Of a stretch of DNA of 64,000 bases, positions 1-64,000 are shown piece by piece. Numbering within the stretch: the stretch's first letter is position 1; each line of letters starts with the position of its first letter. The position numbers were made by a program, and so were the translations under genes. The DNA comes from Ceratodon purpureus (taxonomy: Eukaryota > Streptophyta > Bryopsida > Pseudoditrichales > Ditrichaceae). The notes under the pieces were generated by a model that made no database searches, was not told the DNA's origin, and was given only the letters and a program-made list of their open reading frames with translations. The DNA is taken from NCBI GenBank assembly GCA_014871385.1, contig CM026427.1, forward strand, positions 5,154,988 through 5,218,987, in the 5' to 3' direction.

Positions 1-2
1 AG

Positions 3-578
3 GTCGTTGATAGTCTAGGTAGTTTACCACTGTATGATGGTCTTCTTACGGGTGAGGAAGCTCCGATCATCGACGTCACTACTCCGCCAAAAGCAGTGGA
101 CAGTCCAGGCATTGCAGAAGTGGTACATGCATCTGACACAGGTCGCGAGGATTCGAGTGAGGGCCTCTTCAAACAGAAGCCTCCCTGGTTCGAGGAAAGA
201 TACATTCCACCTCCAGGCTACGGTGAAGCGAGGAGGAAACTGAAGAGGGATTATTTGGCACGCGCTGAAGCTGAGAAGAACATCCTCGGAGGACAATCTG
301 CTGGCAAAGATTCCTCTCTGCATGACTCCCCCTCGAATAGGCCGAGCGATGGTCATACAGTCAGTAATGACGTTCCGAGGTCTGACTCCGCGGACAAATC
401 AGAGGAAACAAGCGTCGTCGCTAATGTCGAAAAACCTGCAGAAGTGCGTCCGAGGAAGAAAGGTCGACTTATGGACTTACACCCTGTGGAGGTCGCGGAG
501 ATTTTACTTATGAGGGCGGAGAAAGCGCAGCAAGCCGAAGCATCGAAATCTATGTCGAAAGAAGGCGGTACTTCCTAG
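3..578 (+). CDS. 3'-terminal exon of an unknown gene (partial)
   Basis: The frame is open from the left edge of the window (position 3) to a TAG ending at 578, about 191 codons, so the start and any upstream exons lie outside. The polypeptide is hydrophilic and charged. It has a proline/aromatic patch (KPPWFEERYIPPPGY), a basic-acidic stretch that could be helical (about residues 80-95 of the visible part), a Ser/Asp-rich middle and a C-terminal helix-like segment (HPVEVAEILLMRAEKAQQAE). I do not recognise the family and see no membrane segment or catalytic motif. A shorter start at 96 would need a GTG codon, which is not credible for a plant gene. The composition fits coding sequence, while the downstream region is clearly non-coding. 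Confidence 0.55.
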   Translation, partial: VVDSLGSLPLYDGLLTGEEAPIIDVTTPPKAVDSPGIAEVVHASDTGREDSSEGLFKQKPPWFEERYIPPPGYGEARRKLKRDYLARAEAEKNILGGQSAGKDSSLHDSPSNRPSDGHTVSNDVPRSDSADKSEETSVVANVEKPAEVRPRKKGRLMDLHPVEVAEILLMRAEKAQQAEASKSMSKEGGTS

Positions 579-3185
579 TTGATCGTAAATTGTTGTCATC
601 GGATATACATCCACGGAGGTATGCCTTCTGAATACATTCGACTCATTCCCGGACTAAGTTCGTAATACTTACATATTACAGTAATGTGTGAAATGTGCCA
701 GTATTCCGTTAGTTTCCAATAGTATCGTATTTTTGGGTTGCTGTAGACAGAGTCTACAACAATGTTGCCTGCTCACACCGAAGTAGTACCTGATGTACCT
801 TGTTGAGAAGGATTCATAAGTGACTCCCTAATTGTCAAGTATTGGCTAATAACATTCTCTGTTCATGGTTTATGTTGAGCAGGAAAACAAACAGCGGCTG
901 GTTCCTTTAATTTACCTCGTCATCAGTCATCATCGGTCTGTGCCAGTGGTTTTATCAGCGACGGTGATTACATATTCATAAAGGATATATCTTATTGTAT
1001 AAACCGTTCTCTTTTTTATAGTGAATGATGACACATTCTTTTTTTTTGGTAATAAGGGCCGTTTGATATGGGGTCTACACTATTACATTCTATGTGAGTC
1101 TGTGTTGATTTAGAATATTACTAATGATGATACTCTTATATTGCGGATTGACCACTACGTGTTTGGTGTTTTGTTGTTGTATTTTTTTATTCTTTTTCTT
1201 TTAGACTTTTTTCGGTTCGCCGAAGCAGATGCTGAACAGTTCCTGAGGCTTCGTTTTATTGGATTCATAAGTCGCCGTCCCCTCCTTTCCATTCAATGTA
1301 GTCATGTAATCTTGAGTTTTTTATTATTCTGTTTCGTTCTTGCATTTGTGGTCAGTGATACGAATTGAGAACGACTTGGGTGAGTGATTAGACATTTGGA
1401 GGTGGCTACATTTTTCTGTTCTTTTTCCTCCCCCTTTCTTATTCTTCGTTACTTTTTTTTTAACAATCTGTGCTACTCCGTTTATTCGACTTTATGACTT
1501 ACATCTTCAAGCAGTCTGCAGTATCCAGTTGAGTTTCCACCTCCATGTTCACATTTATTTTGTTTAATATATGCTCTTCTTTGTTCTCTTGTTATCCACC
1601 GTTTATTCACTCCTGTCGTTGTGAACTGTTAATTTAATTCAAGGTTTTGAGGGTATGTCATTTCCAATTTGTTTACGAAATACATTTATCTCGATTCCTC
1701 ATACCTAGTTTCCCTATATGTTTTACCTAGAACAGAGATAGCAGTGATCATACTACAGTTTCTAATTGGTCATTATTTAGTACTTCAGAGTTCCCAGTGA
1801 TTATGTGATTGTTGAAATATCATGTCGGATTTTGTACATGCATGGCAGTTGCGACGACAGTATGGAAGGAGGTGACGATGTATCTTACGTTCATGTCACC
1901 TGCTGCACCCGCTGTGCTCATCTTCTGATTGCAACACTGACAGTATGATGAAGAGATCATCGGCATGACACACAGTGTTTCCTGCTGGAAACGGTAATAT
2001 GCCACTCTGAATGATATGTCCACTGTGCACCATTACGGGTGAGGACCCTTCACCATGTTATTTTGTTTTTTTGCAATTCATGTGCACATTCTGAGTACTA
2101 AATTTCACGTGGAGTATAATGTTATCCGCCATGGACTGAACAGTATCAGTTTCATTCATCTGTATCAAATATATTTACAACTTACAAAAATTATTAGCTC
2201 CATAAATTTTTAATTTTTATTTTTAGTTTTTTAAAAAAACTCCTTCATAATTTTTTGTTCATATACTGTAACCGTTCTGTCCCTCACTCTTTCGAACCAC
2301 AGTTACACCAGAAGTTATGAAATCTTATTGTACGTTTCCATGATCTTTTTCAAAAATGCAGGCATTGAGTATGCAGAGAACAAAATTCATCTTTCAGTAT
2401 TTGAACAGCTTTTCCTTCAGTTATGAAGAGTCCATGTTTCCGATTTATCTCAATTTTGTATCATCTGATGCTGTTCAGGATTTGCTGACATGAACCGAAT
2501 GACTATGTAGAAGTACTTGTATGAAATGGTGCAATGAGCTACAATGGTAGTACAATCAGGGATAATGTACCACACTGTGTACCTCAATACGAGGGTATAA
2601 GTATGTACTACAAAAAGAAATAGGTTTAATTAAAAAGCCTTTCAATCAGTAGTGATTATTTGTAGCTGTTTATGCATGGCTGGGGTCTGATTGAGGTACG
2701 TAGAGTCTGAAGTCAGCATTCATTATGTTTTAATTACATAAACAGTTATCCGTGTCTAGGCACATATACAACTACATTGTCATGATAAACTCTAGCTACT
2801 TAATGAAACCAATTCAATTGCATCCTGTGGTAAGTGCATGGACGGTACCCTGTTCAGATTTGTCTAAGTCAGTCACTTGTTTAGACACTCAGTACTGATT
2901 TGACTGACTGATAAATGCACAGAGAGGGTCATGATAACCAGGCGCGTAATGCTGAGGGCGGATCATTACGAGATGATGTCATTGAGACACTCAGAACGTC
3001 TAGTCTCGGCAACCATCTGCAGTGATTATGGGCCAGGTGTAATGCTGGAGCTTCGCCCCGCATCAATCACTCATCTCCAATGGGACTGCAATCCTAAAAA
3101 GCGATACACCAGGTAATGGCAACTTTCCAGAAGATTGTGTTCGTAGTGCGCATTTATTAGAAGACATCGCCGATCGCTCTCCCCA
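579..3185. other. Non-coding stretch between genes
   Basis: T-rich sequence following the stop at 578, probably 3' UTR and then intergenic DNA. No reading frame of convincing composition was found on either strand. The end of the stretch (about 3180-3480) becomes GC-richer and may hold the promoter and leader of the next plus-strand gene. I see no tRNA and no repeat here. Confidence 0.5.
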
Positions 3186-4142
3186 TTTAAGGCCGTCGTC
3201 TCCTCCCGATGATCCCCACCTGTTTTCTTCTCATCTTCGGAGTCCGCACATGAAGAGAGGTTGAGCGTGTCTTCGAGAGTTTGTAGCTGATCGTAACCTT
3301 GTTCGTAGTGTGTTTGTAGTGTTGGGAGGTGTTTTGTGAGGGCTGCATCGTTCGTAGTCAGTCTACTGCCTTCGTGCGTAGAGTTTGTGCTGCAACGCGA
3401 GTCACAAAACTTAGCGGAACAGAGGATTCGGAGATCTTAAACACGTTCTTCTGGTGCAGAGTTCAGTGCTGAACTTGGACTCACGTGTGTACCGGAGTCG
3501 TTGCCACACATACGATTATCAAGTTTGTTTCTTCATCAATCGCCTTGTTTTTTCATATTTCTCAATCCACCGTTGTGCGATGAAGAGTGTGGCTGCTGTT
3601 TCCTTCCATATTGTGGAAGCGAGTACTGTTTGCCCGCTTAGAGAATGCTGGTTCTTTGATTGATTGTTGCCACTCGAACGAGCGTTGCACAGGCCGATTG
3701 TTTAAAATTGTGACGACTGCTGCCTTTGTGTCATTCTTTCCATTTGTATCTTATGAACGAAACCCTTATGAGAGAATGAGTGGTTCGAATAGCCAGTCAG
3801 AAACGTGATTGTCATCGGTTCTTTGAGTATGTTGCAATGAATCTGAAATTGAACTTTTGTGCTTTTTCAGCGGCGCTGTTTCGGAGTCGGACTTTACGAT
3901 AACAAGTTCTGAAGTGCTCCTGATTGGAAGCGGCTCCGATCCTTTAGAAATCGGGCATTGTTCTTGGGTTCTTTGGTAAGCAATTGAACCCTCTTGTGTG
4001 AACGCAGAGAATAAGAGTCTATTATGCTTTTCGTCGCATTGGTTTGTTTTCGATTCATGTTCTCTCCTTCTCAGTTTACATGTAGTTAACCTCGTCTTCT
4101 ACTCCCACGCGCCTTCTCTGCAATTGCCATGTAAACTTCAAA

Positions 4143-7100
4143 ATGAATGCCAGTTTCTTCCTGTTTGATGGAGAGTACGATGACAATGTGGTTTTTGACA
4201 ATTATCCTCGCAGCCTGAAGAGTTGTTTCCGTGTGGTCAACCGGCTGGAGCGCAATCCAGCTACTCTTGTATACAAACCCTAGACGTAGAAGATTTCCTC
4301 GAAGTTTCCTTCTCTTCAAAGGTAATACTCACCCAGATCATGTCACCAAACTCACAGTATTGTTTTTTTAGTTATCTTCTCCAGAGTAATCAGCGAGGAA
4401 AATAGAAAAAAAAAGAATCATAACAGTGGACAATGGTTTAGCTTTATTTGCGACAGTCTTGTTCAATGCTTCACTTCGTTGATTTTCTCGACATCGTCTA
4501 ACAAAACAACAAAACAACAGAACGCTAATATACAAGTTATGTTAGAACTGTATGTGCTAAATTGCAAAAACAATTATTTAAATGTGCATTATGATGACTT
4601 TACTGTTTGCGATGCTTATTGTGATACATCGCGTCCTTAGTACATTGTCTGTATAGGTTAAGTCTTAAAGTGATAGGCAGTTCAATCTTACATTTTTATT
4701 CTTCTTCTTAAGTTAATTTTTCTCGACTTTGATTTGGCTCTCCACTGACCGATTTTCTTGTTTGGGGACCATCTTTTTGCTCCATTTTCCTTTGTTATAT
4801 TGAATATTTTTGTGTGCACGCTATCTATTTGTTTATCTGCTGACTGGCTTAGTTTGTTTTTTTCCTCTGAACTGTATGTACGACTATGTTCCATATGTTT
4901 TTCGACCAACACTAGATTTGCTCCTCAGTTCGCTTTCTTCATTACAATGCTTACGGAAGTAGTCACTCGAGCTCCTCTTTATTTTGAAACATTGTGCAAA
5001 AAGAATTTATTTCTTCCACTTCCGTGACTGTTTCGATTCTGTTGCTGATTGCATTTTATGTTGCACCATGTACAGGTTGAGAGGATGGGATTTGTTGTGG
5101 CAAAGGGACAGCGGAAATGGTTCAAAAACGAGATTAAACTCCCGCACAAGGGCTACCTTCCAAGCCCCGGTGGACTCCCAGATTGGATGGCTATTGAATC
5201 TGAATGTGCAACAAGGTGGGGAGACCGCAAAGGGAAAAACGGGTACAAGATCAGCAAAGAGTACCCCCAGTATGAAGCATTGAAAAAAAGATACGAAGAT
5301 GTGCATCAGAGACCGATGGGTCAGACTATACCTATCTATTTTGCTTTGGGCTGGGTGGCGGAGGAAAAGTTTGGACCAGACCTTATTGACTGGGCAACTT
5401 TCGCTTGTTGGAGGGCCAACAACCACGATGGACCCTTCGAAGAATTAACACAGAGAGAAGACCGACTTAGAAAAGAGGATGAAAAGCGCGTGCAGGCAGG
5501 GAGACGCAAACATCGTGGACGACCGAGTCGCAGAGGGAGAGTTGAGGCGGCCGAAACTGAATCGCTGAGGAAACGAAGGCACGAAGCCAAGAAGAAGAAC
5601 GGCAAACGCACATTGGAGGAAGGAGGCATGACAGAGCCTTCTGACAAGGAAACACTTCCAGGAGAAAAAAGACAGAAGACGTCTGAGATTTCCTCCCGGA
5701 AGCGGAAGGCGAATAGCCGCGTATTGTACTCCTCACTCTCGAAGAAGAAGAGTGCAAGAGCACATAAAACTACTGACGGGCTTGCATTGCCGGGAACCAG
5801 TCGGAGAAGGAATCCACCCAGACGTTGCTCGAGGGATGTGAACACGGAAGAAGACGTAAACATTTCTCCCGCCATAGGTACGTCTCAGCTGTTTTTTTTT
5901 TCCTTGCTTATTACATTTTACTCTCATGCCATTTAAGCATTGATTTCCTAGGAATGCGACAGTGTCCCCAAAAGACAATGCCGTGTGTAAGCAGTAATAT
6001 ATTTTTTCGATTAACTATGTCATTAAGTTAACACACACAAGACTCATTTCAAGTCTACTGTATTGATTCTGAAAATGTTTTTTCCCACCAGGTGACGCGA
6101 CAGATGTGGTGCACTTACCACAGAGCGCAGGAGTTATTACCTCGCATGTCCATATGACATTGGAATCTCTAGCGAAGAACATCAATACAGAAGCCGTCGT
6201 GGATGGGAGATGTTACACGCGGAACACAGACGCCGTGATCAATCACAAAATACCAATTGGAGCAGGACCATTTGATCCCGAACCGAAGCACCACTTCTTC
6301 GACCAGAGCGAAGGTGAGCTTTATTGGATCCTTAATATCAATGCGTTCACTATAGTACACGTTGAAACTGTCCTCTGCTACATTCAGTAGGTCGATTCGT
6401 TTTTTTTGTTACTGTTCCATTTTAGTCTTTTTCAAGCCCGACTGTATCTTTCTGAACTTGTTCAATGTACAGCTCTTTTTAGAATTTGCGAACTGAGCTT
6501 CGAACAAATGGCAAATAGAATTATGTTGGTACTAGTTGGCCGTACTTGTTCCGTAGTGACACTCTATATTCTAACCAAAAAATATGATATATACGTGATG
6601 AGAAGCAGACGATAGCGATGATACAGGAGCGGAAAAGGGAAGAGAAGGAGATACCAATGACAAATTTAATAACTCTGAAGAACAGGTCACACCACCCCCC
6701 GCTGCCAATATGAATCCAGTGACACCACTCCCCAAAGTGAACCACTTCAAGGTAGTGGGAGCAGGTCCGTTTGATCCGGAACCGAAGCCGTACTTCGACG
6801 ATGACAGTGCGGGTATAGTACTCTTACCTAAGTGGCGGTGGGTAATGAGTTGGAAGTGCAATCAATTCGTAGGCACCTTCACGGGCATGTTTGTTCTGCC
6901 ATCTTTCCATTTGCTTTTTTTTTTGTTATCTTTTCCATTCGATTTGTTCATCAATTCAATTTCTTGGTTCCCAACTGAGTTATATATTCCCGGTTAAATA
7001 GGCTGGTAGTTTCCCTTCTGTTCATGTGTTCATCTTTTGAGGTTCACAAGTGCAGAGTTGTTGAGATGCTGCGTCCTTAAACGAAGTTAAGGTTATACTA

Positions 7101-8832
7101 GATAATTTAATCGGCTTTCAATATGTTGTCTCATTTATAGGTCGAAACGGAAACGTGGCTCTATACTTTGTTGCAGCAAGTAGTCTTAACTCAATTGTTT
7201 GCATCTAATATGTTTGAACTGCGGGGAATGCAAACCAGGTGAAGACGATGACGACGCATATTACGTGTCAAATGAGGGAGGAGGAAACAATGTCGACAAA
7301 GACGACGATGGGCACGCACACAATGATTCAACAACTGCCATGGACTATTCGGATGACAATAATCTTTGCGAACCAGGGCCTCAGCGAATCGAAACGCCTC
7401 TTGAAGCGGGCCAGATGATCGTGGATGGTTCGCTTTCTGACGAGCACTACAGCATGGGTAAGTTGCTAAGATTTTATAGTAGAGCATATGTATGAACAGC
7501 AGTTTGTTCGTGAGTACTGTACTGCACCTTAATACAATAGTGTTTATGACACGTATTCACTTATTCCGTCATTTGAAAGGGGTCAAATTTCATTACGTTC
7601 TGTGTACTGCACGTTGATGAGGTAGTAATCAGCCTGTAGTGCGTAGAAAGACACACCCTAGGTAATCGACTATCCACATTTATGTGTATGAAATTGCCGT
7701 ATGTTGCTGCAGAAACAGATGATGACATTATAGACACAGTATTCGAGGGGGTGGATGCGTATTCTGGGGAGAAACGCGTGCGATCCCCTAGTCCGGAGGA
7801 GGTACCAAGACAACCGCATAACAATGCCAGAAGACATCAACATCCTGATCCGGAAGTCAACCAAAAATTAGTGGGAGCCCCCCCCTTCTGTCCAACGGGA
7901 TCTCCTCCAAAGAAAAGCGATATGACAGGTAACCCTTTGAATGGACGTACATTCTTAATAAAGTCGATTTTGCAAATAGACCTTAAGTCTCCCCCATTCA
8001 CGCACTATCCTCTAAACTCTGTTGAAGTCAGAAATTGCTCCTTTTTTTACAATCATCGGTTAGTATTTTCACAGTGAATGAATTGGATACTGAAAGCTAG
8101 CGTTCTGCTTCTTATACAGGAGAGGATATCACATCGGACGAGGAAGATTACTTTCCAGTGGAGGGTGTGGAAGCGAGGGATAAAATGATTGTGTCACCCA
8201 TACGTAATGGAATTGGCCGTGCAGGAGCAAACATGGGCACAGAAGAAAATGATTGTCAGCAGGCTACAGAAGGAGATCACGGTGTGGCCCCTGAAGACAA
8301 TACGCCGGTTCTTCATCACGGCCATGGCGGAGAAGAGGACGACAGTGACGAAGATGACATGTATGAGCCGCGACATATCCAAGTCTCGAGGAAGGAAACA
8401 CCCAGTGGCAATACCGCAGAACAGGAACAGCGTGGAACAGAAGTGCGAATCTTGTTTGATCCAGTGAGCTCTGCGGGTATCGATTGTCTGTATCCAAATC
8501 CAGAGAAAGTGAACAATGAGGACCGTGGAAAAAAGATTGTCCCAGATCAATGCGTCGGTAGCAGCGAAGAGGCCAAAGTGAATCCCTCGTCTGTCATCAC
8601 AGTGGAAGGCGGCGAGAGCAGCGGCAAGGTCGTCAAAGAATCCTCAGTGGACAACAGGAAGCCAGTTTTCCGACCATTCGAGAACTACCGCGACCACAGC
8701 TCCTCATCCAGTGGTTACTATGACAGCGACCATGGTTTGCTTTCCACGAGTGAATGTTACCGTCTCTGGAAAAAGCAGATGATGAAAGAGTGCGTCGACA
8801 ATATGAGCACTGAAGATGATAAGTCTGCATAG
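4143..8832 (+). CDS. Unknown multi-exon gene with acidic repeat-bearing tail
   Basis: Proposed exons: 4143-4268 (ATG in AAAATGAAT, tentative), 5076-5877, 6092-6313, 6609-6812, 7239-7457, 7713-7928 and 8120-8832 (TAG). All junctions are GT-AG and the phases agree: phase 0 at the first junction, phase 1 at every later one. Exon 2 encodes a compact tryptophan-rich domain (near GQRKWFKNEIKLP, then GLPDWM and FALGWVAEEKFG, ending near IDWATFACWRANN). A long Lys/Arg-rich region follows that looks nuclear. Exons 3 and 4 end with almost the same motif (GAGPFDPEPK, then an aromatic/acidic run), and exon 6 has a weaker version (GAPPFCP). The last exon is strongly acidic and Ser-rich. I do not recognise the family. 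A nuclear protein is an inference from composition only. The leader may include further exons between about 3190 and 3975 (a donor-like GTAAGC at 3976). The first coding exon is the least certain part. Confidence 0.6.
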
Positions 8833-9954
8833 TTCGGTGACCGGGAAGAATTTTCAACCCTCCAGTAAATATGTCCAAGTGTTATGTGACTAGGTTCAGA
8901 ATCAGAGTGCACTGTCTGTACAGAAAAACTTCAGTTTGAATACTCGCTTCGTGAATATGCTTCTCCAGTCCAGCGGAGTAGATGCATTTGTGATACGCAT
9001 CATTCCATATGACACTTACTTTTTTAACTAGTTTTCCTCTTCCAGACCTTTTTGTTTCGTTACGTTTTTGTTTTCGCCTATTTCACAGAACCTCTCGGGG
9101 TCCGAATGTGAAGTTACAGGATGATTACATACTTGATCCAATGCGTGCAGTTGTTGGAAATCAGCATAACACTATATGCTAAAACTTTTATAGGACACCA
9201 GTATGCACCGAAATGTAAGAGACGTACATGTTGCTTTAACAGACTTTGTAAATGAGAAGTGCTTGCCGCAAGATTCAAAGTCCCCCCTGCTAACTTTGCA
9301 TTTCTAGTCATGGAAATGGGTTCGTTATTCTGTGTCTGTTTTCGTTGTTCGGCAGTTTGCATTCACTTGTCATGGGAATGGCGTGGGGCAGTTAATCGTC
9401 AACTGCCTTATCGAAAATCATGACGCGTGTCGCCACTTTGAAGCCACCAAGTGATAAAAGTGGCAGTGCACCGTAAAGACAGTGACCAGGGCCCTGAAAC
9501 ACGGGACTCCGAAACAGCAGAACTAAAGACTTATCGACAGGTCATCAACATCGAAAAGGAGGACTGACAGCCCGGCTCCCAGGAGCACACCCCGACTAAA
9601 ATGTGACACTTGACCAATCCCATTGGTCCTCGCGGACTAGGTCAGGAAGGGCACTGTACGCCCTGGGGGGCTACTCCCGGGAGTCGGAGGCGTCCACCCC
9701 CAAAATCCAAGATATACCGTAGTGTTTGGTTTGGCTCTTCTTTTTCCACCGCTTAAAGATGGGCAAACCCATCTGAGTGCCATCGAAATCGCTGGTACAA
9801 GGTGAGCGTCTACTTTGTAGTTTAATTCTCACAGGTCGGAAAGTTCAAAAACAAATGAATATTGATAACTGGAATTCTTTCTAACTAGTCCTGATCAGCA
9901 AAATGCATTTCCATTCAATTAGAGCATCTCAAAATTTGATTTGCGTTTGAGCAG
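8833..9954. other. Non-coding, including a GC-rich block
   Basis: 3' flank of the preceding gene, then a GC-rich block at about 9400-9800 that differs in composition from its surroundings. It holds short C- and G-runs and a small CCAAT/ATTGG palindrome near 9618. No reading frame or protein similarity is visible. It could be a mobile-element remnant, but I see no paired ends, so I do not assign it to a family. The part after 9800 looks like the intron preceding the kinase exon at 9955. Confidence 0.35.
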
Positions 9955-10726
9955 AGGATATATGGCACCGGAGTACGCAAGCTTTGGCCAAGTTACAACA
10001 AAAGTAGATGTTTTCAGCTTCGGTGTGCTGGTGCTAGAAATTGTCAGCGGAAGGAAGAATGTTAATATGGAGAAACCATCAGGGCAGCAATATCTATTAG
10101 AATGGGTGAGCTCGTGGCCATCTTTCTTCTTCTAAATTTTTTTGCAGACCTGAAACCTCGTTGTGGAATGCACATCTAATTTTCATTCGATCTAGTCAGC
10201 CTATACACGATACTTTGAAATATTTTACTGAGAAACCCAGACTGTACGTGGGTCGCAGGTGTGGAAACTACACGAACTTGAAAGATTTCACGAGCTCGTT
10301 GACAAGCAGCTCGCAATGGATAGGCAAAGCATGGCAGAAATCATCCGTGTGGTAAAAGTGGGACATTTGTGTGTGCAGTATATAGCCGCAAGGCGACCAA
10401 AGATGTCGGACGTGGTTGCAATGCTGCAAGGCCGCCTCCCCTTGCCAGATATTTCAACAGACTATGAGCTTGACATGTATAGAGGTGTTGAAGATAATAC
10501 CCCTCCCATGGGCGGACTCATGACGACAAAATCTGAACTTGGCGAAATTGTGGAGTGCGAAGAGGAGTCTTCCTTATTATCAAATGTGCAGCCGATAAGT
10601 GGATCAAGTGAGGCTGCAGGATGGCTTCCAAGACAACGGAACAGGGTGACTACCGAGATCACCCGGAAATACAGAATGAAGTCTTGTAATTTCCGTGACA
10701 ACAGCACCCAAACTGATGAGTTTTAA
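9955..10726 (+). pseudogene. Receptor-like kinase fragment, C-lobe only
   Basis: Two exons (9955-10105 and 10259-10726) encode the C-terminal half of a plant receptor-like Ser/Thr kinase domain. The first opens at GYMAPEYA (activation segment and P+1 loop), followed by [20 protein letters not shown]. The second continues with VWKLHE, a degenerate LCVQ..RP motif and a 100-residue tail. The exon boundaries (before GYMAPEY, and after LLEW) are those usual for cysteine-rich and LRR-VIII type kinases, so the piece was copied as DNA with its intron. Nothing upstream encodes the ATP-binding lobe, the HRD catalytic loop or any ectodomain, so no active kinase can be made. The remaining frame is intact, so the copy may be young. 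The parent subfamily is uncertain. Confidence 0.7.
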
Positions 10727-13295
10727 GCATTGTGCGACATAGGACTCCACCAAGGTTGTCTAAACCCTACCCACCATTTGTAACCCTGATCTTGTGAGGG
10801 CTCTTTTCCAATCATAAGAGTAGTCAAGCTTCTTTTGATCCCTAGAGTAACACCCGGGTTACCTCGGTTGTCCACGGTCTTGGGCCCCGGACTTCCGGTT
10901 TAAGAAATTCTGATTGAAATGCATAGTGCAGATGAGTGCACAAGTAAGAGCATCTCCAATCGTCACGCTAACCACACACACCAACGTGGCTTAGAAGGCC
11001 CTCCATCAAAAGGACACCAGAATGGACTCAATATCAACCTCACTAATCTCGCAAACCACGCCACACATGACCCATTTTTGTCAAATTTTTTGTTTGTGCG
11101 AGATGTATATCCCGAGCGAAAACTAGTCTACAGTACCTTCCGCCTATGCATATGCAATTTGATGTGACTTCAGATAGACCCTTAATCAGCTTGTACGACC
11201 CCATGCCAATGTGGCATGCCCTAAGGGTGACATGACAGCAGCAGGGTTTGTTCCGGAGACCACTTGACGCACCATTGGGGCGAGGGCTCACCAAATCTGC
11301 CTCACTACTATACAAGACTTCATCGACTTTAAAATCCGCACCGCGATTAAAATAGGAAAAGGAAGAACAATCCAAGGCCACAAGCCCAAAGACTCCAGGC
11401 CAAGGTGCCATTCTGGCTGCCTAGATCCGAAAGCATGCAAAGCCCCTACACCCGTGCCACTACAATTCTACAACTACCGCTACAAGCACACCAAGGCACC
11501 ACAGTGCCAAAGAGGTTACAGTGAAAGTTATCATTGTGAATGAACTGTAAGTCTAAGGATCCACATCAAAACCTAATCAAGCCCCTACAGCAAATGAAAG
11601 CAGCAAAAGCAAGTAAACTGTAATGAGAGTACCAATCTACAGCTACAAGCAACCAACATGGTGCACCTACAAACTAGCCTACAAAGAATACATGAACGGT
11701 GAGGTGAGAAAATTGTTATAATGCAGACATCTCCACACCTTGCTGAAGCTCCACCTCCACCTTGAAAAGCCAAAAGAGCGCCAAGGCCTCCAAGTTTACT
11801 TGAGTTGTAACCTCCTTTCTTAAGCAACCGAAACACCACAAACTGCTTCAGCACCTCTACCCACGTCCATCCTGAGAGTCGCAGAAGCCATTAAGAGAAA
11901 TTTGTAGTTTCAAAAGGGCCTTTGACATTCATACGTGCAAAAAAATTGACCCCATACCGTGCACTTTTGATGATGGCACCAATGGTGCCATCTGGCTAAA
12001 AGTAGTGATTTTTTGTAGGTCGAGCAAGGGGTCTTGCCAATCGGCGCTGCCAACATTGTTATTTACTGCCAGCACTATAGATTCTAATGCTGTCAGCGGG
12101 CAGCAACATGTACGAATGGGCTTTTATGGAGAGGAGTCTGTGGGCAGCGATTCACCTACCACGGCCTGTCTTAGAGGGCCCCTTTGTGATCCCATTTTTC
12201 TCCTAATGACGCCTTGACTCCAAAGATTTTTGTAACTAGCCTTCTTGAAGTAGCACCAAACACCACCTAAGCAAAGATAAATCGAAGTACAAAAAGAAGA
12301 AAGTGCATCTAAAGTCGGCTTGCACCTACAGGCTACACTCTTGTCGAAGATGTACTCGAGTCAGAGATGTAGTGTTGATGCCTAAATTAGAGTGTCCTTG
12401 TTCAAAACTCTGTCGCTTGGGCAATGATCCGTCCTCTGAGCCTCAAAGAGACTCAACACAACTGTTGAGCAAGTTGCTAACATAACTAGTCGTATAATGC
12501 ACTACTACTAGTTGAAAGAATCAGACTAAAATCCTTGACCTTGCATCAACAAGTGCAGGAAGGAAACTACAACAAATGAAATCAACTATTAGCTACCTAA
12601 GAAACCATAAGATTAATAACCTTATACTACGAAAAGGAATATGAGGGAAAGAAGAACACCCATGTCAGAGCCCAGTAGAATCGCCGCCGTCGCCAGTCTG
12701 AGCTAACTTCTTACCTACAAATGAATCCTCGGTTGGGAAGTAGAGTGTGCCAAAAAGAGAGAAACCCTTGTCCGAGTTGAAACCCTCAACGCTAAGTTGA
12801 AGTAGGATACGAGCGAAACCTTCCTCCCTGCTTGAGCGGCAAGAGCACCCGCTATCTGGACCTCACCAAGGCCCTTTCGAGGGGAACTTCACTAGGAAAG
12901 ATTGGGATGCCCTAATTCCGCAATCAGTGTGGTGCAAGCGTGATATTGCGTTTACAGTTCCAGTAAGGTAAATAAACCAAAAAATATTTAAATAAGGTAA
13001 TTTGACCTAGAAGGAATAGAGTTTGAAATTAGGTGAAATTTTTTTGAGATGAAGAAAAGAAATGATAAAGAATGCAAGTTCTTTTGTATTTTAATTCCTT
13101 GTAAATAATTATCTATAATTTTTAAAGTGGGAAGTTTGTCAAAACCCCTTTTTGAATGATGAACTCTTCCAAAACTAAATGTGGTCGTATCTTCTTCAAC
13201 ACATAGAAACACCTAAAACCGTTAACTAGCATCACAAAAACCGCACATAGGACTACTTAAAACAAACCACAACTTGACATTATGTGACACTGCAG
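10727..13295. other. Gene-poor non-coding stretch
   Basis: No convincing coding exon on either strand. The region is a patchwork of moderately GC-rich pieces (for example about 12650-12950) and AT-rich pieces, which suggests old repeat debris. I could not assign it to a family. No terminal repeats were recognised. Confidence 0.4.
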
Positions 13296-13400
13296 TCCAC
13301 CAAAACTAGCTCACAATCCACCAAAACTAACTCACAGTCATCCAAAACTATCTCACAGCCATCCAAAACTAACTCACAGTCATGCAAAACTAGCTCATGG
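13296..13400. repeat. 21-bp tandem repeat, five units
   Basis: Five consecutive 21-bp units of the form TCCACCAAAACTAACTCACA + G, differing at a few positions (CCACC/CATCC/CATGC and AACTAACT/AACTAGCT/AACTATCT). A partial sixth unit runs to about 13410. No open frame of interest uses it. It is a minisatellite rather than a CRISPR array: units abut with no spacers. Confidence 0.85.
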
Positions 13401-13483
13401 ACATGCAAAAATTCTCCATTTTTTGTCTCCACCTCTCTATTTTATTGCAACTCTACTGCATGCCTTTAAGATAATCATACACA

Positions 13484-13673
13484 ATTCCGTCCATGCACCC
13501 ATTCCCTTTCAAATGTCCTCACAGCAGAGATTTGATAACAAAAATCTAGAAGGGGGCGTGAATTGTTAATTGATCCATTCAAAATCCATAAGAGATAATG
13601 TCCTCTTCTAGATTTTAGTTGTCAAATCTCCGCCAGGAAGACACTTGAACCGCAACGGGTGCATGGACGGAAT
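13484..13673. mobile_element. 190-bp foldback (MITE-like) element
   Basis: The element begins with ATTCCGTCCATGCACCC (13484-13500) and ends with its exact reverse complement (13657-13673). Inside these 17-bp perfect ends the two arms stay complementary with mismatches for about 70 bp: AGATTTGATAACAAAAATCTAGAAG on the left answers CTTCTAGATTTTAGTTGTCAAATCT on the right. A short unpaired centre is left. It carries no coding sequence. Size and architecture fit a miniature inverted-repeat transposable element. I see no clear target-site duplication, so the superfamily is unassigned. The transcript would fold into a long hairpin. Confidence 0.7.
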
Positions 13674-13989
13674 CAGGTACGGTTACCTTAGGGCATTAAC
13701 GGTTTTTGGTTTCTCTACCTTATCTAGAGTGAAATATGGTACAATATTGTTGTCCAGCGGTACGCGGTACTACTCTGATGGCGCATTTGCATTAAATTTC
13801 GAAGCATTCTGCAGGCGTGGTTGATCCAGCACCTGTTCTGCACTGCTGCAGTGTACCGAGCTTTGCATCCAGCTCCAGCAGCAACTTGGCAGAGTCCGAC
13901 GCGATCAGCCATGATTTGGCAGAGCAGTACTGTATCCGAAGCTGACAAACAAGTTATCAGTATATCTAGACAGCAAAGAAACAAAACCT

Positions 13990-15290
13990 GTAGCAATGAT
14001 GGTGTTATTTGTTAAGGGGCATTACGTATTCAATTTAGATATCATTAGTTTGATTAAACATAATCTTCATTTGTTCACTTTAAATAGTTAATAGACATTG
14101 AAGAGTTTGGTGGTCTCTAAATTTATTTATTTTTCAAAAAAACTAGCTTTCAAGTAAAGAAGAATAGTAAAATTAGTTTTCAAAGGAAAGAATGATGATA
14201 AAAATTGTTTTATTTTATTTTAATTTGAGATCACCAAGCTCTTACACACCCAATATAGAGAAACAACTAGAATCTTTCATGCCTTCCAACTATTTAGAGT
14301 GAAATAATTAATATGGTAAAGTAAAATTGATGGTATCTTCTAAAAAATAAATGACTAAGCATAATCCTAATATGTCTCTCAAAACCCATGATAGAAATCC
14401 AACTTCCACTAGGATAATCAATTTCTCAAAAAAAAAAAAAAATCAAAATGATTTTTAAGGATTTCCTTTTTCTGATTAATTATTATATTTTTTTTCAAAA
14501 AGTGAATGTTTGGCCAGGAAGGGATGAACAATAATTTTGAGCTATGATTTTTTTCACTTTCAATATTATTCAATACAAAAGACACAACATTTTGAAATAG
14601 AAAATAGAAGAAATTATTATCTAATTTGTAATAATTTTGCAGCAAAAAAATCATGGTGTCATAAAAAAATTCTTTCTGATTTTACGTTTCAATATTTTAA
14701 ATGTAATCAATAGGAATCAAGCTTGGGGGAAAATTTCTAAGATTTTGATCAATTTGAATGCTTGGAATTTCATTGTCAAGTAGAAATTTGTTCAAAATTC
14801 AAGAACTAAAACTGCTTATTCAAATGGCTCATATTCTATGATCCCATAAGCACCAATTTAGTCTCAAACATTGAATGAAATACCATGAAAAATCAAATGA
14901 AATATTGTAAAACATCAAATGAAATACCATGAAAAATCAAATGAAATACCATGAAAAATCAAATGAAATACCATGAAAAATCAAATGAAATATTGTGAAA
15001 CATCAAATGAAATACCATTACCATTCATCAATAGCATGTTAGTTCACGCTTGGAAAAAAAATAAAAAAACTGAAAAGTAAGGTTCATCTGCCAAAATTTT
15101 AACTTTTGTATTTTATTTTCTCAAAAAGAATCACTAAAAGTAACCTGAAATTGATTTAAAATAGACAAATATCACAAAAAATAATTTCTCATATTTTTGT
15201 ACTTCAATCCTACAAATTTCTGTATATTTTTCTGGTTTTTTTTTTGTTTTTTTAAATTTATTTCAGAATTATTTATGAACGAACCAGCTA
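13990..15290. other. AT-rich block
   Basis: Markedly AT-rich DNA with homopolymer runs (A-run at about 14429-14443, T-runs near 14490 and 15240) and no coding frame. It contains the 22-bp tandem array listed separately. The composition contrasts with the coding regions and suggests heterochromatic or decayed repeat DNA. Confidence 0.5.
14873..15017. repeat. 22-bp tandem repeat with two unit types
   Basis: About six and a half units of 22 bp. All begin AAATGAAATA (the first begins GAATGAAATA) and continue either as CCATGAAAAATC (type A) or TTGTRAAACATC (type B). The order is A-B-A-A-A-B-A (last unit partial). The near-identity of the type A units implies recent unit amplification. Confidence 0.85.
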
Positions 15291-16696
15291 TGGCAGTGCC
15301 ATAGGTTTCCCAACGCATGTAGATCAGAATAGTCTGTTCAAGTTACTGACCTTCTTGAGTTACATCCACTGTAACTGCGGTCAGTTTCTTCCCAAATTGC
15401 AGAGGTGCAGGGATATGATTCCAGCCATCACTGTTGACCACTGTGCATCCTCCAGACTTCTGGGGACGAACGCAGCCTGCATTTGGCAAACTCTACACGA
15501 TGCCAATGGTGGTACCAGGATTTGGTTATCAAGATTAGAAATCAACTGCTACGAGAATGTCATGTAAAAAATATAACATCGAACTACTATTTTCTTCACG
15601 TGATTTATGAATGCTCATTTTAACCCGCACTAACTTACTGGACATTTATTTGAGTAGTTGGAATACAACTTTCTGTCATCATTCCTAAATGGCAGGGTAG
15701 TATTTGCAGTAGAATAAATAAACTGTTCTCTTGTAGCGAAAAGAAAAATAGAAGTTTGATAAATAGTTATAAATGTGTTTGAAACTCAAGATGAGAAAAT
15801 TATGCATCATCGAAGAAGACCCACCTGCCTCCACGTCAAAGATTCTACATATTCTGTACGTATCCTATTCTCGAAGTTAGTGCCGACGGTGGGAACAGTC
15901 TCACGCGCTTGTGTAAAATTCCGTATATAAATTATAAAAAAGGTGTTGTTTGTCGGAAAGGCCAGGTGACGCACAGAAATACTCATGAGCGAATCGAAAG
16001 GTTCGGCACAGTCTCCGATCTGTAACATGTAAACGATATGATTGTACCAGATGATTACATACGTGGAATATGAAGCAGCCGGATGTGTAATATCCACATT
16101 CCATAATTCTCAGGTTTGGCAAAGAAAGATAATCCCCGAAAGACAATGGTTACAAGGATTTTCAATAGTATGATCGGTTTGGTTACTGTGCATTTTATTT
16201 GTGTTCATACCATGTTGCTAAAATTCTTTAGAAGTGAGGATTCGGATACCTGATTACGTGAGGACAATTCAGTAGAATATCTCCCATTGTACGAGTGATA
16301 TGCCTGACACAGAGATAGCGGTTACAGGCAATCAGAGATACAGGATCAGGAACCGAACAACCCGTACTGAATGGCAGAGAATACTATCTCACATATGCAC
16401 AGAGTCACGTGTGAAGTGGGTTCATTTCCGAAAATCAAAGTTGCATGAAAGTCATTCCGTACTGAGAGTCTCGACGAGGCAGATGCGCAAAATTACTGGC
16501 AATTTACTGACACCAGCACGCTGCCAACAAGAGACCCTCCAAAATATGGTAGAGACAGCTGAAGAATGGCGACAAGGATTAACCACCCGAAAATGTTCTT
16601 CTATCTACAGTCTCTTGAAGAACTGTCAGCTTAGAGATGGATCTTTTACTCCAAGGATTCTTGTCCAGAGTCTCACAAAAACAACTCTACAACTAC
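15291..16696. other. Non-coding; includes the cyclophilin 3' flank
   Basis: No supported exon. The right-hand part, immediately below 16697, is expected to hold the 3' UTR of the minus-strand cyclophilin gene. A short GC-richer patch at 15290-15560 has an open frame but no recognisable protein. Confidence 0.4.
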
Positions 16697-17215
16697 CTAG
16701 AGTTGTCCGCAATCCTTGATCATGACTGGCTTCTTCGTGGTGCCGCTGGAGGAACCGTACTTCTCAATCTCCTGCACCACGTCCATGCCCTGCACGACCT
16801 GACCGAAAACGCAGTGCTTGCCATCCAACCATGGGGTTGCGACGGTGCACAAAAAGAACTGCGATCCATTGGTGTTGGGACCGGCGTTAGCCATGGACAG
16901 CACTCCGGGTCCGGTGTGCTTCCTGATGAAGTTCTCATCGGCGAACTTCTCTCCGTAAATCGACTCACCTCCAGTGCCGTTGCCCCTGGTGAAGTCTCCT
17001 CCCTGGCACATGAACTGCGGGATCACACGGTGGAACTTGGACTCCTTGAAGTGAAGGGGCTTCCCGGACTTCCCCTTGCCCTTCTCTCCGGTGCACAGAC
17101 ACCGGAAGTTCTCTGCGGTCTTCGGGGTCGTATCGGCATACAACTCCATCACAATACGGCCGGCATTGTTACCACCGATGGTGATGTCAAAGAAAACCTT
17201 GGGGTTGGGTGCCAT
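16697..17215 (-). CDS. Cyclophilin, cytosolic single-domain peptidyl-prolyl isomerase
   Basis: 172 residues beginning [15 protein letters not shown], one complete cyclophilin-type PPIase domain with an uninterrupted coding frame. The catalytic and cyclosporin-binding landmarks are visible: [16 protein letters not shown] (Arg and Phe of the active site, Gln, Met), [20 protein letters not shown], the tryptophan in [12 protein letters not shown], and the C-terminal DCGQL. The seven-residue plant insert KGKSGKPL is present, which marks the plant cytosolic CYP18-1/ROC group. These enzymes isomerise Xaa-Pro bonds and assist folding. An in-frame ATG seven codons upstream (17236) is less likely, because an acceptor (GTACAG at 17230-17225) places it in a leader intron. 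No targeting signal is seen. Confidence 0.95.
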
Positions 17216-17224
17216 TGCGAAAGT

Positions 17225-17845
17225 CTGTACACTCATAACACATCAAAAAATATATCAGTCCCTGGATCCACTACAAGTAGCAGAAGTTACGTTCACATTT
17301 CCAATAAACTCTCATCGCGCTAACTACATATCAAAACTCCAGATAGCGAAAAACAAGGAGAGAAAGAAAACAATTAAAAAAAATCACATGCACAACACTA
17401 ACATCAAACATGCACACAAACTCACAGAAACATGCACACAAACTCACAGAAACATGCACACAAACTTACAGTAACATCTTCACTCTCTCCAACTCAAAGA
17501 TGGAAGTACGATAAAAAAAAACGCAAGAAAAAATGTAGAAAACACTACAAACAACGCTCCCTCTATTTTTCCACAACTACCACAACACACCACCCCTCTA
17601 AAAAGAACTACAGATGCCATAAAAACCAAAACCGCATGCCTCTCGACCACCTGCACATATTCTCTCATAACCTAATCAAACAAAAAAACTCACAGCTACA
17701 TAAAAACCTCAGAAAAGCACAACCCAACCATGCACCTCATCTGCAAAAGAAATCAGCACACCACACAGACCAGTCCCGCAAACTCACCGTAACGAACTCA
17801 TTCAACCCCAGATGCAGAAAAGAAAGAAAGGATAAGAATGCGCAC
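17225..17845 (-). other. Leader intron of the cyclophilin gene
   Basis: On the minus strand a donor CCAG|GTGCGC (exon ending at 17846) and the acceptor GTACAG|ACTTTC (exon starting at 17224) bound a 621-bp intron in the 5' UTR, nine bases before the start codon. Leader introns are frequent in highly expressed plant genes. The intron contains the 22-bp triplicate listed next. Inferred from splice signals only. Confidence 0.6.
17406..17471. repeat. Three 22-bp tandem units in the leader intron
   Basis: Three abutting copies of AAACATGCACACAAACTCAC + AG. The third has one change (CTTACAG). On the transcribed minus strand these are GT-rich (CTGTGAGTTTGTGTGCATGT), so each copy presents a donor-like GTGAGT. 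Confidence 0.85.
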
Positions 17846-17958
17846 CTGGAGAGGACCGCGACGACGGAGACGATAGGAAGGCGATGCAGGCGATGCGGTG
17901 ATACAGCGAATGCGAGAGTGAGGCTGGAAAACACAGAAAGTCTGGCGATGGCGAGAAG

Positions 17959-17964
17959 CTTATA
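17959..17964 (-). promoter_or_regulatory. TATA box of the cyclophilin gene
   Basis: TATAAG on the minus strand, within CGCTTATAAGCTT, lies about 115 bp upstream of the inferred leader-exon donor. This allows a first exon of about 85 bp. No competing TATA motif is nearby. The start site is inferred. Confidence 0.5.
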
Positions 17965-18074
17965 AGCGATGCCTGCAATGCAAACTCACACACACACGAG
18001 GGAGGCTTTTTGGGAGCTATCTAGGAGTGTTGTAGAACTGAGGGGTGAGTATGTTGGATAGAGGTAGATAGTGA

Positions 18075-18300
18075 GAATGGGTTTGGGGGACCGTGGGATC
18101 GCCGTTATTTGGAGCGATGCGCGGGGGGTGCCACGTGGGCCCTAGGGAGGGAGGGGATGAATGTGGAGCGTGGATGAGGGTGGATGGGGGTTTGTCGGAT
18201 GTGGGGAAAAGATCTTGGGGGAGCATGCCTGGGAGTTTGGGTCTGTTTTGGGGGCGAGGGGGTGTTTTCTGGGGGTTGTGAGTTGGGAGTGGTTGCTTTT
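18075..18300 (+). promoter_or_regulatory. G-run-rich stretch with a G-box
   Basis: About 225 bp in which the plus strand carries many runs of three to six G and few C-runs, giving several possible G-quadruplexes. A CACGTG G-box sits at 18132-18137, about 170 bp upstream of the cyclophilin TATA box. A regulatory role is inferred from position. Confidence 0.4.
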
Positions 18301-18399
18301 CTGGGTTTGGAGGCTTCTGATCTTTTGGGGGTTCCCTGTGTTGTGTTCCCATCATCAATGCAATGTTTTGTAGGAGGGTATCATGGTGGAATTATATGG

Positions 18400-20540
18400 A
18401 AAACGAAATTTTTAAAGAGAAAAACGCTTCGAAAAGTAAATACATTCTATGATATGGGGAAATGGAATTCAAAATATAGAAGTTGTGGTATGTGATTTAG
18501 ACTTTTTGTTCATTATGAAAATATTTTTTCTTTGTTTGAGTTTTGTATCATTGTATATTTTCTTTGAGCAACCTTGTTGGTCATTTTTGTGTAAGTTTGA
18601 GATAATAATATGCTATAAAATATCTGTAATAATTGAGGGCTTATTAGGGTCATTAAAATGCAATTTGGAGCTTTGATTTTTTCATTATTTGTCCAAATTC
18701 CATTTTTTGTCACTATCTAAATTGAAAATGTAGTATTCATCTCATGAAGTTCATTTTCTAGTAAAGATACTCAATATTAAATGAAAATCAGACATCAAAG
18801 ATTAAGGTTAAGTGGAAATCAACATGTCTTTTAACCATTCATGGATTCGTGATTTTTAAACTACAATCCATTTATATTTCAACTATACTTACTTGTTTTT
18901 GGTCCAAACCGTCGTTCCCCCAAGGTGGTCAAAAATGGATGTTTTGGATTTTGGAACCTCCAAAGCCGGCTGGATTTTTAGGGGTTAACATCCAAATTTA
19001 TAACTCACACCACTTAGTACATCATAAATCTATATATATTCTTTAAATTGTTTTGTCAAAAACTATACAATTTCATAAAGATTCATTCCTTTATTAATGC
19101 TCGTCGTTCAAGGATCAATAACGTATACAAAGCTTCACAATGCAAATCAATAATCGTAGAAGTAGCTAAATTTTACTTTTACAAAAAAACTACTATAATA
19201 CTATAATTGTTACATCTGCTAAAGAAATAAATGAAAATAAATTGACTTCTAGCCAAAATTCATAAGATGCTATAAGTTTGTAGCAACTTCATGACATAAA
19301 TTTCCATGGATATCATCATGGTACGACCTCTAATATTTCAAGGGTATTGCAGAATAACATAGAATTATCACGTGGAATACATTGACCACATAGCAAAAGT
19401 AACTAAGGGCGAGTTTGAATTTTGACCAAACTTCAACAAGAAATGCGTCCTAACCAATGAAATTATAGAAATGCATAAAGTTCTTCCTCTCGACTTCGTG
19501 CTAAAGACAGAAGTCCAAAAGACATTGCCTTAAAAAGAATCTACGTTGCAGCACTTTAAGGAAATTATGGCGCCAAAAGTATGGCCTCTCGAGCAATATT
19601 TGGATCAAGCATTTTGCTCGATCCAAATTTCCGTCAAGCGGCCAAATTTTTTTTTCATCAAAATATGGACAAGAAGGCAAAGCTCTTCGCCTATTAAGAG
19701 CTAGTTATGCTCAACAGCCTTTAATGAACCTTTTGACAATCATTGGCATTACATCAATGCTAGTCCAAAAATAAGCTGAACTTTAATCAGTCATAACTTT
19801 GTCATAACAATGTATATTTTGCTGAAATTTTTTCTACACATTCTTCATTAGTTTCTACACCTTCCCTATTTTCTTCAATTTTCAATAAATGCTTAGATAT
19901 TCAAATCATAACTCTTGGCCTTTGGACTTCTCCTTTGAGCCGTCACACTAGGACCAACCAAAGGCTTCAAGAGGATTATTTTAATATACATTTTTAGTCC
20001 AAAGGCTTGTCTTCTCGTCCTAGTTTGGGCCAGGGATGCTTCTCCTCTTGACTTTGACCCACTTTGAACAAGCCTTAACATTTATGGGAGGAAAACGTAA
20101 AATCACCACAACCGCCAAAATCACCACCCTAATATGATCCCACCAACCTCCAGAATCTTTAAAAGCGAATCGTCAATCTTCATTTGGAGGACTAATTTGC
20201 TTATTGGTCACCTTATTAACGGGTGAACTCTCTTAATCATAGAATACGGTTTTGGATTCAATGGTGAGCAAAATTGAGGACCACTGTTATTGCTGGTAGG
20301 AAATTCTAAGTTTGAAATGGGTCACATAGTACTTTACACTTTGAGATTTTCTATAAAATTGAGAATTACAAATTTCATAATACAAATTTTTGCATTCCTC
20401 ATAGAATCCTATTTTGAAGATTAGAATATTTTTTAAAGAATTTTTGAATGGCTAAATAAAGGCCAGATTGCTTAAATCGGTGGTTTTAGGTGCACATACC
20501 ATATGTGGAAGGTATCATCCTGCGCTAATGTCATAAAATG
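18400..20540. other. AT-rich intergenic stretch
   Basis: AT-rich DNA with no coding exon on either strand. It separates the divergent cyclophilin (minus) and eL36 (plus) genes. I see no terminal repeats or known element in it. Confidence 0.45.
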
Positions 20541-20559
20541 GTTATGGGATCACTGATAC

Positions 20560-20567
20560 AAACCCTA
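20560..20567 (+). promoter_or_regulatory. Telo-box upstream of eL36
   Basis: AAACCCTA at 20560-20567, about 320 bp before the eL36 start. This motif is typical of plant ribosomal-protein and translation-gene promoters. Related TTAGGGTT copies occur near 20805 and, after the gene, near 21250 and 21365. Confidence 0.5.
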
Positions 20568-20889
20568 CTTTCTAGGTCCATACAAATGAAATTGGAAACG
20601 AAAGAAACAGCCACCAGCAACACTCGCCATCGCTCCGCAAAAACAAATTCATCACACAACGCGGAAACATCATCCACAACACCACCACATTCATCCTCCT
20701 AGAGCAGCCATCCCGGTGTCTGCAGACCGGCTCGTTCGTGACACATTCATCGACGGGGACGGGGCATTCATCCAGTGGGAATGGGGGTTGGGGGAGGACA
20801 AAGGTTAGGGTTGGGGGCGAGGAGGGTCTCTTTCGCAGGCGATCGCAGAGCCGCCCAAGCACAGACGCAACTCACTCGACCTCGCAGCG

Positions 20890-21222
20890 ATGGCGCCGTC
20901 CGTGGTCAGCAACGGGATTGCCGTCGGGCTCCACAGGGGCCACCAGGTCACCAAGCGCGACATCGCCAAGCGCCCCTCCGCCAACAAGGGCAAGCTCGGC
21001 AAGCGCACCTCCATGGTGCGCAAGCTCATCCGCGAGGTCGCCGGATTCGCCCCCTACGAGAAGCGGATCACTGAGCTGCTCAAGGTTGGCAAGGACAAGC
21101 GCGCGCTTAAGGTCGCCAAGAGGAAGCTCGGCACTCACTTGCGTGCCAAGCGCAAGAGAGAGGAGATGACCGGCGTTCTGCGCAAGATGCGTGCTACTGG
21201 TGGAGCTGAGAAGAAGAAGTAA
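20890..21222 (+). CDS. RPL36: 60S ribosomal protein eL36
   Basis: A 110-residue, strongly basic protein ([18 protein letters not shown]...GAEKKK), full length for plant eL36 (about 108-113 aa). The conserved core is clear: GLNKGH-like [54 protein letters not shown] and RAKRKREEM. eL36 is a structural protein of the large ribosomal subunit. The ATG context (GCGATGGCG) is good and the coding sequence has no intron, whereas several flowering-plant eL36 genes are interrupted. Upstream CT/AG-rich leader and telo-box motifs fit a housekeeping promoter. GC content of the coding part is high compared with both flanks. Confidence 0.95.
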
Positions 21223-22811
21223 GGAGGGGGTTTTTTCTCTTTCGGATTTTATTAGGGTTAGAGGACTCTGTTCTTTGAGGTGAGCGGGGAGTTTGTTTTG
21301 GCCTTGCAAGACATTAGAGAGGCTCCGCTGTTTCACGCATACGGTGTGTGGGGTTTTGGATTTTAGGGTTTATTCATTTGTGTAATCTAGGGTTAGGTAC
21401 CTGCCTGCGTACCTTTGCCTGTGCTTTTAACTGAATATTCCACATTACTGGATGGTGTTTTGGACATTTGCATCTTCAATGGAACTCACGTCTTTCTTGT
21501 CTTGAAAATGTGTTTCGTCGATTATGTGTAGTTTTGATTCGTTTATGTGTTTAGATGTTGATTAATCTGGCATGAGCTGGCGCGGGAATGGCTGCTCACA
21601 CAGTGGATTGGATTGTCCAGTGTTACGATGTTGAGCACTCAGGTTTGCACTGGGCTGGTATATATTTGTACGGATTCATGTGTAATTGGAGTTGCGTAAT
21701 TCTGTTTTTTTAGGGCAGGTAAAGCATATGGTGCCGTGTTTTTAATTTTTTGCTGTGACAATAATCCGCAGTTTCAATTCGTCGTTGAGAATATTGACAT
21801 TATAATCTTCAGGTGTAACCTGAATAATTGGTGGTACATTCTGTACATAGTCTAGGAATGAGCCGCAGTCAGTTGAGAGTTGAGATCGTGCTGGTAGTTG
21901 AAACTTTAAATAGATGGGACACTCTTGTTAACCTGATTCGCTCGAACCTTAACACCTTCATGCGAATTTGAAGTTAGTTTTATACGCAATTAATGTATTG
22001 TATACCATTCTAGGTGAACGATTTAACATCTTATGTGTAGGTATTAGTGACAAAAGGGCTCCAATTGAATCTTATTTTCATGTACTCTTACTCGACGTTC
22101 TGTGAATGGAAGGTACTTAGCAGTGTAACTCCGTAAAAAACACACATACCATCTCTAGGTCTGTTACCAATCTTGTGGAGTCAAATCATCTGCAAGCAGT
22201 CGAATCGTGGTTGTCTAGGCCGCATTTATTCTAAGAAATCACATAAGCATGAACACAAAAGTAGGAGGTGTTCACGAGATACACATCACTCGGATGTAGG
22301 TGTTGTAGTTACGAATCTAATCTGCACTGTATACGTTCTATGTCCACTATTTGAGCAGTGAACCTGGCTTATGGATAGCCCCCCTTGAACAATGCTATCA
22401 CTTGTCTCCGAAATCACCTTTGGGCGAGACAAAAACAAAGGGCTCACATATCTATCATGATTGAGCAGTTAGCAAGAGAAGGGTTGAATGGTAGCAAGTA
22501 AGAGTCATTGATGTACAATATACTGGACAAAAACCGTAGAGACTTCGTATTCAATTTCGCTACCACTGCAGCGACAAGATCTTTCAAATTTGCATCCACG
22601 GATGTGAATGCGAACACAGTCTAGGTCTGCTAATCCAGCTGAAGCTACTAAAGAACTGTACATGATATTGAATTGGTGTCTCTATTCTAAATGAAAGCGA
22701 TCGCTCTTTAAATTGTGGGCATATCTGAGAGCTTGGAACGGTTTGATCCGCCAACGTAGAATCAAATAATGAAATAGAACATCAACTCAGACTAAACGAA
22801 ATTAAATTTAC
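21223..22811. other. Non-coding between eL36 and invertase
   Basis: 3' UTR of eL36 (T- and G-rich, ending perhaps near 21450), then intergenic DNA, then the 3' flank of the minus-strand invertase. No exon is supported on either strand. Confidence 0.45.
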
Positions 22812-25633
22812 CTACACAATGTAATCGGGTGACATGTTCCGGCGAGGGTTCATGCTGTCAACAGCGCAAGAGACGGAAGCCATGTCGTCGTCCTCATCAC
22901 AAGTAAGCCACTGGGCAGCAGCGGGATTCCGGAGCATCAACTTCGAGCTCAGATAACCGGCTATCGACCACGTTTGATACAGCCGCGCTTGCTTTCCAAT
23001 GAAGCGGCCTGATTTGGTGTCGTAGTATTCAGGCCACCAGTCTCGGGAAAGCCGTTTCTCAGCAATTGCTACTGCTCTCTCGGCCATATCCGCACGACCC
23101 ATCTTGATACAAGCCACCGTGAACTGCCACAGAAGCACCGGCCAGGAACCTCCATTGTGATACGACCAAGTTCTGCACAGCCACGGGGGTCTCATCGATT
23201 AGCTTTCCTTTTGTTGTAGGGCTTCAATAGATCTAGTATCATTAGTAGCTACGTCTGGATAGTTATTCTCCAGTTATGATTTAGATCTAACCTGTACTCT
23301 TGCCATTGGAATAACAATTCCCCCTGATTCAATAATCATCATCCAAGAGTTTCTATACAAGCCCATTCAGTGAATGACACAATAGGACATCCACAAAAGA
23401 TAACATTTTAAGTTCGTAGAGATCTTACGTATTTTTGGGGTCGGCGCCAGTAATGATGCGCCATTCATCATCAGAAAGGGCAGGGTAGCAGATTTTGAGC
23501 GGCATCATCCCTATGAGATCCTCCCACTTCATTTCTATGAGCGTTAGAATATCTTCAGCCTGCTCCTTGGTTGCCAGAGCACCATTTATTGACCATAAGT
23601 TGCCCAAAGTGAACCATCGGAAATCCATATGCGCGGGTTGCAAGTTGCCTATAAAATACCCTCCCTTTTCAGGAAGCCAGTCCAGCAACCACTGGGATAT
23701 TTGGTCCGGGTAAATGTTGAACTTATTGACTGCGTCGCTAGAGTACTCCTCCGTTCTATATCTGTAGATTTCGTTTAACTTGCGAATATCTAGCCAATAG
23801 TACTCTTGGATGTGGAACGACAAAGCAGCTAGTCTGGAGTTGATCGACCGTATCAAATCCTGTGCATCTGAATCGAGCATTTCCTTGGCACATCGCAAAG
23901 CGTGATAAAACAGGGCCTGCAGGATGCAAAGTCAAAATTAGTTCACAAATCTGGACAGGGCGTCTATGCTGTACTTGACAAGTGATTCAGACCAATCTGG
24001 AGAGAATCTGGGGATGAAACTAGATCAGAGAAAAGGGAAAACGAAAAACCAAGACTGAGCACAGAATAATGAATAAGATAGTAACCAGCATTGGACATGA
24101 AAACCAGAGCAGTTAATGATCCGCATATAGAAATGAGTAACATTTTTTTTAAAATTCAGCTTTTTATATTGAATAGTACAAAAGCGAGGAAACAGATATG
24201 AAAACCTGAATTTCAAGAGGATGTCCGTGTATGCCCATGCGCCGGTCAACCATCATGGATCCGTCCGTCACCAGCAAGGTTGGGAACATGTCGAAGCCAT
24301 CGGCTAAACACACCTTCAAAATCATCTTAATGCCAGTCTGCACATCCATCCTTTCCTGCATTCTAAGATCTCCCGTACACTTGCCGTAAGCTCTCAGAAG
24401 TATGATCCACCAAAGCCCTGCCAAAACAACAGCATCGTACAATACGAGACATTGTTACCTGGCATAAAGTGTGTTGCAATACTGATAAAATAATCTGCAT
24501 CTAGGCAGATGCAACAAAAGCTGACAGGAATGTCACAAGCATGAAAGATTACCCACCGACACGGAACGTGAACTCACCAGAATCTACTGGGGCAACTCGC
24601 CCAATAGCTGCCTCGCCAAAATCTGGATGCAAAAGCTCTTCCTTGCCCTTCACTCCTTGGCCATCCAAATACACTGTCTGTACCTTGAAACTTGCAGGCA
24701 TCAAACCCTGCCCAGGGGTATAACAATCCACAGTCTTCTCCCAGCTCTGTCATACATCAATCAAACCTTAGAAAGCTAAACACACTTTTACACCTAGGTC
24801 AAATCAAAATCCCATGTAGATATCTCAGTTCCAGGTACTACACATATGCAAAGCATCTGCATCGCTGAACAAACCTATACCCTAATCGACAGAAGCTCAT
24901 TGTAACAAATTTAGGTTAATCAGGAGCCCCCTGAAAGTAATCCAAGACGGCAACAAAAGAGTTCCAATGCCAGCACCTGCAGTTGCAGCGTGTGGTGAAT
25001 GAAGTTGCGAACAATGTCATACTCCCCCTTGAGCAGAAACGCAATCGCAGAAGGGATAAAGTCCCGGATGAAGACTTGATCATAGTTCAAAGGGTACGGG
25101 TCGGTCGGGTCATTGGCAGCGATGGTCCCCACAGGCTGCCCACAATAGTTCACCACAGCCTCTCTCAACAACGCCCAAGCTTCCTTCTCCATGGGACTCT
25201 CCAGCGGCTCCGACGACCCATTGTTGGAGATGGCGTCCGCCAGCTCCGGTCGCTGCGACAACTCCTCCATCAACTCATCCCCCTTCCGCTTCGTCGTCTT
25301 GGTGCCCACATAGATCGCCTCCTCAGGACTCGCGCCGATCAACGCGGACGCCACTGCCTTGTCGTGCAGCACCTTCCGCCCCTGCAGAGCCCCATACCCG
25401 AACACTCCTCCTGAATCACCCGCACTCTCGCACCTCACACATGTCCCACTTCGAGATCGTCTCCGAACCGCCACCCCACGTGAAGCACCCGCCTTCAAAG
25501 AAGAAAACACACTACCCGTTGATCTCCCACAGGATACCACCACTCCTCGCTCCTGCGTGCTCGCTGCAGCAACGGACCGACCCAAGGCGGCACATTGGCA
25601 GCTTGACGCTGCCAACGACTCCACCAGATTCAT
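22812..25633 (-). CDS. Alkaline/neutral invertase (GH100), probably plastid-targeted
   Basis: Five exons on the minus strand: 25633-24977, 24746-24578, 24417-24206, 23916-23429 and 23172-22812. All are GT-AG and phases match, giving 628 residues. GH100 landmarks in order: [15 protein letters not shown] and [13 protein letters not shown], then [14 protein letters not shown] with [82 protein letters not shown] and [12 protein letters not shown]. The enzyme hydrolyses sucrose to glucose and fructose near neutral pH. The first roughly 90 residues are Ser/Ala/Arg-rich and poor in acidic residues, fitting a transit peptide; plastid or mitochondrial location is an inference. I chose the ATG at 25633 ([11 protein letters not shown]). 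The open frame extends upstream only with a GTG. The frame is complete with no broken motif. Confidence 0.93.
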
Positions 25634-27002
25634 ATAAAACTCTCCACCGACCCACCCTCCCACTCAAAAATCCTACAATATCACCCCTTCACAGCTACAA
25701 AACCAGAACACAAACACCAGTCCTCCGAACAAACCTGCACACATAACAGCAACCAAACCTCTGACCAGAGACACCTATCTATCACCCAGATCTTCAAACT
25801 CCTGCAATATGTCGATGATCTGGGAATCAAGAAGCTAGACAATTAATGTCGATCTCTCTGATTGAGATTCAAGTATGCAAAGTTGCCTTCCGGAGCCTGT
25901 TTCCAATTCGGGGTTGGTGGACATGTGGACGATCCTGGCAGAGCGAAAAGCTGGAACGCCGTGTATCTTGACGACGGCCTTTACAACGAACCTGGAGCAA
26001 CTGAATCGGAGAAGAGGCGACTAGACATCTCTCCGATCGCTCGGCCGGAGCGTGCCACGTGGGATGCCAACCCAAGTTATTCACTTCTTAAATTAATTAA
26101 ACTTTTATCTCTTATGGTGATAACTATAACTGTGAGTTGAAGTTGTCATGATAATATTATATTTAGGAAATAGATCTCAAGTTTGACATGGTTCCGGATT
26201 CGTTTCAGTTGGGTCTTGTGTGAGTGTATCTTTCAACTGTAGCATGTTACGGTTGTGATGAATTCGATCTCATGTTGTTGCAGTTTTAGAAATAGCCTTA
26301 TCCTTCATGTTGCTCATGTGGATGTAGCCTTGCCAGTGTTGCCACTGTCCACTTTTGGAGACTTTCCCCTTTGGTTAGGAGGGGAAGGGATTGGCCGCTT
26401 TTGTTGATCTGAAAATTAATGTTCAGGTGATGAGTCACTGGTTATGGTTCATGAGGATTGGTGTTGAGCAACTCGCTTGTTGATTGGGAAGTGAGGGCTG
26501 GCCTCCACATCATCGCCGGCTTTGAAGTGGGTGAATTGTGTCGCATCGGGAGAGGAGGAGGAGGGATCCTCATATGGAAAGGTGGCTCTGGGAAGGAATA
26601 CCAAGTATTCTCCGACCAATCGTCCCATCTGCTTCATGTCACTCGGAGAGCCATCCACACGACTAATGGTTTGCTGTGTTGTATTTTGTGTATTGTTGTC
26701 GTTGCAGTAAATACTTTGGCATTGAAACATGTTCTGTGCTGTTGATCGTTATAGCAGGATACAAATCATGCAACACATGTACGTAATCAGATGTCATCTG
26801 TATATGAAATGATCCAAAAAAGTGACGCAACAAATTGATAAGCACACATAGCTTTTGCATGTTCACATGTTGAGTTAACCGTCTTGTAAGGCAGCATCAA
26901 GTACTTTAATTGCAATTCTCTAAGCATGTAGGTAACGTAAAGATGGGTAACCTCTAGAGAAACATAACTGGTTGAATTTGAACTCAACGACGAATCTGGT
27001 TC
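25634..27002. other. Invertase upstream region, non-coding
   Basis: Contains the promoter side of the invertase gene (CA-rich leader at about 25640-25750) and intergenic DNA. A GA/GC-richer patch at 26450-26720 is open in several frames but resembles no protein I know. Confidence 0.4.
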
Positions 27003-27122
27003 TGCACCATATAGGAAATGCTTGCAGTCGTAGTGATATACAGATTTTTCCATATGGGAAATGATCGCAGATGATTTGAATTGCTCTCAAATTCGAAACT
27101 GGTTAATGCAAAATGATGCAAA
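27003..27122. repeat. Copy 1 of a duplicated U6 3' flank
   Basis: The DNA just beyond the U6 3' end shares ordered blocks with 27900-28036: CACCATAT.GGAAATG, ACAGATTT, GATTTGAAT.G.TC and AAATTCGAAA. The similarity is collinear and patchy with small gaps, so the duplication is old. Confidence 0.6.
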
Positions 27123-27172
27123 AAAATTTGGACCATTTCTCGATTTGTGCGTGTCATCCTTGCGCAGGGGCC

Positions 27173-27204
<32 letters not shown>

Positions 27205-27224
27205 TCAGATGTCTCCGAAGAGAC
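27123..27224 (-). ncRNA. U6: U6 spliceosomal snRNA
   Basis: Read on the minus strand from 27224, the sequence is an almost complete plant U6. It has a 5' stem-loop GTCTCTTCGGAGAC, then GATAAAATTGGAACGATAC, the invariant ACAGAGA box, the AGC triad (GATTAGCATGG), CCCCTGCGCAAGGATGACAC, and AAATCGAGAAATGGTCC, ending in a T-run as expected for Pol III. Against the usual plant U6 the 5' stem reads GUCUC/GAGAC instead of GUCCC/GGGAC, so both sides changed and pairing is kept. U6 forms the catalytic core with U2 in splicing. About 102 nt, the normal length. All functional boxes are intact. Confidence 0.93.
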
Positions 27225-27251
27225 GAAGGAGGTGACAGGTTTTCAGTTACC

Positions 27252-27255
27252 TATA
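27252..27255 (-). promoter_or_regulatory. TATA element of the U6 gene
   Basis: TATA within GAGTATAGG begins 31 bases upstream of the U6 start, close to the spacing used by plant Pol III snRNA promoters. I do not find a good upstream sequence element (RTCCCACATCG type) at the expected distance. The gene may therefore use a diverged element or be weakly expressed. Confidence 0.4.
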
Positions 27256-27899
27256 CTCAGATTTCAAAGACACTACAAAGACTATGGTTTCCTGGTATTT
27301 CTGTGACTCCAAATACCGTATCCACCTCAAGTCGAACACCGGTAATGGCAGTTAAGTTACTCTACGTCCCACAACTCAAGAGAAAAATCTTGATCCTTGC
27401 AGTATCAGTACAGTATTGCTTGGAGGAGGAATTAGGAATTAGGGTTTGGGGTGGCAGAAACAAACCAGTTTTCGAATCCTTACCCGACCCACTTCTAGGC
27501 AAATCCCCAATTTGTAAACTGATGGAATCCTTGCACTGGCAATCTTGGCTCACGCAATGGCACATTTGATTTTGCTCCTTTGAAAGAGTTAGTCACGTAC
27601 CTCTTGCTAGAGAAATTTTAGGTTAGTCCATTTCCTCTTGCTGGTTAAATGTTTTCTGTTCCGCGGCTCTGCTTGGGACATTAAGAGCTGAGGAATTGGA
27701 TTCATTTGATGGCTCTATTTTGACAGAGGGTGAAGAATGCTTGTGTGTGCATCGTTCTTGTTGAGTGTTTAGCTAGGAGGTTCTGTCTCCGTTGATCCAA
27801 GTCGGTTGTCTCTTGATGGCTCTTTTGTGGAGGCCTCCCATGTTCAACTTCTTTCATTGGTATCGGCAGTGCCACATCTTAGACGCTTATCTCCGTAAA

Positions 27900-28036
27900 T
27901 TTTACACCATATCGGAAATGATTACATGATGTACAGATTTCTCCCTATGTTGCATATCCATGACAAGCTCACCAGCTTGTTGTAGGTGATTTGAATGGTC
28001 TGAAATTCGAAAACGGACAAAGAAGAACGAGGCCAA
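27900..28036. repeat. Copy 2 of the duplicated U6 3' flank
   Basis: Partner of 27003-27122. It lies beside the decayed U6 copy in the same relative orientation, so one event copied U6 together with its 3' flank. Confidence 0.6.
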
Positions 28037-28098
28037 TAAAAATTGAACCATTTCTCGCAGCAATGGTGCGTCTAAGACTGTATCGGTCAATGAACAAG
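28037..28098 (-). pseudogene. Decayed, internally deleted U6 copy
   Basis: On the minus strand the tail CGAGAAATGGTTCAATTTTT matches the U6 3' end (CGAGAAATGGTCCAAATTTT). Upstream of it, GACGCACC recalls GACACGCAC, and ACCGATACAG recalls AACGATACAG. The intervening core with the ACAGAGA box and AGC triad is missing, as is the 5' stem-loop. No function as U6 is possible. Confidence 0.6.
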
Positions 28099-28606
28099 GC
28101 TTCAAGATATTTGAACTATGGAAGTACGGCATAGCAATAACAGAGAAACCCTCCTCGGCCTTTCAGTTTTAGATACAAGAGAAACCGGCATGGCGACAAA
28201 ACACCAAGACTAGATTTAATAAACCATACAATCTTCCGAAATTCTACATTGCAACCAAATCACCTCCAGTTACCACCTAAAATAATACAAAACTAAAAGT
28301 AGATAATAAAAGCTTCAACCACCAGACCATAACCGAATGGAAGCCAAATGCATCCCCCCGAAAGGACACTGTCCTTCCCAAAAACTCCACAGCACTGCAA
28401 GTGCACCGCAAGTGCAAGTGCACCTCACCCTTCCCATCATACCACCGGATGCGCAATCCCAAACAAACAACCAACAACTTATGAACGCAACACACAAAAT
28501 CCACCTTTGAGTTCTCAGGGACAGGGTTAGAGACAGAGAGAGGGACAATTGGTTTCCTTTTCTAGAGCAGATAGAGCTCAAGGAACGTGATTGCACCAGC
28601 CCAGTC

Positions 28607-31600
28607 ATGGCGGGGAGTGAGCAGCTTCAGGCCATCCGCTACCGCCGTGGCCACCTTGAGCTCTTGGATCAGGTGAGATTGTTTGGAAAATTCTGCAATG
28701 TTTTTGGGATTTTTTGGGATTTTTTGGGGTGGCATTTTTTTTTTTATGATTTTGCGGGTTTTGGGTTTATGATGGGTTTGTAGAGTTTTGGGTTTTTGGG
28801 GTTTGAGTTGAGGAGTTTGGGTCTGATTGGTAATTGTGTGTTGGTTTTGGCAGCGGAAGCTCCCGCATGAAACTACCTACATTGATATCAAGGATGCGGC
28901 AGCAGGCTGGTGAGTGGAGTTTAAGACTTTGTTTGTTTTGGGTTTCTAGGGTGATTTTTTGACGTTGGTTATCGATGTGGGGATTTGGAACTGGAATGAG
29001 AAATGTATGGTGATGTGATCAATCCAGGACCGCAATCCAGGACATGGTTGTGCGTGGTGCGCCTGCCATTGCAATAGCTGCTGCTCTTGCTCTTGCCGTG
29101 GAGGTTGAAAGGTTGAAGCCCGTCTCTGGAAATGGGCTAGCGGCTGTCAATTTCTTGAAGAATCGTCTCGACTATCTTGTCTCAAGGTTTGTTGCTTCGT
29201 TTCTGGGGTTTACCTTCCAGCTTCCTGATATGTCAATTTTGGAAGTTTTTGTGCAATGTATCTCACTTTTATCAGATAATATGCTAACATGTCGGAATAA
29301 TTGCAACATGGTGGGGTATCAGTCGTCCAACAGCAGTCAATCTTGCCGATGCCGCCACAACTTTGCTTAAGCTTTCTCAAAAGGCAGCAGATGAGGGCGC
29401 CGATGCAGCAGCAGTTTATGAGGTCAGGGTCTTAACGATGCACTTTAAGGACTCTTCACTGGACATGTATGGAGAGTTGGGGCTTGGAATTATTCTGTTG
29501 TGAAACCTCTAAAGGCCTCAGTAGAATCTTCGCTTGCTGAAGGTTTAATTGCTTTGTGATTGATTGCAGACTTACCTTGAAGGGGCAGAGAAGATGCTGG
29601 ATGCCGATGTTGCGTCCAACAAGGCAATTGGTGCTTTTGGTGCAGATGCTTTGTTACAAGGATCGACTGCTTCAGGCAATGGCATGCGTGTTCTGACTCA
29701 CTGTAATACCGGCAGTTTGGCTACGTCGGCATATGGGACGGCTCTTGGAGTAATTCGTGCACTCCATGCTCAAGGGAAACTTGAAACGGCCATATGCACA
29801 GAGACCCGTCCTTACAATCAGGTGCCCATCACATCAATTTCTATGATCATTTTCCTTGTGAGTGCTTAGTAGTGTAATGCTTGACTATCTCCAACTACGT
29901 GTATTCAAATATTGGGAAACATAGTTTGAGTTCTTTGTTAAACCTGCATTTATGTCATATTTTGAGAAGAATACTGACGTGTAATGCGACATTCCCGTTT
30001 CTTATCTTTTACCACACCTTTTGTTGCAGGGATCAAGATTAACAGCTTTCGAGTTGGTTCACGACAAGATACCTGCTGTTTTAGTGGCCGATTCTGCAGC
30101 TGCATCTATGAAATCCTTAGGTCGAGTTGATGCGGTTGTAGTCGGTGCAGACCGCATTGCAGCCAACGGTGACACTGCTAACAAGATAGGCACGTACAGT
30201 CTGGCAATATCAGCATTCCATCACGGCGTACCATTCTATGTGGCAGCACCATTGACATCAATCGATACCGCAATCAAGTCTGGGGAGGAGATCATCATTG
30301 AGCAAAGGTCACCGAAAGAGCTTACTCACGCACATGGTGGACAGGGGACGCAGATTGCTGCAAATGGTGTGGGTGTTTGGAATCCTGCATTCGATGTCAC
30401 CCCAGCTCGGCTTATTACTGGTATTATAACAGATCAGGTATATAATCACCTATGTCTTTGCGAGCGATTTTAACACGTCTTTTTATTTATTTAGTTTGTT
30501 TGCTTATTTGTATTACATGGGAAGTTTGTTTTGTCATCTTTAATCTTCTTGTTGGTGTTGACAGGGAGTCATCACCAAAGCCGCGAACTCCGATGTCTTC
30601 GACATTCCTGCTTTTATTGCAGAATCCAAAGAGGGTTGTCCACCAAGTACGAAGGATTCAAACGGCATGGCAGCGCCTAGAAGTCCTCAAGCTGGGAGTG
30701 CAGCGAAGGATGGGGATATTCATGCCAGTTTCAAACCCTTGGATGAGACACTGGTGGCAGGCTATGTTGAGTCTCAACCTGGTCTGGTAACGATTCTGGG
30801 TGGAACGAGTGCAGATTGGAATGTGAAGGAAGTTGGGGACGGGAACTTGAACTTTGTTTACATCTTGACAGGTCCAAAGGGCTCCTTCGTTTTGAAACAG
30901 GTGAGGATCTCGTGAAAGCAGGTCATGCACTTTAATGACATCCCTTTCCATGTTGGAGTTGAATTTGGTTTGTTTTCGAGTTTATCTAAGGTTGGTTTTA
31001 TCGTAGTGCTTGACAGGCTCTGCCATATGTGCGCTGTGTTGGTGAATCTTGGCCAATGACACTGGAGCGTGCATACTTTGAAACCACTGTGTTACGAGAA
31101 CATGGGCGACTGGCATCACATTTGGTGCCAGTGGTCTACCACTTCGACCACCCGATGGCATTAACTGTCATGGAATATCTGGCTCCACCTCACATAATCT
31201 TGAGAAAGGGCTTGATTGCCGGGACAGTGTACCCTCTTTTAGCTCAACATATGGCAGAGTTCATGGCGTCAACTCTCTTCCATACTTCCTTGCTTGCTCT
31301 CTCCACTATGAAACACCGGAAAGAGGGTATGTATCTCATGAATCTCAATCTTGGTTTACTAAATAATCGTTAGATGTTCTTTGCAGTTCAAAGGTCTACA
31401 TTCAGTAATTTTACTATGTATGCTGCATCATCTCGTGAACTAGTCCTGATGATCTGAGGCCAATTGCTGGTTGCAGTGGCACATTTTTGTGGCAATATAG
31501 AAATGTGTCGACTAACAGAACAAGTTATCTTCACGGAGCCCTACATGGATGCTGCGAACAATAGGTGGAGTTCACCTCACCTTGATACTGATGTCCAAGC

Positions 31601-32517
31601 CTTGCGTGAAGATTCAGCCATAAAACTTGAGATTGCTGGTCTGAAATCGAAGTAAGAACCACCTCCTGATCTTAACCATGTGTAATCCTAAACTTGGCAT
31701 TTCTGCCTTGCGATATCCTTCATTTATCCGGTGTGTGTGTGTCTTCTGATCTGTAAACATTCGTTTTTTGATGTCAGGTTTTGTGAGAGAACACAAGCAT
31801 TGTTGCATGGAGATCTGCATTCAGGATCCATTATGGTTACTCAGAATTCCACAAAAATCATTGATCCTGAATTCGGCTTCTACGGCCCCATGGGCTTCGA
31901 TCTGGGGGCTTTTCTCGGCAATCTGATTCTCGCCTACATTTCTCAAGATGGCCATGCGACATCTCAAGATGATCGAGAGGTATGATGAGAAACAGATTAT
32001 TTGGTTATTATCTGGTTTGGTGCTGGAACGTTTAAGCTACTCTATTTTGAGAACATGCTATTTTGTCTTTTAGTTTAAGGTGAAGTGGACTATGCCTGCT
32101 TGTATGTATTGGCTGAGGCAAGTGTTTGCATTTCAGGGGTACAAGCTATGGTTGCTGAAAACGATAGGTGACACATGGCAACTTTTCTCGGAGAAGTTTC
32201 TGGTTCATTGGGATCAAAACTGGGGTTCTGGAGACGCATACAAGAAGGAAGTGTATAACACTAAGGACCTCCAATTGCTTGTCCAGAAATCATTCATGAG
32301 TGAGCTGTTCCAGGATACTCTTGGCTACGCTGCAGCCAAAATGATCCGGAGAATAGTTGGTATTGCTCACGTGGAAGATATGGAATCTATTTCCGATGTG
32401 GAGAAGAAAGTCACATGTGAGCGCCGAGCCTTAACCTTCGCTAAGCATCTTCTGAAAGAAAGGTCAAAATACTCAGATATTAGGCAGGTTTGTAACGCTT
32501 TGCAGGGTAGTCGATAA
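28607..32517 (+). CDS. Methylthioribose-1-phosphate isomerase fused to methylthioribose kinase
   Basis: Eleven exons: 28607-28672, 28854-28909, 29028-29186, 29323-29422, 29570-29821, 30030-30437, 30565-30900, 31017-31326, 31477-31651, 31778-31979 and 32137-32517. All are GT-AG with matching phases, one frame of 814 residues. Residues 1 to about 371 are a complete MtnA/MTI1: [25 protein letters not shown] (catalytic Cys about 172), [13 protein letters not shown] (catalytic Asp about 252), and the C-terminal [17 protein letters not shown]. After a roughly 30-residue Ser/Pro/Lys linker, residues 400-814 are a complete Mtn[41 protein letters not shown]-like [12 protein letters not shown] (Asp about 633), [18 protein letters not shown], and [20 protein letters not shown] phosphorylates methylthioribose and MTI isomerises the product to methylthioribulose-1-phosphate, adjacent steps of methionine salvage. 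In Arabidopsis and rice these are two genes. The exon at 30565-30900 spans both domains with no stop, so the fusion is directly visible. Confidence 0.92.
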
Positions 32518-35176
32518 GAATCGTTAGGTTGGTTGAGATTTCATTCCTTGAGAAGGCACTCGGGGCCGAGTTTGTATAACTAAGGCGTTGACTTTACACT
32601 ACCGTAGCGATTTTAATGTTGTAAAACAACATACTCCTATCCCTTCCGAACGAATCACCATAGAACGGTGCAGAGAAAACGTAACAGAAGAGAATTATGG
32701 CTCATGTTTGTCTTCCACCACATTCAAGAATGAACTACATTCCTGCAAAGTGACCTTGCAATACTACGGTCGCAGAATACTGAAAGGGATCTACATAAAC
32801 CAGGGTATATAAACCAGAGTTAGCTTTCGTCCGTTTGAAACTCTAATTCTGTGAATTCTCTCTACCTGTCTACTTCACTTCTTTCTGCTTCTCTCCTATC
32901 GTATGCAAGTCCAACTATTTTGACTTACATGTAGTAACTCAAAATATTCCATGGCCATTAAACTGAGAGATCCATATAATCATGGTTTAAGAACATTGTT
33001 CAAGATACCAATTCAACAACAGTTCGATTCAGTCTTGCTCTTGTTTCCCACATATCCTCGATTTTACATGACCTCTTCAAGAAGTGCACCTTTGAACTCG
33101 TCCGGAAACTGATCATTTGCGCCCATATATTGCTTTCTTTCCGCTCCTGCCAGATGTAAAACACCACAATGAGTAGAATCTCCTTGCACTCGTTGTGCTC
33201 TGTAGTGTCAAAAGATATCTTCTTAACTTAAATTATTGTTAGGAAATCAATAACAGAAACTACACAAAGCATCACAGTTCTAAGATACACGAACATGAAG
33301 TATGCATGTAGAATGATCCAAAATTCATTGACTGAACTCCATGGTTCTTCAGCTAGAAGGTGCAATAGCATTCTGTTATGTGCACCAAATATAATTTTGG
33401 CCCATTCCCAAATTCATCACCTCAACTAATCTAATTGTCTTTGAATTCTCTAAAAAGGACATTCGGTTGATTGAGGTACAAAATGAGCAACTAGAAGACC
33501 TATCATGTCAAAAAGGAAACAAAGACAGCCCGGTCTAAAGGTCCAATGTGAATCTGATAAGTATGAATCTATGATCAAATGACAATTATATTACTCGATC
33601 TCTTGAAACAACTCGCCATACGTTATCCCTGGAGCGTTCTGTATCTTTCTGAAGTGGTCCACACCCTCGTGCAAGCAAAAATCTTCAGAAACACGATACA
33701 CGATAAAAATGTACACAAGACTGGTCAAACAAGTCTTGCTCAGTACATCCATTTCAAACTGACAAAGTACAAGATTCTCCGGAAACCATAAAACACCTGC
33801 AGATGAATAATAAGAAGCACAGCCAACGCCTACAAACCATAGATCAACTGAAATAAAAACCTGGAGCAGCTGTAGCAGGGGCAGTGCTTTCAATCTAGCT
33901 TGACACATTTGCGAGCAAACCTGTGACATACATGTATGCATCCTAATCGATCTGTGTATCTGGCGATCCAAATGCGCGCGCACAAATACACACAAAGAGT
34001 AACAGCAACAGACTTCAGGCTTCAGGTCCAACGATCAGAAAATCAGAACTGCAAATGCTGTTGCAATATCACCGTCGTATCACTACAGCTGCACTTCGAT
34101 CAAAGCCAACAACCATCGAATTCCCGTCCGAGAATATGATAGAAATCCAAGCACCAAACCGAAATCACACAACTACTCGTGCAGAAACTTCAACCGAGGT
34201 GCAGCACTTACATCGCAATCTCAAATATTCCTATCAACGCACCTTGAAGTAAGTTCCCTTGCACCTCGCTTCACTGTGGCCGTTTTGACTACTCTTCATA
34301 AATTTCTCATGTATAGTGAGAAACATGCATCTCCTATTCTCAGGAGTTGTGCTGATCTTCATCCAATCAATTATTTGATGGCTTGGGATTCTGATCCTGT
34401 CGGTGTTTATTGCAGCACGGCTGCTGCAGTTACAGTGCGCAGCACAATCAGGCGATTGAGGGAGGCAACCGAGGTTTAGATGGTGTCGATCTTATAGAGT
34501 CACTTGAAACCTGTTTTGTAATTGAGATGCACGGCGGCAGTGTTTGCCTCTTAAATGTGACACAAGCTCTGTTCGAGCCTTCTTTCTCTTCGTGCGTTGT
34601 CTCGTTTCAATGATTTGAGTCATCTGAGTTGTTATCTGAGTTTCAATGTTGTCATCTGAGTTGTCTCGTTTCAATGTTGAGTCATCGGAGTTGTTACTTC
34701 TGTCGCAAGTTTCGTACAAAATTCTAAAAATAGAAAAGTGCATATTTGTGGGCCCCATACATATTTTACAGTATTTGGGATGCGTCTTTTACTTTTTCCG
34801 CGTGTCTGGAAAAGTATATATATATTTTCCGTTGATGGGGCTCTCCATATTCCAATGATCTCTATCTAAAGATTCATCTCTAGTAATCCACTGTTCCTTC
34901 ATTTTTTGCTGTTATCTCACTGTCAGTCTTGATGGTGGATAGCATCCCTTGCTGTTGATTGACACTTCATGCCTCGGTTACAGATTGCATAGTTACTGTG
35001 ATTACTTGCAAAAACACCATTCTCATTTGCTGTAATTCCACTCTGACAGAGTTTCCTCAGCTGAATTGTCTCTGTGCCGATCAGTCCATAATCTCTCCCT
35101 TGTGCATTCTACTGCCTTGGTGCATACTCTCCTGGTATTCTCTCTTCCTACAGAGCAGTTTCTGTGATCTTCAGCA
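32518..35176. other. Mostly non-coding; one weak minus-strand exon candidate
   Basis: 3' UTR of the fusion gene, then AT-rich DNA. On the minus strand 33695-33591 reads as a plausible terminal exon (HEGVDHFRKIQNAPGITYG then GELFQEIE and stop) but no partner exons were found, so it is not called as a gene. Around 34612-34697 there is a loose repeat of GTCATCTGAGTTGT and TTTCAATG. The end of the stretch (about 34950-35176) is probably leader of the following gene. Confidence 0.35.
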
Positions 35177-36076
35177 ATGGAACCCCCAGAATATGCATGC
35201 CAAGTAAAGACTTGTGCATGTGGCTCATCAAACGTCCAATTCAAGTATTTGAACAACAAAAATCCAAATCAACCGAGATACAAGTGTCTTGAATGTAAAG
35301 AACTATTTTCCTTTGTAGACCACAAGCGACCGAAACCTCGACATTACCAAAAGAAGAAGGGATTAGACCCTGAGGAGCTGCGGTATCTCCCTAGACATTG
35401 TCCAAAATGTGATGATGATAAGGGGATTTTCAAGTATTATAACAATGAAAAGGTGGTTGGAAAGAGACAACCCCGATTCTATTGCCCCCCTTGTAAGAAA
35501 CAATTCTCTATGCGATACGATGGTGTGGCCCTTTATCCAAGCACTTCTAACCAAAGGCAAAGGACAACATATTCCAACATTGAAGAACAAGTCAAGGAAG
35601 CTGCATTTGATCCAATGCTGGTGCAATACTCGAATGATAGTGAGTTACAATCTCAAATGGATAACATGGCGGGGGAATACTCGAATGATAGTGAGTTACA
35701 ATCTCAAATGGATAATGAACCAGAGCTGTTTCCAAATTGGACCATTGCGGAATTGCAACGTCTCATAGATGAGGGAACAATGCCTGTACCAATGCTGGAT
35801 GAGGTGCAAAACTATAACAATGGTGAGCAACCTCAAAATTTATATGAATCAATGGGTGAAGCAAAGCTGGACCTGCAAAACTATAGCAATGGTGAGCAAC
35901 CTCAAATGGATGGGGAATCAGATAGGGAATCAGCTGGGGATACAGACCCTTATACCAAAGAGATAGAAGATCTTCTAAGTTTCCATGAGTTTGAAGACGA
36001 TGGTGAGCTCTTTCAAAATCTGCCAGACTTTGGAAACACACTGTTATCCCATTTCATGGAAGGTGTAGTCCCATAA
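35177..36076 (+). CDS. Protein with two tandem Dof-like zinc fingers
   Basis: An intronless 299-residue protein. Two cysteine-rich units follow each other: residues about 7-40 (CACGSSNVQFKYLNNKNP then NQPRYKCLECKELF) and about 74-112 (CPKCDDDKGIFKYYNNEK then QPRFYCPPCKKQF). Both resemble the plant Dof finger: Cys pair, K.YNN, QPR aromatic, Cys pair. Finger 1 has the Dof spacing of 21 residues between the pairs, but its first pair is CxC rather than CxxC. Finger 2 has CxxC pairs with a 24-residue spacer. A basic linker joins them. The C-terminal 150 residues are acidic and Gln/Asn-rich, with two in-frame duplications (17 residues with YSNDSELQSQMDN, and NYxNGEQPQ), and could act as an activation region. 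A DNA-binding regulator is the likely role. A transposase-type zinc ribbon is the main alternative. Confidence 0.6.
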   Translation: MEPPEYACQVKTCACGSSNVQFKYLNNKNPNQPRYKCLECKELFSFVDHKRPKPRHYQKKKGLDPEELRYLPRHCPKCDDDKGIFKYYNNEKVVGKRQPRFYCPPCKKQFSMRYDGVALYPSTSNQRQRTTYSNIEEQVKEAAFDPMLVQYSNDSELQSQMDNMAGEYSNDSELQSQMDNEPELFPNWTIAELQRLIDEGTMPVPMLDEVQNYNNGEQPQNLYESMGEAKLDLQNYSNGEQPQMDGESDRESAGDTDPYTKEIEDLLSFHEFEDDGELFQNLPDFGNTLLSHFMEGVVP

Positions 36077-37568
36077 TATTACGATGGTGGTAGGAACACT
36101 GATTCGAAGAATTAGACTACTTGGACCTGCTCTAGCCCAGAGGTGTACTGTTTTGTATGTCTATGTAAAGCGATGCTCTACTTGTAGCTTCAGACTTGAT
36201 TGTAATTAATTGTGTGGGGGGTTGTTTATAAATGCTTCATTTTGCAACCTGTGCATTGTAACGGCAGCAATGGCGTTGCACTGTGTGTGGCATCTTGATT
36301 CTTCAGTATGTATTGTCAGGCTTGATTGAGGCTTGATCTAAAATGTGAGAACTCGTTTCGTACTTATTTGGAAGCTTTCTTGTAATTTATGCTCAAGTTC
36401 GTTTACTGGTATCTTACGGTACAAAGTGTGGTGAATGATTGAATGTGTGGTGAATGATTGATAGTGACTTTAGCATCCATTTAATTTTTGTTTTATTTTG
36501 GACAAGCAATGGTCCGGTATAAGCAAGTGTTTGCACCTTTGTATGTGTTGCATGGAATTGTAGACTAGGACTCGCATGAAAACAAATCTGAAGATGATTT
36601 CTATCCCTCAGAAATCGAACTAAAGCGCAGAGCAAACGCACCCGTAATGAAGGAATACCAGTAAAATTTAGTGCTGTTTGATTGTGCGATCACATTTTCT
36701 AGACCTGTACAGCCCGGCTGAAATCAAGTATTCCACGCAAATAGTAACTAGATGAAAGTACCGAGAAACCAAATTTAAGCTCAGCTACAAGTCCTGGAAA
36801 GGTTCAAGGTTTGAAGACAAAGATGTTTCATACAGCTATGTACATTCAGATGCTCAAGTCTAGGGATACAAAAAATTGGAAATTAAGTTTTACTCCATTT
36901 AGAGCCAACATTTACAAAGCTTTCCACAGATGGTGAGTGATTCTTGATGGAGCTGCCTTCAAAGTGAACTCACCAGATTATAGACTTGTCAAGGTGAACA
37001 CATCAATGAAACCTTAGCTTCAGCAGGTTAATTTCACGTGCCAATTTTCTATGCAAATCATGGTATCACTACATACTCCACAATCGAAAGCAAGAGTTGC
37101 ACACACCAATGACCAGAATTAAAGCTTTGGTTAAAATTCAAACATCAGCGTCCTTAAAACAGGCACATGACCATATCGGCACATTCTATTCTCTCTGAGT
37201 CTACGATAAGTCATTGAAGTAAGGCATTGGAATAACCTCCAAACTAAGGCCCCTTTTCGCCTCCATATTTTACTAAATGGTCAATGCCTGCCGTAGCACC
37301 ATGTAGCATGTTGTCACCCATTGAGCAAATATTCTTTTTTTTTTTTTGAAAAAAGAGGTTTGCTTCTCAAAAACTGAAATTCATGATCTTTGGTTCTTTT
37401 AGCAAAAAGATCACTAGAAATGACTCCAAATGGCTCAGAGGTAGCAAAAGGTTACACAAAATAATTTATCCTGTTTTCATTTCTTTGAGAGCCTCATAAT
37501 TTCTCTCAAAACTTGGTTCACCTAAGATCTCCAAGAGCATCAACCATCTACCTGAACAATCACGACAT
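36077..37568. other. Convergent intergenic region
   Basis: Holds the 3' UTR of the plus-strand zinc-finger gene and of the minus-strand glycosyltransferase. No exon is supported. A T-run occurs at about 37335-37348. Confidence 0.45.
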
Positions 37569-40029
37569 TCATATCATGGCCGCGCTATTTTCCTTGCCAA
37601 AATGAGATGCAGAGCGACTCTGGGCAATGATGTGCAGATGGCGCACATAAGTTTCCAAGTTTCGCCGCGACGACCCTCCCGCTGCTACCGCTTCAAGGCA
37701 TTCCGTCCACAGTTTCTGTATGTTTTCCCGCACAACCTGGCCTTCGGCCTCTTGCATCAGACTCCTCGCCTTCCTCGCAATCTCCTCTTTGGACATGAAC
37801 ACCACCGGCCGCGGCACATCACTTTCCAGTTCGTCCTTCGTGTAAGCATTCGCCTTCAATTCAATCGCCACCTTCAGCCTGTCCACGAAGGACCTGAATC
37901 CATTGAAAACTCAGTCACACTAGATGCAAGGTCTGAAATCGTCCGGACCTCTTGAAAAGATAGTTAGATCTTACAATCAAAGATCCAGAGACAGCACAAC
38001 GGTATACTTCAATAACACCACTGTTGATTGAATTAACTGACATCACAACTACACCTCTTTACTGAAATATAAAAAATCATTAAATATTATTTGGATGCTT
38101 TGCATTGCATCGAACAAGTTGCAAGGATCATTCTAGCTGAGCCCATAGTTTCAACTTGTTACTCTGATGCCATGGTTTATTGAAACAGGAAACAGAAAGA
38201 AAGAAAGAAATTACCTGCGGATAAGGTGCTGCTCTGCATTCATCGGCCATGCAAGCACCGGAACGCCAGCGCTCAATGTCTCAAGGGAAGAGTTCCACCC
38301 GCAGTGGCTCAAGAACCCACCCACGGCGGGGTGCTTCAGTATTCGCATCTGTGGTGCCCACCCGGAGTAGCATAGTCCTCTCCCCTTGATACGCTCCTCG
38401 AATCCTGGTGGAAGGTACTCCTTCACGGGTACAGGAGTTCTCGAGGCTGCAGTTGATGGCCCAGCATTCGGAGGCTTCAAAATCCACAGAAAACATGCGC
38501 CACTAGCTTCCAGTCCCAGGGCCATCTCCACAAGCTGTCGCGCTGAGAGAGTTGCCCAGCTGCCAAAGGAAATGAAAAGAACTGAATTGGGGGCTTGTGT
38601 GTTGAGCCACAGCATACATGGGTCCGTCTCTTCCAATATTTGTTGCGTAGTGCCACCGGCAGCTCCGCCATCACTTAGTACGGAAGTCTCCAGCAGCAAC
38701 GGCCCGATATCAAGGAAGTGCTTTGCCTGCAAGTACATGTTGTTTACTCTCATGTTAGCAAACTCAAACACATTTGTAGCAAGAGTCATCATTCAAACAA
38801 GCTCTCATGGAGAACTGTCACTAGCAGGATATTCAAATATATGAAAGATCCGACTTCGAATTACAGGGAGGTTAGAGTGTCCACAACGCATAATCTGAAA
38901 AGTCAAGAAACCTGTAGCAACACAATATGGGCTTGGAGAATTTGATGAGTAGACTGACCTGCAGATCTGAACTTCCAACACCTTCGTTGCCCGACCTGGC
39001 ATCAAGCACTGGTTTCTCTAGAGCATAACATGTGTTGATCAGAATTACGTCTGCCTGGCTGATATGAGCGAAGCTTTTCTGTATTTCGCCAAGGGACGCG
39101 GAAGGCTCTAATAGTGGTGCTGGAAGATCCATTGCCCGAGTGGGTGGGAGACCAGGGATATCTGCAAAAATCATGTCGCGAGTGTCCCGAGTGATTGGAA
39201 GGCGACCATCTTGAAATAGACGGGGAGCCTGCAACAGATGCAGACGCAATTCAGCACTGTAAATCTCGAACATCATCAACAGTAAGGTAGTGGTTTGATA
39301 GTGCTTTTCAAATTACTTGCTTCCCTGATTGTTCAATCTCGTTTTACTATAACTGTACAATTGATTTCATTTTAGCTGTACTGTAATACTTTCACTAAAA
39401 TTGTACGCAATGATCGCTTAACAAGCCAAAATTGTAGGGAATCAAATTATGAGGAATATCACTAAAACAGATTCCCGATTGAAACAGAGAAGATTGTTAT
39501 CCTGTTGGATTAGGGCAGTACTGATGCGGCATACCTCCATTGCACACGAGGCCCAACATGCTGGTGAAACCCAAAGCAAATGGCTCTCAATGCGAAGCTC
39601 TTTCGCCGCAGTTTGCGCCCATACGTTGAACATGTCGTAGATGATGCAAACTGGAGGACCCGCCGGTTGCACGCCCCGCAGCTGCTGTGAATCCGAGGAT
39701 GCGACGTCTGTGACGAGCTCTTGTAGCAGGTGGATCACTCTCAGGTTCTCCTTACTCCCAGGCTCTCGTAGAAGTTTCCTCCACTCGGAATTCAGAAGAT
39801 GCGGCTTGTTGTCTCTTAGTCCTAAGAGCCTCAGCGGTAGCCCTTGAGGGATCAGATCCGGTGACGACCCAACTAAGCTCTTCAGCTCCAGGATATGCCT
39901 GTCTGAACTCGCAATAGTTATGACGACTCCCTCTGCTCCTAATCGCCTGACAAACTGCAGAAACGGAATGTTGTGCCCTGCTGCGGAATCGGGGCACACG
40001 ACCACATGAGGCATACTAGCTTCCTCCAT
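37569..40029 (-). CDS. UDP-glycosyltransferase, family 1 (plant UGT)
   Basis: Four exons on the minus strand: 40029-39535, 39228-38959, 38726-38215 and 37893-37569. All are GT-AG with matching phases, 533 residues. The N-terminal catalytic histidine is in PDSAAGHNIPFLQF (His about 19). The 44-residue PSPG box spans residues about 378-421: WAPQMRILKH, then FLSHCGWNSSLE, then WPMNAEQ. It ends in Glu-Gln instead of the more common Asp-Gln. VLFISFGSWATLSARQ is the usual segment before the PSPG box. Such enzymes move glucose or a related sugar from UDP-sugar onto small acceptors such as phenolics or hormones. The acceptor cannot be read from sequence. There is no signal peptide, so it is presumably cytosolic. 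The ATG at 40029 (MEEASMPHVVV) is the first in frame; five codons upstream only a TTG is available. No breaks are seen. Confidence 0.92.
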
Positions 40030-41055
40030 AGCTTGCAAACGCAAAGAACAACCTGAACTTTGAAACTAAATTGCAACTGACTCAACAACCTGAACTCAAC
40101 TAAACCCCAACTCAACTAAATTGCAACTGACTAAGTTAGCTGCAGGTTCAGATCCTCCCATGGGATATGCCGATCAATCAGGTACGATTCGGCTCACTTT
40201 GTAGTAAATTATTCCTAATATAAAATCAGAAACGGAAACTTCAGTGGCTTTGAGTGGATACCGACTATGGTGTTGTAAAGGTTGGATTAATTGGTCTCGC
40301 CGTTCGAAACTCAGCTCCTTCAGCATCATTGCTAGGCGGCTGATAAGATATTAAATTCATGCAAGCCTGGTTTTCTGTGCAAGTATTAACCGTACTATGA
40401 CCAATGCAATTCCAGTACTGTATCCAGCATGACCTAAGAGCCGAATAAAAAATCGTGACTAGGAATGGAATGCACCTAGGAACGGAAGTAGCCAAGGCTT
40501 TGAAAGACAGAAGCACAGGCACGTGTGGAAATAAGATATTTACTAATACCACACAATTGAAGAAGAAGAGGCACTTCGCAAGGTAGTGACCGTTCACGAG
40601 CGTTGCAAACAAGTACAATTTAAAGAAAATGATAATCGAAATTAACAGAACTTTAAAAATTAGCTGGAGAGCTAAACCACAGAAAATGGATATCAAACAA
40701 ACTTCAGGAAGGATTAGATGCGCGTACCCAATCATAGCAGCATAAATCATCGTGGTTTCAGTAGAATGACGCAAAATTTTCGAGCGCCCCAGTAGCATAA
40801 GATACTCAAAAGTGGTCTCTTTCGCACTTGGCGGAGTTGCTTCCATCCTCAGTCTACCATGCCATCCTTGTGCTACGCTGTGACGACAACCCACAAATTT
40901 CCCTATCCTCTCTACAGTGGTTTCTGTTCCAACTACCAAAGGTCCAAATAATATCTGCCCGTTGTAGATACTTTAAGTTAAGATGCCGTGAAAAGAAATA
41001 CCAAATGTTAGCCTTCTAGGCTTACCATGAGCAAACAAGAGTACTCTTTGCTGTT
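40030..41055. other. Upstream of the UGT; unassigned minus-strand frame inside
   Basis: Intergenic DNA. A minus-strand frame stays open from 40939 to 40265. Its first part (to about 40737, followed by a plausible break) has protein-like composition (WHGRLRMEATPPSAKETTFE), but the rest is a low-complexity hydrophobic run typical of AT-rich non-coding DNA. I do not call a gene. Confidence 0.3.
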
Positions 41056-41089
41056 GGCATGGAGGTCAGCTCGGCATGGAGGTCAGCTC
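41056..41089. repeat. 17-bp exact tandem duplication
   Basis: GGCATGGAGGTCAGCTC occurs twice without a gap (41056-41072 and 41073-41089). It lies on the downstream side of the LRR relic and looks like a recent replication-slippage event. Confidence 0.9.
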
Positions 41090-41266
41090 ACCACTGCACA
41101 TGCTCAAGAGATCTGTCCACAATCCAGACTGCACGAATAAGTACCTGATTGTGAATTATCAATTGAATTACGAACTTCGGTTATATAGCACAAAGTTAGA
41201 GCTAAGATATATCATTAAAATTTGTGTTCAGATATGGATGGAGGACAAGGCAATGATAAGACTTAC

Positions 41267-42684
41267 AAAGTTCCCAGATTGACAAGGTTTGGTGCTGCCG
41301 CTGGGATTTCCGAGGAAAGGTTGTTGCCTGCTAGAGAAGTGCAATAGAGAATGTCATAGATACTCAGTTCAGTGGGCAGAAAGAGCTGATTCTACAGACA
41401 TGATTGAAAGCGTTTCTTGTTTTGGAGGGATTAAGAAAGGGCATGAAACTATCCGCCGGTGTTCAATGCACAATGATGTTCAGCAGACCTACAGCTCCCG
41501 CAAAGCGAGCCGAGTCCACTAGAGCTCAGCTGGAGGGCTTGCTGTGAAATTAATGGTATGGAATTAATGGTAGGTAGATATCTGTCATTGAGTATAAGTG
41601 AGTATAGCTCATCACCACAATAGCAATCCAACCTCACATGGACAAGAGCAGAAAACTGACTCCCTGATTCCCTGCAAAGCTTTATCAAAGACCATCCAAG
41701 TGAGTTAAATGATGTACTCTCACAATTTCTGGAGCTTTTGGAGGTCTCCATTTTCGGGTGATGAAGGAGAGTTAATTATATCTTATCTGTCTGCATCAAG
41801 ATGTGTGTCAAGAAACAGAACCTCCAATTCCTACAGGCACGATCACAAAGAGAAAGCTAACACAACTCTGACAGACTTGGAAAGAGGAGTAGTATAGGAG
41901 ACTTACCAATCGTGCTCAACCAAGTTGGTCAAATTGAATTTGACATCGGGAAGCTGGCCACTCCCAAGACTCCCTGCATTGCCAAATTGTTGAGTTTCAC
42001 ATATTGGAAAAGCAATAGGTTAATGATTATTAAAGGAATTACTTAGTTCCATCCATCAAACTAAAAACCGATGATATATAATCGCTTAAACAGCTTGACC
42101 TAACACTGATGATACTCAGAGACCGATGAACCCATCAGGCAACACCTAGAAACGTACATTATATTGTACATAACCTAATTTTACTTGCTACACTTGGTGC
42201 CAGATCCCCTGAACATTATGTTTGTGCCATTGGTCGTGTAGTTTGCATTGCTGACATCGAGCTTTTCCAAGAAGGTGAGCTTTCGGACGTCCTCTGCCAT
42301 GTTTCCACTTACTTGCAATATCCCGGTCACATTCCTGCTCTCCAAATCGCAGGCCGTCTCAACTGAGAAACAACTCATACTCAGCTGGCCTGGTGGGCAC
42401 TCTACATCAGCTGGCAGTTTGGTCAAGAGACTGAATTTACGCTTCACAGCAAGTGGATATTTGGGTTCTTCCATAAATGCCCTAACAACAAAATAGCAGA
42501 CATTCAATACTACGAGGTGAGATTACAGTGGTAGAACATTGTTGCCAAGTGCGTCGCTCGTGATGCCGGCCCACAAACGACAGGGGTCGGATGAAACGAC
42601 CCATTGAGTGGAAGAGATGGCCTTGAGAGCCCATTCGCTCGTTGTGGTCAGAAGTGCATCCTCTCTCACCTCAGACCCTGATTC
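41267..42684 (-). pseudogene. Relic of a leucine-rich-repeat (receptor-like) protein gene
   Basis: Minus-strand pieces in order. 42684-42527 looks like an LRR N-terminal cap (REDALL, then WALKAISSTQWVVSSDPCRLWAGI). 42481-42181 contains one LRR-like segment (NVTGILQVSGNMAEDVRKLT, then FLEKLDVSN) and ends in a stop. 41973-41907 and 41330-41267 are isolated LRR-type exons (GQLPDVKFNLTNLVEHD; GNNLSSEIPAAAPNLVNLG) with good splice signals. Intact plant LRR genes often carry one 24-residue repeat per 72-bp exon. Here the exons are 67 and 64 bp and the frame cannot be kept. No signal peptide, transmembrane segment or kinase follows. It is best read as a decayed partial copy, but a short secreted LRR protein cannot be excluded. 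A further minus-strand frame at 43040-42850 looks protein-like but is unplaced. Confidence 0.5.
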
Positions 42685-43794
42685 AATATGTCAAAGGTTG
42701 TTTCCTGCTGCCGCGGCCGGAGGACAAGTCGTATATGGATTAACATACTCGCTGCTCACATCCATGGATAAGCTTGCCAGTCCTCCGGAAATGAAATATT
42801 AATCAAGAAAAGACTGAACACAAAACCCGAGGTGTCAAACTCCTCAAACTGGCACTTTTGTGGAGCAGACATCCTCGGTAAAGACTCATTATTCATCAAC
42901 TCACTCAAATCAGCTCCTGTTCTGGCAAGGCGTCTAGATACTCCCTTTCCTTCATCAGGGCTCCACCAATACCACGATTTATCTAACCCAGCTACACAAG
43001 TCGCCCAACTTCTTCTATGAACTTGGTGGCACCACACCAAATCCGTAGTCTAGTGTAAATATGATCAGCAGCTAGCTGGGATATATCCAAAGTACTAGTA
43101 CTAGGTCAGCAACTCCTGCAGCATGTTGAGCACTACAAACATCCCACTCGTGCGGCATGGTGAGCACTCCACGGACCACCACTGTGTCTGCAGCAAATTA
43201 AGACAAGTACCGGCCTGCATGCTAAAACGCGGCTGGTAATGTCTCATTATGTTCGACAGACCTCAATTCCGGAGGTGCACATGATCGGTAAAGTAACTTC
43301 TGAATTAAAACACTCAATTCTTATAGATATGAGACCTCCTGATACGTGGTGCAGACTTGGTACATTCGGCAAAGCCTCAAAGGAAACTCACAGTCAATCC
43401 TGATTGAACAGAGGAGTCTGAGCTGAAATTACCTTGAATTACGATGACCCTTTGAGACACCATCTGAGCAAAACCAGAAATGCAGTCACATGCTGTCCCC
43501 GTGGACGTTGTATACATTACAGACCGAAACTATCAAAAAGAAATTAATGACACATATCAGTGTCGAATGCATACAATTAGGTAGAGAAGAATCCTATCTG
43601 CACTGATTCAGCACTTCATGCAAGTGTCAATGATCACACTCTGAATGTTCTCTATAAATAAACTTGTGTACCGTATTTTGTATGCAACACGACTCTTTCC
43701 GTTGATCACTCGGTCTTAGGCGGTAAACCAGATGTATCAATACTAAAATTTTGATGGCGAATTTTCATCAACATCTTCCCCAAAACCAGGCCTG

Positions 43795-44988
43795 CTATCT
43801 ATTCTCTTCATGCAAAGCTTTGATACGATTGTAACCTTGATACCCTTGTACGTCCCATAGAGAGATCTTCCTCATACAAGCAGGCACTCTATCTCCTAGA
43901 GATTTCCTCAACTTTGCCTGCTCCTCCGAGGGCAACGTCAGAAACAACTCCGCAGCTGCTTCTTCGAACTCGCCCGAGTGGCCCCATGGAAAAGTTCGCT
44001 GGTAAGTCCAATTCTCTAGCAGTGCAAGTCGTTCTGGGGATCTCAGCAACAGCCGTCCAGCTGACACCTCTTTGTACATCCTAAGAACAACCTCCGACAG
44101 ATCTAGCACTAAATTTACAAACCCCTTATTATGTGCATGGACTCCATCTGCATATTTGGGAACGACATCTGAATGCACAATGCCACGCACTAGTTCCTCA
44201 GCCACTCCTTCATCCAGCAATGACTCCAATATCCACTTCATTGCTCCCAGCTTATGATTTGTTGACCAAATCTCATTAATGCCGTCGATCTCAGGACTCT
44301 TTCCATTCCATTCATTTGCAATATTGACAAACATCTTCTTGGCTTCGTCGTTGACAACTCCAATAACCATCCTGGAAAATTCTGAATCTCTATCGCGTCC
44401 AATGCCCTTCAAATATTCTGGAAACTTCTCTCCCTTTTCACAGCACGCTTTGAACACGGCGCGAGTGCACTCTCGAATGCTGTCACACAGCTGCTCCTTG
44501 CTCGCATCCATCCCCAGCCTGGCAACCAGGTCTTTGAGATGCATGCGGGGGAAGTCTGGGGAAGCAGCATACTCTCGAACCATTACATAATCTTCCTCGC
44601 TCCAGCGTATGCATGACAAGTAGAGAGAGATACGTTCCATGACCTCTTCACAGTCTATCTGTGAAGCCACTTTCAGAGTCTCCAGAGCCTGTTGGACGCC
44701 TTCAAAGCTCTGAAACGGCGAGTACATTCGGGAGAAGCAATCGATGTAGGATTCAACCCCTGTTTGAGCCTCCAGCACAAACTCCATCGGTGATGATTTA
44801 CACGGCGAGGTTGGCCCGTTCCATCTCTCGCTCAAGCAAGTGTTGAAGTACTTGCTGTGAGTGCTCAACACGCGAGAATGCAAACTGATGCAAGCTAGCT
44901 TGTGGTCCTTCGTGCCACCACTTGGTACCAAGATAATAGAAACATCCTGACCTGTTGCTCCCTTCCCACCAAGTGTCCTCTCCTCCAT
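43795..44988 (-). CDS. BTB/POZ domain protein, plant type
   Basis: 397 residues from ATG at 44988 (MEERTLGGKGATG) to the stop at 43795, with no intron in this part. Residues about 15-95 match a BTB/POZ fold: DVSIILV, then KLACISLHSRVLSTHSKYFNTCLSERW, then VESYIDCFSRMYS. A long helical region follows (EVMERISLYLSCIRWSEEDY, then VMVREYAASPDFPRMHLKDLVARLG, and a conserved C-terminal half with LALLENW). This layout is that of a plant BTB family whose members are thought to act as substrate adaptors for cullin-3 ubiquitin ligases. That role is family knowledge, not shown here. The open frame extends to 45063, but only non-ATG codons lie there, and an acceptor-like GTGCAG before the start suggests a leader or upstream coding exon. 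Confidence 0.8.
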   Translation of the reverse strand: MEERTLGGKGATGQDVSIILVPSGGTKDHKLACISLHSRVLSTHSKYFNTCLSERWNGPTSPCKSSPMEFVLEAQTGVESYIDCFSRMYSPFQSFEGVQQALETLKVASQIDCEEVMERISLYLSCIRWSEEDYVMVREYAASPDFPRMHLKDLVARLGMDASKEQLCDSIRECTRAVFKACCEKGEKFPEYLKGIGRDRDSEFSRMVIGVVNDEAKKMFVNIANEWNGKSPEIDGINEIWSTNHKLGAMKWILESLLDEGVAEELVRGIVHSDVVPKYADGVHAHNKGFVNLVLDLSEVVLRMYKEVSAGRLLLRSPERLALLENWTYQRTFPWGHSGEFEEAAAELFLTLPSEEQAKLRKSLGDRVPACMRKISLWDVQGYQGYNRIKALHEENR

Positions 44989-45243
44989 CTCCTCCCAGTG
45001 CTCCTGCACCTGCACAAGTTTCACAACACCCCCACATGCTTTCAAGACCAATTTTTTTAACAATTTTTAACATGGAACGATTTAGAACTACGACATATGT
45101 ATCGATTCGATCAAAACACAAATCAAAGATTGCAGGGACGGGGAGCTACAAATCTCACAACGATTTGAGTTTGAAGCATTATAATCTAAGACTAATAATT
45201 ACGATTGATAATTACACAGGTTCTTCACAATGACATACAGATA

Positions 45244-45365
45244 CAGTCAAACCTTGATAAGTGTTAACGGTTGGGAGCATACTTTTTGTTAACACTTAGG
45301 GAATAGTAACACTTAACACTTATTGAGGGCGATGACGATGATTTGTAACACTTAGAGCAAATAAA
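45244..45365 (+). mobile_element. Terminus of a pogo-like (Tc1/mariner) DNA element
   Basis: After a TA dinucleotide the sequence begins CAGTCAAACCTTGATAAGTG and continues with TTAACACTTA and AACACTTATTGAGG repeats around a GGTTGGGAGC core. Plant pogo and Emigrant-like elements have the same plan: TA target, CAGT(A/C)AAACCTC end, a GGGA(C/G)C segment, and short internal inverted motifs. A related block with GTCGGGAGCACAAC and AACACTTAACAC lies at about 45723-45770. No transposase frame is present and no clean opposite end was found, so this is a fragment or an internally deleted copy. Confidence 0.45.
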
Positions 45366-47739
45366 AAAGTAAATACATGTAACATTTACAGAAAAAATGG
45401 ATATATATTCTATGTATGAAGTTCACAACACAAATAATATGTAATAATATATTTAATAGCCTTCACTCCCTTTTTATATCATTTCCACCTTGCCTACTTG
45501 CTTTTATTTTTAAGTTTATAAAATTAAAAGTATACTTATCTTTTACTTTATGAACTTAATATATATGATCTTTTACTTTATGGTCTTAAAAATACATGTA
45601 CCAATCAATTTGTTTCTAAAATGGAAACTAGAAACTATTGCTTGGCCTCAAAGTTATCTCCCTCCAAATTATGGTTCTTACAAAAGTCCTTTTTTAGAAA
45701 GTTATAGGTAAAATTAACAAAGTCGGGAGCACAACATTACATAACACTTAACACATAACACTTACTAGTCTTAATTTTAAGGGAGCGGAAATCTCCATAA
45801 CATATAGGGTAGATGTACCCATCCTTGCGCATTTAAGGATTCGATCAGTTGTGCCAACTACAATATAAGGATTTTGTGAAGGAGTTTAATACGAAATCTG
45901 AGGATGCATGAGTTACGACTGTAGAAAACCTTTCAAAATTTGATCTTGGGACTGCATGTGCCCTTTCCAGGAAAACTTGTGAAAGTATGAAAAGGCACCC
46001 TTCCAAAGATTGCAATCACCTAATATGATTGCGCATCCTGTACCTATGTTTGCGCATCAACATATTCTTATCAACTTACTAATTAGATTGCCTTATAGTT
46101 GATTATTTCGAAATCAATAAGCATTGCTTGCACCAATTCCAAATTAAAATAAAACTTTCAGCATGGAGTGAACATCGAAATCCAAACATTTCGTCACAAT
46201 TCTGAACATTCAATGACATATCACAAAAGCCACCTAACTGAGATCAAGCCACATCAACAGGCACTTGTACTCGTACTCATCTTCTTGGTACTTCCTGGAG
46301 TAATCCTGAATGCTTTGTTCCACTCTCCCTTCTTAGCTACACCATGCGTTGCATCGGGTTCATGATTACTGTTAGCAGATGTCTGACCTAATTAGGATCG
46401 TTCTGCCCCCCTTGATTTTTGTTTCCTCATGGCCAGAGCAACCATTAATTTCGCATGAGCAAATGACACAACACAGGCAACTTGAGCACATTGACAGATT
46501 ATCACCTGTGAGGATAAAAATTCAAAGAACTCAACACTAATTCAATTGACCTTCGAAGACGTGACCATTCAGTGAGTGATAAATGCTTTAAAAACAGCAT
46601 GAACATTCTCAATGTGCGAAGGATCAGCAAAATACCAGAAATCAAATATCATTATAAAACTGTGGCTCTACCAAATTCACTGAATCAAAGTTTTGTTCTC
46701 CATCGTTATTCCAATATATCACATCAACCGAATACAAAGATGAGGCTTATAAACTTGTGCAGGAAATCTAGATTCTCCACGTCACTTTTTGTCTTCCCAG
46801 GCTATTGGATCTATATTTGAACCTCCGAAGCTAGCAGCCTGATGCACTGATCAATTTGTTAGGTTGCAGGGGGGAAGCAGAGTAAAGTGTACCAAAAAGT
46901 GCAATGTGTGACCAAATTTCAGTGAAAGAAAAGTGCCATGTTTGGGGACTTTGGGAACGGGGAGGCAGTTGAACTTCCGCATGAAGGGGAAGGGAACGCT
47001 GTGACACATGTTCAGGAGTTTTGGGGTCGACACAGAAGTCGAGCCAGGCCTCTTCATTGCGCCAATTCCCGGGAAGGGCCGCTGTGAATGCTCCGCAGCC
47101 GTTTCCTCACAATCCTTTGCAACTCTGTTTTCGAGGGACACGAGGTGAGATTGCAGGTGCGCTGCCACTCGCATTTGATGCTGGGTCTATGTTTGAGGAT
47201 TAGGGTGTAGGGTGGAAGTGCTTGGAATGGATTTCGCAGTGTCCAAATCACTTCACTTTCGAAACACTTCACTGTCGAGAATCGGAGAGGGGCACCGTCA
47301 GGGTTCAGTCGGGAGAGGAGAAGGGAGAACGGTTCGGTGTTACGCTGAATTTGGTGTTGCGAATTTCTGGTTTTATGTGTGCTGTTTTCAGAATTTGCTG
47401 TGTGTTTGCGTGTTCTTGAAACTCACGGACGTGGGGGGTTATGCGGGAGATGCTGCACATGCTGTTGGGGTTGTTGCACTACTGTCGAACACTGGGTTTA
47501 GGGTTTTAGGGTCATCTTCCAATTCAATTCTCCTCACGTAGCAGCATCGACGTAGAGGATTTGCTGTTTGAATTGGTGTCTGGAAGAGACCGGGCAGATT
47601 TGTCTAAGGTTGTTAGAAAGGGTCGGAGTCGGAGGTAGCTACAGATTAGGGTTCCAGAGTTAGAAATATTGTTGACCTCGCGGATAATTCCCTGCAAAGA
47701 CTGACTTGTTCGCAAGAGGGTAGCGCGTAGCGAAGGTTG
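45366..47739. other. Intergenic stretch
   Basis: AT-rich to about 46850, then more GC-rich. The region 46850-47700 lies immediately upstream of the plus-strand frame at 47740 and probably holds its promoter and leader. No protein of recognisable family is encoded. Confidence 0.4.
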
Positions 47740-48989
47740 ATGGCGTCAGATCTGTGTCAGGAAGTTTCTCCAGTGCCGAAGCTGGAGGTCGTGCCGAAGG
47801 TGGAGGTCGAGCTGAACAGGAAGGGTGTGGAAAGAATCAAGTTCGCGAAAGCATTGCATGATCGTAGCAAGTGGACTGTGCAGGACTTCGCAGAGAGGCT
47901 AGGATTGGAAGACGCCGGGATTTGCGGGAAAACGGAGTGCGGTGCTAGGCACATCACCGACGCACATCTGATGCGCGTGTTTCCGAACAAGGGAGGGAGC
48001 GGTTTGAGAATTGTGCCGAATGATCAACTGTCGGAGGAGGAGTGCGCCAGAGTTTATGACCTGTACCTCGTGGTGTACAATCACCCGCCTCCTAACAAGG
48101 AGTACGCGAGGTACTTCCTGAGGAGCTGGTTGGCGTCCGGAGAGAGAGGGGAAGGCGAAGATCAATTGGGCCAGATTTGCTTTTGATATCTGCCGCAAAC
48201 AATATGCATCGTGGGAGAGGGATGGGAGGGTGGAGGAAGCGTGTCGGGTGAAATGGGACGAGCTGCGAGGTCTGGAGACTGCGGGGGAGGGAACTTCATT
48301 TGGCCAACGTCGGCAATTCGGAGCAGCTTGTGATGCTGTGCGGTTCTCGCGAGAGCAGACGTCTGCAGTGCTGGAGCTCTTGAAGGTCGCCGAGGCTGAC
48401 AATAACGCCATTGGACCAAAAATGTGAGAATACCTAAACTCTGATTTTCTGCTGAATTAAGTGTGTTTGGTCCTGGGTATGTATGTCCAGCGCCATGTAG
48501 GTGATCGCCTCTTGTCATGCAGTCGACGTCCCCTTAGCCTCGCTTAGACCAAAGGTGAGCCGTGGTGACTGGATAGCGCGCGAGTGACGTATGTGATGTT
48601 AGGGATGAGGAGAAGGCTAACCTGAGAGACAGATCCAAGTGCCTTCGAAGAGTATTGGTAACCCTGACGACCATCCACCCGCTGATTGATGAGGGCCGTC
48701 GGCACTGCGTATGAAGTACGAGATGCGGAAAGAGGTACAAATAGAAGCCGGAGAAGATGCAGGTGCCGGGAAAGAACGTGACGAAGGAATCGTTGCCAGC
48801 AGAAAAGTACGTACTGCGAAGACGAGGATGTGTTGGACTTTAGGGTCAGCAACGGGAAAAATAAGAGAAGGAGTAAGAGAAGTGACGAGGCCCGCGTTCC
48901 TCAGTCCTTGAGCGAATTCCATTCTGACGCATGCGGTTCGTCAGCTAATAACTTGCACGGTCGGCATCGGGGCGAGGATATTTGGAAGG
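47740..48989 (+). pseudogene. Unknown gene, apparently frameshifted
   Basis: From the ATG at 47740 a 148-residue frame of strongly coding composition runs to a TGA at 48186 (FAKALHDRSKWTVQDFAERL, GGSGLRIVPNDQL, EYARYFLRSWLASGERG). From about 48150 the protein-like sequence continues in another frame (KINWARFAFDICRKQ, YASWERDGRVEEACRVKWDE, REQTSAVLELLKVAEADNN) up to a donor AAAAT|GTGAGA at 48423. The overlap, around GAGAGAGGGGAAGG, carries a one- or two-base shift. A further exon near 48807-48989 (DVLDFRVSNGKNKRRSKRSD) may belong. I do not recognise the protein. The shift could be a real inactivation, an assembly error at a G/A run, or an unseen small intron. Its position at the head of a row of broken gene copies favours decay. 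Confidence 0.5.
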
Positions 48990-49559
48990 TAAGAATGCTC
49001 TATGTTCATTTGAGAAGTTGTGTGCTATTTCCGTATCTGAGCAAGCTCCTCACAGACGACATCCCATTTTGTTTAAAGTGACCATGTCCTGTTTGGAATG
49101 CACTCTTGGTACTTCCTTCGACGATAGAGTATTACGAAGACATTTCCGAAGACTTCCTTTGGGGATTAGAGGATTGTATTCCTAAGTTGCTGTAGGATTT
49201 CACACTTTGGATTCTTGACTGTTATGTCGCGCATTGTCCTGGCTCTAGCTGATATCACATCTGTGGCCGTGGCAGGGTTACGACAGGTCTACGTTATTAT
49301 TCAGAATCCTATGTGCAGAAATTTGCAGCAGAGGCCAACTCATTTTTGTTCCGAAGTGCGTCTATGAAACAATTAATTAGAGGTATTGACCAAGGATTAG
49401 TTTCTGTATTAATTACGAGTTCCTTTGGAGACCTCACAGATGATAGCCACTCCCACCAGGAGTTTAGTTCGTGATGAACCATGAGATGTGAATTTGTTTA
49501 CTTGGGGAAATCTAGCTGATACTGGGGCGTGCTAAGTTTCTCTTTTTAACAATCTGCAG

Positions 49560-50309
49560 GAGTTCGTAGGATAGTTGCTGAAGCGCAAGCACATCCTCGA
49601 GATGAAAAGATATGTGGGTCTGCTGCTCTTTTCTGTTATACGGTGAGAGGACCTGCTTCTGCTCTGCATTCTCGTGCGGAGCCCCTCTTGAGGCTGTTGC
49701 TTGATCGATCCGTTATCTGCGATGTAACCAAAAGAACCTCAGGTATGCAAGATTTTAGAAACATTTGTTGTAATTGTTACAAATGACTAAATGATAAGCT
49801 TCGTACTCATAACGTTCTCATGCGCACGCGTTACACTAAGGTTTCGAGCACTACATTTCTGCAATTGAATGCGTTGTTATTCATCTCGTCGTAAGATAAC
49901 GCCACTTTGTTGTGTTTCATTTCAGAGGGGAGGTCTGTTGCTCTCAAACTGGTGACGGAAACTCTGAGTCGGATAATTGAAGATGTGAACCGAGAAAAGC
50001 TGCAACTCCTTTGGAGCTGCCTCCGTGAAGAAATAGTACACGACTGACAGAAAATATCATTGCGTAATCAGGCCACTGAAAATGCGCCTTCCATATCTTC
50101 TCCCAATTTAATGAATGGGGATGCTGGTCATACTGATAAAGCATCTTCTAAGGGCGGGAAGTCCACTGCTAATGTTGCTCTTTAAACTTCTCATGAGTCG
50201 TCAGATAAGCGTATATATTCCAAAGAGGATGTGCAGTTTCACCTGACTGCTTCTCTCTCCGTGCTTAATGGCGTTCTTGAGTATCGAAAAGGAAGTTCTC
50301 GCGTTAACG
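49560..50309 (+). pseudogene. UTP20/DRIM-like fragment with in-frame stops
   Basis: Two spliced exons (49560-49742 and 49926-50309) read RRIVAEAQAHPRDEKICG, then YTVRGPASALHSRAEPLLRL, then VALKLVTETLSRIIED and LQLLWSCLREEI. To my memory this matches the N-terminal DRIM part of plant UTP20, the large HEAT-repeat protein of the small-subunit processome that works in 18S rRNA maturation in the nucleolus. The second exon has a TGA at 50045 and a TAA at 50183 in the same frame, yet protein-like sequence continues to the donor at 50309. The rest of this roughly 2,500-residue protein is absent. It is a broken partial copy that retains its intron. The family call is less certain than the decay. Confidence 0.55.
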
Positions 50310-51429
50310 GTGAGTGCACTTCCTTATTGACTTCGACTTGAGTCTTCTGATTGTGTCGTGCTTGCATACTGTTCATAGCTGCTACGAATAATAATCGTTG
50401 TGTGAGCAAGATCAATAGTGTATAAGCTCTGTAACGAAGAGATCATCGACAACGTCAAATTGATTGGCCTTGTTGCATTCTGTTTTACGTGCAGACTAGA
50501 AGCCACTTTTTCGTATCGCCACAGGTTTTTTACAGCCACAGTTCCTTTTAGTTAACAAGGGTTCAATCTTAGAATGTGCGAACTGAGTAGAAGACTCGGA
50601 CGGAGCCTTCTGCTCGGAGATTCTGCGATTGCTTGTGTTCTTAGTCAAGAGTCACGGACGACAACCAGGTGCAAGCTTTGGTCCAGCAACTATAGCCGAG
50701 ACTGCCCCAAAATGGGCCCTGGCATTCACATGTCAGAAGAGTTCGTGGTATGCTTTCCGTCTTAGCACATGTTATTAATACCGTTAAAATCTCAGGTTGT
50801 TTAGTTGAAGACTGAGATGGTTTGTTTGTTTAATGTGTCCGGTAGTTGTGACTTTCTAGGATTGCTTGACGGTAGTTTGCATGCTGCACCAACACTAAGA
50901 GGAAAAAGTGGGAAATGTGACAGTGTAAGAGTAGTGGGTAGGAAATATTCTTCAATTCACCTGGTAACTGAACAAGTACAGTTCTTTATTTGTTGATAGA
51001 TCAATACTCGTTCTCAATTTGCCTTGGCAAGATTACTGTTGGGTAGAAATCTCCTGTCTTGGATTTTCTGTTAACTATTTCTTTCCTGCTGCGGCTGTTG
51101 TACGTTGTTATGCTCTCAAGTTCCAGAGTCAACTCAAAATTTCTGATTCAAAGTGGTTTATGGGTTGTTCAGTCTTCTGCCCTTCATAAGAGGCATTATT
51201 GAAGAGGACTTCGATTTGGTGCGGCCATTTGTTCTTTATTTATGAAGGTTTGATATTTCTTTCCTTATGACAATCCCAAGTTTACAGACCGACTGTTGAA
51301 TCCATTTCTGTACTTCTAGTATCAAGATTATTTGATGTTCCCGCTTTTTCGATCCCCTGTGCTCATATACCAATGTCCCATGTTTGCTTGCTTGTAGTTT
51401 CTCTGCTGCCTTCCCCGTCTCAGTTTTTT
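50310..51429. other. Non-coding between two gene fragments
   Basis: T-rich sequence after the donor at 50309. Part may be intron of the UTP20-like copy and part intron of the PRP8 copy. No exon of either parent was recognised here. Confidence 0.4.
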
Positions 51430-53973
51430 GAAAGTACCGAACAGAGGTCCGATGTACCTATTCTGCAGAAGACCTTTATGTGAGTGTTAAGGCCGTACTT
51501 GTTGGATGCCGAAGTCATATGAAGCCTATGAGCAAGCCGAGCCTGGTTGCAGAACCTAAGGATGTCTTTGATCAGAAGGCAAGTAACAAGTACTGGATTG
51601 ATGTGCAGTTAAGGTGGGGTGATTGCGATTCTCATGATATCGAGCGGTATACCCGAGCAAAACTCTTGGATTATACTACCGACAATATGTCTATCTACCC
51701 AGCTCCGACCGGGGTGATGATTGGGCTGGATTTAGCCTATACTCTGCATGCTGCGTTTGGCAACTGGTTCCCCGGCTCCACACCGCTTTTTCCACAGGCT
51801 ATTAACAAGACCATGAAGGCTAATCCAGCTCCGTATGTGATGAGGGAGCGTGTGAGGAAAGGACTGCAGCTCTATTCATCGGAGCCTACCGAGCCCTATC
51901 TGTCTTCTCAGAATTATGGAGAGCTATTCAGCAACCACATTATCTGGTTTCCTGATGACACAGACGTGTATCGAGTGACCATACAGAAGACATTTGAAGG
52001 GAATTTGACCACAAAGCCCAGCAATGGTGCTATTTTCATCTTCAACCACAGAACTGCTCACCTTCTCTTAGAGGTCATTCATACCAGCGTGTGGGCTGGA
52101 CAGAAACGCTTGGGACAGTTCGCCAAGTGGAAGAGTGGTGAAGAACTACCTGCTTTGGTACGTTCCCTCCCAGTTGAGGAACAGCCCAAACAGATCATTG
52201 TGACACGAAAGGGAATGCTTGATCCTCGGGAGGTTCATCTTCTCGATTTTCCCAATATCATCATCAAGGGTAGGGAATTCCAGTTGGCAGTCCAAGCTTG
52301 CCTGAAGATCGAAAAATTTGGTGATTTGATTCTTAAGCAACAGAGCCACGAATGGTTTTATTCAACATCCACGACGATTGGCTGAAGACTATCTCATCAT
52401 ACGCGGCGTTCTCCAGGCTCATTCTGATTCTTACGGCTCTTCATGTCAACAATGAGAAGGCTAAGATGTTGTTGAAGCCTGACAAAACACTGGTCACAGA
52501 GGCGCACCACAGTTGGCCCAATTTGAGCGATGATCAGTGGATGAAGGTCGAGGTTGCGCTGAGGGATCTGATATTGTCTGATTATGCGAAGAAAAACAAT
52601 GTGAATACATCTGCATTAACACAGTCAGAGATTAGGGATATTATCCTTGCTGCTGAAATTACTCCTCCATCGCAACAACGGCAGCAGATAGCAGAGATTG
52701 AGAAGCTCGTGGGCATATGTTTCAGTGATTATGTATTCATTGTTTCATGGTATTTCCTCTTTTCAGGAAATGTCAAATTCTGATGAAATTTTTCCTGGTC
52801 CTTAACTTGGTTGGTGCATGGTCGACACTACGAGGACTCCCCTAATATCCTATTCGTCATGTATTGAATTTGCAGGCAAAGGAGGGCAGTCGATTGACTG
52901 CAGTCACGACCAAGACAACGAACGTCCACGGAGACGATCTGATTGTCACAACAACGAGTCATTATGAGCAAGCAGCATTCGGTTCTAAAACAGATTGGCG
53001 AGTGAGAGCTATCTCTGCCACCAATCTCCATCTTCGTGTGGACCACCTTTATGTCAATTCAGACGATATGAAGGTATGGACTTCAGGCGTAGCAATGTGG
53101 TTGACTCGTCTTCACTGAATCCAAATTTGTATTTTAAATTAGATTCACTTTTCTGTACTCTCGCTGAAGCTTAATTGCTATGAAACAGAGTGCTTATTGT
53201 TGTTTGTTTGGTTTAGAGGACTCTGGTTACACTTACATTATGCCAAAGAACGTCCTACAGAAGTTTATTTCTATTGCCGACCTGAGGACTGAAATTGCTG
53301 GATACTTGTACGGTGTTAGTGCTCCTGATAGTCCTCAGGTTAAGGAGATTCGGTGCATACTAATGCCTGCACAGTGGGGCACACATCAGCAGGTTCATCT
53401 TCCTGCTGGGCTACCTGAGGAAGAATTCTTGAATGAGCTGGAGCCTCTTGCTTAGCTTCATACCCAACCGAATGAGCTCCCACAGCTCTCACCTCAGGAC
53501 GTGACAAGTCATGCCCGTATCCTGGAGAATAACAAGCAGTGGGATGGTGAAAAGTGCGTTATTTTTACCTGCAGTTTTACCCCTGCCTCTTGCTCGTTGA
53601 CCGCCTACAAGCTGACGCCAACTGGGTACGAATGGGGACGAGCTAACAAGGATAGTGGCAGCAACCCCCATGGTTACTTGCCTGAAACACTATGAGAAAG
53701 TTCAGATGCTTTCGAGTGACCGGTTCCATCGGTTGTACATGGTTAGTTACCTCACCTCGGTGCCTCTATTGACTGTGTTTATCTGCCATGTCTTGCAGTC
53801 CGGTTTGACTCACACTGTCAGGAATCTTTTCAAGAACCCAGATGTTTTGCATTGAAGTGGATGCTAATATTTCTGTTCTATTTCGTGTTGATCAGGTTCC
53901 AGATAATGGTCCATGGAACTACAATTTCATAGGAGTAAGAGACTCTGTGGGAATGAAGTAAGGAATCAAGCTT
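51430..53973 (+). pseudogene. C-terminal part of PRP8, broken copy
   Basis: The sequence encodes the last quarter of the U5 snRNP protein PRP8, in order: [66 protein letters not shown] (RNase H-like domain); [39 protein letters not shown]; and the Jab1/MPN domain ([39 protein letters not shown]). It is broken. A two-base insertion follows ATG at 51480. One G is lost in AAG(G)CAACAGAG near 52335, so the frame runs into a stop at 52385. The codon pair GGT TGG has become GCT TAG at about 53452. The frame is shifted again near 53685 and stops at 53958. Homology ends abruptly near 53973, about 40 residues before the normal C-terminus. Introns are retained (52863 and 53215 acceptors), so this is a DNA copy. 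The remaining three quarters of the protein are absent. Confidence 0.9.
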
Positions 53974-54111
53974 TGAATTCCGAGGGAATTGTTAGGAGTG
54001 TTTAGATGCAGCTGGATATTTGTACGATGTGTGGGGCGAGGTGCGGTTGACGGGATTTGGGCAGGGAGAGGTTTTGGTTTGGGGTGAATTGGGGTACTTG
54101 ACACTGAAGAA

Positions 54112-57100
54112 ATGGATGAAGGAAAGCAGGTCATACTGCCTACAGAGAAGCGGGTGGATGGGTTTAGTAAGGAAGCGAAGGAGGTGTGGGATGATCTCCT
54201 TGAAGAGAAACCAGTTTTGCCCTACTTGATCCCCGTGTTTCTGGTCGCTTGGATTTTGGAACGCTGGATCATATCCTTCTCGAATTGGGTTCCCGTGTTT
54301 GTTACCGTCTGGGCGTCTCTTCAGGTATCTACACTACACGCTTCCTGAGCCAGTGGCGATTTGGATTTCCGAGGTCTTCTGACTTGCCCTAGATGTGGCT
54401 AATTGGCAATTTGCATCATGTGATCAAAATTAATCTCAGAACACGTCGATCTCTGTTAATCTGGGTATGCCGATTTTTTGCTGGAGGAAGAGAAAGAACG
54501 AGAATGGAATGCGCTTGAGCTTCGATTAAGTATTGAACCTACTCATTTCGCTCATAATAATATCATCTTGAAAGAATTGATGCTTTCAAGGGTCTGAGAA
54601 TGATGTCTGAGAGCAGTTTCTACCAAGTGACAATTATTGGAGTGCATGTGTCCTGCTGGATTGCAGTGTAGCGAAAGACAAAAATTAGGGGTTCTCCATT
54701 ATTGACTGACTTCTCGTATCTGAAACATTGTGGCGATGTAACCTCATATTGTCTTTGATTTTTGATGCGTTCATTCAGAAATTTCGCATTAGAACTCAGT
54801 AAAATATTCTCCGCGGCCAGTGTTTCTAATTGAATTTCATGTGTGAAGTACGGCAAGTATCGACGTGAACGGGCAGTGGAGGATTTGAACAACCCATGGA
54901 GGCGGCACATACTTTGCAGTGAGGTTTGTTTTTAATTTCGTATCCATGTAATTCATCGATTTTAGTTGGAAGACACTATGGGAGGTACTGTTTAACTTGC
55001 ATAGTCAATCTCCAGCTACATATGAAATGAATACATATGTGTTAGTTCTTTCGACGTGGCTTGTCGTGTACAGAGAGGGTGACACTGTGCATGGGTGACA
55101 CTATTCCGCTGCTGGGAGGGTTGTAATGATAGTACTTGCAGCCATTTTTTAGACGATTGTACAGAATTTGTACTAGTTGAGGCATCCCCATTTACAGTTT
55201 TTATCTGAAAACAGCCAAGTACACCGATAGAACCCGGCGAATGCCTGAATAAGATGCTGATGAACGTCTGGCCCAACTTCATGGAGCCCAAGCTTGTTCG
55301 GAGAGTGCTCCCCAGCGTTCAGGTTGTTCTTCATTGCCAAATTCTGTAAATAGTACTACTAGGCGTTTAGCATTCATTTCGTTACAAAATGTGTCTGTTT
55401 TTATCAACTGAAGTGTGCAAGGAGACCAACTTTAATCTGTTGGCCTCCTCCTGCAAATTCAGAGTAAAGATTTTGTTGAACTGTTCACGAGCTCGGATTT
55501 GTTTGGCTCTGAAACAGGTTCTAAGCATTTTGAAATGGGAGGAATGTCTCTCATGCATGTTCTTTGGGGTGCTTGCGACTTGCAGAGGCGGTGGAAGGAG
55601 AAAAGGCCAGGACCCATAGTAAGCCCCAACCAACATATGATTATATCCTTGAGGACTGTTTTAGTTGTTTTGGTTGTTGGGTGAATCAGATGTCAGTTAC
55701 ATTGATTCAGTTGCTGAATAAGACTAAGGATTATTTGTACATATTGATTTTCTCACGTTCTTTATTGGGCGATTATATCTACTCGATCATGGTTGACAAT
55801 GACGCAATTGGTGATCTCCAACATTGCAACACTTCTTGTATCTTGTGGTAGGTACTAGGGTTCACTGCAGAAAGAGTCAGAAAACTAATTCTGGTTTTCT
55901 GCTCCTACAGTTCAGTATGGAGGTGCACGAGTTTAACCCGGGAACAACTCCACGTATGTTCGGGCTTCAGGGACCATACTGGTCGATGGAGGGAAAGCAG
56001 GTAGTTATTCGATTGCTCCTGGTGTGTTACATTGAGATATGGATTCAAATTCTCTTGTTCTTGGCACTACTAATGTAGTCGAAATTTCAACAGAGAACTC
56101 TGGATTGGGACTCTGTCTGTTAAACTCACTGTTCTATTTTGGCAGCCGGTGCTGAATATGGGTTTCGAATGGAATACCAACGAGATGAGCGTGCTCATTG
56201 CTGCTCAATTGGCGGGGCCCTTGCGTGGAAATACCGCTCGAATTGCCATCAACAGCATCCACGTCAAGGGTGATGTATGTGTCCATGATCTTTCAAATGT
56301 ACTCTGATAAGCTTCATGGTTTATGCATGTATTACATTGATTATGTTATGGACATGCTGAGTAATTTCAGCGCCAATTCGTCTGAAAATTGATGGTCTGC
56401 ATACTTCTCACTTCAGTGTTTTTACTGAAGAATGATTTTCAACCCTTTTCCGAAGTGGCGTTAACAATTTTGGTTGGTTCTGATGCCCAGCTACGTCTGC
56501 TTCCTATTCTGGATGGTCAAGCTGTGCTCTACTCATTCGTAAACACAGCAGAAGTCAGAATAGGATTGGCTTTCGGCACCGGCAGCCAGTCCACCCCTCA
56601 GATGGAACTTCCTATGCTCTCATATTGGCTGGTCAGTATTTTCGAAATTTGAAACGTGCTCTGATTGTTGTCCACTCTCGATGCAGTAGACTACTCTTTA
56701 GAGCGGTGCGACTAAAAGCGTTCTTGATTGTGCTCTGTGGCACTGAATTGTTTTTAACAAAACGTCCGAATTGAAACAGGAGTAGTTATTTATTGAAACT
56801 CTCAATCGCACAATGGTGGAGCCTCGAAGGAGATGCTTCTCACTCCCTGCTGTGGATTTGAAAAAGAAGGCAGTAGGGGGCATCTCCTCAGTGACGATTG
56901 TTTCAGCTCGGGACTTGGCCAAACTCGATCACCGAGAATCCAGATACTATAGCAATGAAAATCTGGCGAATGCTGATGCAAGTGGTCGTGCGAATAGCAA
57001 TGGGAGCAGTGGGAGTAGTGGGAGCAGTCATGGCAGTCATGGTTCATCAGGATCTGGGCATCGAAAGCCCGAGAGGTTTGTGGAGAAACAATGTGAAGAT

Positions 57101-58322
57101 TTGACACGCAAGACCGGAATGCAGAGTGGCGCTTACCCTCATGTATGGAATGAGACTTACGATATGGTCTTCCATGACAACGTCGGTACTGTACACGTCA
57201 ATGTGTATGAGAAGCCGCGTCAAAACAGCGTCAAATATGACTTCTTAGGAAGCTCTGAGATTAAGGTGGGTGCTGCCTTATTTATGTCATTGCCTTCTAG
57301 GTCTATGTTTTGTGCTTGCTGTGATTCTTCTTTACAGAGAGAAGACACTATATCGTTGCCTGCAAGTATTTGCAAGCCTGGAATTTGCATAGTAAAATTT
57401 TGTATTTTTATCGAACTGTTGTTTTCTTAGTGAATTAATGCCATGTTGCGGCAGATGAAAGCAGCTGTTGTCATCGAGCTGCACTTGTTCATTGAGGAGG
57501 TGAACAATGTGGTTCTTACATTGGTTTTCGCATTTCAGGTGAAGTATGTAGACGATGACTCTACTATCTTCTGGGCTGTGGGTCCACAGCAAAGTGTTCT
57601 TGCTTCTCGAGTTGAACATTGTGGGAAAGAGATCGAGGTAAAGATCCCACTCGAAGGCGTATTCAGTGGAGAGGTACTGCTCATATTATCAATCTGCTAC
57701 TGAGTTCTTTCTGTTCAGAAGATGCTGGAGCACGATTGAAGACGGTTGTTAGACCCGTTTATGTGGTGATTGAGGGTGCTATTCCTGTACTTCAAATAGA
57801 TCGTTGGTTTCTTTCAGTGTGGAATCTATTTGTGTACCAACGAAAGCTGGGAAAGTCTTCTGAGGCCTTGAGGAAGCAATTTGTGGCAGTAGATACTCTT
57901 TGTCGCCTTCCTTCATTCTTCTTAATGGAGGGTAGGCCAATGTCCTTACCATGTCAGAGCAGGGTTGTTTTCGGTATAGATCTTTGGCTGAATACCTCTT
58001 GCTTAGAAGTAGATTTTCTAATCGATGGGGCTATGAACGCGTGTAATTTGCTTTGGCTGATCAGTTTATTTCAATATATGACAGGTGACACTGAAGCTCG
58101 TACTGAAGGAATGGCACTTCTCTGATGGCTCAAAAGCAGTCGCAAATTACACTCCTTCAAATGTTATTCACATGCAGCAGTCCGCGCTTGGAACTCAACC
58201 AAGTATTAGTCCCTATGTACAGTGGTAGAAAGTTGCGTATTTCTAAAATTGCGGGCAGGAATTTGGCTCCAATGGACAGGACTGGGAAAAGCGACCCGTA
58301 TTTAAAGCTATTTTATGGCAAG
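54112..58322 (+). pseudogene. Plant SMP/C2 membrane-tether protein (NTMC2 type), 3'-truncated
   Basis: Ten exons: 54112-54324, 54849-54923, 55215-55322, 55586-55618, 55911-56000, 56146-56274, 56491-56631, 56786-57265, 57539-57673 and 58085-58322. The order is that of plant NTMC2/synaptotagmin-like lipid-transfer proteins: an N-terminal membrane segment (LIPVFLVAWILERWI), an SMP domain (ECLNKMLMNVWPNFMEPKL, GLQGPYWSMEG, GFEWNTNEMSVLIAAQLAG, LPILDGQAVLYSF), MVEPRRRCFSLPAVDLKKKA, a first C2 domain and the start of a second (GRNLAPMDRTGKSDPYLKLF). Such proteins tether the ER to other membranes. Signs of decay: GAG TAG where the family has two codons after WL (passable only with a shifted acceptor at 56785), and exon 10 is 238 bp, so its two halves lie in different frames. 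The second C2 stops after the next exon's first codons (VQ near 58500). A working gene is unlikely, though most exons are clean. Confidence 0.75.
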
Positions 58323-58890
58323 GTATGTGCAATATTTTTCCATGAACCCATGTCTGCATTTGAACAGGGAATTCTTGAAAATGCTTTTCTATGGTGCGTG
58401 TCTGTTAGAACTTCTGAGTTGTAGATACAGTACATTTTTTGTATTGTGGTATGAGGTTTTCTTCAGTGATTTTCTTTGTTTGGATGCTAGGTTCAACCAC
58501 GGTTTACGAATGTCGTAAAAAATATTTCGCGTATGTACTCGACTGCTCCTTCAAGTTCCAATACCTTCTTTTCGGATGGATCATCTGGCAGAACTCATGC
58601 GTCGTAATTGCAGGTCTCGGAGGCAACTGCAGATGTAGAGGAGAATACAAAGAGCTCGTCGACAGTAAACAAGACATGAATCGGACAGCACTGCGCCAGA
58701 AATGAAGCGTGCCATGGATACTGGGTTGGAACTCAGTCGGTGTCACGACGAGTACTGAGTCGCATAATTGCCACGGGTGTCGATGGTCATGAGGGTGATA
58801 AGAGTAGCGTACGGAGAGAATGGATCCCCTGCTGTCATGTGGACGAGCTGACGGTGTGTATAATGTCTGATGATTACCTGTGGTTTGCAG

Positions 58891-61710
58891 ATCTGTGCTG
58901 GAGCATCGGCAGCGTGAGGTACAGCAAAAGTGCAAGGGAGTGGACGGGGCGCTGGCGGAGAGGCAGAAATCAGTGCGAGAGGAAGAGCTCAGCTGCGCGA
59001 ACATACGGCGACGGCGTGAGAGCTTGGTGGCACACTTCGACGAGGTCAGAAGGGAAAAGGGCTCTGAGGATAGCGAGATCCAGAGAGTGGGAGAAACCGA
59101 AATGGAGGACGAGAAGGAGCTCAGGATACTTGATAAGGACCTGGAGTTCGGAGAACACATTCTCAGCAGGGAGACTGCAAGGACAGAACAGCTTCGGATG
59201 GAGCAACAGGGGCTGGAGGAGGACTTGAAAAAGATTGAAAGAGAGATAACGCTCCGTGGGATGGGCGCAGTACGAGCGGAGCTGTGGGTGGCAAAGTTAA
59301 CTGATCAAGTTCAGCTCATGGCCGAAGGTTTGGGGATGGGAACGACACCGCTGCCTCTTCGCAATCCTAGACAACCAGAACAAGGCAGGACGATGGTTGT
59401 CTACCTTGAGAACTGCCCTGTTTGTGGCTACAACTTCAAATGCCTTAATGCTTCCATAGCTGACTGCGGATGCGTGTACCATCATTTCTGCTTGGCAGCA
59501 TGGTTAAGCGACGGGAGGAGGCAGTGTGCGTATCGAGGTTGCGAGAAGGAATTCAGCGACGACTGGATGGCGAGTTTTGGAGCGAATCAAGTCCGGATAC
59601 CTCCGTTGCGGCAGCCCAAACAGGAGGATCTTGTCGGTACATTCAATAGGGTTGAATCCGGGAATGTCGGTGCAGCCGCCTCTACAAACTGTAAGTCACG
59701 AATTTCAGTGCAGAAGGTTCGAATAGGAGTGCACCCCCTGTGAATGCTATGTACCTCCTTTACTACCATGTTCAGTGCCGTACACTCGGTTTCCGCTTTC
59801 TGTATTTCTAATTTGAAGTGGTCACCGGAAATATTGATATCTACACTTAGAAGTTAGGGTACTGGGGGGCACAGTTGGAGGTCTGTTGAAGTCAGTCGGT
59901 TTAGTGCCGCAAGAGTGATCACCTTCAGAAGTGCAGTGCCAGAGCCGGTTCACGTGAAGAGCAATGTGGGGGCCCTGAATCACTTGAGGATGAGTGTAGA
60001 AGGGCCTTGGCAGTGCCATGTCAGTGCTCAGCAGTAATGATGTCGCTTTGCATGCCATTTCCACGTGAGTTAGTCAGTGCGTGCGCAGCGGAGTGTGGCA
60101 CATCCCGAGAGTACGTACTGTCACTTCCACTGTCGGAGTGCTGCTAGGGCACCGATTCAGTTGCATCGTCCTTTGAGTGCTTCGTCTCACTGTCAGAAGT
60201 CCGGAGAAGTTCCTCGACTGTGCCCTGGCACTTACCATTCGGTTTGCCAGTTCGACTTCCACTGTAGCATTGTTCGTTATTCTGTGTTTTCTTGGGGGTG
60301 CTGGGTGGCTCACTTCGTAATCCCTGTACTTCCACTGTATTCCTCACCGAGAGAAGCTCTTCATGCGTGAGTGTCACTGTGTACTTCAGTATGCACTTAG
60401 GTTAGTGGCGGTGTGGTGGCCGGCTCGGACTCAGAATGTGGATTGTCTCCAGTGAAGTGTCCACGTGGACACTTTGCCAGTTGTGAGCAGCTGGAGAAGT
60501 GCTGCGACAGTGGCATGGCACTTTAGATTCAGTGCTCACGTTTACTTCCACTTTAATTTCACTTGGGTCTTGGGAAGTACACTGTACCTGGAAAGAACGT
60601 ATTGTACAGTGAAGGACAGGATTTCATGTTCTCGAGGGATTTACTTTAGCATTGCTTCAGCACGTTTGGTTCATTGCATGGACATGTATGTCAGTTTTTC
60701 GTGATTGAAGTTCACGAGCTCATGCATCAAACATGTTGATTTGGGCACTAGCAGTTCAGGTGCCGTCTGTATCGGGGACACCAGTGTCTCGGCGACACGA
60801 AGGACCGGGAACGCCATCGTCCGGGCAGTTGGGCACTCCCGCCTCTGGAAGCTGGAGGACACCGACAGAGAGTGCCGCCAGAATAAACGCGTTTGGGAAG
60901 TCAGTGCAAGTGGAGGACATGCCCAGCCGAAGCCTTGGGAGGACTCCGAAATCCGGGTCTCGGTCAAACCTGGGTTCAGGAACAGGCCGGACTTCCGATG
61001 AGAGCATAGTATTCGGAGAGGATGAAGTTTGTCTTAGTCAGGCGCCAGGGGCTTCATTTCTGGCCCTGGAAGGGGTCCGCGGTAGTGTAGGGGAAACCAT
61101 CATCCCGGAGACAATGGCAATGACTGGCGACGGAGTACTAGCAAGTCCTGAAGAGCCAGCGCCGAAGACGGGCATCCCTGACATGGCACTGAGTTACGAC
61201 GAGGATGTGGACGTTGCAGAGCCACCGAAAGAGAGTATCTTACCAGACAGTGCCATGAGTGATGGAACTGAAAGGGAATCATCGCCTCCCAGCAAAGGAG
61301 TCGTGGAGTGGGCGTTGCCAGCAACCGAATTTCAATCACTGGAAGGGGACACCGGAAGTGCGGAAATCCAGGCAGAACCGGGATCCTCTCCAACGGCTGA
61401 CAAGCGCACTTCCCAGGGAACACGTCCACACAGCACGCGGCGACAAGCGGCCCTGCACAATAAACTGTGCCCGTCCCCGGGTGTCACTCCTGGGAGTACA
61501 AGTGATGCAGGTAAAGAGCCAGGGACCAAGAAGGCGAATCTGGGGCGAGGTCGATCCACCCAGGGCGTTGCAAGGGGAGAGAAAGGGACAAACATGAAGG
61601 CACTTGCGCAAATTGGACTACAGGAGAAATTCAAGGCTCCGGGTGTGGTCAGTGATGCCGGGAAGGGTCGAGGCCGTGGAGGCAAGCCAGCAAAGAGGAA
61701 GCGTGACTAA
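58891..61710 (+). CDS. Coiled-coil/RING-like protein with low-complexity tail (5' end unresolved)
   Basis: Two exons with matching phase 1: 58891-59690 (donor ACT|GTAAGT) and 60755-61710 (acceptor GCAG|TTCAGG). The visible protein is about 584 residues. Residues 1-130 are Glu/Arg/Lys-rich with heptad-like leucines (coiled coil). A zinc-binding domain follows: CPVCGYNF, then CGCVYHHFCLAAWL, then CAYRGCEKEF, a RING-like Cys/His pattern with the unusual CGCxxHxxC centre. The second exon is Ser/Thr/Pro/Gly-rich, acidic in the middle, and ends in a basic tail (GRGRGGKPAKRKRD) that could be a nuclear localisation signal. A role in ubiquitin ligation is possible but not shown. The N-terminal exons are not identified. 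An upstream exon near 58615-58740 is open only piecewise. It directly follows the broken SMP/C2 copy. Confidence 0.55.
59691..60754 (+). repeat. Intron with a recurrent short motif
   Basis: This 1,064-bp intron of the RING-like gene repeats ACTTCCACTGT or close variants at about 60121, 60255, 60330 and 60543. Between these lie many CAGTG/CACTG and GGCACT words. The copies are irregularly spaced and do not form a tandem array. They may be remnants of an old minisatellite. Confidence 0.4.
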
Positions 61711-63198
61711 GGTACAGAGCAGGACAGGTCCATTCTACTGATGTAGTACGCAGTTCAGCTGCTCAATTTTGTCCACCCCATTTTCAGAGTGTATCGCACC
61801 GTGTGATGCAGGGGAGACGCACACAGGGCAGGTGCGTACGCTTGGTTCGGATTTAGGGTAATGGGAAACTGACTCCGTTCTAGCTATATCTAAGAGCGGC
61901 TCAGCACTACGTTTTTTAACCGGCCATATGAATATGATCATACCGAAGGTTGTCTGATGTTACTGTGCACATTATGCTTTTACTCGAGGTTATTGCGAGG
62001 GAGCGACCTTGAATTTTTATGATAATGCAGGCCTCGACATCAGGGCATGGTAAAGAGCACAGCCGCACCGTGTATATCGGTCGCGTTGTAAGAAAGTAAT
62101 AAATATCTATTTAAGGATTCATTGTAAGTTTTCTGAATTCTGCAATGACTTCAGTTGAAGATGACGTAATGGGTTCGATGGGAGTTTGATGTGAATGAAA
62201 CGGTTTCTGGGGTGGTGGGAGAGTTATGGGATCCGGAGTTGGTGAAGATTACGACTGACGAGGGAGTTGTTCAGTTTTGGGGGAGTTTATGATGTTCTGA
62301 AGTGGGTTACGGCGATGGAGAATGATGATGTTCTGGAGCAAGGACTGCATTGTAAGGACATCTATGGTGCGTTGCAACGTGCACCCCCGTTCAGCCCGAG
62401 GAAGAGCTTAGCTGCCTTGGGGGAGCAAGTGACACCGAGCAAGAGCTGGGCGAGCGCAGCATGTGGGGCTCGACATGGGTGAACTGGTTCATGGTGGTCC
62501 TCTGCATTTACCGAGTAGTACCATGTTCAGCATATGTGTGATGAACGCACTTCATATTGTAGAAGTTCTAATTGAGTTACTTGTTCATTGAGGAGTTAGG
62601 TTACATGACATTGATATATGTAGAAGCTGGTATGTGCAGGTTTGTTCGACACCTTCTTACCTGCTTCTTCTTTTTCCTCTATTGTTATGAATGTAGCAAG
62701 GCAAGCAGGAGGAAGTATCCTTTCTATATCCAAATCCGGTTCTCATTCGCATATCCACAGTATCTCTTATGCGCTGTTGCTACTGTTCGTTCAGTATGGT
62801 CAGCTATAGATGTTGGACAACTTGTACAATTTTAACCTCCTCTTATCAGCCGATTCTGTATTTTATAAAATTTCTGTCAACACTACGGAGCATAAGATCC
62901 TTGAATCTGTCTCAGCAGCATGAATAAGAGCTTACCTATCTGCACCTGTTTGTGTTGAAGTTGCCTTCATGGTTTCTCTTCCTTTTCTCTCATTCTAAGT
63001 GGATATGGTGGGACTAGACATCTTCACAAATCGATACTAGGGAGCCATCTTCCTGCTTCTGACGATACAAAGCCTATCCAGTGACACATTCTCCTGATTG
63101 ATTCTTGTATCCCTACGAGCCATTCTATTTCCTCTTTTGTGTTTTTTGACTTCGTAACTTTACCGTTGAGTGGTGGTGGTTGAATGCATGAGTTGCAG
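61711..63198. other. Non-coding between RING-like gene and coiled-coil exons
   Basis: 3' flank of the RING-like gene, then T-rich DNA. A protein-like stretch at 62190-62480 (NETVSGVVGELWDPELVKIT, then a change of frame) may be a further decayed exon, but the frame is not continuous and no family is recognised. Confidence 0.4.
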
Positions 63199-63199
63199 G

Positions 63200-63887
63200 C
63201 AGGAAAGGGAGAATCAGGAGAATTTACATGCGCTTCGAAAAAGACAGAAGCAAGAGGTCAGGGATTTTTAAACCTAATTGTCAATTGAAACTAGAAGGAT
63301 AGCATTTGTGCACGACCATGAGAATTTAGGATAGACATGTCCTTATTGAATCATGTTTCATGGTACTATCAGACTGCGGAAGTGGAGAAGAAAGAGCTTC
63401 AAGTAGCTCTCCTAGAAGCCAAGAATGCACAGTTTGTGCAGGAGTTGGTGGAGCGACAAAAGCTCATCACCAAGATGAAGCGCCATATAGATGAGAAGGA
63501 GAAATTATGTGCAAATCATTGTCAGAAGGTCAGTTTAAATAGATCAGATTTAGATAGGAACTCATTTTGAACGGCATATGTTTCATGAAATATGATTGAA
63601 TCTGTTTATTTCTTTTTTGGTTGGAGTTTATCCAATGTTTAGAAAAGGGTAAATGTGGTGCACTCGACCACCTTAAACAACTCTCATATCACTTTTTCCA
63701 TTGTGACTTGAGAGAACTAGTACTAACAAAGTTGGAACGGTAAGGTGAAAGGAACTGAAGGATCTCCTCTCATGTGGGACATATTTTTCAATCCGTTCTT
63801 ATGTCCTGCGTTTTTTCTTTCTTGCAGCTGGAAATGATGAATGGAAGGATTCGAGATTTAAAATCAGCTCTCCAGCTGAAGGAAGAT
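63200..63887 (+). CDS. Internal exons of a coiled-coil protein (runs off the window)
   Basis: Three short exons with good splice signals and matching phases: 63200-63256, 63373-63528 and 63828-63887. They give QERENQENLHALRKRQKQE, then EKKELQVALLEAKNAQFVQE with LVERQKLITKMKRHIDEKEK, then LEMMNGRIRDLKSALQLKED. The 91 residues are almost wholly heptad-patterned Leu/Glu/Lys helix, so a long coiled coil. The first exon starts one base after the acceptor at 63198. Both ends of the gene lie elsewhere: 3' exons are beyond the window, and the 5' exons may lie between 61.7 and 63.2 kb or be missing. The family is not identified; a kinesin, myosin-like or golgin stalk would all look like this. Confidence 0.5.
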
Positions 63888-64000
63888 GTTAGGCTCACAA
63901 CTTTTTTTCATTTTACAAGTTTATAAGTCGCATGATTGCACGTCATTCAATTATGAACTTATTTTGATTACATCACATTCAAGAATATCTGTGAGTTAAG

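Follow-up and report, generated by a model that had tools for sequence, protein, structure and literature searches.

The closest described counterpart of the gene reported here is MtnAK of Tetrahymena, a fusion of methylthioribose-1-phosphate isomerase (MtnA) and methylthioribose kinase (MtnK) that Salim et al. described in 2009 with ESTs covering either end of a single cDNA clone (PMC2759508) and that a 2018 review restates (PMC6302742). The 2009 paper also names three green algae with this fusion, Ostreococcus tauri, Micromonas pusilla, and Micromonas sp. RCC299, along with the diatom Phaeodactylum tricornutum, and it regards MtnAK as the phylogenetically more interesting of two Tetrahymena fusions (PMC2759508). 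As for the domain order of Tetrahymena MtnAK, the residue ranges in section 7 of that paper place MtnA first and MtnK second, whereas one earlier sentence says the opposite; the order used here is that of section 7 (PMC2759508). Other fusions of methionine salvage are DEP1/MtnBC, which joins MtnB and MtnC in plants, and MtnBD of Tetrahymena (PMC2759508), both of which connect other steps of the pathway than MtnA-MtnK. According to two further sources, the plant route of methionine salvage runs from a nucleosidase to a kinase and an isomerase and then to DEP1 (PMC8137854, PMC3698126).

We analyzed a stretch of 64,000 nucleotides of the Ceratodon purpureus genome (hereafter, the window), which carries a gene with MtnA at its N-terminal end and MtnK at its C-terminal end in one frame, the arrangement by which we define the fusion after Salim et al. 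(2009). Like MtnAK of Tetrahymena thermophila (XP_001031773, 779 aa), its predicted product is one protein of similar length with MtnA followed by MtnK (PMC2759508), but it is encoded by a plant genome and measures 814 aa, whereas T. thermophila is a ciliate with reassigned stop codons (PMC3698126). The same two domains are joined in Ostreococcus, Micromonas, and Phaeodactylum, which, in contrast to the plant, are unicellular algae; the source leaves the domain order of their fusions unstated (PMC2759508). The ciliate precedent mentioned in the initial annotation of this DNA is the published Tetrahymena case; with green algae, a diatom, and a ciliate already on record for this kind of fusion, the plant is a new host of a known arrangement (PMC2759508). 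In the literature covered, largely that outside subscription papers, no title or beginning of an abstract pointed to an MtnAK in a bryophyte, a fern, or another land plant. The MtnA-MtnK fusion is now placed in a plant genome, with introns and at a single known locus.

Structure of the fusion gene and conservation of its two halves

The gene and its parts, all on the forward strand of the window, are as follows.

28607..32517, + strand: MtnA-MtnK fusion gene from start to stop codon, 11 exons, 814 aa, based on splicing and two full-length family matches
28607..30579, + strand: isomerase half (MtnA/MTI1), exons 1-6 and the first codons of exon 7, aa 1-352
30565..30900, + strand: joining exon 7, 336 bases, phase 0 in and phase 0 out, stop-free over its full length only in the coding frame
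30580..30729, + strand: interdomain linker, aa 353-402, within exon 7, no in-frame stop
30667..30669, + strand: in-frame ATG in the linker, aa 382, with G at -3 and +4
30730..32502, + strand: kinase half (MtnK/MTK), remainder of exon 7 and exons 8-11, aa 403-810
32515..32517, + strand: stop codon TAA

In the spliced model (28607-32517), all 10 introns are GT-AG and the frame of 2445 nt corresponds to 814 aa plus the stop; the 11-exon gene and the coordinates proposed for it in the initial annotation proved exact. The open stretch upstream of the start at 28607 begins at 28511 and contains no in-frame ATG. When the whole protein was searched against its own genome, the rows for exons 2, 7, 8, and 9 showed stops within the match, which, judged by their coordinates, lie in adjoining intron bases covered by the matches; for exon 7, the stop in question, a TGA, occupies 30559-30561, directly ahead of the open stretch, which begins at 30562.

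An NCBIfam search of the protein located the MtnA domain at aa 8-352 and the MtnK domain at aa 403-810, in a single frame. The equivalog model TIGR00512 matched aa 8-352 over profile positions 1-335 of 335 with 450.5 bits (curated cut-off, 279 bits), and the equivalog model TIGR01767 matched aa 403-810 over positions 1-400 of 401 with 476.6 bits (curated cut-off, 275 bits). The succession of a full MtnA and a full MtnK, as first read from the letters of the sequence, thus holds, both halves matching their family models essentially from end to end. On this sequence evidence, a chance origin of the fused frame is excluded, because two full-length family matches, far over their cut-offs, share one frame. 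For the isomerase half, NF004326 also matched over its own cut-off, and the narrower MtnA equivalog models NF004700 and NF004436 matched below theirs.

The closest solved chain for the isomerase half is PDB 4ldq (56.8% identity over 340 aligned positions), which we take to be the human isomerase, and for the kinase half it is PDB 2pyw (60.7% identity over 410 positions), presumably the Arabidopsis kinase (MTK). The angiosperm MTI1 and MTK are encoded by separate genes and, unlike the two halves of the fused plant gene, are stand-alone proteins. We also considered whether this half could be an eIF2B subunit. This candidate was rejected: MtnA-named solved chains reached up to 370.2 bits against at most 52.6 bits for chains of eIF2B subunit alpha, and the family search assigns the half to MtnA, countering the eIF2B reading. 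Three solved chains bearing the depositor name initiation factor 2B (2a0u, 1t5o, and 3a11) scored 317.7, 219.2, and 119.7 bits against the isomerase half, and we assume them to be misnamed members of the isomerase side.

The four landmark motifs claimed at the outset are all present, with THCNTG at aa 170-175, GADR within aa 248-267, HGDLH within aa 630-641, and IDPE from aa 649. Ten motif stretches were compared with 43 bacterial MtnA and 50 bacterial MtnK proteins. In the isomerase half, two residues that are invariant in 43/43 bacterial MtnA, Cys in THCNTG and Asp in GAD, are kept, and the positions both invariant in bacteria and kept in the plant comprise the THCNTG Cys, three positions of GADR (G, D, and R), and GD..NK.GTY. 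In the kinase half, the H, D, and H of HGDLH and the D and E of IDPE, invariant in all 50 bacterial MtnK, are kept, as are the bacterial invariant positions of GN.N.V, KQ..P, H.D.H, and D.EF. We take the Cys in THCNTG and the Asp in GAD(R) to be catalytic in MtnA, and the roles of the HGDLH and IDPE motifs in MtnK are likewise assumed here.

The joining exon, copy number, and the predicted product

We propose that the gene very probably encodes MtnAK as a single bifunctional enzyme that serves methionine salvage (the Yang cycle). According to this model, a nucleosidase would release 5-methylthioribose from methylthioadenosine, the C-terminal kinase would phosphorylate 5-methylthioribose to methylthioribose-1-phosphate, and the N-terminal isomerase would turn the latter into methylthioribulose-1-phosphate, the substrate for the downstream DEP1. 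Both halves are predicted to be active and the gene is expected to be transcribed as one unit. The fusion would secure the coexpression of both activities, in a fixed 1:1 amount and in a shared place, and it may shorten the path of the intermediate. The isomerase is N-terminal although it acts second, in agreement with the earlier remark that the domain order is the reverse of the reaction order; this order is uninformative about channelling, and substrate channelling is possible.

Exon 7 contains the end of MtnA, then a linker of about 50 residues, and then the start of MtnK. The initial annotation had made its reading depend on the lack of a stop in the joining exon 30565-30900, and the coding frame is indeed open throughout. 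The openness of the linker alone (~45 codons) would not be significant, because by a hand estimate a random stretch of this kind would be open in about 11% of cases, and in the right frame in about 4%; over the linker region alone, one of the two noncoding frames is also open. GC content is 31-43% in the introns, 50% in the linker, and 49% in the coding sequence. Third-position GC is 36% in the linker versus 46% in the whole coding sequence, which we counted against the single-protein reading, as we did the possible production of a separate kinase from the linker ATG. This ATG at 30667 may mark where a once separate kinase began, or it may act as an alternative start.

Two working proteins could be drawn from the one frame: an internal promoter would provide for a kinase that begins with the ATG at 30667, transcripts that terminate in or after intron 6 would provide the isomerase, and the fusion protein would be minor or absent. 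The G at -3 and +4 of this in-frame ATG speaks for such an arrangement, but an isomerase-only transcript that includes exon 7 needs an in-frame stop that the exon does not offer, and we consider the arrangement improbable. Neither AATAAA, ATTAAA, nor AATAAT occurs in exon 7 or in either of its flanking introns (6 and 7), a point against it that says little, because none of these hexamers is found in the 283 bases after the stop codon either. That an assembly or model error has joined two separate genes is hardly credible: a single assembly is the basis of the gene, but neither half is damaged, the transition falls within one 336-base exon whose two ends carry conserved sequence of the one and of the other enzyme, and the genome searches yielded no further copy of either that could be the source of a misjoin. 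A single bifunctional MtnAK remains our preferred reading of the product.

The copies of both enzymes were searched for in the plant's own genome, a 362-Mb assembly of 151 contigs, exon by exon, which limits the sensitivity of these searches. The MtnK model gave five exon matches, all at the fusion locus, and the MtnA model gave the fusion locus as its best match (218.7 bits, one exon) and four other places at 44-65 bits. Of the 17 places returned by the whole-protein search, 11 are the exons of the fusion locus, four are eIF2B-like, and two have E ~0.7. Neither a second MtnK locus nor a typical second MtnA locus was found in the 362-Mb genome by family and protein searches, which answers the question raised in the initial annotation whether separate MTK or MTI1 genes also exist there. 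The fusion gene is, within the reach of an exon-by-exon search, probably the sole source of both enzymes, because the family and whole-protein searches gave elsewhere only the eIF2B-like places and those with E ~0.7.

The four eIF2B-like places were considered as second MtnA genes and rejected. A solved-structure search assigned L008 (contig 5) and L010 (contig 1) to eIF2B alpha and L011 to eIF2B delta, and the fourth, L009, appears to be a divergent eIF2B-like protein in which LSASGT stands roughly at the position of the MtnA motif THCNTG. Among solved chains, L009 is closest to one named probable methylthioribose-1-phosphate isomerase, though at only 1e-8, and we regard L009 as unlikely to be a divergent isomerase. 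L009 is a single-frame protein of 378 aa of the eIF2B/MtnA superfamily (contig 2, 25024659-25025531). As a side observation, eIF2B subunit alpha may be duplicated in this genome, since two loci, L008 and L010, resemble it.

Bacterial loci and the origin of the fusion

Fifty bacterial mtnK loci were fetched, all of which carry MtnK and 43 of which have mtnA in the flank. In 20 of these 43 loci, mtnA follows mtnK in the same orientation, in 22 the two genes are divergent, and in 1 mtnA comes first; in none of them (0/43) do the two share one frame. The bacterial pairs are neighbors as separate genes, in contrast to the single frame of the plant, and the plant order MtnA-MtnK is not the one that prevails among these bacterial loci. 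A broader survey covered 400, 398, and 398 genomes from the phyla of three centers (loci titled Anaerolineales, Hyphomicrobiales, and Paenibacillus), whose genomes are also the source of loci L030, L022, and L024. It detected 68 MtnK matches that exceed the cut-off, spread over 66 of 1196 genomes, with 10, 37, and 21 matches in 9, 37, and 20 genomes of the respective sets, sub-cut-off matches being left out of set one and sets two and three consisting only of matches with E <= 1e-40. The longest open frames at the matches were 512, 489, and 493 aa per set, and no frame long enough for an MtnA-MtnK fusion occurred at any of the 68 matches from the 1196 genomes. A ready-made bacterial fusion as the source of the plant gene is, therefore, not indicated in the sets examined, because the longest bacterial frame is 512 aa and none of the 43 pairs is in one frame. 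Among plasmids, 127 records matched, in two pieces that in themselves fit fused or adjacent genes alike, and among the best 10 of 127, 3 are annotated with separate mtnK and mtnA genes. Two scans of viral contigs, one without a pattern match and the other with five pattern matches, yielded no eukaryotic relative.

The fusion had at first been considered an independent event; this view is unsupported, since the unicellular algae Ostreococcus, Micromonas, and Phaeodactylum have been described with the same arrangement (PMC2759508). With the fusion on record in green algae and a diatom, common inheritance is no less likely than independent fusion (PMC2759508). By parsimony on the published presence, descent from a fused green-lineage ancestor appears more likely than an independent fusion, and it is the origin that we favor with some confidence. 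The rival account of the origin holds that the same protein arose by an independent fusion in the plant's own lineage, through loss of the stop and of the intergenic DNA between tandem genes, and we judge it rather unlikely. It draws on the separate genes of angiosperms, with 2pyw as a stand-alone kinase of 420 residues, and on the linker ATG, whose good context would suit a former kinase start. The ATG is weak evidence, however, and the presence of the same fusion in green algae stands against this account, so that one old fusion explains more (PMC2759508).

If shared with the algae, the fusion would be usable as a phylogenetic marker. An ancestral fusion of the green lineage that was later separated in angiosperms is the simpler account. 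We would give about even chances to the more specific proposal that a fused MtnAK was ancestral in green plants and was kept in algae and here, the MTI1 and MTK of angiosperms having arisen by gene fission. Such a fission, if true, would be a rare case in which the splitting of a bifunctional metabolic enzyme can be dated, and it may have come about by way of an internal start like the linker ATG. Tracing the fusion in charophytes, bryophytes, lycophytes, and ferns could tell an old fusion split in seed plants from repeated fusion, and the gene provides a plant system for asking whether the joining of kinase and isomerase alters the flux of the Yang cycle.

Methionine salvage genes in the genome and other features of the window

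Beyond the fusion gene, an exon on contig 2 matched solved chains named 5'-methylthioadenosine nucleosidase (3.4e-19); it was missed by the default PF01048 search and recovered only at a relaxed limit. An enolase-phosphatase match over the cut-off, along with its neighbor in frame, represents part of the expected DEP1. Methylthioadenosine phosphorylase gave no match in the search of the plant's own genome, a negative result of weak sensitivity because the same kind of search (default PF01048) missed the nucleosidase. The genome content fits the plant route from nucleosidase to kinase, isomerase, and DEP1 (PMC8137854, PMC3698126). Two places on contig 7, 16777536-16777685 and 16778899-16779009 (L074 and L075), showed weak matches to the nucleoside-phosphorylase family, with E 0.043 and 2.2, and are perhaps exons of a second nucleosidase-like gene.

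Ten frames of the window were scanned for families, of which five are without a family match. The following features were recognized around the fusion gene.

16700-17242, - strand: cyclophilin-type peptidyl-prolyl isomerase in an uninterrupted frame (PF00160 positions 2-158 of 159, 166.8 bits)
23428-23931, - strand: part of an alkaline/neutral invertase gene (PF12899, 259.7 bits)
35168-36073, + strand: Dof zinc-finger frame (PF02701, 55.9 bits, in two stretches, the best covering only positions 4-38 of 59)
51432-52382, + strand: frame with a partial match to the PRP8 domain IV core (PF12134 positions 1-152 of 230, 236.9 bits)
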